Assembly: GCF_937910335.1 (NCBI RefSeq) | Contig: NZ_CALEMX010000487.1 | Location: forward strand, 1 to 53,809 | Reading direction: 5' to 3' | Length of the DNA stretch: 53,809 bases | Source of the DNA: an uncultured Gimesia sp. | Lineage (GTDB): Bacteria > Planctomycetota > Planctomycetia > Planctomycetales > Planctomycetaceae | Program-made: the position numbers and the translations under genes | The notes under the pieces: model-generated | Seen by the model: only the letters and a program-made list of their open reading frames with translations | The model's database searches: none | What the model was told of the DNA's origin: nothing | In this document: one piece after another, positions 1-53,809 of the stretch | Layout of the letters: the number at the start of each line of letters is the position of its first letter | Numbering within the stretch: position 1 is the stretch's first letter

Positions 1-64
1 ATGACAGCATTCATAAGTGCTTTATGCCTCGAACCTTTCCTTTATATGCCAGAGTCTGTGTTTC

Positions 65-952
65 ATGATATCAACCACCATCGGTGAGACAAACACAACT
101 CCAGCAGTTATTTCTCCGCCGGAAAACTCTACCCGGCGCGAAGTCCTTGGCCTGGAGATGCTGATTGAGACGCCCGAAAATGTTATTTTGACGTACCAGC
201 TTGCCGGTCCGGCAAAGAGATATCTTGCTTATATGATTGATCTGGCTATTCGTATGGCACTAACGCTAGGCATGTGGATTGTCGTTCCGATACTGGGTAT
301 CGTCTTGCCGGGAACCGCAATGGGAATCCTGCTCGTCTTGATGTTCTTAAATACCTGGGGCTACTACACGATTTCAGAAGGGTTTTTCAAAGGACAATCC
401 ATTGGTAAACATATCTGTGGAATACGTGTGATTCGTGACGGTGGATATCCCATTACTTTCTGGCCAGCACTACTAAGAAACCTCGTGCGAAGTGCAGACG
501 CGATTATTTTTTATGGTGTTGGTTTTACAAGTATGTTACTTACACGTCGCTTCCAAAGGCTCGGCGATCTAGTGGCGGGAACGGTCGTTATTCAGGAACG
601 AACTCTATCGCTGCCGAGAAAGCCTGTTATTCTCGATAAAATTCAACCTTTGAATAAAAATGAAATCGGTAGTTTTTTACCACGCGATGAAATCCTCTCA
701 TTGATCGACGAGTTTATTGGTCGCAGGCATGTACTCACTTATGATCGCGGACATGCCCTGGCTGCGGTTTTAGCCAATAATCTAGCGGAGCGATTGAATT
801 ACTCGGGTGATCCCAAAAAGTTAACCCAATACCCGATGGCATTTCTGGCTTCAGTCTACAAAACATTCAGCTTTTCCCAGGAGGAGGAAGAACAGGAGTT
901 TGTCTCTGCTTATCATCCCCGAAATCAGACTGCGGAGGTGAACCTTGAATAA
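65..952 (+). CDS. RDD family membrane protein
   Basis: This is an integral membrane protein of the RDD family, about 295 aa. The RDD signature is seen near residues 45-60 (KRYLAYMIDLAIR), followed by hydrophobic spans and the family-typical GQSIGKHICGIRV stretch. The C-terminal 100 residues are soluble. The ORF track starts at a GTG at 17; I prefer the ATG at 65 because the extra residues add nothing to the domain, although neither start has a clear Shine-Dalgarno. It is the first gene of a coupled operon with SpoIIM, DUF4129 and DUF4350 genes, a grouping known in Planctomycetota and often preceded by MoxR and DUF58 genes. The specific function is unknown; an export or envelope-stress role is inference only. 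Confidence 0.85.
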   Translation: MISTTIGETNTTPAVISPPENSTRREVLGLEMLIETPENVILTYQLAGPAKRYLAYMIDLAIRMALTLGMWIVVPILGIVLPGTAMGILLVLMFLNTWGYYTISEGFFKGQSIGKHICGIRVIRDGGYPITFWPALLRNLVRSADAIIFYGVGFTSMLLTRRFQRLGDLVAGTVVIQERTLSLPRKPVILDKIQPLNKNEIGSFLPRDEILSLIDEFIGRRHVLTYDRGHALAAVLANNLAERLNYSGDPKKLTQYPMAFLASVYKTFSFSQEEEEQEFVSAYHPRNQTAEVNLE

Positions 953-2048
953 ACACAAATTTATTGAACAAAGGCGACCACACTGGAAACAGTTTGAAGA
1001 AACTCTCAGGGATGCTTCAAGATCTTCGCTCTCCAAACTTCCTGCAGAAGATATTTCGAATATTTCTCAACAATTACGTGAGGTTTCACATGATTTAGCT
1101 ACGATACGATCGCGTGGGTGGGGCCATGATTTGATATCGTATTTAAATGATCTGGTCGCCCGTGGACATAATCTGTTTTATAGTGCTCCTCCTACTAATT
1201 TTGCTGGCCTCTACCGTTATCTGGCGATTGATTTCCCCCGTCTGTTTCGTGCCAACTTCGGCTATTTTCTCACAGCCTGTCTCTTATTTTTTCTGCCACT
1301 GGGAATCAGCTGGTATGTTGTTCAAAACAACCCCAGTCTGGCAAACAGGGTCATACCCGAAGAACTCATGTCTAGATTTGATACGATGTATGGAACAGAG
1401 AGCCCACTTAACTCAGAAGAGAAAAAAACCGAGGATCAAGAAGAAGAAACAGATTCGTCCGAGGACACCAGCTTCGGTAGCTTTGGTGATCAACGAGCAA
1501 CGATGGCTGGTTTTTACATTAACAACAATGTGGGAATCGCATTGAAGTGTTTTGCATTAGGAATTCTGTTGGGAATTGGTACTGTTTACACTCTGTTATT
1601 CAATGGTATCTTTCTGGGTGCCGTATCTGGATATATTGTCAGCCAGGGCAACGGAGATCGTTTTTTAAGCTTTGTCATTTCACATGGCTCTTTTGAATTG
1701 ACGGCGATTGCCGTTGCAGGAGGCGCCGGTCTCATGCTGGGCAATGCCCTGATTCATCCCGGTCAGAGAAAACGGTTCGAATCATTGCAGGTTCGCGGAC
1801 TCGAAGCGGTTCAGATTGCAGGAGGTGCCGCCGTAATGCTGGTTGTGGCTGCGTTTATAGAAGCATTCTGGTCCCCGTCTGACATTCCGAATCTCGTAAA
1901 ATACGTCGTGGGAAGCGGACTCTGGTTACTGGTCTTTTTATATCTGGGATTAGCGGGACTGCAATCTGATTCTCGGTTAGTTTCAGTGAGAAACAAGGAG
2001 CGAACCAGATCTCATAAATCGGACCATAGTGGGAAACAGCAACGATGA
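945..2048 (+). CDS. SpoIIM/DUF95 family membrane protein
   Basis: This 367-aa protein resembles the SpoIIM (stage II sporulation protein M, DUF95) family. Visible traits are a soluble N-terminal helical region, a first membrane span near residues 102-125, a very acidic loop (EEKKTEDQEEETDSSED), and a C-terminal block of spans with the family-like VISHGSFELTAIAVAGGAG motif. Planctomycetes do not sporulate like Bacillus, so the family name should not be read as a sporulation role. The start is TTG, supported by GGAGG six bases upstream, which lies inside the end of the RDD gene; the two reading frames overlap by 8 bases, indicating translational coupling. It also overlaps the next gene by 4 bases (ATGA). 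Confidence 0.87.
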   Translation: MNKHKFIEQRRPHWKQFEETLRDASRSSLSKLPAEDISNISQQLREVSHDLATIRSRGWGHDLISYLNDLVARGHNLFYSAPPTNFAGLYRYLAIDFPRLFRANFGYFLTACLLFFLPLGISWYVVQNNPSLANRVIPEELMSRFDTMYGTESPLNSEEKKTEDQEEETDSSEDTSFGSFGDQRATMAGFYINNNVGIALKCFALGILLGIGTVYTLLFNGIFLGAVSGYIVSQGNGDRFLSFVISHGSFELTAIAVAGGAGLMLGNALIHPGQRKRFESLQVRGLEAVQIAGGAAVMLVVAAFIEAFWSPSDIPNLVKYVVGSGLWLLVFLYLGLAGLQSDSRLVSVRNKERTRSHKSDHSGKQQR

Positions 2049-2959
2049 GATTTGAGCATGTCAATATTGCCTTTGTTCCTCGTAATTCAGCCAATTGTCT
2101 GGATTTGGCGATTATGTTCTATGGTCGCTTTCTAGTCTCCATTCTCAAGCTCTGGGCGATGTTTGCCATTCCCGCTTGTACGCTGGTCTATCTGCTCAGC
2201 TACTATTTTCTGGTAGATCTTAGAATCGCAATCACAATCGCTTATTTTACAACATCACCTCTGGGAGTTTTGCTTACCTGGAATACAGCATTATTTACTT
2301 TTGGAAATTCAAAGGGGTTCCCAAGTTTAAAGCGCCAATTGAATCCAAAATTGATTTCGTTAATCATTCGTTGTCTGTTTGACAGAACTGTTTTATTTCT
2401 CGGACCCGCATTAATTTTTTTCTCCGGTAATATTTTTATTATGCTGGGTTTCATTTATCTTCTGTTTCCGGGAATCTGGTTGGCATTACGGAACGGATTT
2501 CGAGTGGAACAGTCTTCGCTCCGTTATGCCGGCATCGCTTCATCACAGGGAACATCCCACGATCATCGTACGAAAGATTTAATTTCACATGATTTTGGGA
2601 CACTATTTTTTCGAGGTGCCATGACATTCTTTTTCTGCTATCTAATAACATTCGTACTCTTTATCACCTTTGATTATCTTTCCTATACGTTGCTGGAATA
2701 TCCAATATTAATGGGCCAAATTCCTTATGTTTTCGATCCTGAATCGATAGACCAGTCCCTGACTAATATCATACTTCTGATGACATCAGACCCAAGAGTT
2801 TTAACATTTTTGACGGGTTTCATTTTACTTGTTTATCCCATTGGTCGAATCGCCTGGTTCTTTACTTACATCGATCTACGGGTTCGTCTCGATTGCTGGG
2901 ACATGGAATTACGTATGGCGGAACTTTCGCAAAAACTGAATCCTGGAGAGGCAACATAA
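2045..2959 (+). CDS. Multi-spanning membrane protein of the RDD/SpoIIM/DUF4129 operon
   Basis: I do not recognise a named family for this 304-aa protein. It has about five or six hydrophobic segments, for example near residues 35-60, 65-90, 112-145, 195-220 and 255-275, with a glycine- and aromatic-rich character and a charged C-terminus containing RVRLDCWDMELRMAEL. It overlaps the upstream SpoIIM-like gene by 4 bases (ATGA) and the downstream DUF4129 gene by 1 base (TAATG), so all are probably translated from one mRNA. Its position suggests it belongs to the same membrane complex as the RDD and SpoIIM-like proteins. That is inference from context. Confidence 0.8.
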   Translation: MRFEHVNIAFVPRNSANCLDLAIMFYGRFLVSILKLWAMFAIPACTLVYLLSYYFLVDLRIAITIAYFTTSPLGVLLTWNTALFTFGNSKGFPSLKRQLNPKLISLIIRCLFDRTVLFLGPALIFFSGNIFIMLGFIYLLFPGIWLALRNGFRVEQSSLRYAGIASSQGTSHDHRTKDLISHDFGTLFFRGAMTFFFCYLITFVLFITFDYLSYTLLEYPILMGQIPYVFDPESIDQSLTNIILLMTSDPRVLTFLTGFILLVYPIGRIAWFFTYIDLRVRLDCWDMELRMAELSQKLNPGEAT

Positions 2960-3753
2960 TGACGTGTTACTCCCAACAGGGTTTTATTCATAAATTAAAA
3001 TTCATACTGTTTGTGACAGCCAGCCTGTCCCTGATGACAGCGACCGCTTTTTCACAGTCTACAAAGAACGCGCCATTCGATAACAATGCGCCTGATCGGG
3101 CAATGATTGAACAGGATACAAAAGAAATTCTCAATCGTCCTGAATTTCGCCATCTGACGCGAGAACGACAGATAGCCACAGATTCACCATTTGACCTCGA
3201 AGAACTCATCAAAGAAGAGCCAGAAACAAACACCGCTACCAACGATTCCTTCATAGCCGCCTTTGCGGGATCTATCATCATGTTATTTTCCTATGTTGGT
3301 ATTGTCTGCGCCTGCGGTTTAATAGTGTATCTGCTCTATCGGTCTCTCTCTGGCTTCAGGTTTTCAGACAAAATAAAAGACAAATCACCCCCAGATCAAT
3401 TACAAGGCGAATTGACATTGGAAGAGATTCTTTCTCCTGCTGAAAGCGAGGCATCAACATATCTGCAGAGAGCAAAAGAGTTGGCCCTGACCGGGGACTA
3501 CCACAATGCCATCATTCAGTTGTTATATGGATCAATGAGTTTTATTGAACGATCGGGCTGGATTCGCTTTCGCAAAGGATTAACGTATCGGGATTATCTC
3601 CGCGCAACGCGACCTCACGGCTTGCCCTGCGATTCATTACGTCAGATGATTCGAACCTATGAACCATTGGGGTTCGGCCGCCGGGAAGCCACCAGAGAAC
3701 ATTTTGAAAGTACACTTAGTCATTATGAAGCCGCCTTCCAGAAAAAAGCGTGA
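2959..3753 (+). CDS. DUF4129 domain protein with signal peptide and one membrane span
   Basis: This 264-aa protein starts with a signal-peptide-like segment ending near TATAFSQS, has an extracytoplasmic acidic region, one long membrane span near residues 97-127, and a cytoplasmic C-terminal helical domain. That domain (AKELALTGDYHNAIIQLLYGS, RKGLTYRDYL, then a terminal ARREHFE-like helix region) is the DUF4129 fold found beside MoxR/DUF58/DUF4350 genes. I use the ATG at 2959, not the track start at 2893, because it overlaps the previous stop by one base in a TAATG junction and is immediately followed by the signal peptide. The molecular role of DUF4129 is unknown. Confidence 0.85.
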   Translation: MTCYSQQGFIHKLKFILFVTASLSLMTATAFSQSTKNAPFDNNAPDRAMIEQDTKEILNRPEFRHLTRERQIATDSPFDLEELIKEEPETNTATNDSFIAAFAGSIIMLFSYVGIVCACGLIVYLLYRSLSGFRFSDKIKDKSPPDQLQGELTLEEILSPAESEASTYLQRAKELALTGDYHNAIIQLLYGSMSFIERSGWIRFRKGLTYRDYLRATRPHGLPCDSLRQMIRTYEPLGFGRREATREHFESTLSHYEAAFQKKA

Positions 3754-4969
3754 ACGCAGGAACGCCGGCTGGATCTGGCTGATGTTCCTCTGCGCATTAC
3801 TCTCTCTCCACCTCTGGTTTCCAGAGTTTGGCACGGGAGCGTTCGACGATTCCTATAGTTCTTCTGCTGGTGGGAAAAAAGCGTTCTATCTGTTAATGGA
3901 TTACGAATCATTTGGCGCAGAACGGAATCGTGTCCCCTTAACAGTCGCAATTTCTTCTTTGGACTATGACGATTCACTATGTCTCCTGGGGCCGGCCAGA
4001 TACCCGAGTCCGTTGGAGTGGTCTTCCCTGCTTGCATGGGTAAAAGAGGGAGGGCATCTGATCGTTTCTGCGAATCACGAACACCCGGAATTTAAAATTG
4101 AACCATTAAAAATCAGCGTGAATTATCTCGATGAAACGGACCGTGAAAACATACCAATTGCTGAGCCAAATTCAGAAAAGAAAGAAGAGAGCTCTCTCTC
4201 GATATCATTAAAAAAAGAACATAGCCTGTTAGAAGGCAAGGCCACAACAGTCTTTCCTGACGCCCCCTCTATCGTCTGGGAGACCAACGCCCAGGTGAAA
4301 TCAAAAACCGGACAAACACTTATTTCGTTAGGAGAGACTAAACAGGCGGTGCGAATGAAACACGGCTTTGGGGAAATAGTTGTTGCCGCTTCATCTGAAA
4401 TTTTTTCCAATCAATCGATGGTTGATGGCGGAAGTGTTCCCGCATATCGACTGATTGAATCGGTGGGCGAAGCTGATTATATTGTCATTGATGAATCGTT
4501 AAATGCATCGGGCACTTCAAAGGTGGTGGCATTGTTAATTGACCCTACCTTTCGGCCATTGACGATCCAGCTCCTGATTACCCTGCTGGTATTTGGCTGG
4601 TGGCGCAGTACGCGGTTCGGCCCGATCCTTTCGTCCCACATACTTCCCCGGCATAACATTGTGTCTCACACTGACAATGTCGGGAATTTACACTATAAAA
4701 ACGGAAATGGTCGTGCTTTACTCTATGCTTATGTCAAACAGTTGTTCACGGAATTAAATCTCAGACGATTTCGGGGAGAAGAACACAGGGTGATTGACCC
4801 CATTGCCCGGCGCTTGAATGAAGACCCTCAAAAAGTGAAGTCTTTTCTGAAACAGGCGGCGAAACTCTCGAAATCGGAAAAAGTGACTCGTCAACAATTG
4901 GGTGATTTGATTCGTAAATTGTCAAAAATTCGTCAAGCAGCTCAACCTGGCAGTTCCAGGATTAAATAA
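3725..4969 (+). CDS. DUF4350 domain-containing membrane protein
   Basis: This 414-aa protein has a basic N-terminus (KPPSRKKRERR), a membrane anchor near residues 15-32, and an extracytoplasmic DUF4350 domain beginning with SSAGGKKAFYLLMDYES and continuing to LLAWVKEGGHLIV, typical of this family. A second membrane segment lies near residues 278-298 (TIQLLITLLVFGWW), followed by a cytoplasmic basic helical tail. The start at 3725 is chosen because the track start at 3659 would place extra unrelated residues before the basic/hydrophobic anchor; it overlaps the DUF4129 gene by 29 bases. DUF4350 proteins commonly accompany DUF4129 and MoxR ATPases. Their biochemical function is unknown. Confidence 0.83.
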   Translation: MKPPSRKKRERRNAGWIWLMFLCALLSLHLWFPEFGTGAFDDSYSSSAGGKKAFYLLMDYESFGAERNRVPLTVAISSLDYDDSLCLLGPARYPSPLEWSSLLAWVKEGGHLIVSANHEHPEFKIEPLKISVNYLDETDRENIPIAEPNSEKKEESSLSISLKKEHSLLEGKATTVFPDAPSIVWETNAQVKSKTGQTLISLGETKQAVRMKHGFGEIVVAASSEIFSNQSMVDGGSVPAYRLIESVGEADYIVIDESLNASGTSKVVALLIDPTFRPLTIQLLITLLVFGWWRSTRFGPILSSHILPRHNIVSHTDNVGNLHYKNGNGRALLYAYVKQLFTELNLRRFRGEEHRVIDPIARRLNEDPQKVKSFLKQAAKLSKSEKVTRQQLGDLIRKLSKIRQAAQPGSSRIK

Positions 4970-4982
4970 CGAAAGCATTTCA

Positions 4983-5339
4983 GTGCTCACATATTTTTCT
5001 ATTGCCAAAGTAGGAGACATTCCAGAAGGGGAAGGCCGCGCATTCCATGTAGAAGGACAGATGGTTGCCGTCTTCCTTAAAGAGGGGGCTTACACAGCCA
5101 TCAATGACTTCTGCCCGCATCAGGGGGCACCGCTTTCTACCGGATATGTTGATGATGAGGGGGCGGTCACCTGTCCGTGGCATGCCTGGCGATTCTGTAT
5201 CAAAGAAGGAACCTGGCTCGATAATCCCAGGTCAAAACTACAGGTTCCCGTGTACCCGATTCGTATTGAAGGTGATGAGATCCAAGTGGGACTGGAACTC
5301 CCTCCCGAAGAATCAGAAACCCGAGAAACTCAGAGTTGA
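4983..5339 (+). CDS. Rieske-type [2Fe-2S] protein, NirD/ferredoxin-like
   Basis: This is a small soluble 118-aa Rieske protein. The two cluster-binding motifs are intact: CPHQG near residues 41-45 and CPWHAW near residues 61-66, so both Cys-x-His and Cys-x-x-His ligand pairs are present. Length and lack of a membrane anchor fit the single-domain ferredoxin subunits that pass electrons to oxygenases or reductases. It starts with GTG 13 bases after the DUF4350 gene and may ride on the same transcript. No oxygenase partner is visible nearby, so the electron acceptor is unknown. Its 3' end overlaps the convergent hydrolase gene by 10 bases. Confidence 0.9.
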   Translation: MLTYFSIAKVGDIPEGEGRAFHVEGQMVAVFLKEGAYTAINDFCPHQGAPLSTGYVDDEGAVTCPWHAWRFCIKEGTWLDNPRSKLQVPVYPIRIEGDEIQVGLELPPEESETRETQS

Positions 5340-6013
5340 AATGACTCTCCCGGCTCCAATACGATGGGTTCAGCCGATGTCTGGTTTCGAATTTGATCAG
5401 CCCACGCGGCTGCATCCTGTTCAATCAGAGGCCAGGTATTATAATGCATGGGCATTACGCGTTTCGGGGCGATCATGCTGGTTGCTTTGACTGAGTCATC
5501 AGGGCCCATTGTAAAATTATCTCCAATGGGTAGGATTGCGAGATCCACACCTTCCTCACCGATCAGTCTCATATCGGAAAACAGACCAGTATCTGCAGCA
5601 AAATAAATTGTTCCCTCTTCTAATTTCAGCAGAATTCCACAAGGACTGCCTCCATTACTTCCGTCGGGAAGCATTGAACCGTGATGCGCAATTGTGAGTT
5701 TCACTGTTCCGAAATCGTATTTGTGTGCGCCACCTATATGCTGCGGATGCACATTTTCCACACCCTGCTTTCCCATCCACTCAATGATTTCATAATTCGC
5801 AATCACCAGCGCATTGGTCCGCTTCGCAATTTCGACCGTATCTCCGACATGATCGCCATGTCCATGACTGACGATAATTGCATCAGTTTTCGCCTCGTTC
5901 GCTGAAATCGATGCATTTGGATTCCCTGTAAAAAAGGGATCCAAGATGATTATTTTACCGGCGGTTTCAATTTGAAAGGTGGAATGTCCCAGCCAGGTAA
6001 TATTCGTTCCCAT
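5330..6013 (-). CDS. UPF0173 family metal-dependent hydrolase (metallo-beta-lactamase fold)
   Basis: This 227-aa protein has the beta-lactamase-fold start ITWLGHSTF, the metal-binding motif SHGHGDHVGD, a later HHG motif, FAADTGLF, and MPMHYNTWP near the C-terminus, which together match the UPF0173 (YtkL-like) group. These are predicted cytoplasmic zinc hydrolases of unknown substrate. I start at the ATG at 6013 (MGTNITWLGH), which has AGAGG upstream, instead of the longer track ORF whose first 23 residues are cysteine-rich and unlike the family. It is convergent with the Rieske gene, overlapping by 10 bases. Confidence 0.9.
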   Translation of the reverse strand: MGTNITWLGHSTFQIETAGKIIILDPFFTGNPNASISANEAKTDAIIVSHGHGDHVGDTVEIAKRTNALVIANYEIIEWMGKQGVENVHPQHIGGAHKYDFGTVKLTIAHHGSMLPDGSNGGSPCGILLKLEEGTIYFAADTGLFSDMRLIGEEGVDLAILPIGDNFTMGPDDSVKATSMIAPKRVMPMHYNTWPLIEQDAAAWADQIRNQTSAEPIVLEPGESFQL

Positions 6014-6088
6014 GTTTGCCTCTGAGGGTGAGAGAAGAAGTTGACTCAAGTTACACATCTGCAAGATACAACAAATCGTCAATCTATT

Positions 6089-9000
6089 TCAAGCAGTTTG
6101 CTTCACATATCGATAGGCAAAACAGATTACCCCGCTGACAAAACAAACCATTGCGAAAGCCGCAATCCCTCCACTCAGTAATAACCAGCCTGCCAGACCG
6201 ATGAAAATCATAATCGCTCCCAGCCCTTTTTGAGCTGATGCAGATTGAGGACAGCGGGATACAGACCAGACTAACCCGATTAAGATAACGCTCCAAAATA
6301 AAGTCCAGAGCACCGCGGAACCCATCTTATACGTATTTTCGGATCGTACATTCAAGGCCAGCTTCGGTTGGCCGTTAATTTTCGAGAACACGAGTTTGTG
6401 ACCTTTCAAGGGAATCTCAAACTTGAGCGAAATTCCCCCCGCCTGTGTCCAAGCCGTTTGCTGGTCACCTCTTCCTTTTCCAACATCGACTATGAAGTGA
6501 TTACCAGAATAAGGTCGTTTACTACTATCAGAATTGCGAATTGTATGTGACTTAAGCGATGCAGGCCCGCCTAGCGGCAGGTTTGGTGCTTCTTCAATAT
6601 CATTCAACTGATACCATACATTTTTTTCTTTTTGTATCGCCTGATTTCTGCCTTCTCGATTCTTAAATTGTAATTTCCACTTACGTGTTTGCTCATCACC
6701 AGCAGATGCATTTGGATTTTTTCCCAAGCTCAGTTTTTCATTGAGGCCGAATGGTGAATTTTTTGGCATTTGACCTAGTTGTTGTGTGCTCAGATTAGAT
6801 TGAATCTGCTCGTTCGCATTCAGTAAGCTTTGCTGCCTTCTGAGAGCGCGACCGTCAGCCGATTGGGATTTGCCCCCTTTTTGCTTTTTCGCATCTGATT
6901 TGCCTTTTCCTGCTGAATAGAAGAAGCCTTTCAGTTGAGATTTGGAATCTGTGATTTCATGTGGAACTCCTGGTTTTCCAATGGGAGTTCCTGCATGAGC
7001 TTGAGCAAGTGTATTCTGTTTCGTTTGAAGACGAGGTCGGCCATTTGCATTGTACAGGTCCGTATTATTTCCGATGACTAACTGATTAAAAGTTTCTTCA
7101 GAATCAAAATCGGCCTGCCCATCTTTATCTTTAGAAAATCCAAGTATTTTTTTTCGTTGTTCCTGCCGTTGCTGCTCCTTCAATTGGATTTCGCTGATCT
7201 GCTGCTTAATCTGTTTTCCTTCCCGGCTGTTAGTCGGGTTCGCAGCCCGTTCCAGTTTCTGTTCCAACTGTTTGAGATTTCTAACTACCCGGCCGCGAAC
7301 GCGATCACTTTTACTTCCAGTGTAAACGGAGTATAAGTTTTTCACATCGTTGTTCAGGTTGGAGATGCTCAAACCCTCATCGTCAATACTTTCAACGGGA
7401 GTCATATTCGTCCGCGGATCATCGAGCAATGCTGTCGCGGAATATTCATCGGGAACATAAACGGTCCACTTTGTCTGAGCGACTGGAATTCCATAATCGG
7501 CATCTTCAGCAGGAATGACAATCTGGGGAGGCTGTAAATCAATTGCTTCTGCTGACCACCGGAAAGCCCCTTTCGGCAAGGGAGATGTCAGGCGACCTGC
7601 CAATATTAAATTTACTGAAAACGAGAGATCGGCTGCACTCCCTTTGGGTAATGCAATCAGGTAAATGACCTCGTTTTTATTCTTTAGTTTTGCATCATCT
7701 TTTAACACGACGGGAGCCGTGGGTACATCTTTGACGAAAGCGCTTAGTACCTGAGTATTTTCTGGAAGTCGAACTGCCAGAAATTGTCGTGAACGATTTC
7801 GTAATCGATAGTCTGCATGTGTTTTCCAGCTGCCGTCATTTGCCAGTACCGTCGTCAATTCTGACAAATTGACGGCAGCGGCTGCTCCCTGATCGGCCTG
7901 AAACTGTTGAATCTGATAGGTTGGCGGTTTGCCATTCTGAATGATACGTGCCAACTCCATCGCCTGATTTGCCAACGAATCATTAATTTTCAAAGGCATT
8001 TCCTGACGATCGATGCTTGCGATACTTTCCGGATTCATCAAAGAAAGACGTGCCCATGAATGATTTACAAGCATTAGAAAGTGTTGTTGAATTTCTAATT
8101 CGGTAGTCTGTGGATCAACTTTTCCACTGGTATCCATGACTCGCACTTGTGGAATTTCGATCTGACCGGAAGTTGGCGGTGACAGAGTCGATTCAGCCGT
8201 GATGAAGTAAGAACCTTCGACGGAATCCTGCAGAGAAACCGTCCATTGCACAATGGTTCCACCAATCACTCGTTTATCCACCTGACGAATCGATTCTCCA
8301 CGAAAATCAAGATGCTCGCCTAACCAGGCAGGTGTCGTAAACGAGAATTTGTCAGTCGCAGCCCCCTGAATGGACCAGCGAATTCCGACGGTATGACTTA
8401 CAGAAACATTTCCAACGGTTGTCATTACCAGCGAGTTGGCTGTAATTACAGGCTGTGCAGGAGAAATATCCAGTTTTACCCACTCTGGTAATTCGGCCGA
8501 CGAGCGAAATGCAAACTGAGGTAATCGGGATTGCTGTCCTTTTAACTCGGCAGACAGATCATCAGCCGAAATTGCGCGCCAATCTTTTAATTCCGGCGCA
8601 CGAGCCACCAGAGATTCATCACACCAGATGGCAAGATCACTTCGAACTGATGAAACTCCCAACGGCGTAGGCATCATCACTTCTGCTTCGCGTTGATTCC
8701 CTTCGCGAGGAATCACGCCATCAAAAACAACTTCCACCTGATTTGTTTTCAGTTCCTTAAATTCAAACACCAGCACCCGCATATCGTCGGCGTTCTGTTC
8801 AATGACATACCAGTCATCAAGGCCTGCTGCGTTCACGTTCAAAACCAGATAAGTTTCGGGCAATTCCACTACAAATGTGGACTCTGGAATTCCCTTTAGT
8901 TGATAACGCACCCTGCTGGAGAGGCTCATCTTCCGCTGAGAAACCAACACAGCGTGTTCAGCAATCGCCTGTTTTTCGGCCTGTCGACGCGTCACAAGAA

Positions 9001-12000
9001 ACTGAAGTGACAGAGGGCGCCTGGAAAAACGATATGCCCATTGTGGACTCAGAGTTTGCCCGGCTATTTTTAATAAGGGTGTAGACGTACCCGGATTTTG
9101 AAATTTTCGCAAATCAATCTGAATCGCTCCTGTGATCTCTTCCGGGCGAACTTGAAACTGTGGCTCCAAATAGATCCCAACGGTGCCTGTTTCATTTGTG
9201 ATATTTTCAGGCACGATTTCAGGCAGGTTGACGGAGCGTGATTGCTTGCCAACCGACAAAGGCTGAAAAGCGACTACATTGACCTGAGTTGTATCTTTCA
9301 CATCACGTCGCAAAAATATCTTAATGCGGCGTGCTTCACCAGATCCTACAATTTCCCAGCCCCCCACGTCTGGTCCACTGACAGATTGAATGCGTAACGC
9401 TTCGGAAATTTTCAAATCAGCCTGATTCATTTCCCCTTGACGGATGCGATATTTATGTTCGCTCTGCAGTTTCATACCCGCGTCTTGAAGGATCATTGCC
9501 AGAGTTGACTTACATTGCACGACTCCCTGAATGGCGCCCCGGGCTTCTGCCGGCCGCCAGGCAATTTGAATATCGCCTCCCTGATCGATGGGAAGTTCCA
9601 GAACTGCTTTTCCTGCGACCATCTTTTTGCGATAAGAGGCTCTGGTGCCTGTCACACTGATTTGCGATTTGGGATCAGGCAGTTCCAAAGTCAATCGGCC
9701 ACTGGCTACCGCCTGCAGATCAATATGAAAACTACCTGCGATTCCCGTTTGTTGTGCTGGAAGATCAAATTCCAGATCGAGCAGATGCAAACCTGGTTTG
9801 GGTATGACAATGGAATAAAAATGCGCTGCGACTGCTTTTTTTGCGATGTTTTTTTGCTTTGGATAGGTCAGCAGCGTTGCCGTCTTCCCGTCCAGCAGTG
9901 CACTGCTCATCGCGACTTGTCCTAATGGTAAAGGTAGTGTAACAGGCTGATTGCCAACCGTGTGAATCACCAGACGTCCCGTTACATGCACAACTGCCTG
10001 ACCTGCTGCTGCCCCCGGCTGTAGTTTGGCAGCATAAAGTGCCTGACTGATGGCACCGACTGACGCGGTCGCCTGATTCACTGGCTGATCAGGGTTTGCT
10101 GCGTTCCAGAGTTTCGTAAATTCTTTTCGTGACAGAAAAACCCGCTGCGAACTTAAAGGGTCAGTACCTGCTTCATAGGGTACCACTAGATTCTGAGGCA
10201 ACCGTGGCTCAAACGTTGGCTTCTTTTGAGCAAAAACAGACGCTGATTCAAACAGTAAACTACCCAGCAAGATCAATGACACAACCGTTGCTTTTTTATG
10301 ATTCGACGAAGGAAATAATTCTTTAATCTCTGAACTAAGCTTGCGGACAATCCATTCTCCTATCCAGAAACAAACCGCCAGCATAGAACCCCAAAAGACG
10401 CCATCCAGAATTATCTGATACTTGACAGGAATCAGTGCACTGCAAGCGAATGGCAACAGCAGACCGATGAGAACCAAAGTCAGTTTTCGTAAACAGGACA
10501 TTCCCCGCATGAGCCAGAACAACCAGAACACAGCCGCGATGACTGCCACGAAGATTCTCTGACTCGTCTGTCTCTCCTGCAGTGAGAAAGCCAGCGCCAA
10601 CGGTTTTTTTTGAGGTTCTCCATAATATTGAAAAGACAGCATGCGAAAACCATCTGGCTCCGGCAAAGGAGCCACGACTGACAATCGTCCGCCTAACGCT
10701 TTTGCAGGACGTACTTCAGCCAGTTTTCCGGTCGCTTCCTTTTTGGCAGACTCTCCGGCTTGTATCGCGGGAACATTCAACCTGCTTCCTCCCATCCCTC
10801 CTTGTGCTCCACGAGATAATGTCTGGTCACCACCAAATCCACCCTTAGATCTTTCTATCAACCTTTCTTTTTCCACACCAAAAAGACTCTCACTCGCAGG
10901 AGATTCTTCAGGCAATGACAATGCTTGCGACAGGGGAACTGTAAAACCCGGTTTTGTGACAGGCGCTCTAGCTGCTGATGGTTGAGACGTCGCTGGTGCG
11001 GCCATTTCCGCTTGAACTTCGAAGACATCGTCGACACCACCAGATAAGTCCGCATCATCATTTAAATAATATGCAGAGGGTAGTTCCGCATACGAGGGGA
11101 AGCTGGCAGCTTCACGTGATTGTTGGACTGCAGGTAACATTAATGCCACCAGCACAGCCAAGATACAAAAACCGCCGATCAAGGAAGCCGCGCCAGTGAA
11201 TCCTCCTCTGCGAAACGCATACGTACAAATCAAAAGCACAACAGACACAAAGAAGATAACAAAGGCTCTACCCAGAATTTCTCTCGTTGAAAGCAGGGAA
11301 ACCTGTTGACGAATCGTTTCAATCATACCGAAACGAGTCAATGGTTGATCTGGTACGAAATCTCCGGTGCTCTCCGAAATGAATATTTCATTCGGATACA
11401 GAATGGACCATGATTGATTTAGAATCTTTAAGGGTTGGATCAAACCTGTGCCACCGACGACAGCAACCTGTGGCGGGCTTTGTGTAAATTGCCGTGTTTT
11501 ATGTACCGGCGCCCGGTTTGCATCATACAACAGTTTCAAAGTGTGAGCGCCGTCCGCTCGACTGTCCGCAGAAACGGGAACAATGAATGCCTGGCCGGTA
11601 TCACGAACTTCAACAGGTTTCTCATTCACAAGGGCAGATAATAATTGAGATTGATCTGGTAAAATGACCCGTAGAGATTGAATGCCCACTGCAGAAAAAA
11701 CCAGGAGTGCCTCGTTTTGGACTTCACCTGCATTTCCTAATACACTTTTCAGGATCAGTTGATGAGCAATTGCGGTCGGCACGGCTGTCTGATCAAAACG
11801 GGTTTCCTCAGCCTGAATCTCGTGCCCGACTCCAACAAACCGGTAAGCGGCTACGATTCGTTCTCGTGGCTGGTAAGAAACAGGCTGTTGTAATTCGGCC
11901 GCGTCAATGGATGTCAGCGACTGACCGCGCAGACCAGTCGCTTGAATTTTCAAACGCTGATCACCCTCGGCTTCAAACGCGACTTCACCATATTGACGAT

Positions 12001-14212
12001 CTGCAGACATAATCTGCAGTTGAGGAATTTTAACGATCTCCCCCACTTTCCGCAGCTGTTCTACCGTCACTGCCAGAATCTGTTTCCCACTTAAACGTCG
12101 ATCCATTTTTAACGTCCAGACGCGGACTCCATTCATTGGTTCGTCGGCGACTTGCTCGATAATTTTACCTGATGTTTTTATCAGTCGAAATTGTAGATCT
12201 GATCCCGCGCTTTCAGGAAGTGCCACCATTAACGTTCGATAACTGCCACGCTCCACATTCAGTGTCGCTTCGAAATGAGAAAACAGAGTCGTCTGATCCA
12301 ATCTGACATATTGTAAATGGTGTGCGGCTAATTGAAGTGGCTTTCTAGAGACTGACATACTGCCCGCATAGTTATCGTCTTGATACTGATATCCGAAGCG
12401 CATCCTGGGAAGCTGTTCCTGTATCGGTTCCAGATTCGTCAACCCACTGGGAATCAGATCCCAATCGCTATTGGCATTTATGACAATCGAACCTTCCAGA
12501 ATTTTTGCCTGAGGCAATTCAATTTCAGGAAGTTTCAGCAACTGACTGTCCGCTTCCGGAGGCCAGTTTTCCAGGTCACGATGGGCTAGTACCATTACTT
12601 TGGCTTCCGTATTTGCGGATAGCGCTTTGGGAAAGGTGAGTCGAATGAATTTACTGCCGGCTTCTCGAGACGATTCTTTCCAATCAATGTTTTGGTTTTG
12701 CAGAGTTGCTCCCAGTATCGTCCATTCGGCTGGAATCTTCATTTGAAATTCGAATAGAGGCGCGAACAGACTTTCTACCGTTGTGACCAATCGTAAATCC
12801 ATACCCTGCTCATTGATCTCAACAACAGTGGAAGCAGCCATTTGCACTTCAGACCGTTTTTCCTGCGTAATCAGAGTGATTCTGAATTTTGGCTGCCAGA
12901 AATCATAATCCAGACCGGGATTCACTGCAGTGCGAACGGGCGTGCCTTTCCGTTTTGGTTTCTTTTCTAGAACCTGTCGTCTGACACCATCGGCCTGCTC
13001 CACCTGCAAACGAACGCCTAACGGATAGCGAATTAATACAGATCCCACATGGGAGTTTACTTTATCAATGTAGAGATCGGGGACTTTCCAGGCTTGATCC
13101 GTTTCAGTTGTCATCACACCGCGACAGAGAATTTTTCGCTCACCCTCAATGGGTTGGCGATAATTCAGAGTAATCTCAGTTCGACGTCGATCTTTCATAC
13201 TGTCGTTTAAGATCCAGGATTCCAGGCCCGTTGATTCCACGCTGACAATTTCCAGAGATTGAGGAACACTGAGTACAATTTGATCGAGAGTCTGACCGTA
13301 GATATTGAGAGCCGACTGTGCCTGCCAGGCAACTTTTCCGGGACTCACCGAAACACCGATCGCACTCCGGGCAAACACCAGCGAATCATTTGATTGTTGA
13401 CGAGCCTGCTCTGTCATTTTTAAACTCACCTGACCTTCGCCGCCAATAGGGAAGTCGTAGACTCTTTTTTTATCAGCTGGAGCAGACGAACTTACCTTTA
13501 AATCATTTACGATAAGGTGCTGGTTTGAAGGAATTTCTATCTTGAAGTGACTGGGAATACGAGGCAGGAGTTGAAACTGGGCAACCTGATCGCTGCCTAC
13601 CGTATTCAGTGGTGCTGACATTTTTAACACAAGTTGATGTTCGCCCGGATGCTGACTAAACAACTGCAACATCGTTGTTTTCCCTGTCGAGCGTGCAATC
13701 ATCGCTGGTTTTTGATCCAACGTTACCGCTTCAACCGCTAACCCATTTAAAGGCAGATTAATTATTGTCAGCTTCTGTTTAAATTGTCGAAACGAAATCG
13801 TTGCTTCAATTAATAGCTGACGATCCGAACTTTCTGCCCGATACGTCGCAGCATGGAGAATGACATTGGACTGTGGTATCTCAACACCGCCGGAATTCAA
13901 CCTGGCTTGTTTTTTTAAAGCTTCATATTTTGACCGCGGTAGTAACACACCACTGCGATCGCGGTTTATTAAGGCGTCCAACTGATCCACTGGAATATAA
14001 ACGGCGGTCTTAGGCCATTTTTTCGGTTCGGGATTCGATGCACTTTTTTTGGCAACAGTCTTCTGCGCAGAGACAAGCTGTAGATCAAATGAACTCAGAC
14101 ATGCAATGCAACTTACCAAACACATCAAAAAACTCAAAAAGCCTTTATGATGAAGAAATAGCCGATGCGAATCGGTTGTGATCTGGCAAGAGTTTTTCGT
14201 ATTCAGAATCAT
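6089..14212 (-). CDS. Giant two-module secreted, membrane-anchored protein (about 2,707 aa)
   Basis: No named family is recognised. The order seen is: signal peptide ending near LQLVSAQK; module head A at about residues 67-99 (VYIPVDQLDALI...VLLPRSKYEAL); a long region of beta-strand character; two membrane spans at about 980-1030; a low-complexity Gly/Ala/Pro/Ser linker; two or three further spans at about 1217-1290; a second signal-peptide-like stretch ending ASVFAQKK at about 1310-1332; module head B at about 1340-1374 (VFLSRKEFTKLW); a second beta-rich region; a Lys/Gln-rich helical stretch; and C-terminal spans at 2628-2706. I start at 14212 (MILNTKN) because GAGG lies 6 bases upstream; the ATG at 14224 has none. 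The reading frame is uninterrupted. The minus-strand neighbour upstream encodes a one-module relative. A cell-envelope role is inference. Confidence 0.88.
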   Translation of the reverse strand: MILNTKNSCQITTDSHRLFLHHKGFLSFLMCLVSCIACLSSFDLQLVSAQKTVAKKSASNPEPKKWPKTAVYIPVDQLDALINRDRSGVLLPRSKYEALKKQARLNSGGVEIPQSNVILHAATYRAESSDRQLLIEATISFRQFKQKLTIINLPLNGLAVEAVTLDQKPAMIARSTGKTTMLQLFSQHPGEHQLVLKMSAPLNTVGSDQVAQFQLLPRIPSHFKIEIPSNQHLIVNDLKVSSSAPADKKRVYDFPIGGEGQVSLKMTEQARQQSNDSLVFARSAIGVSVSPGKVAWQAQSALNIYGQTLDQIVLSVPQSLEIVSVESTGLESWILNDSMKDRRRTEITLNYRQPIEGERKILCRGVMTTETDQAWKVPDLYIDKVNSHVGSVLIRYPLGVRLQVEQADGVRRQVLEKKPKRKGTPVRTAVNPGLDYDFWQPKFRITLITQEKRSEVQMAASTVVEINEQGMDLRLVTTVESLFAPLFEFQMKIPAEWTILGATLQNQNIDWKESSREAGSKFIRLTFPKALSANTEAKVMVLAHRDLENWPPEADSQLLKLPEIELPQAKILEGSIVINANSDWDLIPSGLTNLEPIQEQLPRMRFGYQYQDDNYAGSMSVSRKPLQLAAHHLQYVRLDQTTLFSHFEATLNVERGSYRTLMVALPESAGSDLQFRLIKTSGKIIEQVADEPMNGVRVWTLKMDRRLSGKQILAVTVEQLRKVGEIVKIPQLQIMSADRQYGEVAFEAEGDQRLKIQATGLRGQSLTSIDAAELQQPVSYQPRERIVAAYRFVGVGHEIQAEETRFDQTAVPTAIAHQLILKSVLGNAGEVQNEALLVFSAVGIQSLRVILPDQSQLLSALVNEKPVEVRDTGQAFIVPVSADSRADGAHTLKLLYDANRAPVHKTRQFTQSPPQVAVVGGTGLIQPLKILNQSWSILYPNEIFISESTGDFVPDQPLTRFGMIETIRQQVSLLSTREILGRAFVIFFVSVVLLICTYAFRRGGFTGAASLIGGFCILAVLVALMLPAVQQSREAASFPSYAELPSAYYLNDDADLSGGVDDVFEVQAEMAAPATSQPSAARAPVTKPGFTVPLSQALSLPEESPASESLFGVEKERLIERSKGGFGGDQTLSRGAQGGMGGSRLNVPAIQAGESAKKEATGKLAEVRPAKALGGRLSVVAPLPEPDGFRMLSFQYYGEPQKKPLALAFSLQERQTSQRIFVAVIAAVFWLFWLMRGMSCLRKLTLVLIGLLLPFACSALIPVKYQIILDGVFWGSMLAVCFWIGEWIVRKLSSEIKELFPSSNHKKATVVSLILLGSLLFESASVFAQKKPTFEPRLPQNLVVPYEAGTDPLSSQRVFLSRKEFTKLWNAANPDQPVNQATASVGAISQALYAAKLQPGAAAGQAVVHVTGRLVIHTVGNQPVTLPLPLGQVAMSSALLDGKTATLLTYPKQKNIAKKAVAAHFYSIVIPKPGLHLLDLEFDLPAQQTGIAGSFHIDLQAVASGRLTLELPDPKSQISVTGTRASYRKKMVAGKAVLELPIDQGGDIQIAWRPAEARGAIQGVVQCKSTLAMILQDAGMKLQSEHKYRIRQGEMNQADLKISEALRIQSVSGPDVGGWEIVGSGEARRIKIFLRRDVKDTTQVNVVAFQPLSVGKQSRSVNLPEIVPENITNETGTVGIYLEPQFQVRPEEITGAIQIDLRKFQNPGTSTPLLKIAGQTLSPQWAYRFSRRPLSLQFLVTRRQAEKQAIAEHAVLVSQRKMSLSSRVRYQLKGIPESTFVVELPETYLVLNVNAAGLDDWYVIEQNADDMRVLVFEFKELKTNQVEVVFDGVIPREGNQREAEVMMPTPLGVSSVRSDLAIWCDESLVARAPELKDWRAISADDLSAELKGQQSRLPQFAFRSSAELPEWVKLDISPAQPVITANSLVMTTVGNVSVSHTVGIRWSIQGAATDKFSFTTPAWLGEHLDFRGESIRQVDKRVIGGTIVQWTVSLQDSVEGSYFITAESTLSPPTSGQIEIPQVRVMDTSGKVDPQTTELEIQQHFLMLVNHSWARLSLMNPESIASIDRQEMPLKINDSLANQAMELARIIQNGKPPTYQIQQFQADQGAAAAVNLSELTTVLANDGSWKTHADYRLRNRSRQFLAVRLPENTQVLSAFVKDVPTAPVVLKDDAKLKNKNEVIYLIALPKGSAADLSFSVNLILAGRLTSPLPKGAFRWSAEAIDLQPPQIVIPAEDADYGIPVAQTKWTVYVPDEYSATALLDDPRTNMTPVESIDDEGLSISNLNNDVKNLYSVYTGSKSDRVRGRVVRNLKQLEQKLERAANPTNSREGKQIKQQISEIQLKEQQRQEQRKKILGFSKDKDGQADFDSEETFNQLVIGNNTDLYNANGRPRLQTKQNTLAQAHAGTPIGKPGVPHEITDSKSQLKGFFYSAGKGKSDAKKQKGGKSQSADGRALRRQQSLLNANEQIQSNLSTQQLGQMPKNSPFGLNEKLSLGKNPNASAGDEQTRKWKLQFKNREGRNQAIQKEKNVWYQLNDIEEAPNLPLGGPASLKSHTIRNSDSSKRPYSGNHFIVDVGKGRGDQQTAWTQAGGISLKFEIPLKGHKLVFSKINGQPKLALNVRSENTYKMGSAVLWTLFWSVILIGLVWSVSRCPQSASAQKGLGAIMIFIGLAGWLLLSGGIAAFAMVCFVSGVICFAYRYVKQTA

Positions 14213-14269
14213 GGCGAACCTCATTGAAGTTTGTCGCTCACTATTTGTCTTATTTATTCATACATTAAC

Positions 14270-14297
14270 GATGCCTGTCTTGGGTAAAACAGGCATC
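14270..14297 (-). terminator. Perfect 9-bp inverted repeat between the two giant genes
   Basis: GATGCCTGT and ACAGGCATC form a perfect 9-bp stem around a 10-base loop in the 84-base gap between the two giant genes. It lies just past the stop of the 1,179-aa gene on the minus strand. No T-run follows, so it may be a weak terminator, an mRNA-stabilising stem or an attenuator setting the ratio of the two proteins. Confidence 0.5.
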
Positions 14298-14308
14298 ACA
14301 AATTGTCT

Positions 14309-17300
14309 CTACTCGTTATCTGATTGATCTTGCAGGAAATCATCAAATACACCCGGAGGCGGAATCACAGCCGTTGAATGACCACTGACATTGATTGCTG
14401 GTTTCTGTGAATCAGACAAAACATGCGGCTTACCTGATATAGAGGATTGTCCGGAAAACGCATACAAAATCCATAAAACCAGCAGTGTATATATTCCAAA
14501 GCGGGCTGCATAAACACCATACAGGATTATGTCAGCGTTGTTTAATGAGACCAGCGCGAGAATAAATACTACGAAAATCAGGGTAGCTACTTTATTAACC
14601 CATGATTTTTTTCGCATCACAAAAGCAATCGCGACCAAAGCAAAACTCAGCACCCAGGAAACATTGGAGAGTTTCCACCATGAGACAGCGATTTCACTAC
14701 TGTCGCCTAAACGAGTAAAAGTAAATGCACGGCCTTCAGTGGGAAAGTCGATCAAGGAACCGGCTGTGGCACCAATCCATGAATCAAAGGCATTCCCTGA
14801 AACCTTCTTCCCTCCCCGTTTGGGAATGATGCCAGCAAGAGAAGGTGGATCCGCGAGTTCAAACTCGTCAGAGACACTCACCAGAGCGTACTGCTCTGGA
14901 ACCCAGATTGCTGACTTTAATTGTTGAACAACCACATTCTCGCCAGTCGTCCCACCAAATCGAGGTAGTGGCAGTTTCAAGTTGCCACCCCATGAATCAG
15001 TGATCCGGGGCACGGGTTTCTTGAAAATCAGGCTAATCAAAAATGATTGATCTGAAGCTTGATCGCGCGCCACATTTATAAAGTAAGTGGACCAACCCAC
15101 TTCCTTTTGGCCTTGCTCATCTTTTTCCAGAGGAACTGGTTGACCGGCTACAGTAACACTGAGAGGCTCCATGCCTTCCGGCAAAGCCACTTTTAGCTGT
15201 TGACGTTCACTAGACTTCATTAAATATCGACAACGATAGGTTGAATGCCCTTCCTTGCTCACGACCACTTCTACCAGTGATTTCAAAATGATTGTTTCCA
15301 CAACTTCCTGAATTTTGTGTCGTGTAGATGCGAGTTCCAGAGTCACTGGCTGATTATAGTAGCGATAAGCCAGGAAACCTTCCTGAGGTAAATACTTCAA
15401 CTCACGAATATCGATCGGATCCAGCAGCTCGTCCAATTGAGATGTTGAAACAGAAAGAGTTTTCGATTTTCTGACGGATATCTCTCCATAAACCCTGGAT
15501 AACGGAACAGACCGAGATCGCTGTTGATCTTCCGTTTTTTCCAGACCGAGTACTTTCAATGGCTGCAGAATGATTTTCTTCAGCGAAAGTTCTTCTGTTT
15601 CATTTTCCTTTGCCACTTTCTTTTCGTTGTCAGCCTTCGCTTCTGCCTTATCACCTTCCGCATCTTTGGCAACTTCTTTTTTCACGGGCTTTGGCACAGA
15701 AGCTAACATGCCCGGGGTGATGTCATAGCGAACTTCAATCGAATAAGGCCCTTGTACATTCCGCTGCGTAGTAACAGTCCAGATAACCCAACCACCATCG
15801 ACGGCCTTTTCGGAACGGCTCTTCTGCTTGATCGAGGGAGCTGGTGCTGCAGACAATAATCGAATCTGAATCAAGTCGGCGATTGCTTCGGGTACAGCAA
15901 ATCGAAAAGTATCTATGCCCGCGTATTGTACCTGGTAATTGACTCTCGTTGTCACTTCTGCAATTTGTTCTTTGACATCGACACTGGTTGCCACGTCTGC
16001 TACGAGTCGTGTTGGCTTAATTCGAATCTGAACCGGAATCATGACCGGACGACGATTGTAATCCCAAAGTGAAGCCAACGACATGTTGGCGGCCTGTGAC
16101 CGCGTTGTATTGGTAGCAGGCTGCGCACCAATCACGTCGGGATTGTTAATAATCAGTTCCATTGATTCCGGCGCAAAAACGGCAATCTGACCCGTTTCCC
16201 GTTCGATGTTCGTGGGTTCCAATAATGGAACATTAATTTTTGAATCCTGTTCTCCCTGATTGAAATCCTGATGACCACGAATCTGTAGTTTGAGTTTCCC
16301 CTGATACTTTTGCAGTAATGAGATTGTTAACAGCCGAGACTTTTTATCAAAGTTATATTCTTTCAATCCCGCGACATTGACTGAGTCGATTTCGAGTTGA
16401 GCGGGGACCTTCAGTTGAAATGAAAATATGCCTGCCCGTTGAATATCATAATCCAGTAAGGCACCCAGTTTTATTTCATCTTCACCAAAAAAGCACTCCG
16501 TCAGTTGATTCACAAATATACGAGGTTTCAGGGGTTGTACGCTGATTTGCAACTTTGCTGAAGGGTTAAAGAACCGGTAATAGATTGCGTTTGGTCTTTG
16601 AATACTTGCAGGCATCCCGGTCGCTTCACTGCGCGTTACTCCCTCGGAACTGGTAACGGAAAACGTCATCGTTTCTCCGGGAACAATGGCAATCTGACCA
16701 CTTTCCCTGATGACATCCAGTGCATGAATTCCATTCGTGGTTGCGTCAGAGAAACCTAAGATTTCAAATGCTTCTTCCGGGATTTCCTTTTCTGTATGCA
16801 CTTGAATCATCGCACCATTTTGTAACTTATTGAGGAACTCCACCGAGATGACTTGCCTGTTCTCTGCTTTCTCTACTTTCCAACTTTTAATTTTTGTATT
16901 GGAGGAAGAGAGATCCAGAATACGATCATTGAGAGGAACCGCGATCCGCGCACTCTGCATATCGCCTCTGAGAACGTCGTATTTCAATGACGCCTGTGTA
17001 TGGATCAAACCATCTCGTATGGAAACCAGAGTGGAGTTTTCGACACTAGCCAGTAAATCCATTTCCGGTTTAGTGCTTTCACGGGGGTACCAGAGAACGG
17101 AGATTTGATTTGTAGCCCCCAAAGTCGACTTGACCATTGTTGAGGTTTTCGTTGATTCGATGGGAAGCCTGACTAACTGTGGTGTAATTTTTACTGTCTG
17201 GTCCGCTTCCGGAATCGACAATTCCAATGTCGTGATCCCCACTGTCGGACATTCAAACTGAAAACTGCGGCCTTCAGGTGAATTTTTCACACGCGTTAAC

Positions 17301-17848
17301 AGCTCAATCTGTACCTGATGTTCCCCTTTTTCGGAAAGCAGTAGTGCATAACTACCATTACCTGTTCCCCGCAAAAAGACTTTGGACTTCCCGGAAGTTA
17401 CTTTTCCAATGGCGGCCTTTCCAAATCTTAGCGGAACTTCCACCCAGGGGTCACCCATCACCTGAACCGTCAGGTTACAGTTGATACGGACGACATTTTC
17501 TTCAATCGTTCCGGTATACGATGAATTTGTAACGACGGCTTTGACCGGAAAGTGGAAACCCCCATCGGTATTGATTCCAGCCGCTTGAGACCAGAGATTT
17601 AAATATTCCAGATACGGCATGAAAATCGTCGCATCGGACTTGTTGAATACTTCCTTAATATTTTTAAAGGGGACATAAATCAGGCGATCCCAGTCATTCT
17701 CTTCTTTCGCAGTTTTTTCCGGATCATTCACTCCAGGCTTACCTGCATCTACCGGTGCCTGTGCCATCGAAAATTGGGTAATCCCAAGAGTCAGGGAGGC
17801 AATGAACGAAAAAAGGAAGAAACGAGGTGTGAATCTCAGATATCGCAT
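14309..17848 (-). CDS. Large single-module secreted, membrane-anchored protein (about 1,179 aa)
   Basis: This is a relative of the downstream giant protein; no named family is recognised. It has a signal peptide ending near QFSMAQAP, a module head at about residues 53-85 (IYVPFKNIKEVF...IFMPYLEYLNLW) like the two heads in the giant protein, a long beta-rich extracytoplasmic part, a Lys/Glu/Ala-rich linker (KKEVAKDAEGDKAEAKAD), a second beta-rich part with IWVPEQY (compare VYVPDEY in the giant protein), and three or so C-terminal membrane spans. The start at 17848 (MRYLRF) is supported by AAGGTGG five bases upstream; the track start at 17875 is not. It lies first on the minus strand and is probably co-transcribed with the giant gene. 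The function is unknown. Confidence 0.87.
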   Translation of the reverse strand: MRYLRFTPRFFLFSFIASLTLGITQFSMAQAPVDAGKPGVNDPEKTAKEENDWDRLIYVPFKNIKEVFNKSDATIFMPYLEYLNLWSQAAGINTDGGFHFPVKAVVTNSSYTGTIEENVVRINCNLTVQVMGDPWVEVPLRFGKAAIGKVTSGKSKVFLRGTGNGSYALLLSEKGEHQVQIELLTRVKNSPEGRSFQFECPTVGITTLELSIPEADQTVKITPQLVRLPIESTKTSTMVKSTLGATNQISVLWYPRESTKPEMDLLASVENSTLVSIRDGLIHTQASLKYDVLRGDMQSARIAVPLNDRILDLSSSNTKIKSWKVEKAENRQVISVEFLNKLQNGAMIQVHTEKEIPEEAFEILGFSDATTNGIHALDVIRESGQIAIVPGETMTFSVTSSEGVTRSEATGMPASIQRPNAIYYRFFNPSAKLQISVQPLKPRIFVNQLTECFFGEDEIKLGALLDYDIQRAGIFSFQLKVPAQLEIDSVNVAGLKEYNFDKKSRLLTISLLQKYQGKLKLQIRGHQDFNQGEQDSKINVPLLEPTNIERETGQIAVFAPESMELIINNPDVIGAQPATNTTRSQAANMSLASLWDYNRRPVMIPVQIRIKPTRLVADVATSVDVKEQIAEVTTRVNYQVQYAGIDTFRFAVPEAIADLIQIRLLSAAPAPSIKQKSRSEKAVDGGWVIWTVTTQRNVQGPYSIEVRYDITPGMLASVPKPVKKEVAKDAEGDKAEAKADNEKKVAKENETEELSLKKIILQPLKVLGLEKTEDQQRSRSVPLSRVYGEISVRKSKTLSVSTSQLDELLDPIDIRELKYLPQEGFLAYRYYNQPVTLELASTRHKIQEVVETIILKSLVEVVVSKEGHSTYRCRYLMKSSERQQLKVALPEGMEPLSVTVAGQPVPLEKDEQGQKEVGWSTYFINVARDQASDQSFLISLIFKKPVPRITDSWGGNLKLPLPRFGGTTGENVVVQQLKSAIWVPEQYALVSVSDEFELADPPSLAGIIPKRGGKKVSGNAFDSWIGATAGSLIDFPTEGRAFTFTRLGDSSEIAVSWWKLSNVSWVLSFALVAIAFVMRKKSWVNKVATLIFVVFILALVSLNNADIILYGVYAARFGIYTLLVLWILYAFSGQSSISGKPHVLSDSQKPAINVSGHSTAVIPPPGVFDDFLQDQSDNE

Positions 17849-18369
17849 ATTATCCACCTTTTGTACATTATTCATTACCCTGCCATAATGTGAGAATAGA
17901 CAGCAAACAGGGCAATCGCGTAAAAAGCGTTAAATTAAGAGTTTACAGAGTCCAGTATAGTTTTTTTCACTCGTTGTCTGAAAGATTGGACGTAAGTGAG
18001 ACTAGTGAAATTGCGAAAAAAACGAAACTTTTCTACAAATCTGTTACGCAATTCAAGAAGCTCCAGTCAATCTCGCTCTCTAAAACAAGACGTTTGAAGG
18101 GCTGTTCTCAAACGAATCAGGTGATAAGGGAAGCTTTTCTCAGTCTGGCAAATCTCAAAAAAACATCGGTTTACCGATACAGGAAGCAGTGATAAACATC
18201 TTCCGGAGCAAGAAGCGTGCACAAATCAATATTTCACACAGGATTATGGCTCCCGCGTTTCCTGCTTGCTTCATAAACAAAAGCCATTAAAGTTTTGTTT
18301 TGCTGAATTGAATCCAGTGGAATCGCATTACATTCTCATTGAAGAACACCATTCAGGAATCGTGCCGAC
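17849..18369. promoter_or_regulatory. Divergent intergenic region
   Basis: About 520 bases separate the divergent starts of the large secreted protein and the ceramidase-like gene, so promoters for both should lie here. The only structure I see is ATCGGT-TT-ACCGAT at 18165-18178, a compact inverted repeat that could be an operator. A 100-codon ORF at 17890-18192 is Lys/Ser-rich, has no recognisable domain and is probably not a gene. No convincing -35/-10 pair was identified. Confidence 0.35.
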
Positions 18370-19785
18370 ATGTTTCGAAATAACCTTCTTCGAGCTTTGT
18401 TTTTAAAATTGATAGCGCTGTCAAGTTTCTATTTATTGACAGGACTGAACCAAAGTCTGATCGCAGGTGACCTGAAGATCATTACGTTCAATGAAGATAT
18501 CACCCCCGAGTTGGGAATTCCGGTGGCTTATGCTCCTGCAAGAAAAATTGTAACTCCACTTTACGCACGCGGAGTTGTGCTGATATCCGATGAGCGCCCG
18601 GTTGTATTGTGCGCAGTAGATGCCATTGGAATTGGAAATGAAGGATATGACATCTGGCGAACGAAATTGGCTGAGGCAGCGAAGACAACGGCGGATCGCG
18701 TTGCCGTTCATTCACTGCACCAGCATGACGCGCCACGCTTTGACTTCGCGACTGAGAAAATCATGGAACAGCAAGGACTTGGTGGAAAACGCTACGACAA
18801 TGAATACAACAGACAATGCATCCAGAAAGTGGCAAGCGCGATCAAATCGAAGTGGGACGCTCCCCAAACCATCACTCATCTTGGTATCGGGAAAGCGAAG
18901 GTAGAAAAAGTCGCCTCGAATCGACGCCTGCTGGGCGAAAATGGCAAAGTTCGATTGATGCGATGGAGTAAATCTAAATCTCCTGAAGCGATAAAGGCTC
19001 CTGAAGGTACAATTGATCCCTTCCTGCGATCCCTCTGCTTCTGGAATCAGGACCATCCTATTGCCGTACTTAGTTACTATGCCACTCATCCACAAAGCTA
19101 TTACGGTCAAGGTGATGTGAACTATGAATTTACAGGCATGGCGCGTGAAGCCAGAAATAAAGCATTGCCGGGCACTCTCAATGTCTACTTCAATGGAGCA
19201 GCCGGAAATATTGCGGCTGGCAAATACAACAATGGCTCGAAAAAAATGCGACCCATTCTTGCAAGTCGTATTGAATCGGCAATGAAAAAAGCATTTGAAA
19301 ACCAGAAAGTGGAAGAAGTCACTTCCGCAGACTTGAACTGGAAAACCGAACTGACAGCCTTACCCGTCTCTACTCATCTGAACCCTGAAACCTTATTGGC
19401 GATCGTCAACGATCACAAAAAAAATGTGAGAGAGCGGTCTTCGGCTGCCTTTCAACTGGTCTGGTACCGCCGCGCGAGTGCAGGGCATCAAATACCGATA
19501 ACCTGTCTGCATTTGAAATCAGCAGCAATCTTGCATCTTCCGGGGGAATTATTCATCGAATATCAATTACAAGCTCAGAAATTGGCGCCGGACAAAACCG
19601 TCTTCATGGCTGCCTATGGTGATTATGGTCCCGGTTATATTTGCACGGAGATTGCTTATTCACAAGGAGGATATGAATCAAGCCCTCGCGCCAGTCGAGT
19701 GGCTCCGGAAGTTGAATCGGTCCTCATGAAAGTGATCGAAAAGCTGGTGACTTCAACACCCCAAAGTCATCAAAGTAAACCCTGA
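18370..19785 (+). CDS. Secreted neutral/alkaline ceramidase-like hydrolase
   Basis: This 471-aa protein has an N-terminal signal peptide (LFLKLIALSSFYLL..., cleavage near SLIAGD). It resembles the N-terminal part of neutral ceramidases: PLYARGVVL, CAVDAIGI, the His-containing HSLHQHDAPRFD motif typical of the zinc site, and FNGAAGNIAAG corresponding to the ceramidase NGAxGD region. Planctomycetes encode many such shortened ceramidase-like proteins and their substrates are mostly unknown, so ceramide hydrolysis should not be assumed. It stands alone on the plus strand and is convergent with the TolC-type gene 15 bases downstream. Confidence 0.75.
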   Translation: MFRNNLLRALFLKLIALSSFYLLTGLNQSLIAGDLKIITFNEDITPELGIPVAYAPARKIVTPLYARGVVLISDERPVVLCAVDAIGIGNEGYDIWRTKLAEAAKTTADRVAVHSLHQHDAPRFDFATEKIMEQQGLGGKRYDNEYNRQCIQKVASAIKSKWDAPQTITHLGIGKAKVEKVASNRRLLGENGKVRLMRWSKSKSPEAIKAPEGTIDPFLRSLCFWNQDHPIAVLSYYATHPQSYYGQGDVNYEFTGMAREARNKALPGTLNVYFNGAAGNIAAGKYNNGSKKMRPILASRIESAMKKAFENQKVEEVTSADLNWKTELTALPVSTHLNPETLLAIVNDHKKNVRERSSAAFQLVWYRRASAGHQIPITCLHLKSAAILHLPGELFIEYQLQAQKLAPDKTVFMAAYGDYGPGYICTEIAYSQGGYESSPRASRVAPEVESVLMKVIEKLVTSTPQSHQSKP

Positions 19786-19800
19786 GAATCATCTTTGATG

Positions 19801-21441
19801 CTATTGTCCATTTAAAGCTGATCCACGCTGGCTCGTGCCACCTGCTCCCTGACTGATATCGCCTACTTCATTCAAGCCTCCAGTCAGCAACAGGCCGGAT
19901 ATCTGAATTTCCGCCTGACGCATTGCGACGAGTGAAGTGACATACGACTGAGTTGATTCAAAAAAAGTACGACGTGCGGTCAAAACTCGCAGGAATTCAA
20001 ATTCTCCCTGCCGATATCCTTCGTTGGTTAGCTCCAGGTTTTCTTTTGCCGAAGGGATGATTTCTTTTTCAAATCTTTCAACTTGTTGAGAAGCCTGCTG
20101 AAAGTTCCGATAAGTGATCGCCAATTGGTCCCTTAACAACAGCTGGATTCGTTCGGCATCGTTTAATGCACGATGGTAGTCTGAAGAAGCAACAGTGATA
20201 TTACCTTCATTCCGATTAAAGAGTGGTAAATATACGCCGAGCTGAGCATTCACGATCTCATTACCTGTTTGGTAATCGTGCCCTACTCCTACTTGTGTCT
20301 GCAAGTTAGGCTTTGCCTGAACCTGTTGTCGTTCAATTTGAGACTGAGCTCGCTGGACACGATAATAAGCAGCCTGAAGCTCTGGGCTATTAGAAATCAG
20401 GGTCTGATAACTGGAATCCCAATCAGAAACTTTTGCAATTTGATCTTTAAGATCACCGGTCAAACGTCCCGATTCTAAATCTGGAACACCCACGACATTC
20501 ACCAGCCGCTTCCATGACGCTTGATAAGCCAGTACAGCATTTTGATGAATGATCTGTACCTGATTCAATTGAATTTTAGCTTGCAGGATATCAGCGCGAC
20601 TCGCCTGTTGGGCTTTAAATAATTGCTGAGTTACTTTCAGCCCGTCTTCAGCTATCTTGAGTAATTCCGTTGTCAGTTCAATTCTTCTTTGCGCGCCCAG
20701 CGTTTCGTAATGTCGTGAACGGACATCATTTTCAACACGCATTCGTTGTGCTTCATACTTCCATGATGTTTCCTGAACGTCTTTTTCTGCTACCAGTTCA
20801 TTTAACCTGAGTTTATCTCCCGTGACAAAAGTCTGAGAAATAAAAGCACCCTGCCTGCCTGCAGTGCCGCCATCCCCAATTTCATCACCAAAATATCCTA
20901 CAATCGGATTGGGGCGTTTCCCCACCTGAGTTTGAATACCGCAGGCTTTACCGACAACGGCAGACGCCTGTGCCAGAGTCGGATTGTATTGGCCGGCCAT
21001 CTCTTCCATTTGGGCAAGTGAATAGCTCTTGCTTCCAAGACTCCCAAGTGTAGATTGACTTCCTGATGGCGCAGGAGGTACGGGGGGAGTCTTCAGTGAA
21101 ATTTGATTAATGACAGGCTCATGCTTGAACTCGCTCTCGCTGGAATCGATTGCCTGCAATTCAGATTCTGCCTGTTCAAATGCCGGAAGCTCTTCTGATA
21201 ACTCATCAGATTGTTTTTGATTCGTCGTTTTTTTAACAAACGGCTTCGCGGTGATGGAACTTGGAGAATGGAGACTCTCTGGTTCAACTGTGGTGTATTG
21301 TTCAAACTGTGAACAACTGGATAAACAGAATACCAGTCCCATAAAAACCAAAAATGAAACTATGAAATCAAATACTAAAAAATGCCTCTGGCGATTTCTT
21401 TCGCTGAAAAGGCAAACCAGATATTGATAGAACTTCGACAT
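19801..21441 (-). CDS. TolC/CzcC-type outer membrane efflux lipoprotein
   Basis: This 546-aa protein has a hydrophobic N-terminus ending in a lipobox-like LSSC, then a disordered Ser/Glu/Pro-rich linker of about 110 residues, then two long alpha-helical OEP repeats (for example IELTTELLKIAEDGLKV and QQVERFEKEIIPSAKENLEL), with the typical FLRVLTARRTFFES segment near the end. These proteins form the outer membrane channel of tripartite efflux or secretion systems. No adaptor or inner-membrane pump gene is adjacent, so its partners must be encoded elsewhere. The ATG at 21441 is used because AAAGGA lies 5 bases upstream; the track start is a TTG 15 bases earlier. Confidence 0.88.
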   Translation of the reverse strand: MSKFYQYLVCLFSERNRQRHFLVFDFIVSFLVFMGLVFCLSSCSQFEQYTTVEPESLHSPSSITAKPFVKKTTNQKQSDELSEELPAFEQAESELQAIDSSESEFKHEPVINQISLKTPPVPPAPSGSQSTLGSLGSKSYSLAQMEEMAGQYNPTLAQASAVVGKACGIQTQVGKRPNPIVGYFGDEIGDGGTAGRQGAFISQTFVTGDKLRLNELVAEKDVQETSWKYEAQRMRVENDVRSRHYETLGAQRRIELTTELLKIAEDGLKVTQQLFKAQQASRADILQAKIQLNQVQIIHQNAVLAYQASWKRLVNVVGVPDLESGRLTGDLKDQIAKVSDWDSSYQTLISNSPELQAAYYRVQRAQSQIERQQVQAKPNLQTQVGVGHDYQTGNEIVNAQLGVYLPLFNRNEGNITVASSDYHRALNDAERIQLLLRDQLAITYRNFQQASQQVERFEKEIIPSAKENLELTNEGYRQGEFEFLRVLTARRTFFESTQSYVTSLVAMRQAEIQISGLLLTGGLNEVGDISQGAGGTSQRGSALNGQ

Positions 21442-21687
21442 TGCAATCCTTTGCAAATCTCTGAAACGTAAAATGGGGTACTCAGAGTATCGGCAAGGGG
21501 AGATTCCGTATCGGTATTTAGAATGATGGAATTACCCGAGAAGACCAAATAGCTGGTCAACGTTGCAAGTAGAAGCTGTTACACTCATTAAAGACTTTTG
21601 GCAATCTGGTAAAAATATACCGATTTTAAAGTACTTGATTGATTAACCCGCATAAATTACCACTCAGAAACTGAGATTCCTGATGGA

Positions 21688-23223
21688 TCAATTAGCGACC
21701 GCTGAAAGTTTGGGGAGAAGAGTAACCGAACGTCGCAATACTTCTTTTCCTTTTGACTTGATGGAAACATAGTATTTCCCTGGTTCAAGAACTTCATTGG
21801 CATAAATCTGGAATGTGTTTCGTAAATGTTCCCGAGAAACAATATTTCCTGAACGATGCACAATGCGTCCATTCTCTTCACAGAAGTGGCAGTCGATCCA
21901 GATATCTTCATGAGGTGGATTAAGACAACATTGTACGAGAATCAAATCTCCAACCATAAACTCGGTTTTACGATTTGTGAGCCGTCCACCCACAATTTGC
22001 GTTCCCACATCAACAGAAAGAAACTTGTCTTTTTGTCGCATCACCTGTTCCGGCGCCAGCATCTTTTGTACCAGCTCTGGATCAACTTCATGTAATGTCA
22101 TTCGACCCTCGGCCCGTCTCAGACCATATAAGTCTTGTTGATACTCCACATAAACACTCAGGAATAAAACAGCCATGATGGCGCTCGTCCAGCTGACAGG
22201 TGATTTCCACCCAACATCTTTTTGTGGACGCAATCGTTCCACAGCTAAACTCAGTGCAGCTGAATATTGTCTCAACCAGTGTCCCTTGCGGCAGAATCGA
22301 CGATATTGAGCTGACATCCATTGCACATCTTTCTCCGTGAGAAAGCAGAAATACATCGAAATTGAAATCATGGGAAAGATGTAGAGCCCCAATGAGAAGA
22401 ATGTTCCAATATGAAATGCCGTTCCCATTGCCAGCCCAATAATTCGTCCCCATTTTTGCCAGACGAAAAAGACAAAAGCAATTTCCCAGACAATGGCTAT
22501 ATATGACATGACTGATAAAATAATCGGATACATTGTTAAAAAGTCGCCCACGGGATGTGGGTTATTATAACGTGACATCGCCCAGTAGCTGATCTGATCG
22601 CCTTCGAGATACCCGGGAGTATGCAGCTTCGTAATGCCAGCTCCGAAATAAATGACGGCTATTAGAATCTGTATCAGTCGTTGAGGCCAAATCTCAAAAC
22701 GAGGTTTTTCATGTTTTGTATATTGCGGTATCGATATCCTGGCCTGCCTGCCTTTCAACCAACTGTCAACTGACCAGATAGCACCACAGTTTGAAAGGCT
22801 AAGCAAAAATAAGACATGGGTAGCGATGGCAGAATACTTCGTCGTCATACTAATGCTATCCATGAAACAGAAGTAAACATAAAGTATCACAGAAGCAATC
22901 AGTGAAAACCGGGTCATCCAGCCTAGACTACTGCAGACTAGAAAAAATCCCAATGCAGCAAACAATGCAACAGCCGCTGTTCCTGGAAGAAGCGGCAGAA
23001 AATCATAAAAGCCAAAAATATCGGCCAGAGGCGCAGGCGCCCCATCAGCAGAAAATAACTCTCTTGAAAAAGACCATCGGGTACATACCGTTCCAAACAA
23101 AACAAGTGGAATCAACATTCGCACGATAGCTAACCCGTAAGGAATTTCTTTCGCAAAAAAGAAACGTTTGAACGGATTATGAATCGAGTGAACTTGAGCA
23201 GAACTCACTTCTTTGACATCCAT
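21688..23223 (-). CDS. HTTM domain membrane protein (vitamin K-dependent gamma-carboxylase-like)
   Basis: This 511-aa polytopic protein has about eight hydrophobic spans in its first 330 residues, with features typical of the HTTM group such as FGFYDFLPLL, the IYFGAGITKLHTPGYLEGD segment and FHIGTFFSLGLYIFPMI. HTTM proteins are related to the membrane part of vitamin K-dependent gamma-glutamyl carboxylase. The last 150 residues form a soluble domain. It lies 75 bases downstream of a 222-aa membrane protein on the same strand, a pairing seen in planctomycetes. The substrate is unknown; protein carboxylation should be treated as a hypothesis only. Confidence 0.87.
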   Translation of the reverse strand: MDVKEVSSAQVHSIHNPFKRFFFAKEIPYGLAIVRMLIPLVLFGTVCTRWSFSRELFSADGAPAPLADIFGFYDFLPLLPGTAAVALFAALGFFLVCSSLGWMTRFSLIASVILYVYFCFMDSISMTTKYSAIATHVLFLLSLSNCGAIWSVDSWLKGRQARISIPQYTKHEKPRFEIWPQRLIQILIAVIYFGAGITKLHTPGYLEGDQISYWAMSRYNNPHPVGDFLTMYPIILSVMSYIAIVWEIAFVFFVWQKWGRIIGLAMGTAFHIGTFFSLGLYIFPMISISMYFCFLTEKDVQWMSAQYRRFCRKGHWLRQYSAALSLAVERLRPQKDVGWKSPVSWTSAIMAVLFLSVYVEYQQDLYGLRRAEGRMTLHEVDPELVQKMLAPEQVMRQKDKFLSVDVGTQIVGGRLTNRKTEFMVGDLILVQCCLNPPHEDIWIDCHFCEENGRIVHRSGNIVSREHLRNTFQIYANEVLEPGKYYVSIKSKGKEVLRRSVTLLPKLSAVAN

Positions 23224-23298
23224 GCTTAAAGTCCTGTTTGAAGTTTTGACTTATAAAAGGAATGAACTGGTGAAAATTAATCGAAACGCAACGGACCT

Positions 23299-23967
23299 TT
23301 AATTTCCCACTGGCGATGCCAAGTGAACGGGTACATCCGGATGATGCTGTGGCCCTTCGGGTTCAATTCGACTACCAATCGTTGCCGCGAAAAACGGACG
23401 TGCGCGGTTCATATCACTAATCAAGCGAGGATTGTCGTTGATTTGCAGATAACGCTGTCGGGCAAGCCAGGATACATAGTTTTGTGCAATCACGCCTTCA
23501 GGAGTAATCACTCTACGTAATCGATAATAATTGTGAAAATCTTTCGGCTCTTCATAACGCTGATCCCAGATCGAATCGGGCAGGTTATACTTTTTACACC
23601 AGGCTTCTTCGATGCACAAAATTCGAAGCATAGGCTCATGCTCGGTCTTATCGAGTGCATTCATGGCCATTCTCAACCAGGCATCGCCGGTCGTGTCGTA
23701 ATGTCGACGCCCTAGATTCCCATAAGGTTTATATTCACCCCAGGGACCTGGTGCCAGCTCATAATATTTTCCGCTGATCCCTTCCCCAACGATATGGGTA
23801 CGAATGGAATAAGCAGACCAGCCACAGAACATATCCCATACAATGTAATACATGGTGGGATGCCTGCCAGTTTTGTAGGAAAAGGTGTGGCTGAAAATGC
23901 CAAACAACAAAATTCCTATGTAACTGGTAATTGTCAGATAAGTTAATCCACGTTTCAGTAATCGCAT
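23299..23967 (-). CDS. HTTM-associated small membrane protein
   Basis: This 222-aa protein has a single hydrophobic N-terminal segment at about residues 10-27 (YLTITSYIGILLFGIF) and an otherwise soluble part rich in Trp, Tyr and Arg (MYYIVWDMFCGWSAYS, GPWGEYKPYG). I do not recognise a named domain. It sits immediately upstream of the HTTM gene on the same strand and is probably co-transcribed with it. The N-terminal anchor and position suggest an accessory or substrate-presenting subunit for the HTTM protein, which is inference. Confidence 0.78.
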   Translation of the reverse strand: MRLLKRGLTYLTITSYIGILLFGIFSHTFSYKTGRHPTMYYIVWDMFCGWSAYSIRTHIVGEGISGKYYELAPGPWGEYKPYGNLGRRHYDTTGDAWLRMAMNALDKTEHEPMLRILCIEEAWCKKYNLPDSIWDQRYEEPKDFHNYYRLRRVITPEGVIAQNYVSWLARQRYLQINDNPRLISDMNRARPFFAATIGSRIEPEGPQHHPDVPVHLASPVGN

Positions 23968-24171
23968 CAGAATAGCCTTCCCTGGCTTAATAATGAGATC
24001 AAAATTTATAAAACCCTGTCACACAAGGACTTGAAGTTTCAGAGCCATTCAAACATCGCTCGTGAAACCCTTCACCCTGGATTTGGAGTGGTAAATATTG
24101 CCGATCTTTGAATTCAGGTCAATAGCAACCTTCTTGTCCGATTTAACTCGCTCACGCACGCGGGTTGAAGA

Positions 24172-25698
24172 TCAGGTTGAAGATTGCTGTTTCAAAATCG
24201 CGGCAAAAATCCCTTCCCAATGATACTCTTCCGCTTCGGCAGCGATCTGCAAGCCAACTTCGCGCGCCGCCTGAGTCGTCACAGGGCTGATACTGGCGAG
24301 CTTGATCGTCTTCCCGATCTGCTCACGCGCTTTGTCTGATAAAAGACGGCTCAAGTTTCGAGCAATTGAAGGACTACTCAAACCAATCCAGTCTACCTCG
24401 CCTGACTCCAGAAGGTTGATACTCTCTGCATCCCACGCTTTCACATCATGATTTTCATAAACCACAACTTTGTCCACAGTTGCAGAGACTTCTGCCAGTT
24501 CCCTCTGCAAGACTTCACGTCCCCGGTTCGCACCTGCCCAAAGAATTTTTTGCTGAATTACAAGCGGCTTCAGTGCTTCTGCTAAATCCTCTGCACGATA
24601 GTGCGCTGGTATTAAATCAGTCCGAAGATGGTATGCATTCAAAGCTTCTGCTGTAGAAGGGCCTATTGTGGCAATCTTCAAATGAGCTAATCTTCTTGCA
24701 TCGAAGCCAATTTCCCATAAGCGATTCAGGAAGTATCGCACCCCGTTAGCACTCGTGAAGACCAACCATTGATATTCTTCAAGCTGTGAAATTGCATCGT
24801 CAACTGGTTTCCAGTCCTGAGGAGGACCGATCTCGATTGTTGGTAAAAGCACCGGCTGCGCGCCTGAATTCAGGGCAAGCTTCATTTCTGTCGCTGATTG
24901 TTCCCAGGAGCGAGTAATACCAATACGCAGTCCAAACAACGGTTTTTGTTCAAACCAGGCAATTTGATCGCGCAAAGAAACACATTCACCAATCACAATT
25001 AAGGAAGGTGCCACCAAACCCGCCTGCCGAACAGATTCCGGTAATTCAGCAAGGTTTGTTTGCACTGTTTTCTGAAAAGGCGTTGTTCCGCGACTGATGA
25101 CGGCCGCTAGTGTGTCTTTTGATTTGCCCGCTTGAATCAATGAATTCACAATATGGTCAATTTTGTGTAAACCCATATAAAAGACGAGCGTCCCGGGAAA
25201 CTTTGCCAGCACTTCGAAATCCAGTGATGAATCTGTTTTGTCTGGGTCTTCATGACCTGTGATCAGTGCAACGGCGGATGCGTGAGCGCGATGCGTTACA
25301 GAAATACCGGCATAACCGGCGGCGGCAGTTGCTGCTGTAATCCCGGGGACCACTTCAAAATCTATCCCTGCATTCCGCAATGCAACCGCTTCTTCGCTAC
25401 CTCGGCCAAAAATAAAAGGATCTCCGCCCTTCAGTCGAACAACGATTTTTCCTTCACGGGCGGCTGCAATTAACCGCTGGTTGATTTCATCCTGCTGGAG
25501 CATTCGCCGGTTTTTACTACCGACTTCAACACGACACGTGCGCTCGACAGCAGAAGAAACATGTTGCAAGAGTAACGGATTTACAAGACCGTCATAGAGA
25601 ATCAGATCGGCTTGTTGAAGACATTCAATCCCTTTGATGGTGATCAAACCGGGATCACCGGGACCTGCACCAACTAAATAGACTTTCCCCCCTGCCAT
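24172..25698 (-). CDS. cobA/hemD: Uroporphyrinogen-III C-methyltransferase / uroporphyrinogen-III synthase fusion (CobA-HemD)
   Basis: This 508-aa cytoplasmic enzyme joins two steps of tetrapyrrole synthesis. Residues 1-250 are the SAM-dependent methyltransferase (SUMT), with VGAGPGDPGLITIKG, VVRLKGGDPFIFGRG and the later GYAGISVTHR motif; it makes precorrin-2 for sirohaem or cobalamin. Residues 255-508 are uroporphyrinogen-III synthase (HemD), beginning GLRIGITRSWEQ and containing WLVFTSANGVRYF and TIGPSTAEAL. Such fusions are known in several phyla. The gene stands alone here, with no other haem or cobalamin genes next to it. The protein ends ILKQQSST. Confidence 0.95.
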   Translation of the reverse strand: MAGGKVYLVGAGPGDPGLITIKGIECLQQADLILYDGLVNPLLLQHVSSAVERTCRVEVGSKNRRMLQQDEINQRLIAAAREGKIVVRLKGGDPFIFGRGSEEAVALRNAGIDFEVVPGITAATAAAGYAGISVTHRAHASAVALITGHEDPDKTDSSLDFEVLAKFPGTLVFYMGLHKIDHIVNSLIQAGKSKDTLAAVISRGTTPFQKTVQTNLAELPESVRQAGLVAPSLIVIGECVSLRDQIAWFEQKPLFGLRIGITRSWEQSATEMKLALNSGAQPVLLPTIEIGPPQDWKPVDDAISQLEEYQWLVFTSANGVRYFLNRLWEIGFDARRLAHLKIATIGPSTAEALNAYHLRTDLIPAHYRAEDLAEALKPLVIQQKILWAGANRGREVLQRELAEVSATVDKVVVYENHDVKAWDAESINLLESGEVDWIGLSSPSIARNLSRLLSDKAREQIGKTIKLASISPVTTQAAREVGLQIAAEAEEYHWEGIFAAILKQQSST

Positions 25699-25786
25699 CG
25701 AATCTTATTCTTTCCACAACATAGTTTACAGATGAGATAGAACGCAAACTGACATTGTAGCAGAGTTTGTCGGGATGGAGAATTAA

Positions 25787-27046
25787 CTAGAAGTCGTACC
25801 AGGTACCAAATCCCAGCATTCTTTCCGAATTCCGAAAGAAGGAATATTGCATGGTTTTTCCGTCAAGGTATTGAAGTCCAATTCGGAACAGATGATTATT
25901 GCGGTCGCCGCGCCACTGCCAGCCAACCATGATATTCACATTCCCACCCCAGTCGACTTCCTCACGCAAATAACCATTGACGGCCCAGAATGGAGCCCCA
26001 TAAATTCCGGAATGATCTGCCGGACTGAATTCAACTCCAAATTGCAATTCCCAGGGCTGTGCCCCACCGTCGGTATTAAATGCATATCCGATTTCACCGT
26101 AAAGCCGTAAATCGGGATCGATAAAATAACCTCCGCCCAAAACGAAAGCATCACGGACATAATTGATTCTCTGGAAGCCGGGATTGCGCACCAGGTATTC
26201 ATCACCTACATGCGCACTGGTATGATAATACGCAAATTTTGCCTGGTAAGGACCTCGTCTCCAGGTCAATGGAACGCCAACTCGAAAGTCGGCCGCATCC
26301 AGATCCAGTTCTTCTTCAATATTCAAACGAGGGGGCCCAGCTCCTTCAATGTCAAGCTGCCAACCTTCCAATATATCGTCATTTAATGAACCATAACGCA
26401 GAATTCCGACACGCGCTCCTGCTTCCAGCTCCATCTGCCAGCCTATATCTTTTTCATTCAGAACGGCCAGCGCCATCCTCGATTCTTTGGGACCGGCTAA
26501 ATACGAAGTGTAAAGCAAATCAGTTGGTAAAACGGTCCATCCCCAGCAATCCCCTGCACATAACTGTTCGATCGAATCAGAATAGTTACTTTCGGGTACG
26601 GGCATTGTTTCCAGCCCCTGATAGTTTGAATCCTGCGAAGAGGAGTCAAAGAGAGCAGGATAATCTGCCTGTGTAAATTCAACCTGTTGAACTTGATTGA
26701 ACTGATTCCGTTGTCGAACTGCATTTTGAGAATAAAGGGGGGGTAAGGTTTGCGTAATCTCCTGCTTCAAACCCGCTGATTGAACGGGACCTGTTTGATG
26801 CAAAGGGGTTCCCAGTTTTACCGGGTTATGCTGTTGAATGGAGTATTGTTGTTCCAGAGTGCGCTGCGCATGGCTGGCGCGAGGGGAAGCATGGTTCTGA
26901 CGATCACCATAAGGCGACGGCGCCATGAATGGTTTCGCGCTGAAAGTCGGTTGGCTCAACTGTTGTGCCTTTAAGTTTCCGTTATGTAAACATAACAGAA
27001 GCCCTAAAAGTGCCAGCCGAACTGATGACCAAATAGATAACCTCAC
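25787..27046 (-). CDS. DUF1207 family secreted/outer-membrane-type protein
   Basis: This 419-aa protein has a signal peptide ending near NLKAQQ, a Gln/Ser/Pro-rich linker of about 130 residues, and a C-terminal DUF1207 domain starting around WGWTVLPTDLLYTSYLAGPKE. The domain has alternating strands with many aromatic residues (YGEIGYAFNTDGG, WELQFGVEFSP, IMVGWQWRGDRN) and ends in FGTWYDF; a terminal aromatic residue is common in outer membrane beta-barrels. DUF1207 proteins are abundant in planctomycetes and of unknown function. The location in the outer membrane is inferred from the strand pattern and terminal Phe. Confidence 0.87.
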   Translation of the reverse strand: MRLSIWSSVRLALLGLLLCLHNGNLKAQQLSQPTFSAKPFMAPSPYGDRQNHASPRASHAQRTLEQQYSIQQHNPVKLGTPLHQTGPVQSAGLKQEITQTLPPLYSQNAVRQRNQFNQVQQVEFTQADYPALFDSSSQDSNYQGLETMPVPESNYSDSIEQLCAGDCWGWTVLPTDLLYTSYLAGPKESRMALAVLNEKDIGWQMELEAGARVGILRYGSLNDDILEGWQLDIEGAGPPRLNIEEELDLDAADFRVGVPLTWRRGPYQAKFAYYHTSAHVGDEYLVRNPGFQRINYVRDAFVLGGGYFIDPDLRLYGEIGYAFNTDGGAQPWELQFGVEFSPADHSGIYGAPFWAVNGYLREEVDWGGNVNIMVGWQWRGDRNNHLFRIGLQYLDGKTMQYSFFRNSERMLGFGTWYDF

Positions 27047-27358
27047 AGGTGAGGATCCTTATTGTAAACCACAGCAGAATAATGCTGAGATCAATTTATG
27101 GGGTGAGCGAAAAATAAAACTGAAGTGTGAGAGAGGGATTGTCACAAGATGTGAGTTTGAAATGCGGGTGGAGTATAGCGAGATGAGTAAGAAGCGAAAA
27201 GACGAATTCAGCGATAGAATCTGTACAAAAACTTAACTGCACAATAAGTTCTAAACACAGATTAGATCATAAGTTGCAACCGAATTAATGCAAATGTATC
27301 CCGAATGATGCTTCGTGAATCCAGTATCACAATTCACAAATAATGGAACATTTTTTAG
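27047..27358. other. Intergenic region without recognisable gene
   Basis: These 312 bases lie between the start of the DUF1207 gene and the end of the next minus-strand gene. The plus-strand ORF 26925-27236 that enters it is an unremarkable shadow. The promoter for the DUF1207 gene should be here, but I see no clear box, stem-loop or repeat. Confidence 0.3.
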
Positions 27359-28018
27359 TTATTGCTTGATATGTAGAGTGTTTTTTTCGTCTAAAATAAG
27401 CGTCTGGCCTTGTAACAAATGCTTTACCACAACTCCTTCATCGGAGAAAAAGCGAACCTGTGCAGAATAATAGAATTCATGAGATTCTCCAACTCTTAAG
27501 CGGTAGGGGCCAACCCATGGCATAGAAGGACCTTTTAATTCATACAACACAGGCAGCTTCGATTGGTTAGATAACTTCACTGAAGACTTCTGAGTACCTT
27601 TTAATACTGTAAAGAAAAAGGAATCATGCTGAGGATTTTTCTCGTGAAACCAGTGGTTGCGAACCTGATTGAGCCATTCTGTTTCTGCTTTCTCCTCTTC
27701 TTTCTTGATCTGGTCGAAGCGTTGGTATTCGTCCAGAATTAACTTTGCAACTTTTGCAGACTCAGATTTAGGGTACAGACGAATCACTTTGCGGGCGATA
27801 CGTTTTTGCTGCGAAAGAACCAGTCTATTAATGCCTTTAATTAATTCCTGAGCTGCTTCTTCCTGTTCTTTTGGTGTCATCTTTTCCTGATCGGCAGCAA
27901 ACGGATCATCCTGTGCTGATGCGATTTGAGTTAATCCAGGAAAATTGAAAAGTACTGCCAGAACAAACACACGACAGATATTGTGAGAATTGATTGCGAA
28001 AAAGCGTCTTGAGTTCAT
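27359..28018 (-). CDS. Secreted protein of unknown function
   Basis: I do not recognise this 219-aa protein. It has a signal peptide (RVFVLAVLFNFPGLTQIASAQDD), an alpha-helical, Lys/Glu-rich region at about residues 45-115 (KEQEEAAQELIKGINRLV), and a C-terminal part of beta character containing KLSNQSKLPVLYELKGPS and a predicted turn-rich PYRLRVGESHEFYY. The layout suggests a helical dimerisation segment followed by a small beta domain. It is isolated, with over 300 bases on both sides, and has no obvious operon partner. Confidence 0.75.
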   Translation of the reverse strand: MNSRRFFAINSHNICRVFVLAVLFNFPGLTQIASAQDDPFAADQEKMTPKEQEEAAQELIKGINRLVLSQQKRIARKVIRLYPKSESAKVAKLILDEYQRFDQIKKEEEKAETEWLNQVRNHWFHEKNPQHDSFFFTVLKGTQKSSVKLSNQSKLPVLYELKGPSMPWVGPYRLRVGESHEFYYSAQVRFFSDEGVVVKHLLQGQTLILDEKNTLHIKQ

Positions 28019-28327
28019 GGATTACACCTCAGGTTCTGCAAATCTATTAATATGTCACCTGTTTCAAGTTTACCCGCCAATTGGAGCAGAAGCTTTTTTC
28101 ATCTGAAATAATGGGCGTTTTCTAGATCACATTCTGGCAGAGATCTGTTTTTTTTCCGTGAAAGTCATCATCAAAAGATTCTTTATAAACCATTTATTCT
28201 AAATAAGTTATCATTTTTGGTAAGTTTACTTTTCTGATCTGGCAGTCAGAGAAGACAATACAGGTTGATTTGAATAAAATGCTAATACGTATTGAATTAA
28301 TAAGTACAGTCAGCGAATTTCACTTCC
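28019..28327. promoter_or_regulatory. Divergent intergenic region with a T-run after a short stem
   Basis: These 309 bases separate the secreted unknown (-) from the ABC-2 permease (+). AGATC (28124-28128) and GATCT (28142-28146) form a short stem followed by a run of eight T on the plus strand, a terminator-like shape but with only five base pairs and no plus-strand gene before it. Promoters for both flanking genes should lie here. Confidence 0.3.
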
Positions 28328-29245
28328 GTGCAGAAAGTGCTTCCTCAAATGGCAAGCTCCACCCGGCCTCACTATGGACGTGTCTGGATTACCTTCCTTC
28401 AAAATTCCCTTATCCGCGAAATGACGTTTCGCGGTAATTTACTGATAACGATTGTCACGCGTGGGTTCTGGTTTGCTGCTCAGCTAGTCCTGTTTGATAT
28501 TATTTATCGAAATGTCAATTCGATTAATGACTGGTCGCGCGAGGATTATTTTGCATTCATGGCAACCGGGATGTTGATCAACGCAATCGTTGAAACTTTC
28601 TTTATGCCAAACTGCGCTCATTTCAGTGAATTGATCCGAAATGGAAATCTTGATTTTGTGCTGTTAAAACCGATCGATACCCAGTTTCTGGTTTCATTCG
28701 AAAAAGTCAATCTGGCGATGTTGAATCAAGTACTGCTTGCAGGAGCACTTTTATGCTATTCCCTGTTACATCTGTCACATCTTGAATTGATACTGCCTGT
28801 TTTACAAGACATGATCCAATCAGGCCAGTGGATTACACTATTGGGAATGTGTTTTCAGGGAACCGCACAGATAATAATGTATCTTCTGTTATTAGCAGTT
28901 GGCGTCGCTTTCTTTTACAGTCTGATGATTGCTTTGGCCAGCAGCAGTATCTGGTTTGGTCGTAATCAGGGACTTTATGATTTCTGGTTTTATATCACAG
29001 TATTTGCCCGCTATCCCCGCAGTATCTATAGCGGGTCGCCAACTGGTGAGATAATCCGTTTTGCTTTTTCTTATGTCATCCCTATTTTACTTGTCGTAAC
29101 CGTTCCCTCACGGCTGTTGTTATCTAAAGCATTGGTGCCATCGTGGATTACTCTGGTATCCGTATTGATTACATTCGCTTTATTGTTTATTTCACGTTTT
29201 ATCTTCAAATGGTCATTAAACAGTTATCGCAGTGCCAGTAGTTAA
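28328..29245 (+). CDS. ABC-2 type transporter permease (DUF990-like)
   Basis: This 305-aa membrane protein has six or so spans and matches the ABC-2 permease group related to DUF990: a short cytoplasmic start ([16 protein letters not shown]), then [14 protein letters not shown], the conserved-type [19 protein letters not shown] segment, and late [10 protein letters not shown] followed by [21 protein letters not shown]. Such permeases usually lie beside a second DUF990 permease and an ATPase; here there is neither. The track start is a GTG at 28328; an ATG at 28349 is equally possible because neither has a clear Shine-Dalgarno. It is followed 50 bases later by trkA. Confidence 0.83.
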
Positions 29246-29295
29246 CGTTCTAAGTCAACCAATTAATCTCGAAATACGATTCTATTGAGTAAACC

Positions 29296-30636
29296 ATGAA
29301 TATAGTCATTATGGGTGCAGGAACCGTTGGCACATTTGTCGCCGACACACTTTGTGCCGAGCAACACAATGTCACCATCATCGACAAGTCACGAAGTGCC
29401 CTCGAACAGGTCGAAGAACGAGTAGATGTGCAAACGATCTGCGGTTCTGCCTGTGATTCTGCAATCTTATTTCAGGCAGGCGTATTAGGTGCGGACCTCT
29501 GCCTGGCGGTAACCAGCCAGGATGAAGTCAACATGGTTGGGGCCAGCCTTGCCAAGGCAATGGGGTCGCGGCGTTGCGTTGCGCGTGTTTTCAATCATGC
29601 TTACTTGAACTTGAGTACGTTCGATTATCAACGACACTTCAAGATTGACCGACTTCTGAGCCTCGAACATTTGACGGCTCTTGAACTCGCCAAACAGATT
29701 GGGGAACCCGGTTTGTTTGCCGTTGAAAACTTTGCGCGAGGAGAAGTCGTTATTCAAGTCCTTGATGTACAACCGGGGGTCACTGCAGACGGAGTCCTGT
29801 TGCGTAACTTGAAACTCCCCAGTGGAGTCCGTGTCGGTCTGATTTCTGACGGTGCAAATACTTCTATCGCAGGTGCGGACAATACCATCAAAGCAGGACA
29901 AATCGTGACCTTGATTGGGACACAGGAAAATATTGATAAAGTGCACCGCTTATTCCAGCATAAACGTGCTGTGAAATTTCGCGTGATCATTGCAGGGGGA
30001 GGAAATATTGGCTTTAATCTCGCTCGTATTTTACAAAGAAAAGAATATTCCGTCACAATTCTGGAATCGGATCCCGCGCGTTGTGATTTTCTTTCAAGAC
30101 ATCTGGATACGACGACTATTCTTCATGCTGACGGAACAAGAAAAACGGAAATGGAAGAAGCCCGTGTTGGCAAAGCTGATGTGTTTATAGCAGCAACGGG
30201 ACGAGATGAAGACAATATTGTCTGTGGCGTAGAAGCCAGAGAACTGGGTGCGAGTCGAATCATGAGTATTGTCAGACGACCCGATTATGCCAATGTTCTA
30301 GAGAAACTGGGCATCGATGTCGCGGTCAGCCCTCGAGAAGTCATTACCCGGCAGATTATGGGAATGGTTCAGTCAGGTCCGATTGTCAGTCATTCAGAAA
30401 TTGGTGGAGGAAATTCGGCAATTCTGGAACTGGAAGTCAGGGGTAATGCTCCGATTACCCAAGCACCTTTAAAAGATCTCAAATTAAAACAAGCCCTCAT
30501 CGCTGCTGTAGTCAAGGAAGACTGTGTCCGGGTTCCAGGTGCGGATGACCAGATTCAAGCAGGTGATTCCGTCATTCTATTGTGTGAACAAGACAACTTG
30601 AATGAAATCATACCGCTGTTCAAACCTCAAAATTGA
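29296..30636 (+). CDS. trkA: Trk system potassium uptake regulatory subunit TrkA
   Basis: This 446-aa cytoplasmic protein has the TrkA architecture of two tandem RCK units. Each has a Rossmann NAD-binding motif: IMGAGTVGTFVADTL at residues 4-18 and IIAGGGNIGFNLARIL near 230-245; each is followed by a TrkA-C domain. The DSAILFQAGV and ATGRDEDNIVCGVEARELG stretches are typical. It gates a TrkH/TrkG potassium channel in response to nucleotides. No trkH gene is within the window. The gene follows the ABC-2 permease by 50 bases, possibly on the same transcript. Confidence 0.95.
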   Translation: MNIVIMGAGTVGTFVADTLCAEQHNVTIIDKSRSALEQVEERVDVQTICGSACDSAILFQAGVLGADLCLAVTSQDEVNMVGASLAKAMGSRRCVARVFNHAYLNLSTFDYQRHFKIDRLLSLEHLTALELAKQIGEPGLFAVENFARGEVVIQVLDVQPGVTADGVLLRNLKLPSGVRVGLISDGANTSIAGADNTIKAGQIVTLIGTQENIDKVHRLFQHKRAVKFRVIIAGGGNIGFNLARILQRKEYSVTILESDPARCDFLSRHLDTTTILHADGTRKTEMEEARVGKADVFIAATGRDEDNIVCGVEARELGASRIMSIVRRPDYANVLEKLGIDVAVSPREVITRQIMGMVQSGPIVSHSEIGGGNSAILELEVRGNAPITQAPLKDLKLKQALIAAVVKEDCVRVPGADDQIQAGDSVILLCEQDNLNEIIPLFKPQN

Positions 30637-30682
30637 TACAGACGGACTTGCAGGCGGAATCCACTGAAATTCTGCAACTCTC

Positions 30683-30713
30683 TTGCGCTATGTTTCAGAT
30701 CCTGTCCTATACT
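30683..30713 (+). promoter_or_regulatory. Possible promoter for the PilZ gene
   Basis: TTGCGC and TATACT resemble -35 and -10 boxes but are separated by 19 bases, longer than ideal. They lie about 100 bases before the PilZ gene and after trkA. A TTGCAG...CTGCAA inverted repeat just upstream could end the trkA transcript. This is pattern matching only. Confidence 0.25.
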
Positions 30714-30816
30714 TAAGTGGCATAGTGCGTCTATTTTCACATCTCTATGCTGCCAACCATTTCCGCCAACCATTTCCTTAGTACAGCCTCATGAAAACAG
30801 GCTGCAGGTATCGCCC

Positions 30817-31212
30817 ATGAGTGACCGCAGAAAACCGAGAAGCCGACGTTCCGGAAATGAAAGGCGTGAATATCAACGCACGAAAGTCACGACGGAAGTC
30901 AGTTTGTTGCGCTCGGGCAGAACATCGGGCAACGAACCTTTAAACGGAATACTCTTTGATGTTTCTCCGAATGGTATTCGTATTCAAATTGATATACCGC
31001 TTTCAATCGGAGAATCACTTCTGGTAGAAGTCCATAACGATGGCGAACACTTATTCAATTCCACTGCAAAAGTGATCTGGCAAGAACAGGACAGTTCTGG
31101 AAAATATTCCACCGGATGCGAACTCTGTGTTTTGCTAACTGAAAAGCAGGAAAATATATTGAACGAGATTCTCAATCGCACATTAAATTCTAATGATTTC
31201 GCGCGAAATTAG
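30817..31212 (+). CDS. PilZ domain protein
   Basis: This 131-aa soluble protein is almost entirely a PilZ domain after a basic N-terminus (SDRRKPRSRRSGNERR). The cyclic-di-GMP binding motifs are visible: RREYQR for the RxxxR element and DVSPNG for the (D/N)xSxxG element. It should bind cyclic-di-GMP and act on an unknown partner. AGGT lies 7 bases before the ATG. No GGDEF or EAL gene is in the window. A second PilZ protein is encoded at 39271-39873. Confidence 0.88.
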   Translation: MSDRRKPRSRRSGNERREYQRTKVTTEVSLLRSGRTSGNEPLNGILFDVSPNGIRIQIDIPLSIGESLLVEVHNDGEHLFNSTAKVIWQEQDSSGKYSTGCELCVLLTEKQENILNEILNRTLNSNDFARN

Positions 31213-31318
31213 ACCAAACCAATTCTGCCCTGGAATTCTATTGCAAGACGAAGACCGCACACAGTCTTCACGCAAAACCGATGGTGAACCAAAACCAGGA
31301 CTCACATCTCATTCTCAG

Positions 31319-32071
31319 TCAGCCGACCGTGTAACCACCATCGACCACAATTTCCTGACCATAAATATTATGGGCAGCATCTGATGCCAGAAAGACAGCC
31401 ACTTCTGCGATGTTTTCCGGTTTCCCAAACGCTTGAGGAATTAACCTGCTGGTAATATTCTCAGTAACTTTAGCGTGTTGCTCTGCATTCAGTCCTGAGC
31501 TTTCCCACAGTGGTGTCGTGATCGGCCCGGGGGCAATAGAATTCACGCGAATGCCACGAGGCCCCAGTTCTGCCGCCAGAGTTTGCGATAATGATTTTAA
31601 AGCAGCCTTTGATGCAGAATAGGCTGCCAATCCTGGAAACCCGACTTGAGTTAGAAATGTCGTAATAAAGATGACGGCAGAACCTTCATTCAAATGGGGC
31701 AAAAAAGTACGAACCGTTTGCATTGCTCCATGAAAGTTCACATCAAACGTTTCATTAACGGCTTCGCGCGATGATTCTTCAAAAGAAATGACACGTGCCA
31801 TGCCAGCATTCGGAACTAGAATATCCACGCGCCCAAATCGACGCTGAGTTGCTTCAACAAGTCTCCTCAGATCTGCAGCATCAGTTACATCACCATCGAC
31901 GATCAAAGTGCGCGCGGGAAAGCGAGTTTCCAACTCTTCCAATGGGTCACTCCTTCGGGAAAAAGCCACCACTTTCGCACCTTCATTCAAATAAAACTCA
32001 GCGATGGAACGACCAATGCCGCTGCTAGCACCGGTGATGACAGCTATTTTGTTGAACAGACGATCGGCCAT
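31319..32071 (-). CDS. Short-chain dehydrogenase/reductase (SDR)
   Basis: This 250-aa SDR has the cofactor motif TGASSGIG, PNAG in place of the usual NNAG, the YSASK active-site Tyr and Lys, and the C-terminal DGGYTVG. RRSDP after strand two suggests NADP(H) preference. The position 13 residues before the Tyr, normally the catalytic Ser, is Thr (FITTFLTQVG), a conservative change that may keep activity. GAGGA lies just upstream of the ATG. The substrate is unknown. It converges with the PilZ gene and follows the anti-sigma fusion gene at a gap of about 120 bases. Confidence 0.88.
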   Translation of the reverse strand: MADRLFNKIAVITGASSGIGRSIAEFYLNEGAKVVAFSRRSDPLEELETRFPARTLIVDGDVTDAADLRRLVEATQRRFGRVDILVPNAGMARVISFEESSREAVNETFDVNFHGAMQTVRTFLPHLNEGSAVIFITTFLTQVGFPGLAAYSASKAALKSLSQTLAAELGPRGIRVNSIAPGPITTPLWESSGLNAEQHAKVTENITSRLIPQAFGKPENIAEVAVFLASDAAHNIYGQEIVVDGGYTVG

Positions 32072-32193
32072 CGAATTCCTCTGCGAAACATGCTATTGGA
32101 GAAACAGTCTATTATGTTTACCTATAGCTATTTGCTGTAGAATTCGCAAGCAGCGAAAGAATACTTCCAAGATCGAATTAGACCAATTGGCTA

Positions 32194-34344
32194 TTAGTGA
32201 ATTAAAATAAATTCATTGGAATTGAGATAAGCCCAATAGACATCCTGATAGCTTTGTTGAATTGCCGTCTGAGATGGGACGTTGCGGGCAATCAGATACT
32301 TAGTACGCTCTTTAATCAGGCGTTTCATTTCTGATAACTCTCGAGAAGAAGGATGTCGCGTCAAGGCAGCCAGGCTCAGCTTTTTAATTCTGTTATCAGG
32401 GCTACGTTCTTTCAGCGCCTGTGCCAGAATAGTCTGCTCCTGTTTGTAATCGAGACAATGTTTAATCAAAGGGCCGTTCATCATCAGCAATGCCTGAGTG
32501 ATCGTACCATCAAACGTAGTCGTTTCGTCATTTTCTTCATTATCGAGCGTATAGACAAACTGCTGTAACCATCGATCTCGTTTCTGCATTTTATTCCATG
32601 CCGTAGAATAATCAGTGATGATCTGATCCGGATTTGCAGTGACAAGCAAGGAGTCGTAAAGTTGTTCAGCTGTCATTTGCTTCACATACATGCGACTGAA
32701 GTTAGGAGTACTGCCATCATCAGGATTATCTGAAACATTCTCATCCATGAAACGACTACTAAGCCGATAGGCATCAGACAAACAAATCCACTGGATCAGT
32801 TGTTTGATGTCATATTCACTGTCAATGAATTGACTTGCTAACTGATTCAGTAATTCAGGATGTGTGGGTGAATTATGATAACCCATATCGTCAATGGGTC
32901 GAGTAAATCCATAACCAAAGAAATGAGCCCACATACGATTCACCATGGCTCGAGCCAACTGGTTATTCTTGCCTGAAGTCATCAATCGTGCCAACTGCTG
33001 ACGTCGGTTTACACCCGCTTCAGCCGATACTTTAACTCCGGCAAATTTAGGATAGGCTGGCTGAACAAGGCCTTGTCGTGTTTCGTAGAAAGTCGTCCCT
33101 CCGTTGGAAACCGAAATCAACTCCAACTTCGGTGCCTGCTTTCCCACAACGTCCATTTTCCTGCTACGAACAACTTTTGTCTGCTTGAAGAAACTGTTGA
33201 TTTCCCAGAATTGACTTTGAGTTGCATCGTTAAAAGGATGGTTATGACATTGTGTGCATTGAATTTGAGTTCCCAGAAAAAGGCGAGTCGTAATCGCGGT
33301 CGCGGGAACTGCTTCGTTATTCAAGTGTGCCAGGAGAAAATTGGTTGCGCCATTGGTTTCTGAATCGCCTTCTGCAGATACCAGATCATAAACCATCTCA
33401 CTCCAGGGACGGTTTGCTGCAAAACTATCAACCAGAAAATCTTGCAAAGCCTGCCGGTTGATCTCGCGAGAAGTCGAACGGCCAATTAACAATCGTGTCC
33501 AGATCGTCGACCAGTTAGTAACATAAGTAGGATCTTCGGTCAGATATTCTATCAGCAGTTGATGCTTATCAGCCTGCTTCGATGCCAAAAACTGTTTTGC
33601 TTCATCTGGAGTAGGAATACGACCTATCACATCAAGATACACACGCCGGATCCACTCTTCATCGGTAGCGAAAGAGGAAGGCGTGATATTAGCTGCTTCC
33701 CACCCATCCTGTATACGACGATTGATAAACGTAATGATTGCTTCATCAGAAGCGTCTGATGGCAGTTTCTCAGCTGGCGCTAACTGCTTTGGTCTGATTG
33801 CAATCAAAGGGCGATCATCGTTTAACGCGACAGGATCCCCATTCTGAGATTGCAGCATTGGATGTTTTGCGGGCTCTATCTTAATTGATCGCGCGTGAGT
33901 CGATGGAATGGAAACCGGATTCTCGGAAATATGTCGGGGACCATTGGGTACCTGATTCCGTTCGATCGGAGTTTCGGCTAGATTTGGGGATTCGTTCTGT
34001 TTCGTAAATGAATTGAATGCAACAACGAACAACACCAATAAGCAGGCTGTTGCCAACCCCAGACTTAATTGTTTTCTGCGAGTGATTGCAGGCTTCCGAA
34101 TTGGTTTCGGTAATTCCGCTTCTGGAACAGGCATCGTGACCGGAATCATTGCATCGGAGCCCAATGCCTGATCCCAGTAGAGTGTTCCATGTAGATGTGA
34201 ATAATTCAGATAGTATTGCATAGCATCAGGATCTGAAAGTACGATTTCTTCCAGACGCATCTTATCCACGGTAGAGAGACGTTCTTCGCACAATGCTTCC
34301 ATCAGCAAAGAAAGTTCGGCTAATTCCAGTTCTTTCTTACTCAT
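32194..34344 (-). CDS. Anti-sigma-like N-terminus fused to PSCyt2 (DUF1549) and PSD1 (DUF1553) domains
   Basis: This 716-aa protein has a cytoplasmic helical N-terminus (residues 1-90, LSLLMEALCEERLSTVDKMR) like planctomycete anti-sigma factors, one membrane span at about residues 92-112, a linker, then a PSCyt2 domain from about 205 and a PSD1 domain to the end. The PSCyt2 part contains CTQCH at 33244-33258, a c-type haem motif that would face the periplasm. The start overlaps the sigma factor stop by 8 bases, so the two are translationally coupled. The expected job is to hold the sigma factor and release it on an extracytoplasmic cue, perhaps sensed by the haem or PSD1 part. That mechanism is inferred. 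Confidence 0.88.
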   Translation of the reverse strand: MSKKELELAELSLLMEALCEERLSTVDKMRLEEIVLSDPDAMQYYLNYSHLHGTLYWDQALGSDAMIPVTMPVPEAELPKPIRKPAITRRKQLSLGLATACLLVLFVVAFNSFTKQNESPNLAETPIERNQVPNGPRHISENPVSIPSTHARSIKIEPAKHPMLQSQNGDPVALNDDRPLIAIRPKQLAPAEKLPSDASDEAIITFINRRIQDGWEAANITPSSFATDEEWIRRVYLDVIGRIPTPDEAKQFLASKQADKHQLLIEYLTEDPTYVTNWSTIWTRLLIGRSTSREINRQALQDFLVDSFAANRPWSEMVYDLVSAEGDSETNGATNFLLAHLNNEAVPATAITTRLFLGTQIQCTQCHNHPFNDATQSQFWEINSFFKQTKVVRSRKMDVVGKQAPKLELISVSNGGTTFYETRQGLVQPAYPKFAGVKVSAEAGVNRRQQLARLMTSGKNNQLARAMVNRMWAHFFGYGFTRPIDDMGYHNSPTHPELLNQLASQFIDSEYDIKQLIQWICLSDAYRLSSRFMDENVSDNPDDGSTPNFSRMYVKQMTAEQLYDSLLVTANPDQIITDYSTAWNKMQKRDRWLQQFVYTLDNEENDETTTFDGTITQALLMMNGPLIKHCLDYKQEQTILAQALKERSPDNRIKKLSLAALTRHPSSRELSEMKRLIKERTKYLIARNVPSQTAIQQSYQDVYWAYLNSNEFILIH

Positions 34345-34903
34345 GACTATAGGACTCTGATGCTATATAACGATTAATACACTCGAATAAAGTACGTCTT
34401 ACACGACCTAGAGATTGATAAACAGAATTTGCGGGACGCCCCAAATCCTCAGCTACTTCCTTGCCCTGATGACTTCCCTGATAGCGTCGTTGGATTAACT
34501 CTCGATCTTTCTTTCGCAATTTGCCAAGACAGAAAGTTAACGCGTTGCGACGTAACTCAAAAATGTCCTGATTCTCTTTTACAGCTTCTGCTACCTGAGT
34601 AACGAATTCATCGCTAAATTGAAGCTTGTCACGGCTTCGTTTTTTCCGAAACTTTAAGACTTCGTAATGTGAAATTTGACAAGCCCAGGCAAAAAAATTA
34701 GTACCAGCTTCAAACTGTTGTGCTTTTTTCCAGATGACCAAATTTGTATTTTGCAAAATCTCTTCCGCTTCCAATGGATGAGGAACCACCGAGAGAATAT
34801 ACAAATAAATGCGCCTCTGAGACTTGGTAAATAACGTGATAAATTCACGCCCTTGCTCAGATTCGGTATCAGGAAAAACAGGTTGGTCAGTCGAACTTGT
34901 CAA
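34337..34903 (-). CDS. ECF-type RNA polymerase sigma factor (Rhodopirellula/Verrucomicrobium family)
   Basis: This 188-aa sigma-70 family protein has region 2 (SQRRIYLYILSVVPHPLEAEEILQ, NTNLVIWKK and FFAWACQISHYEVLKFRKK) and region 4 (LRKKDRELIQRRYQG and GRPANSVYQSLGRVRRTLFECI). It matches the planctomycete/verrucomicrobial ECF-like family. The start is TTG, which fits the family N-terminus; a GGAA lies upstream. Its last codons overlap the anti-sigma fusion gene. Targets are unknown; the neighbouring PSCyt2/DUF1501 operon is a natural candidate. Confidence 0.92.
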   Translation of the reverse strand: MTSSTDQPVFPDTESEQGREFITLFTKSQRRIYLYILSVVPHPLEAEEILQNTNLVIWKKAQQFEAGTNFFAWACQISHYEVLKFRKKRSRDKLQFSDEFVTQVAEAVKENQDIFELRRNALTFCLGKLRKKDRELIQRRYQGSHQGKEVAEDLGRPANSVYQSLGRVRRTLFECINRYIASESYSHE

Positions 34904-34964
34904 AAGAATTCCAATTTTGTTACATCAATTTTTGTTTGCTCAGACTAAATTTTTGAATCGACAT

Positions 34965-35005
34965 TAAAACAGCGGAAGCACCCTTGGCGAGCGTCCGCTG
35001 TTTTA
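34965..35005 (-). terminator. Strong stem-loop terminator after the DUF1501 gene
   Basis: TAAAACAGCGGA and TCCGCTGTTTTA form a perfect 12-bp stem around a 17-base loop, with A/T tracts at the outer ends so it can work in either direction. It sits 33 bases past the DUF1501 stop and before the sigma factor, separating the two minus-strand units. Confidence 0.82.
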
Positions 35006-35037
35006 TGGCTTCATTGATCTCAATGACTGTTTCTAAA

Positions 35038-36312
35038 TCAGCCAATCAACTCCTTGATGGGAGTTCCACCATTGGCTAATTTCATGGGACGACCGCGTTT
35101 TGATGTATGTACGATATCCAATGGAATTCCCAACGCATGAGAAACCGTTGCCCAGAGGTCGCCTGGGAGATAACTCTTGCCTTCGATACCAATTCCATCA
35201 CTGTCGGTTTTACCAACAGCCTGACCATTCTTGAGTCCACCACCACCAACCATGGCAGTCCAACTGGCGGCCCAGTGATCGCGACCAACATTCTGGTTAA
35301 TACGCGGAGTACGACCAAATTCGCCCATACAGACAATCGTCACATCGTCCAACATCGCACGCTGCTTCAAGTCTGTAACCAGTGCTGAAATTCCTTTATC
35401 CAACTGAGGCAGGTTATTATTCTTCAATGAATCGAAGACGCCCTGGTGCAGGTCCCAACTCCCAACGGAAGCTGATACTTCGATAAATGGTACTCCGACC
35501 TCTACCAGACGGCGAGCTAGCAATAAGCCTTTACCAAAGTTGCCGGTTCCATAGGCATCTTTTAAGGCCGCTGGTTCCTGATCGACCTTGAATGCTTCCA
35601 TTTGCTTGGAAGTCATCAAGTTAACGGCTTTCTTATAAATGTCCTTATGAGAATTGGCAGATTCACCCCGCTTGGACTTAATGAATCCGGACTCCAGAAC
35701 TTCCAGCATATTGAGCCGTTGCCCTAATCGCTGTTGTTCCGTCATGTTGATTTCTGCATTTTGAATGGTTCCATCGCTGGAAACAACAAAGGGAGAATGA
35801 GCCATCCCCAAAAATCCGGCGCTTCCCCGACTACCACCAACTGAGATGAAAGAAGGGATATCCAGTTCTTTACGGCGAGAGCCTAATTCGTAACTGACGA
35901 CCGAACCAAATGTCGGATGAACCACAGTCGGATTAGGAACATATGCAGAGTGCATGTAATAAGTCCCGCGGGCATGATCCGCTTCACGAGTACTCATCGA
36001 TCGAATCAATGAAAGATCGCCCATGACTTGAGCGGTCTGAGGCATATGCTCAGAAATCTGCATGTCACCTTTCGTACTGATTGGCTTGAACTCTCCCCCG
36101 TTCTTTGAACCAGGTTTGAGGTCCCAGATATCAATTGTAGGTGGTCCGCCCGGCATCCAAATCAGGATACATGCCTTTTGCTGTTTTTTGACCTGGCTGG
36201 CATTTGCTTCTAGATGAGACAGGAAATGCATCGTGGGAATCGTTGTCGCAGCACCCGCGACATGATTCAAAAAATGCCGACGCGTCATTCCATAGGGATT
36301 GAGAATTGTCAT
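35038..36312 (-). CDS. DUF1501 family secreted protein
   Basis: This 424-aa protein has a twin-arginine-type N-terminus ([14 protein letters not shown]) and the DUF1501 features [64 protein letters not shown] and [16 protein letters not shown]. The fold is related to alkaline phosphatase/sulfatase enzymes. DUF1501 genes are classically paired with PSCyt2/PSD1 genes, as here, where the partner is 76 bases upstream on the same strand. AAGG lies before the ATG at 36312. The substrate is unknown; export by the Tat pathway is inferred from the RR motif. Confidence 0.93.
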
Positions 36313-36388
36313 AACAAATGCCTTCTTTTGATTCTATTGTGGTGAAAATGTGTTTGTTGAAAATTTAATGCAGAACGCGATTTCGATT

Positions 36389-38035
36389 TTAATGATTGAA
36401 GATAAACTCATTTGAGTTCAGCAGTGCCCAGTAAAGGTCCTGATAGGCGGATAATTTATTCTTCGAACTGCCAACCAGACTCTGGGCGCCTTTGATTTCA
36501 CGACGATCCGGGTAACGGTTCAAAGTAGACAGAAACATTTTACGAATTTTTACCTGATCGCTGCTCTTCTCTGATAATAATTGATTCAGATAACTCCCTT
36601 TATCGGCACTGATGGCGTTTTTTGTGAGGTCGCCATTCATCATCATTAATGCCTGAGGAATGGTGCCGTTAAAAGTCGTGGAATCATCGCCTGAATCGCC
36701 ATCAAAGGCGACCATAAACTGGCCCATCCATCGGCGACGTTGCGTTTCAGCCCGCTCCCAGTTGGACTGACCCGATTTGTGAGCACCAGTGGCTACGATC
36801 AACGAATCGTAGAGCTGCTCAGCCGACATATTCTTGACATACATATGAGAGAAAAGGGGAGATTCTCCTTTCTCAGGGCTGTCAATTTCATTCTTGCGAC
36901 CAAACTGGCTGGTCAAATTATATGCTTCACTATTACAGATCCAGCGTGCCAGTTGCTTGAGGTCATATTTTTTCTTGACCAGTTCTTCGGTCATCCTGGC
37001 TAATAATTCTGGATGAGAGGCAGGGTTATGTGGTCCCATATCATCAACGGGACGCGTAAACCCATAGCCTATGAAATAACCCCACATTCGGTTTACGATT
37101 GCTGAAGCGATTAATGGTTTCTCGCCTTTAACGATCAATTTGGAGAATTCCTTACGGCGCTCGATACCTGCTTGCGGATCGACTTTTATATTCTCGAAAA
37201 TCGGATAGGCAACCTGCATCAACCCAGAACGTTTTTCATAATAAACAGGACCATTAAAGCCAGTGGAGACAACTTCAGAGTAATCGTCAACCTGACGTCC
37301 TGTTTTGGGATCAGTCTTACGGTGATTGATGCGTCGCATCTGGCGAAAGAAGCTGTTGTATTCCCAGAATTGATTCTGTTTCCAGTCATTAAACGGATGG
37401 TTATGACATTGAGTACATTGTACCTGTATGCCTAAGAATAAACGTGTTGTTGCCGCTGTAACCTGGACCCCTTCATCATTATTCTGCATCTGTGCCAACA
37501 GATAATTCACAGCACCATTTTCTTCAAAATGTCCTTCTGCAGTGACCAGATCCTGGACTACTTCGTTCCAGGGACGATTTTTAGCAAATGCCTCACGCAA
37601 AAACTTCTGCATCCCGCTACGACTTACGCGGCGAGGTGTACGGCGACCGATGAGCAAATTCGTCCACACATTCGTGAAGTTCTGCACATAAGCAGGATCG
37701 TCCAATAATTGATCGATTACTTTTGATCGTTTCGCGGTATCACGATCTTTGGCGAATTTTTCGACAGTTTCTGCGGATGGAATTTGACCGATCAGATCCA
37801 GGTGCACGCGTCGCAGCCATTCTGCATCAGTGGCAACTGGAGAAGGCTCTACTTCATTATCTTTCCAACCCTGACGAATTTGACCGTTGATATAGTCAAT
37901 AAAAGGGTCAAATGATCCGGTAGAAAATGCCTTCGCCCTGCTTGCCGGAGGAGCAGCATCCGCGAGAGACACCAATGAACCGGCACAGATCGCAGAAGCA
38001 AAAACAACACATAGTTGTTTAGAAAAACGATGCAT
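36389..38035 (-). CDS. Secreted PSCyt2 (DUF1549) / PSD1 (DUF1553) protein
   Basis: This 548-aa protein has a signal peptide ending near VSLADAAPP, a PSCyt2 domain (QIRQGWKDNEVEPSPVATD, LRRVHLDLIGQIPS) with the CTQCH motif at 37403-37417, and a C-terminal PSD1 domain (NRMWGYFIGYGFTRPVDDMG, MSAEQLYDSLIVATG, ALLNSNEFIFNH). It is a close paralogue of the anti-sigma fusion protein at 32194-34344 but lacks the N-terminal regulatory part. It probably works with the downstream DUF1501 protein in the cell envelope or periplasm. The reaction is unknown. Confidence 0.93.
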   Translation of the reverse strand: MHRFSKQLCVVFASAICAGSLVSLADAAPPASRAKAFSTGSFDPFIDYINGQIRQGWKDNEVEPSPVATDAEWLRRVHLDLIGQIPSAETVEKFAKDRDTAKRSKVIDQLLDDPAYVQNFTNVWTNLLIGRRTPRRVSRSGMQKFLREAFAKNRPWNEVVQDLVTAEGHFEENGAVNYLLAQMQNNDEGVQVTAATTRLFLGIQVQCTQCHNHPFNDWKQNQFWEYNSFFRQMRRINHRKTDPKTGRQVDDYSEVVSTGFNGPVYYEKRSGLMQVAYPIFENIKVDPQAGIERRKEFSKLIVKGEKPLIASAIVNRMWGYFIGYGFTRPVDDMGPHNPASHPELLARMTEELVKKKYDLKQLARWICNSEAYNLTSQFGRKNEIDSPEKGESPLFSHMYVKNMSAEQLYDSLIVATGAHKSGQSNWERAETQRRRWMGQFMVAFDGDSGDDSTTFNGTIPQALMMMNGDLTKNAISADKGSYLNQLLSEKSSDQVKIRKMFLSTLNRYPDRREIKGAQSLVGSSKNKLSAYQDLYWALLNSNEFIFNH

Positions 38036-38469
38036 TTTCTAATTCTCCACTGTTTCGAAAAAAGACAGGTTTGAAAAAAGACAGGATAAAACCTGTATAG
38101 AACTATAGCGGCCACTTTGAAAAGGCAATTTGCGAAAAGAAGACCGCCTCGCTAATGTATTAACATCCTCAAAGTTCAAAACATTCGAACCGAGTCTGAA
38201 TAATATCCGTATTTTATACTAATTAGCTTTTTATAGAATACTCGCTTTTACACATTTTCCAATGATAATTCCCATCATTTCTAATGGAATCCTTGGATTT
38301 TCTAGTCCAACGTAATTTACATAAACCATTTTAATAATATATCTTACATCCATTATATCACATCGGAGTGCTCACAAAACAGGTGAATTGTCCGCTTGAT
38401 GAATGACAGGCCCCAAGAAACAGGACATGGGAACACTAATTTTTGAGCTTTTTTTCAGAATCTGGAATC
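38036..38469. promoter_or_regulatory. Divergent intergenic region with repeats near the PSCyt2 gene start
   Basis: This AT-rich region of 434 bases lies between the PSCyt2/PSD1 operon (-) and an SDR gene (+). At 38065-38096 ACAGGTTT and AAACCTGT form an 8-bp inverted repeat around 16 bases, and GAAAAAAGACAGG occurs twice in tandem (38057-38085). These fall in the 5' leader of the minus-strand operon and could be a regulatory stem. No clear promoter boxes were picked out. Confidence 0.35.
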
Positions 38470-39264
38470 ATGACAAACAGCTACCATTTTCAGGATCAAG
38501 TCGCCATTATCACCGGCGGTAGTAATGGGATCGGTCGTGCGACTGCCATTATGATGGCGGAAGCCGGTGCCCATGTCTTTGCGGGCGACATAAAACATCT
38601 CTCGGAAAACAGAGAATCGTTCTCCCGATTGGATATCGAGGAAGTGATTTGCGATGTACGCCGAGAATCTCAGGTCCAGGCGTTGATCGAACAGGCAATC
38701 AACAAGTATGGAAGAATTGACATCCTGGTAAACAATGCTGGCATTGGTTTAGTAAAGCCGATTCATCAGGTAACCGAAGCCGAATGGGACGCATGCATTG
38801 ATACGAATCTCAAAGGAACTTTTTTTGGCTGTAAGCATGCGATCAAATACATGCTGGCAACCGGAGGAGGAGCCATTGTGAATACGGCCAGCAATGCCGG
38901 TTTACTCCCCCGAGTGCACGATCCTGTTTATTCAATTAGTAAACACGCTGTCGTGGCACTCACCGAGAGCCTGGGTCTTTGTCATGGCAAAAATAACATC
39001 CGGATCAATTGTGTCTGCCCCGGACCGGTAGGGGAAACCGGAATGATGAATGATGATATTATGAACGCTGCTGACCCGGAAGGTCTGACTCAATCAATGA
39101 TTCGTGCCAGCCCGATCGCTGCTGCCAACAGAAGAATGATCAAACCGGAAGAAGTTGCCTCTGCAATTTGTTATCTGGCAAGTAAAGACGCTTTAATGGT
39201 AACGGGTACGGCCCTTCGCATTGACGGCGGTAAGTCACTTGGCGTTCCACCACAGGGCAACTAA
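38470..39264 (+). CDS. Short-chain dehydrogenase/reductase (SDR)
   Basis: This 264-aa classical SDR has TGGSNGIG for cofactor binding, AGDIKH after strand two suggesting NAD(H), NNAG, the catalytic Ser in TASNAGL, and YSISK for Tyr and Lys. The C-terminus ends IDGGKSLGVPPQGN. The ATG at 38470 is chosen because MTNSYHFQDQVAIITGG is a normal SDR N-terminus; the track's TTG adds nine unrelated residues. It converges with the PilZ gene, with 6 bases between the stops. The substrate is unknown. Confidence 0.9.
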   Translation: MTNSYHFQDQVAIITGGSNGIGRATAIMMAEAGAHVFAGDIKHLSENRESFSRLDIEEVICDVRRESQVQALIEQAINKYGRIDILVNNAGIGLVKPIHQVTEAEWDACIDTNLKGTFFGCKHAIKYMLATGGGAIVNTASNAGLLPRVHDPVYSISKHAVVALTESLGLCHGKNNIRINCVCPGPVGETGMMNDDIMNAADPEGLTQSMIRASPIAAANRRMIKPEEVASAICYLASKDALMVTGTALRIDGGKSLGVPPQGN

Positions 39265-39270
39265 TACATC

Positions 39271-39873
39271 TTACCCAGCATAGCAGGATGAGGCGTGTTC
39301 TTTTAACTGTATAATCTGCTGATCGTTTAGCGGACTCAGCAGTTTACAATCAGTACGCCAGAATTGATCGTCAAGCGGGGTAGCACGAACGACAGATACA
39401 GTCACATCCAGGGTTAATTTCACGAGCTGATCTTCCAAATGTAGCGGCAACTCATCGCGCAATTGGAATTGGGTTCGAGATGCAAATGAAATTCCATTCC
39501 GACTGACGTTGATTACATATCCCTTATCTCTTAGCGGGTCCCTTTCAACGGAATGATTTTGTCCCGCATGATCCAAGGCAAGGACGATCGCTTCACTGGC
39601 ATGGCGCGGAAATTCACGACGCTCGTATGAATTTTGTTCCTTCTGTTTCACGGGACCTTCTGTTATTTCTTCCGATTTTTCTAGTACTTTCGAAAGAACT
39701 TGATTCCAGGAACAGTCAAAACGACTTCTCTGAACCTTTAACAATCGCTCAGAATTAAGAAAACACTGACGGAATGAGATTGGTTCTAACGGTTTCGATT
39801 GAGTTGAAGAAACCACTTTCGGAGAATCCTGTTTAGATTCAATTTTTTGCTCGGCATCTAGTACTATATTCAT
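39271..39873 (-). CDS. PilZ domain protein with N-terminal extension
   Basis: This 200-aa protein has about 95 residues of unrecognised, Lys/Glu/Ser-rich N-terminus followed by a PilZ domain: RREFPR gives the RxxxR element and NVSRNG the (D/N)xSxxG element. Cyclic-di-GMP binding is therefore likely. The extension may bind the partner that the PilZ domain controls. AGGT lies 8 bases before the ATG. It is a distant relative of the smaller PilZ protein at 30817-31212. No turnover enzymes for cyclic-di-GMP lie nearby. Confidence 0.87.
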   Translation of the reverse strand: MNIVLDAEQKIESKQDSPKVVSSTQSKPLEPISFRQCFLNSERLLKVQRSRFDCSWNQVLSKVLEKSEEITEGPVKQKEQNSYERREFPRHASEAIVLALDHAGQNHSVERDPLRDKGYVINVSRNGISFASRTQFQLRDELPLHLEDQLVKLTLDVTVSVVRATPLDDQFWRTDCKLLSPLNDQQIIQLKEHASSCYAG

Positions 39874-40408
39874 TTGCTTAAACCTGCTAAATCAATAAAA
39901 CGCGATACTTCATAGAGACACTAGCCACAAACAGCTGGCAATTTCATTTACTTAAATTTAGTTCACTAAAGCATTATGGTCAAAAAAGTTAGGGCCTTTA
40001 TTCAAAAATAGATAAAACCACCGCCTCTCATGGCATGCAGTCTGAATCGTTCCCAAAAGAGACGAGGTTACCATTCATAAAATCAGATTAATCGGTACGA
40101 ACACCCAAACACATAAGGCTTTAAACAATAGACACTTACAACACTGAATCACGAAAGGTTAAATTTTCATAGGATTTCAGGATTGTCTAATGAGCGCCTA
40201 GCTTGAGAAACAGGTAACAGGGAATTATACTGCCACGTTTCCAGTGACTCTTAAGAATCGAATGGTTTTGGGTCAGTTCGATTATCAATAGAGGTTTCTA
40301 TATTTAAGCCGGTTTGACTATCACTGTGAATTGAGTGAGTCTCATCAGCAGGCATACATCTGCTCTCCCGGTTTACCCTTCCCTTACAGGTAGCGAGACA
40401 ATACAGAC
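39874..40408. promoter_or_regulatory. Divergent intergenic region before the fatty-acid-like cluster
   Basis: These 535 bases separate the PilZ gene (-) from the first dehydratase gene (+). Both promoters should be here. I see no convincing stem-loop, repeat or small ORF; the sequence is AT-rich and unremarkable apart from a few short dyads. Confidence 0.3.
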
Positions 40409-40897
40409 ATGCGATTTTCGCTCGTCGATCAAATTTTGGAATTAGAGAAAGGTAAGTCGATTACGGCGATCAAGAACCTTTCTCTGGCAGAAGAATACTT
40501 ACAGGACCATTTCCCTGGTTTCGCTGTGATGCCGGGGGTATTAATGGTGGAATCCATCGTGCAAGCTGGTGCCTGGCTGATGCGTTACACAAATGATTTT
40601 GAGTACAGCACGGTTCTGCTGAAACAAACAAAGGGTATTCGCTTTAATAGTTTTGTGACCCCGGGCAAACAACTCAAAGTCTCTTTGAACGTTCATAAGT
40701 GGGAAGAAAACCTGTGCACATTTAAGGTCACTAGTGAAGTTGAAGGTGAAACAGCTGTCAGCGGTCGTATTGTACTGGAGCAATTTAACTTGCGGGACAA
40801 AAACCCGTCGATGGCAGAGAATGATGTAGAGCGTATTAAAGATCTGCAGACACAGTTTAGACAACTTTGGAAACCAAGTAAGCAAATGACTTCCTGA
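40409..40897 (+). CDS. FabZ-like 3-hydroxyacyl-ACP dehydratase (first copy)
   Basis: This 162-aa hotdog-fold protein carries the FabZ active-site segment DHFPGFAVMPGVLMVESIVQ, with the catalytic His at residue 34 and Glu at 48. It should dehydrate 3-hydroxyacyl-ACP, or bind such intermediates, in a type II system. It is 162 aa, the same length as the second copy at 42459-42947, with His and Glu at identical positions, so the two are tandem paralogues. It leads a five-gene plus-strand cluster with FabG, ACP and KAS. Confidence 0.88.
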   Translation: MRFSLVDQILELEKGKSITAIKNLSLAEEYLQDHFPGFAVMPGVLMVESIVQAGAWLMRYTNDFEYSTVLLKQTKGIRFNSFVTPGKQLKVSLNVHKWEENLCTFKVTSEVEGETAVSGRIVLEQFNLRDKNPSMAENDVERIKDLQTQFRQLWKPSKQMTS

Positions 40898-40971
40898 AAC
40901 CTGAGCCGTCTGCATAGTCGGTATCGTTCAAAGAAATCAAGATAAACATAAATAACTAGATTGGGAATAGT

Positions 40972-41724
40972 ATGAAACTGGATGGAAAAATAGCTCTGGT
41001 AACCGGTGGTAGCCGCGGCATTGGAAAAGCCGCTGTGCAGACCCTGGCCCGGGAAGGGGCAAAGGTTGCTTTTGTGTACCAATCCAGTGCGGAAGCAGCA
41101 GAGCAAATTGTGAAAGAGCTCGCAGACCAAAATTGTGAGGCGATTGCGATTCAAGCAGATGTAGCTGATAAAGCAGCAGCAGATGCGGTCGTCAATCAGG
41201 TCATTGAAAAGTGGGAAAAAATCGATATCCTGGTTAATAACGCAGGTATTATTCGAGATGGCCTTCTGGCTACTATGTCATCAGAAGACTGGCAAGCGGT
41301 GATTGATACCAACCTGACCAGTGTATTTAACTTCTGCCAGGCGGTCACTCGTCCCATGATGTCAAAGCGGTATGGACGCATCATCAATATGTCGAGCGTG
41401 GCTGCCCACTTTGGTAACTCGGGACAAACGAACTATGCCGCCAGTAAAGGGGGAATTATTGGATTTACCCGCTGCCTGGCAACAGAACTGGCAAAACGGG
41501 GGATCACCGTTAATGCGGTAGCTCCCGGTTTTATTGAAACGGATATGACAGTCGACGTGCGGAACGCGGCCGGCGACCAAATCAAGAAACATATCCCCGC
41601 TCGACGCCTGGGTCTTCCGGATGACATTGCCAATGCGGTACTGTTTTTCGCTAGTAACGAGTCATCCTATGTTACCGGTCAAACACTGGCCGTCGACGGC
41701 GGACTCACTTTGGGTGGAATTTAA
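40972..41724 (+). CDS. fabG: 3-oxoacyl-ACP reductase FabG
   Basis: This 250-aa SDR is a clear FabG: TGGSRGIG cofactor motif, NNAGIIRDGLL (typical of FabG), catalytic Ser142, Tyr155 and Lys159 in the SSVAAHFGNSGQTNYAASK segment, and the C-terminal VTGQTLAVDGG. It reduces 3-oxoacyl-ACP with NADPH. GGGAA precedes the ATG. Its place between a dehydratase and an ACP argues for a pathway-dedicated copy of FabG, although a housekeeping role cannot be excluded from one window. Confidence 0.94.
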   Translation: MKLDGKIALVTGGSRGIGKAAVQTLAREGAKVAFVYQSSAEAAEQIVKELADQNCEAIAIQADVADKAAADAVVNQVIEKWEKIDILVNNAGIIRDGLLATMSSEDWQAVIDTNLTSVFNFCQAVTRPMMSKRYGRIINMSSVAAHFGNSGQTNYAASKGGIIGFTRCLATELAKRGITVNAVAPGFIETDMTVDVRNAAGDQIKKHIPARRLGLPDDIANAVLFFASNESSYVTGQTLAVDGGLTLGGI

Positions 41725-41918
41725 TTCAGGTCAATCCGAAGCAGCTTGTTGCCGTTTTCGGAAGAAATATTTTGTGTTATTGGTATCACTCGAATTGGGT
41801 CAATTCAACTTATCGATAACGAAAACCGTCAAGACTATTCTTCTCGCCAAATAGTTTTTAATCAGGCTGGGTCGGCGAGACCAAGCGACCATCAGGTCGA
41901 ACCAAGGAGTAATTACAG

Positions 41919-42305
41919 ATGCCAACTAGAGATGAAATTTTCGATTCCGTGCGTGAAACACTTGTGGATGCTCTGGGACTGGATGATGACGAAGTCGTGC
42001 CTGAGGCCACTCTCATGGGTGACCTCGGAGCAGAATCTATTGACTTTCTTGACATCGCATTCCGTCTGGAAAAAGCATTCGATATCAAAATTCCACGGGG
42101 TGAACTGTTCCCGGAGAATATTGCTTCCTCAGACTCTGGCTTTGTCAAAGACGGTGTCTTTACTGAAACAGGCATTGCAGAACTGCGCGTAAAGATGCCA
42201 CACGCAAACCTGGATACATTTGTAGAAGATCCCAAAGTAGAAAAAATGCAGGATCTGTTTACTGTTGATATGCTGGTCAACTTCCTTGAAGCACGTCTTG
42301 CCTAA
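41919..42305 (+). CDS. Acyl carrier protein, long form
   Basis: This 128-aa acidic protein has the ACP core VRETLVDALGLDDDEVVPEA and the phosphopantetheine attachment site GAESID with Ser40, followed by FLDIAFRLEKAFDI. A normal bacterial ACP has about 78 residues; here an extra 45 or so residues (starting about IPRGELFPENI and running to EDPKVEKMQ) separate the middle helix from the last helix DLFTVDMLVNFLEA. AAGGAG lies 9-10 bases before the ATG. The insert may give specific contacts with the KAS or dehydratases of this cluster. Confidence 0.92.
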   Translation: MPTRDEIFDSVRETLVDALGLDDDEVVPEATLMGDLGAESIDFLDIAFRLEKAFDIKIPRGELFPENIASSDSGFVKDGVFTETGIAELRVKMPHANLDTFVEDPKVEKMQDLFTVDMLVNFLEARLA

Positions 42306-42312
42306 TCGAAGA

Positions 42313-42370
42313 AACGGAGGCAAGCTGACTAACGCGCACAGCTCGCGATTGCGGGCTGTACGCCTCCGTT
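42313..42370 (+). ncRNA. Two-tier RNA stem-loop between the ACP and second dehydratase genes
   Basis: AACGGAGGC (42313-42321) pairs with GCCTCCGTT (42362-42370), a perfect 9-bp outer stem. Inside it ACAGCTCGC (42338-42346) pairs with GCGGGCTGT (42351-42359), a 9-bp stem with one G-T wobble around a GATT loop, leaving a 16-base bulge on the 5' side. CTAACG (42329-42334) can instead pair with CGTTAG (42367-42372). No U-run follows. It may be an attenuator or processing site lowering expression downstream of the ACP gene. It is a cis-acting structure, not a proven separate RNA. Confidence 0.55.
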
Positions 42371-42458
42371 AGAATTTCATTGATTTCAAAACAGCATTCA
42401 GTCACTGATTCGCTGAATTTACATGTGCTGTAACCCAGCAACTTAAAGGTTCATCAAA

Positions 42459-42947
42459 ATGCGATGGTTCTGGATAGATCGCTTTATTGAATTCGAACGT
42501 GGTGATTCTGCAAAAAGTGTGAAAAACGTCACACTTGCTGAAGAGCATCTGCATGACCACTTTCCCGGTTTCCCAGTGATGCCCGGATCTCTGATGATCG
42601 AAGGTATGGCACAAACCGGAGGGATTCTGCTGGGCGAAATCAATGATTTTGAACATATTGTGATCCTGGCCAAAGTACCACAGATGACCTTTCACAGCTG
42701 GGCTTGCCCGGGAGATCAACTGATTTATTCGGCAAAAATCACAAACGCAGGGGACGAAGGAGGGGCCGTTGACGTCACCGCCATGGTAGGAGATCGTCTG
42801 GTTGCAGAAGGTAGCATCATCTTTGTTCACCTCGACCAGAGTGATTCTGAATTTGGCGCGATTGATCAGAAAAACTTTGTGTTTTCAATGAATCTACTGG
42901 GCATTCTTGATGTCGGCAAAGCAGGAAACGGCGAAGATCAGGCTTGA
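42459..42947 (+). CDS. FabZ-like 3-hydroxyacyl-ACP dehydratase (second copy)
   Basis: This 162-aa hotdog-fold protein has DHFPGFPVMPGSLMIEGMAQ, closer to the canonical FabZ motif than the first copy, with His34 and Glu48. It should act on the acyl chain held on the neighbouring ACP. AAAGG lies 9 bases upstream of the ATG. It is a paralogue of the protein encoded at 40409-40897; the two may form a heteromer or handle different chain stages, which cannot be told from sequence. Confidence 0.9.
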   Translation: MRWFWIDRFIEFERGDSAKSVKNVTLAEEHLHDHFPGFPVMPGSLMIEGMAQTGGILLGEINDFEHIVILAKVPQMTFHSWACPGDQLIYSAKITNAGDEGGAVDVTAMVGDRLVAEGSIIFVHLDQSDSEFGAIDQKNFVFSMNLLGILDVGKAGNGEDQA

Positions 42948-43126
42948 GTCAGCTATTTTTGGAACCTTGGTATGGAGGCCTTGATTCTAAATGGACTACA
43001 ATAATAATTCCACTATATGAAAACCAGATAAATTATCTGGCAGCAAATCACTTCGGGCTGGGTCAAACAATCTTGTGATTTGTCTGCTGCAACTAAATTC
43101 AATTTAAAAAACTAGAATTCGAAGCT

Positions 43127-44410
43127 ATGAACCGCCGTGTTGTCATTACAGGAATTGGCGCTATTACTCCCTTGGGAAAAACTGTGGAAGACACCTGGAA
43201 AGCACTTCAGGAGTCCCAATGCGGCGTTTCCAATATCACTCATTTCGACGCCTCAAATTTTCCAACCCGATTCGCTGCAGAAGTGCATGACTTCCATCTG
43301 GAAGATTATGTAGACAACGTCGATCGCTTTGAACATTCCGGTCGCAACATTCGCTACGCCATCGGTGCAGCAACACAAGCTGTCAATGATTCTGGCATCC
43401 TGGATGATGATTTTGATCCCGCGACATTCGGTGTTTATCTGGGAGCTGGTGAAGGGCAACAAGATTTCTATAAATTCATGAAGATCATCGCACAAGCTCA
43501 AAACGATGGTCAGGTTGACCTGGAAAAATTTACCAAAGTGGGACTGGAACAGCTCAATCCACTTTTCGAACTCGAGCAAGAACCAAATATGCCGGCCGGC
43601 CATCTGGCCAGCTTGTTCAATGCACAAGGACCGAATCTCAACTGTCTAACCGCTTGTGCCGCCTCCAGCCAGGCAATTGGTGAAGCGTCGGAACTTATTC
43701 GTCGGGGTGACGTTGACATCATGCTTTCTGGTGGTGCACATAGTATGATTCATCCTTTTGGTGTAACTGGCTTCAGCCTGCTAACAGCGCTTTCAACACA
43801 CAATGATGATCCCGCTAAAGCATCGCGACCCTTCGATCGAAACCGGGACGGATTTGTGCTCGGCGAAGGTGCCGGCATGATGATTCTGGAAGATCTGGAA
43901 CGAGCCCAAAAACGTGGTGCTCGAATTTATGGCGAACTGGTTGGCTATGGCTCCAGCGCAGACGCTTATCGTGTTACCGACATTCATCCAGAAGGACGCG
44001 GTGCTATCAAATGTATTAATATGGCCATGAGTCATGCGAATGCCAATCCCGAAGATATTCATTACATCAATGCACATGGAACAAGTACCGCGGTCAACGA
44101 TAAAGTCGAGACCAGAGCCATCAAGGGCGCATTAGGCGAAACAGCCTATAAAGTTCCGGTTTCCAGTATCAAAAGCATGATGGGACACTTGATTGCGGCT
44201 GCGGGAAGCGTCGAAGCCATCACTTGTCTGATGGCCATTCGAGATAATGTCGTCCCTCCCACAATCAACTATGAAACCCCCGATCCGGATTGTGACCTGG
44301 ATTACATTCCCAATGAAGCACGTCAAAAAAAGGTAACAACGACGCTTTCAAACAGCTTTGGATTCGGCGGTCAGAACATCTCTTTGATCTTCTCAGAATT
44401 CAATGGCTAA
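43127..44410 (+). CDS. Beta-ketoacyl-ACP synthase, FabF-like
   Basis: This 427-aa condensing enzyme starts with VVITGIGAITPLG and has the complete Cys-His-His triad: Cys177 in TACAASS, His317 in NAHGTST and His354 in MMGHLIAA. It would condense malonyl-ACP with an acyl chain on the cluster's ACP. An acidic/helical stretch at about residues 115-160 (DFYKFMKIIAQAQ) is longer than in typical FabF. It closes the plus-strand cluster. FabD, FabH and FabI are absent from the window, so priming and enoyl reduction must come from elsewhere or be skipped. Confidence 0.93.
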   Translation: MNRRVVITGIGAITPLGKTVEDTWKALQESQCGVSNITHFDASNFPTRFAAEVHDFHLEDYVDNVDRFEHSGRNIRYAIGAATQAVNDSGILDDDFDPATFGVYLGAGEGQQDFYKFMKIIAQAQNDGQVDLEKFTKVGLEQLNPLFELEQEPNMPAGHLASLFNAQGPNLNCLTACAASSQAIGEASELIRRGDVDIMLSGGAHSMIHPFGVTGFSLLTALSTHNDDPAKASRPFDRNRDGFVLGEGAGMMILEDLERAQKRGARIYGELVGYGSSADAYRVTDIHPEGRGAIKCINMAMSHANANPEDIHYINAHGTSTAVNDKVETRAIKGALGETAYKVPVSSIKSMMGHLIAAAGSVEAITCLMAIRDNVVPPTINYETPDPDCDLDYIPNEARQKKVTTTLSNSFGFGGQNISLIFSEFNG

Positions 44411-44838
44411 TTCTTTCTGGCTGAATCTGGTCACTTTCCAGACAAGATAGAATCATCAGTTCGCCCTGGAAAGAACTGCTTTCTCCGCGAAAAAGATCAA
44501 CGCCGCTGATCAACTTTTCACATTTGCAAATCTTTTTGCACAGGTTCCCCGTCCTGAAGCAGACTACTGCCTATTTGACAGCGAAATCCTCTTTTTATTG
44601 TAAAGAAACATTGCAGAGTGATTTCGAACTGCTAAATTATGTAACTGCGAGACATAATTTAACCACTTCCCATGTAACTACTTACAAAGAGACTCCCTTT
44701 TATATCGGGTAATGGTATCTGATTTGCTAATCTTCTCTTTGTTCTAACGATATTTGCATGATTTGAATTATGGGCTAGTCTTAGCTTAAATTCCCGCGGA
44801 TATGTGGTTGGCTTCTGAATGAATTGGTGAAAGAAATC
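44411..44838. other. Intergenic region with an inverted repeat after the KAS gene
   Basis: CTTTCCAG (44434-44441) and CTGGAAAG (44466-44473) form an 8-bp stem with a 24-base loop just after the KAS stop, a possible weak terminator without a T-run. The rest, including a 62-codon ORF at 44524-44712 with no recognisable domain, looks non-coding. The promoter of the response regulator should lie at its end. Confidence 0.35.
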
Positions 44839-45258
44839 ATGGTGAATGCCAGGTCTCAGACCCCTTATCAATTACTGATTGCTGATGATGACGCCGGGTT
44901 TCGCAACGTACTCAAAGAGCTGTTCAATCCTTATTTCGAGCTGTTTGAAGCCGAATCGGGAGAAGAGGCTATTGAGCTTGTTGAGCAATTCCAGGTCGAT
45001 CTCGTTTTGCTTGATATGCACATGGACGTTCTAACAGGCTTGGAAGCAGTCCGGATCATGAAGCAAATTAATGCCATTCTGCCCTGCATTCTCATTACCG
45101 CAGACGCAACAGATGAGTTACGGCAAGATGCCAGCGCCGCTGATGCTTATGGAGTTCTGTCTAAGCCCTTCAAGCGACAAGAGTTAGTTTCTACAGTCTC
45201 TCACGCCTTGCTGGAAACGTACCACGATCCGGATATCCCTTCCTGGCTGGGTAACTAG
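44839..45258 (+). CDS. Single-domain response regulator (receiver only)
   Basis: This 139-aa protein is a bare CheY-like receiver domain: the acidic triad in ADDDAG (Asp16-18), the phospho-acceptor Asp59 in LLDMHMD, ITAD for the conserved Thr/Ser position, and LSKPFKR with the conserved Lys. It ends in a short tail without a DNA-binding domain. It relays phosphate or binds a partner after phosphorylation by an unseen histidine kinase. The ATG at 44839 is preferred over the TTG at 44824. No kinase gene is adjacent. Confidence 0.9.
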   Translation: MVNARSQTPYQLLIADDDAGFRNVLKELFNPYFELFEAESGEEAIELVEQFQVDLVLLDMHMDVLTGLEAVRIMKQINAILPCILITADATDELRQDASAADAYGVLSKPFKRQELVSTVSHALLETYHDPDIPSWLGN

Positions 45259-45576
45259 AGCGCATCCCATTTAACCATAGCGCCTTTCATTCTATTATAC
45301 TCGTTTCAAATAGCCTTGGAGACGCCACAGGAAACCTGGACACAGGCTAGATCGATAGTTAGCCAGTTCACATCATTCGTAGTTTCGTTGATTCAAAGAA
45401 ACAGGAACTCTCGATTCCGGGTACACTCCAGACATTTTTCCGTGGAATCGACTTTTCATTAACTTCATAGTGAAGTACACTTCGAGTCGAAATATTAATC
45501 TCAACAGCATACCTGCATCCCGTGTTTTCATACGAATTATCACATATACAGGTCGTGCGGCGGAAAGGAGTCTGCC
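45259..45576. promoter_or_regulatory. Intergenic leader with a nested inverted repeat
   Basis: TCGACT (45448-45453) pairs with AGTCGA (45485-45490), and inside it ACTTCA (45462-45467) pairs with TGAAGT (45471-45476) around a 3-base loop. This nested stem lies about 90 bases before the SbcD-like gene and may be part of its mRNA leader or an operator. ORFs on either strand here have no recognisable domain. Confidence 0.4.
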
Positions 45577-46887
45577 ATGCCATTTGTGCCAACCCGTTTT
45601 ATCCACGCAAGTAACCTGCGCCTCGACCATCAACCTCAGGGAGTCGGTGCGGTTTCCAGAGAGTCGCAAACCCATCTCGAAGACTGCACTTTGGAGACCT
45701 TCGATGGAATCATCAAAGCGTGCCTGGAATATGAAATTGATTTCTTGCTTTTGACGGGCAACACTTTTATCGACGAAGATTACAGCATACGCGCCAGAAT
45801 CGCGCTGATTGATGGATTTCAGCATCTGGCGTCAAAAAATATTCAGGTCTTCGTTATTCCCGGACAACACGATCCCTTGAGTGCCTGGGATTTACAATCC
45901 AACTGGCCTGCTAACGTTACGTTTCTCTCGCCTCAGGATTATGAAAGACTCGATATTATCCACGATGAAGAAACAGTGGCGACACTTCAAATTCTGGATG
46001 CCTCTCACTACAAACTACACCAGCCTTTAAAATTGGAGAAACGCAATCAGCTGTTTAATCAGCATAACCAACGTGTATTTTCGATAGGCTGTATCATAAC
46101 CAATTCAACGACAGATCCGGTGAACCAGCCATCTGAGACGAAGTTAACAGCTCCGCTTAGTTCGTCAGAAGAAACAAACGAAGTGCCCGTTGACTATCTT
46201 GCACTGTGTAAAGGAACTCAGCGACACACATTCGAAATGCAGCCGGGAATTGCCCACCATCCAGGTGCAGGCCAGGGACTCAACTTCGATGAATGTAAAA
46301 GCAATGGTGTTACGTTAGTCACAATCAATCCGGAAGAACAATGGGACCATCGTCCGTTAAACGTCGCCGTCGTTCGCTGGTTAGTGATCGATATAAATCT
46401 GAATCCGGAAACGTCTCGCAATCAGCTCAAACAGCTGATGGAAGAAGCCCTGCTCACTCGAACTCCGAAGAACCATGAAAAGTTATGGATGGTACGTTGG
46501 AATATCAAAGGGTCTGGCGAGCTCTTCGAGACTCTACGAAGCTTCAAAAACCAGGCTGGTTTAAGCTCCGAATTCGCAAACGAAACCAATGATCGTCTGC
46601 CGTTATTGCTTGAACAATCATATTATCTTCAAGAAACAAACGCGAATTCCGAAACAGAACAGTCTGGCTTGATAAAACTGTATCAGCAACAACTTGAAGA
46701 ATTTCAGACTGAATCAACATCGCCATTGAACCAATTAATCACACAATCAACTCAGCTTGATCAAACCTGGCAGCGACGTCTCAGCGCGTTAACAGAACAG
46801 GTGAATGAGCAACACGTTTTTAATAAGGCTATCCAAAACGGACATAGCTGGCTTAGCATCTCGTCGGGCGAGGAAGTTCACATATGA
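45577..46887 (+). CDS. YhaO/SbcD-like phosphoesterase-fold protein with degenerate active site
   Basis: This 436-aa protein has the layout of the Mre11/SbcD/YhaO exonuclease subunit: TRFIHASNLRLD at residues 6-17, FLLLTGNTFID with Gly61-Asn62, FVIPGQHDPL with Gly96-Gln97-His98-Asp99, and DYLALCKGTQRHTFE near 205-218. In active relatives these read as DxH, GDxxD, GNHD and a later HxH; here Asp and His of motif I are Asn and Arg, Asp of motif II is Asn, Asn of motif III is Gln, and the late His pair is missing. It may be a structural subunit. AAAGGAG gives a strong start, and the stop overlaps the ATPase start (ATGA). Confidence 0.82.
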   Translation: MPFVPTRFIHASNLRLDHQPQGVGAVSRESQTHLEDCTLETFDGIIKACLEYEIDFLLLTGNTFIDEDYSIRARIALIDGFQHLASKNIQVFVIPGQHDPLSAWDLQSNWPANVTFLSPQDYERLDIIHDEETVATLQILDASHYKLHQPLKLEKRNQLFNQHNQRVFSIGCIITNSTTDPVNQPSETKLTAPLSSSEETNEVPVDYLALCKGTQRHTFEMQPGIAHHPGAGQGLNFDECKSNGVTLVTINPEEQWDHRPLNVAVVRWLVIDINLNPETSRNQLKQLMEEALLTRTPKNHEKLWMVRWNIKGSGELFETLRSFKNQAGLSSEFANETNDRLPLLLEQSYYLQETNANSETEQSGLIKLYQQQLEEFQTESTSPLNQLITQSTQLDQTWQRRLSALTEQVNEQHVFNKAIQNGHSWLSISSGEEVHI

Positions 46888-49800
46888 AAATTACCAGAAT
46901 CCACGTCGATCAATTTGGAAACTGGAAAGACCTGACTCTTGCTCCCCTGAATGCGGGGATCAATGTATTTTATGGTCCGAATGAAACCGGTAAATCAACT
47001 TTAATGCGCATGATTCGCGGCATTCTTTATGGTTTTCACCTGGAAAAAATTCAGGCAGGTTCCCGTGTTTCCGATGCCGTTCCCTGGTCAGGCTTATTAG
47101 ATATACAACATAAAGGACAACGTTACGAAATCCGTCGCAAAACCAACTCCAAAGCAAATGGTCATTTTTGGTTCCAGGGAGAATCGAAGGGGACTTCCAG
47201 CCAGGATCTGCTCACATCCCTGCATGCCGGTGTGAATGAAACCGTATATGAAAACATATTTGCCATCGGCTTAAATGAATTGCAGGAACTGGGCACCCTG
47301 CACGGCGATCAGGTAGCGCAACATATTTATGGCCTCTCTTTAGGACCGGAAGGGCGGGCCATTCTTGATGCGTCTGATCAATTAGGTCAATCACAACAAA
47401 AGCTGCTCAGCGACAACTTCAAAACCGGAAAACTGGTTGATCTGTATCAGCGGCTTGATGATGTGAATTCCAAACTCGAAGATCTGAAACAACAGGCAGA
47501 GCGTTTTTTCAATTTGACGGGTGAATTACAGAAATTACGCTCTGAATCTGACAGCCTCAAAAAACGCAAAGCAGGATTACAATATCAGATCCGGGGGCAT
47601 CGTTTTCTGGATCGCGTCTGGAGACCCTGGCAGGAAGTACAAACTCTGCGTCAGAAATTAAAACAACTACCCATCATTCAGAATTTTCCAGAAAATGGTG
47701 TCGCCTTACTGAATGAATACGACCAGGATTTGAAACAGCTCGAAGCTAAGCTAATAGAACTCGAAGCAGAGATCCAAAGACTCGGTAAAGAAATTGAGCG
47801 CTACGAGTCAGCCAATGATTTCCTCAATTTTGCTCCTGACATTCAAAGTCTGTCTGACCAGAAAGCCTGGATAGCCGATCTGGAACAGCAGTATCAGCAA
47901 GGCGAATCTCAGAGAATCGATGTAGAACAGGCATTAAACAAACATCTCACGCAGGATCTGACCCTGAGTGACATCAGGCAGATTCAGACAACGCCCGATA
48001 ATAATCAATGCCTCATTCAGGCAGCACGTGCTTATCAACTTGCCTGCACGAAACGCAAAAACGCACATCAGCGTTATAAAAAAGTTTCCCGGAAATATCA
48101 GCAAACATTAGTCCAACTACAGGAACAATCAAGCGAGTTGCTTAATGGGAATTCGATTGAAGAAGAAATGCGAAGAGCCCATGAACGAATGAAACACCTG
48201 GAACGCCTCAGCCAGTTACGGGTTCGGGAATCTGAAATTCTCATTCGGCAGGAAGCGCTTCAAGAACAGTTATCGCGACTACGGTCTCACGCTCGCATCC
48301 CCAGTTGGGCTAAAAAATCCTTATTTGGTTTTGCCCTGGCTGGAATGCTGTTGATTGTTGCCGGCGTATGGCGTGGTGTTTCGGATGCGGTTCTCGTCGG
48401 ATTGATTTATTGTCTCTCAGGAATGTTTTTAGGTGGAATTGCCTGGGCTCTTAAAAAACATTATGAAATTGATATCGATGATCAAGCAGAAGAATTACAA
48501 GATGAAAGCCGAACGTTAGACATTCACTTGCGAGAAACACAACAGGAAATCGAGCTACTGCTGGAAGACGAATTCTTTGCCCTCAAAATAATTACTGAAG
48601 GACACTCGCTAACCAGCCATAGACAGCACAACAATATCCCTGCCCTCAATTACAACGAAGAAAATATTCTCCGTACAGATTTGCTGCATGAACTGGCTCT
48701 CAAAATCAGTCAACTGGAACAGTTGAAAACCGAGCAAGAACGAGCACAAAAAACACGTCAGCTACTCGTAAAACTGAGAAATCGTTCCCAGGAAATACAG
48801 CGTCTTTTTAGCAGCAAGCGGCATGACTGGTGTGAATGCCTCAAACAATTAGGTTTAACAGAAACGCTGAAAACCACTGAAGCATTTCAAATGTGGCATC
48901 GAGTTTCCAATGCGAATTTATATGCGAACCAGCTCGATCAGATAAAACGTCAAATCAAACCAGCCGGTGAAATAATCAACCAGTTCAACCAGCGCGTACG
49001 TGACTTAGGGTTACGGATGGACCGCAGAAACCATAATTTCGATAAACCGTTCGATGTCATAGCAGAATGGGAACGCGAACTCGGTACACTCTCCGTGCAT
49101 CAACAAGACTGCGCTCGCCTGCGTAAAGAAGAAAAAAAACTACGACAGCAATCAGACTCCATCCAATTAAATATTCAGGAACTGAAACAGAAACGTTCAA
49201 GCCTGATGATTCAGGGCAGCGCATCAAATCGCGAAGAATTCGTTCAACGAGCAACCTCTCTTGAAGAACGGATTCTAATTGAAAATCTCCTGGAGGATGC
49301 ACAGACTGAATTGGAACATATCAGCCGCACCGAACAGGAAATGGCGATTGTCGAAGAAGATCTACTGAATTTCAATCTGGATGATAACACCGAACATCTC
49401 GAAATGCTGAACCTGGAACTGGAAGACATAGAGCAAGATCTGGTAAGAACCGCCGAAAATATGGGTCGGTTAAAACAGGAATTTCAAAACGCCAAAACCG
49501 ATCGCAGCTCGGCTCATTTACGTTTTGAACGAGAACAGATTCTCCAACAAATTAAACAGACCAGTACAAATTGGTTCGCAAATCAACTTTCAAAAACAGG
49601 TTTGAAGCAGTTACGTTTAGAATATGAACGAACCTGTCAACCAGAGACATTGGCAATTGCTTCTGAATATCTTAGCCAACTGACTAATGGGAAATATACA
49701 AATATCTGGACTCCTCTAGGTGAACAGTTCCCAAAAATTGACGATCAACAAGGGCATACGCTCACCGTAAGTGAACTCAGCAGTGGTACGCGCGAGCAAC

Positions 49801-50618
49801 TCTTTCTGGCAATCCGCCTGGCAATGGTAGAGCGTTTTCGAAATAACGGCGTCGAGCTCCCCATGATCCTGGATGATGTGCTTGTTAATTTTGACCAGGA
49901 GCGAACAATCGCTGCTATTAAAACTTTAAATGCCGTTGCTGAAAAAGGGCAGCAAATCCTGTTCTTCACCTGCCATCTACATCTATCCCAACTGTTTGAA
50001 GAACATGGTGGCGATCCCATCTTGTTACAGGATACGAAGTCTCAATCCACTACATCTCCTGCCTTGACGCAGTCTAATCCCGAAATGGAACAAACATCCG
50101 ATACCGAAAGATCCCACGAACAGCGAGCATTTCGCAGAGACAGTCCGCATGATGCTTCATCCTGTTTCAGCCCGTCGATCCCGCCATTTTATTTGAATCG
50201 TTCGATGCCCATAGAATCAGCCCCCTCCATTGGCGCCAAAACAGCACAACGGCTGGAAAGAATTGGTATCTTTACTATCGATGATTTTCTGGAGTGTAAT
50301 CCCGAATTCGTCTCCGGAAAGTTGAAGAGACGCCACATCAACAAACAGAAAATTCGTCAATGGAAAAAACAAGCGAAGCTGGTTTGCTGCATTCCTGGTT
50401 TACGAGGCCATGACGCACAGGTTCTAGTTGCTTGCGGCTTTTTTGAGCCCGATGCGATCGCACGTTCTTCACCGAATGAATTATTCGAAAAAGTACAGGC
50501 GTTTGTAAATACTTATGAAGGAGAACGACTTCTCCGAGGCGCTAAAAAACCGGACTTCAGTGAAATCACAGACTGGATCAATTGGTCTCAACAAGCCAGA
50601 GAACTGCATGCCGCTTGA
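46884..50618 (+). CDS. YhaN/SbcC-like coiled-coil ATPase with membrane hairpin and C-terminal DUF4332-like domain
   Basis: This 1,244-aa protein has the Walker A motif GPNETGKST at about residues 31-39, long Gln/Leu-rich coiled coils, two close hydrophobic spans at about 473-530 (SLFGFALAGMLLIVAGVW and LVGLIYCLSGMFLGGIAWAL), then further coils, an ABC signature LSSGTREQLFLAIRLA near 963-980 and Walker B PMILDDVLVNFD near 993-1004. This matches YhaN-like SMC-family ATPases, which carry a membrane hairpin. The last 130 residues add a helix-hairpin-helix-like domain (PSIGAKTAQRLERIGIFTIDDFL, IPGLRGHDAQVLVACGF) of DUF4332 type. It is coupled to the SbcD-like gene by a 4-base overlap. A DNA-repair or DNA-tethering role at the membrane is inferred. 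Confidence 0.88.
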   Translation: MKITRIHVDQFGNWKDLTLAPLNAGINVFYGPNETGKSTLMRMIRGILYGFHLEKIQAGSRVSDAVPWSGLLDIQHKGQRYEIRRKTNSKANGHFWFQGESKGTSSQDLLTSLHAGVNETVYENIFAIGLNELQELGTLHGDQVAQHIYGLSLGPEGRAILDASDQLGQSQQKLLSDNFKTGKLVDLYQRLDDVNSKLEDLKQQAERFFNLTGELQKLRSESDSLKKRKAGLQYQIRGHRFLDRVWRPWQEVQTLRQKLKQLPIIQNFPENGVALLNEYDQDLKQLEAKLIELEAEIQRLGKEIERYESANDFLNFAPDIQSLSDQKAWIADLEQQYQQGESQRIDVEQALNKHLTQDLTLSDIRQIQTTPDNNQCLIQAARAYQLACTKRKNAHQRYKKVSRKYQQTLVQLQEQSSELLNGNSIEEEMRRAHERMKHLERLSQLRVRESEILIRQEALQEQLSRLRSHARIPSWAKKSLFGFALAGMLLIVAGVWRGVSDAVLVGLIYCLSGMFLGGIAWALKKHYEIDIDDQAEELQDESRTLDIHLRETQQEIELLLEDEFFALKIITEGHSLTSHRQHNNIPALNYNEENILRTDLLHELALKISQLEQLKTEQERAQKTRQLLVKLRNRSQEIQRLFSSKRHDWCECLKQLGLTETLKTTEAFQMWHRVSNANLYANQLDQIKRQIKPAGEIINQFNQRVRDLGLRMDRRNHNFDKPFDVIAEWERELGTLSVHQQDCARLRKEEKKLRQQSDSIQLNIQELKQKRSSLMIQGSASNREEFVQRATSLEERILIENLLEDAQTELEHISRTEQEMAIVEEDLLNFNLDDNTEHLEMLNLELEDIEQDLVRTAENMGRLKQEFQNAKTDRSSAHLRFEREQILQQIKQTSTNWFANQLSKTGLKQLRLEYERTCQPETLAIASEYLSQLTNGKYTNIWTPLGEQFPKIDDQQGHTLTVSELSSGTREQLFLAIRLAMVERFRNNGVELPMILDDVLVNFDQERTIAAIKTLNAVAEKGQQILFFTCHLHLSQLFEEHGGDPILLQDTKSQSTTSPALTQSNPEMEQTSDTERSHEQRAFRRDSPHDASSCFSPSIPPFYLNRSMPIESAPSIGAKTAQRLERIGIFTIDDFLECNPEFVSGKLKRRHINKQKIRQWKKQAKLVCCIPGLRGHDAQVLVACGFFEPDAIARSSPNELFEKVQAFVNTYEGERLLRGAKKPDFSEITDWINWSQQARELHAA

Positions 50619-50642
50619 TCATGATGTTTTTACAGTTCTACT

Positions 50643-51881
50643 TCAGAGACGCGTCAGATCACTTCTTAATAAATTGAGAGCCGCTTTCGTTACGCGGCTT
50701 TTCGCAATCGCCCGGTTGACTGTTAATCCAATTTCTTCGACTAACTCAACCCCCTCAGCAACCAAGGCTATAAACGCCTGTGGAATATTTTCTGCGTCTT
50801 GCCAGGACTGATTCACGTCCAGAACGATCGAAAGTGCATAATTGCTTGCATATTTTTCTCGTGTTTCTTTTGCCAGAGAAATGGCGCCAGAAGCACTAAA
50901 TTGATATCCGTCGTCTACCAAATTATTCTGTTGGTCGGCTGGCAAACCAGGCATTCCGGAAATGGTTCCTCCGGCATAGCAAGTAGTCGAACCGGTCACA
51001 TCCGTCAATCGGTAAGACAATAGACCTCCCGTTCCACATTCACAAGTTGCCAGCGTTTGCCCCCGTTCGCTGAGCAGCGCTACAACCACATGTTCCAGTT
51101 CTTCGTCCTCATATCCATAAATGTAATCGCCAATCCGTTCATGGATCAGGTCACAGGTTTCTGAAATTTTCTGTTCGCAGACTTCTACTGATTTACCTGT
51201 GGCTTTAATCCGTAAAGTAATTGTCGCCTCATGTGCCGTGATTCCGACCTCGGGATCACGTCCACGACTGGTGATGTCTCCCAGAATTTCCTCTGTTTTC
51301 GATTCACCCATCCCAAAACAATTGATGCGGGCAAACCGAATCACGTTCGTTCCCGTGGAAAGTCGGGGAAGAATTGATTGAGTAAACATCGGCTTCATTT
51401 CCGAAGGTACACCGGGCATCGCAGCGATACAGCAATTCGTGTTCAAATTTTCACGAGGCACTTCCATCCAAATTCCAGGCGCGGTTCCATGCATATTTTC
51501 GATCGGTTCAGACCCTTGGGGAAACAGAGCCTGAATCCGGTTTCGTTCGGGCATCTCTCGATCGCGTTGCAGGAACATGTTTTCAATAATTTGCAGCGAA
51601 TTCTCATCCAGAGCCAGATCTGCTCCGGTTAATTCCGCCATCGCCTGTCGCGTTAAATCGTCTAACGTGGGGCCCAGTCCTCCTGTGATCAATACCAGAT
51701 CAGACCGTCGTATGGAAAGTCGCAATTGCTCAACAAGCTCGTCGAGATGGTCAGCGATGGTCGTATGAAAGTGTGTGGATATTCCCACGGAAGCTAATTG
51801 AGTACTTAACCATTGACTGTTGGTATCCAGTTTTTCTCCATTCGTCAGTTCGCTGCCGATCGCTATTATTTCTGCTCGCAT
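50643..51881 (-). CDS. cinA: CinA-like competence/damage-inducible protein with diverged C-terminal domain
   Basis: This 412-aa protein has the MoCF-like N-terminal domain of CinA: AEIIAIGSELTNGEKLDTNSQWL, LVLITGGLGPTLDDLTRQA, HGTAPGIWME and AMPGVPSEMKPM. This domain is an ADP-ribose pyrophosphatase in several CinA proteins. The C-terminal domain is in the place of PncC (NMN deamidase) but its usual ESCTGG motif is ECGTGG, the YS...K segment is replaced by SGMPGLPADQQ, and TGIAGP is not recognisable. The deamidase function is therefore doubtful. It stands alone on the minus strand, convergent with the ATPase gene. Confidence 0.9.
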   Translation of the reverse strand: MRAEIIAIGSELTNGEKLDTNSQWLSTQLASVGISTHFHTTIADHLDELVEQLRLSIRRSDLVLITGGLGPTLDDLTRQAMAELTGADLALDENSLQIIENMFLQRDREMPERNRIQALFPQGSEPIENMHGTAPGIWMEVPRENLNTNCCIAAMPGVPSEMKPMFTQSILPRLSTGTNVIRFARINCFGMGESKTEEILGDITSRGRDPEVGITAHEATITLRIKATGKSVEVCEQKISETCDLIHERIGDYIYGYEDEELEHVVVALLSERGQTLATCECGTGGLLSYRLTDVTGSTTCYAGGTISGMPGLPADQQNNLVDDGYQFSASGAISLAKETREKYASNYALSIVLDVNQSWQDAENIPQAFIALVAEGVELVEEIGLTVNRAIAKSRVTKAALNLLRSDLTRL

Positions 51882-51957
51882 CGTCTCTTTCAGTATAAGG
51901 AATTAACAGCACGAAACCTGAGATTCATGGCCGAGACATCATTGAATGATGACGTAC

Positions 51958-53049
51958 TCACGACGCAACATGCAGCGCCAGTTTATATTGTTCAACAGTT
52001 CTCTCAACCATCGTTTCTACACGAAATTCTTGTCTGACTAGTTCCCGTGCCGACTCACCCATCGCACGCGCTTTGAGTGGATCTTTCAATAACATGAGGA
52101 TGCTGTTGGTTAACGCCTCACTATTTGAAGGAGGAACCACTAATCCTGTCTCCCCATCACGGATGACCGAATAAATCCCCCCCACACCTGTTGCGATGAC
52201 CGGCTTTGCTAATGACATCGCTTCCAGCATGATCGTTCCCAGCCCCTGTCTTAACGAAGCCAGACAGAAGATATCCATTGCTTCGAGCGAAATAGAGAAA
52301 TCGTAGAGATTCGAAACAAAAGTCACATTTTCCGAAATTTCCAAATCACGTGCTAAATAACGAAGATTGCTTTCCTCGGGACCAGCGCCTGAAATCAAAA
52401 ACTGGACATTCGGATTCACTGCTAACACACGGCTTGCAGCTCCTAAAAAATAGGGGAGCCCTTTGATGGCTTCCAGCGGACCGGCTGTCCCTACAACAGG
52501 CTGATGATCTTGTGACAATACCGGCAAAAGTTGTGAATGATCGGGTACATGCACGCCACTGGGAATCACTAAAATCAACTCTTCTGGCAAACTGGTTCGG
52601 GCTAATAAATCTTTTTTGACAGATTCACTGACGGTGATGATCCCTCTGCACCATCGCATATCAATCCGAAGCTTTTCATCGCTCTGCAAATAATCATTCA
52701 CGGTCAGAATAAATGGACGTTTGATTTTTCTGGCAAGCCATTGCCCTTGTGGAAGCACATGCCTGGATTGGATATGAATCAGGTCTGGTGGTTGTTTCAA
52801 TAATTCCTGCTGTACCAGCCGTAATACTATTTGACCCAGTAACGGTACATTCAAATTTCGGTACTCTAACATCTCCAGATTAGATCGAATACTGGGATCA
52901 ACTTTGGATGCATCAGGACATATCACACATGTATTGATTCCATAATTGGTCGCATGTTGTGCCAGGCGCAAGGTGTAAGCCGAGGTTCCTCTGACTTCAA
53001 ATGGACCTGCAAACAACAATACATCAATCGGGGAATCTGCTTTACTCAT
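51958..53049 (-). CDS. Family 4 glycosyltransferase
   Basis: This 363-aa protein has the GT-B layout of GT4 enzymes. The N-terminal half binds the acceptor (LLFAGPFEVRGTSAYTLRLA; DLIHIQSRHVLPQG; GIITVSESVKKDLL) and the C-terminal half binds the sugar nucleotide (VVGTAGPLEAIKG; FLISGAGPEESNL; LRQGLGTIMLEAMSLAKPVIAT). In the ExxxxxxxE donor motif the first Glu is Gln (RQGLGTIMLE). It probably adds a sugar to an exopolysaccharide, lipopolysaccharide or lipid carrier. No other sugar genes are in the window. It has no signal peptide or clear membrane span. Confidence 0.92.
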   Translation of the reverse strand: MSKADSPIDVLLFAGPFEVRGTSAYTLRLAQHATNYGINTCVICPDASKVDPSIRSNLEMLEYRNLNVPLLGQIVLRLVQQELLKQPPDLIHIQSRHVLPQGQWLARKIKRPFILTVNDYLQSDEKLRIDMRWCRGIITVSESVKKDLLARTSLPEELILVIPSGVHVPDHSQLLPVLSQDHQPVVGTAGPLEAIKGLPYFLGAASRVLAVNPNVQFLISGAGPEESNLRYLARDLEISENVTFVSNLYDFSISLEAMDIFCLASLRQGLGTIMLEAMSLAKPVIATGVGGIYSVIRDGETGLVVPPSNSEALTNSILMLLKDPLKARAMGESARELVRQEFRVETMVERTVEQYKLALHVAS

Positions 53050-53109
53050 TCGCTTTTCTTAGCATTGACCGTTTCAAACAAATTCAAAGCGAACTGCTGT
53101 GAAAGAGTA

Positions 53110-53809
53110 TCATCTGGAACGGCGGAGTGATTTGGGAGGGGAGAGAATTTCATTCAAAATAATTGCCTGGCGTAATGATTGAGGATTTTTCATCAACCCT
53201 CTGATGACTTTCACTCCCTCTGATCTGGAAGCACGTTTTTCTTCATCAGCATGAGCCCCAAAAGATCCTATGAGATGCTTGTTGACTTTGCTGGTAAGAT
53301 GACCGTGAATACTTGACGAGATATGAGATTGATGCTTTTCTTCGATGCGATCGCGCAGATCCCCTCCTGTTCGTTCCTTGCGATCTTGTGCTTCAATATC
53401 TGATCGCTCCCTCAGCGTTAAATGCTGTTTGGCACTTTGATTTTCGGTCGAACTGCGAACAGACTGTTGGCTTTGCCTTTTTTGTTGAGGACGAGATGGT
53501 TGTGACTTTTGCTGTCGACGCCTGCGACGTTGGGGAACTTGCTGGACCGGAGTCTCTGCTTTGAAATCCTCTTCGTCAAGTTCAAAAATTTCGACGTTGG
53601 CAGGTTTTTGTTTTTTCTCCTGCTGAGGATTAATCGCATCCTGTAGAAATTTTTCTAATTCCTGCTGCAGCGCCGCCTTCTGTTTCTGCTTTCCAGGCTG
53701 GGGTTTATTTTTTTCCTTGGCAGCATTCATGATAGCGCTCCCAATGCTGATAATCACGAAGATGATGCCAAAGATAACCCCGACAATGTCGGCTGCAAAA
53801 AGTGGAATA
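53110..53809 (-). CDS. Charged membrane-anchored protein of unknown function, N-terminus cut by window edge
   Basis: The track lists 215 aa from a GTG at 53757, but the frame stays open to the window edge and adds a hydrophobic stretch (ADIVGVIFGIIFVIISIGSAI), so the true start lies outside. The rest is Gln/Lys/Glu/Arg-rich and largely disordered (PQRRRRRQQKSQPSRPQQKR) with a more ordered C-terminus (VKVIRGLMKNPQSLRQAIILNEIL). I recognise no domain. A single anchor with a long charged cytoplasmic tail is the simplest reading. Confidence 0.75.
   Translation of the reverse strand, partial: IPLFAADIVGVIFGIIFVIISIGSAIMNAAKEKNKPQPGKQKQKAALQQELEKFLQDAINPQQEKKQKPANVEIFELDEEDFKAETPVQQVPQRRRRRQQKSQPSRPQQKRQSQQSVRSSTENQSAKQHLTLRERSDIEAQDRKERTGGDLRDRIEEKHQSHISSSIHGHLTSKVNKHLIGSFGAHADEEKRASRSEGVKVIRGLMKNPQSLRQAIILNEILSPPKSLRRSR

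Follow-up and report, generated by a model that had tools for sequence, protein, structure and literature searches.

The ECF sigma gene and the fusion gene that overlaps it quite probably form a transmembrane signalling unit dedicated to the adjoining PSCyt2-DUF1501 operon. On the best reading, the fusion would sense by means of a copy of the very protein that it regulates. Support at the sequence level comes from the architecture, the gene order, the apparent duplication origin, the link between motif and sigma factor, the retained CxxCH and a probable second independent origin. From there we infer sigma binding, the direction of control (anti-sigma, not co-activator), the signal and haem attachment.

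Gene order and conservation of the locus

The window, i.e. the whole 53,809-nt stretch of DNA analysed, came from a 6.5-Mb planctomycete draft genome containing 78 PSCyt2 matches and seven TIGR02989 sigma factors above the cut-off. Genes of the locus lay on the minus strand, in the transcriptional order standalone PSCyt2/PSD1 (PSC), DUF1501, sigma and fusion:

32194..34344, minus strand: fusion gene, 716 aa; anti-sigma-like N-terminal part, one membrane span, disordered linker and PSCyt2/PSD1
34337..34903, minus strand: ECF sigma gene, TIGR02989 (Sig-70_gvs1), 188 aa, TTG start
34966..35004, minus strand: terminator-like hairpin AAAACAGCGGA..TCCGCTGTTTT between the DUF1501 and sigma genes
35038..36312, minus strand: DUF1501 partner gene, 424 aa, N-terminal twin-arginine motif (PF07394, E 5.3e-95)
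36389..38035, minus strand: standalone PSCyt2/PSD1 gene, 548 aa, with signal peptide
38156..38190, minus strand: predicted ECF promoter in front of the standalone PSCyt2-DUF1501 operon, CGAATGTTTTGAACTTTGAGGATGTTAAT

The sigma and fusion ORFs were found at the coordinates given in the original prediction, with the claimed 8-base overlap. A family survey searched 150 genomes of the order, all of one family and from 55 genera, and 60 loci were fetched and inspected. The sigma gene was detected in 56 of the 60 and an intact fusion in 53. The PSC – DUF1501 – sigma – fusion order was nearly constant among the fetched loci and was kept in most genera sampled, indicating that the pairing of sigma and fusion was far from chance. 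Fusion start and sigma stop overlapped by 4 bases in 28 of the 53 relatives and by 8 bases in seven, much as might be expected of translationally coupled genes. The hairpin between DUF1501 and sigma, with 11-base arms, was kept in all eight aligned members of the window's genus, indicating that the sigma/fusion pair was probably a separate transcription unit.

A divergent gene for an SDR dehydrogenase (38443-39264 of the window) flanked the PSC operon across many genera. At one locus (L080:6094-8229, genome G068) the fusion was broken by a single in-frame TAG between its N-terminal and PSCyt2/PSD1 parts, either a natural split or an assembly error.

Domains of the sigma and fusion proteins

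The sigma factor scored 152.6 bits against TIGR02989 (cut-off 124.55), and both Sigma70_r2 and Sigma70_r4_2 were found by Pfam, corresponding to regions 2 and 4 of the ECF fold. Features of the fusion protein were as follows:

34162..34344, minus strand: N-terminal sigma-partner module, residues 1-61, also present in other sigma partners of this genome
34003..34065, minus strand: membrane span, residues 94-114, with RKPAITRRKQ just before it (N-in)
33175..33726, minus strand: PSCyt2 domain, residues 207-390 (Pfam E 2.9e-42, above the gathering score)
33244..33258, minus strand: CTQCH motif, residues 363-367
32317..33006, minus strand: PSD1 domain, residues 447-676 (Pfam E 7e-44, above the gathering score)

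The linker between span and PSCyt2 (residues 115-184) was disordered. Exactly one hydrophobic segment was present in 51 of 53 relatives, and the 15 residues beside the span held on average 4.0 K/R on the N-terminal side versus 1.15 on the other, suggesting an N-in/C-out topology. The Pfam and TIGR02989 matches and the single membrane helix thus bore out the proposed sigma, anti-sigma-like, membrane and PSCyt2-PSD1 architecture, the anti-sigma-like part by way of homology to other sigma partners. A sequence search of the PDB with the fusion was empty at E ≤ 1, and comparing the fold of the entire fusion with PDB structures (Foldseek) gave no match at E ≤ 0.001. Residues 190-716 were modelled with confidence as a PSCyt2/PSD1 region and had only weak, phycobilisome-linker-like matches in the PDB; a solved structure of this part might reveal a new fold.

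The CTQCH motif was placed in the exported domain, export being deduced from the span and the charge bias. As the original prediction required, its cysteines were conserved: CxxCH occurred once per protein in all 58 type-A fusions (the window's type), all 16 type-B fusions (described below) and all 78 standalone copies, 152 in total. Many residues invariant in standalone copies drifted in the fusions while CxxCH stayed. One such residue, F444 in standalone numbering, was kept in 100% of standalone copies but in 34% of A fusions and 0% of B fusions. This indicates that strong selection acts on the motif in the sensors as well. A ResB/CcsA-like cytochrome c synthase was encoded in the genome in one 1257-aa frame, making haem attachment to CxxCH possible. 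The outer domain might act as a haem or redox sensor proper, with a c-type haem bound at CTQCH that responds to a gas or to the redox state of the periplasm, and with no role for catalysis. Complete conservation of CxxCH in two sensors that were probably grafted independently, against loss of other standalone-invariant residues, and the presence of the synthase speak for this, but many further residues of the fold were equally invariant, and we regard it as a tentative alternative.

The N-terminal module was predicted to contain helices at residues 3-19, 25-37 and 39-61, with conserved residues Y45, L51-H52-G53 and L55. A profile of residues 1-66 scored 20-42 bits in genes beside five other TIGR02989 sigmas of the same genome, whose products had FecR and, in two cases, laminin-G outer parts, some of them below the Pfam cut-off. 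These results suggested a sigma-partner domain to which exchangeable sensors are attached. Pfam gave no match to fusion residues 1-90 at E ≤ 1, and one sibling partner (L108) had a zf-HC2 match below threshold (E 0.0032). Searching PDB chains with the N-terminal profile returned no anti-sigma and chance-like matches only, the best of which, a designed repeat protein (0.00026), covered 15 residues and was rejected. The sigma and anti-sigma-like parts were also modelled together by AlphaFold from an unpaired alignment; to join them in one chain, TCCT close to the gene overlap was read as a single step. This model matched solved ECF sigmas (best E 2.9e-06); its domains were confident, with a pTM of 0.45 and no confident interface.

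The fusion had the layout of a class I anti-sigma domain (ASDI) protein, with helices on the cytoplasmic side, a membrane span after them and a gene coupled to that of an ECF sigma, and its N-terminus is a putative anti-sigma that would hold the sigma factor. A FecR-type co-activator, on whose N-terminus the sigma would depend for its activity and whose outer domain relays an inward signal, seems unlikely. In this genome, proteins with a FecR domain encoded behind other gvs1 sigmas carried the same N-terminal module, and N-terminal residues of FecR are essential for the activity of its sigma factor (PMC7406223). Coupled, overlapping sigma and partner genes are, however, equally typical of anti-sigmas, so that neither sign was distinguished. 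No FecR domain (PF04773) was found by Pfam in the outer part of the fusion.

A second lineage of fusions

The PSC – DUF1501 pair was conserved without this sigma in other families of the class, suggesting that the sigma/fusion unit was added to an older operon. A different ECF sigma (TIGR02989 78-91 bits, below the cut-off) was found in family f5 (lineage B). Downstream of its gene lay a fusion with an unrelated N-terminus (DPILD..LEEVLGG..PPDL), one span and PSCyt2/PSD1, and in many f5 genomes this sigma and fusion adjoined the same PSC – DUF1501 operon. Two type-B fusions (L283 and L294) carried the sigma-partner motif (LDACLEEVLGG...) twice in tandem within their first 110 residues.

In a tree of 106 PSC domains, obtained by a quick search, type-A fusions were sister to type-A standalone genes, including that of the window (support 98), and type-B fusions to standalone genes of their own clade, from f5 and related families (support 100). 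These relationships support the outer domain of a fusion as a putative duplicated copy of the lineage's own PSCyt2/PSD1 protein. Forcing all fusions into one clade cost 86.8 log-likelihood units (p-AU 0.012, in a test picked after the tree had been seen). As each fusion grouped with standalone genes from its own lineage, the grafting probably happened twice. Neither the copying of the standalone gene nor a second origin formed part of the original prediction.

A single ancestral fusion that in one lineage later exchanged its sigma and N-terminus, or in which the two changed too far to be recognised, would account for the identical four-gene order in both lineages, and the long branches of fused copies can mislead trees; the tree and the AU test nevertheless went against it, and we consider it improbable. 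On balance we favour a convergent origin, in which at least two planctomycete lineages grafted a PSCyt2/PSD1 copy onto the outer face of an unrelated sigma partner and placed the original operon under the promoter code of that sigma, giving protein-mimic sensors that possibly carry c-type haem. If true, this would be a clean case of how the sensor of an anti-sigma arises.

Promoter motifs and the proposed circuit

Upstream of the standalone PSC genes we found a motif (motif A), CGAAC-N17-GGTWA, with a broader form CGAA(C/T).TT – N – GGTWA(T); in the window it lay at about 38159-38187. Like motif B below, it was found post hoc and compared with shuffles and with sigma-less lineages. As the best pair of the first scan, it occurred in 12 of 36 PSC upstream regions versus at most six in shuffles. 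The strict form was present in 24 of 57 lineage-A operons (0.38 expected), and a leave-one-out matrix scored above 99% of the null in 34 of the 57. In about 40% of sigma-bearing operons motif A was weak or absent. Elsewhere the same matrix detected it in none of 14 f5 operons and one of 16 other operons; lineage-A operons differed from those of lineages without this sigma at a Fisher p of 1e-7. A scan for a sigma-70-type promoter was not above shuffles.

Within the family, nine members without a sigma ortholog (G007, G051, G040, G108, G049, G030, G113, G081 and G148) had no operon motif A above threshold. In two genomes with the sigma gene outside the fetched operon region, G047 and G016, the operon carried motif A at 27.3 and 15.3 bits, respectively. 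The operon of G016 thus kept its motif with the sigma gene ~3.2 Mb away, and the moved gene (L086) had its own copy of motif A upstream (11.2 bits, with a trimmed start).

In lineage B another motif, GAGTAC-N15/16-CGYT (motif B), was found at 13 of 21 type-B sigma genes and eight of 14 f5 operons, and in one of 164 regions of other sets (at most about 0.04 expected per set). These lineage-specific motifs at the operon tied each sigma to the PSC – DUF1501 operon, in keeping with the earlier suggestion that the PSCyt2-DUF1501 neighbour was a likely target, and motif B at the type-B sigma genes indicated autoregulation in lineage B. A motif shared by the regions upstream of 34903 and 38035 had been expected as well. 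It was present at 38035 but absent at the sigma genes of lineage A (0 of 69 upstream regions); only lineage B had its motif at both. A mere membrane-anchored PSCyt2/PSD1 enzyme, with the sigma controlling something else and the motif read by another regulator, would agree with the well-kept PSCyt2/PSD1 sequence and with the joined-chain model having no confident interface, but is very improbable. Motif presence tracked sigma presence within one family, including the relocated sigma, and the operon was joined by two different sigma/N-terminus pairs in the two lineages, with a separate motif for either pair.

In the signalling unit that we propose, the ECF sigma would be kept at the membrane by the cytoplasmic N-terminus of the fusion, while the periplasmic PSCyt2/PSD1 copy would meet whatever the operon product meets: substrate, haem or redox state, or the DUF1501 partner. 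The simplest signal would be a ligand, the haem/redox state or a partner of the PSC protein itself. On signalling, the sigma would be freed and would transcribe from the CGAAC-N17-GGTWA promoter, raising PSCyt2 and DUF1501. The terminator hairpin would keep the sigma/anti-sigma pair as a unit of its own in the window's genus.

RsgI-type anti-sigmas of Clostridium thermocellum are membrane proteins with an extracellular carbohydrate-binding or enzyme-like domain, such as the GH10 of RsgI6. They control related enzymes and so resemble the fusion in its proposed role, but they pair a SigI family sigma with the RsgI N-terminus, unlike the ECF/gvs1 pair here, and their sensor is not known to be a lineage-specific copy of an adjacent target gene. 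The beta-lactam sensors BlaR1 and MecR1 work alike, in that they control the gene of an enzyme class to which their own outer sensor domain is homologous; they signal through a cytoplasmic protease domain and the BlaI repressor, with no sigma factor. Closer at hand, the FecR/LamG-type TIGR02989 partners of the same genome share the sigma family, the N-terminal module and the membrane span, but carry a FecR or laminin-G-like domain on the outside in place of PSCyt2/PSD1. In Rhodopirellula baltica the ECF sigma RB10049, which is induced by heat, cold and salt (PMC2754498), was proposed as the regulator of RB10051, a PSD1+PSC2 protein (Studholme et al., cited in PMC2754498). The likeness lies in an ECF sigma proposed to regulate a PSCyt2/PSD1 protein whose locus number is close to its own; the difference is that the passage in PMC2754498 names no anti-sigma fusion, duplicated target operon or promoter. 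In the literature searched, neither the anti-sigma fusion nor the duplicated sensor nor the promoters were described, and the ECF classifications (Jogler 2012, Casas-Pastor 2021) may list the fusion.

PSCyt2/PSD1 and DUF1501 are among the most multiplied planctomycete families, and nothing is known about PSCyt/PSD functions (PMC5615132). A switch that carries a copy of the protein as its sensor offers a handle on function: the predicted sigma, promoter and target, together with a reporter, could be used to screen for the signal and hence for the likely substrate. The job of the very large PSCyt2/PSD1 family may thus have become testable.

A genome-wide scan for motif A in eight members of the genus gave 4-12 matches per genome versus 3-7 for a reversed control pattern; with counts so near the control, no regulon could be read from it. 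At three loci (L325, L332 and L347, in G003, G002 and G017, respectively) a conserved motif-A site lay ~275 bases upstream of a 408-aa ORF, the product of which had one apparent von Willebrand-like stretch as well as a membrane helix. The sigma may thus have a second target here; within the window, tblastn gave no copy. Near-identical CGAACGTTTGCGTTCGGCGGTGGGTAA sequences occurred several times in one genome (G026:C1:2612699, 2621125, 2624745 and 4231815), at least partly inside ORFs, and were probably copies of a repeated element rather than promoters.
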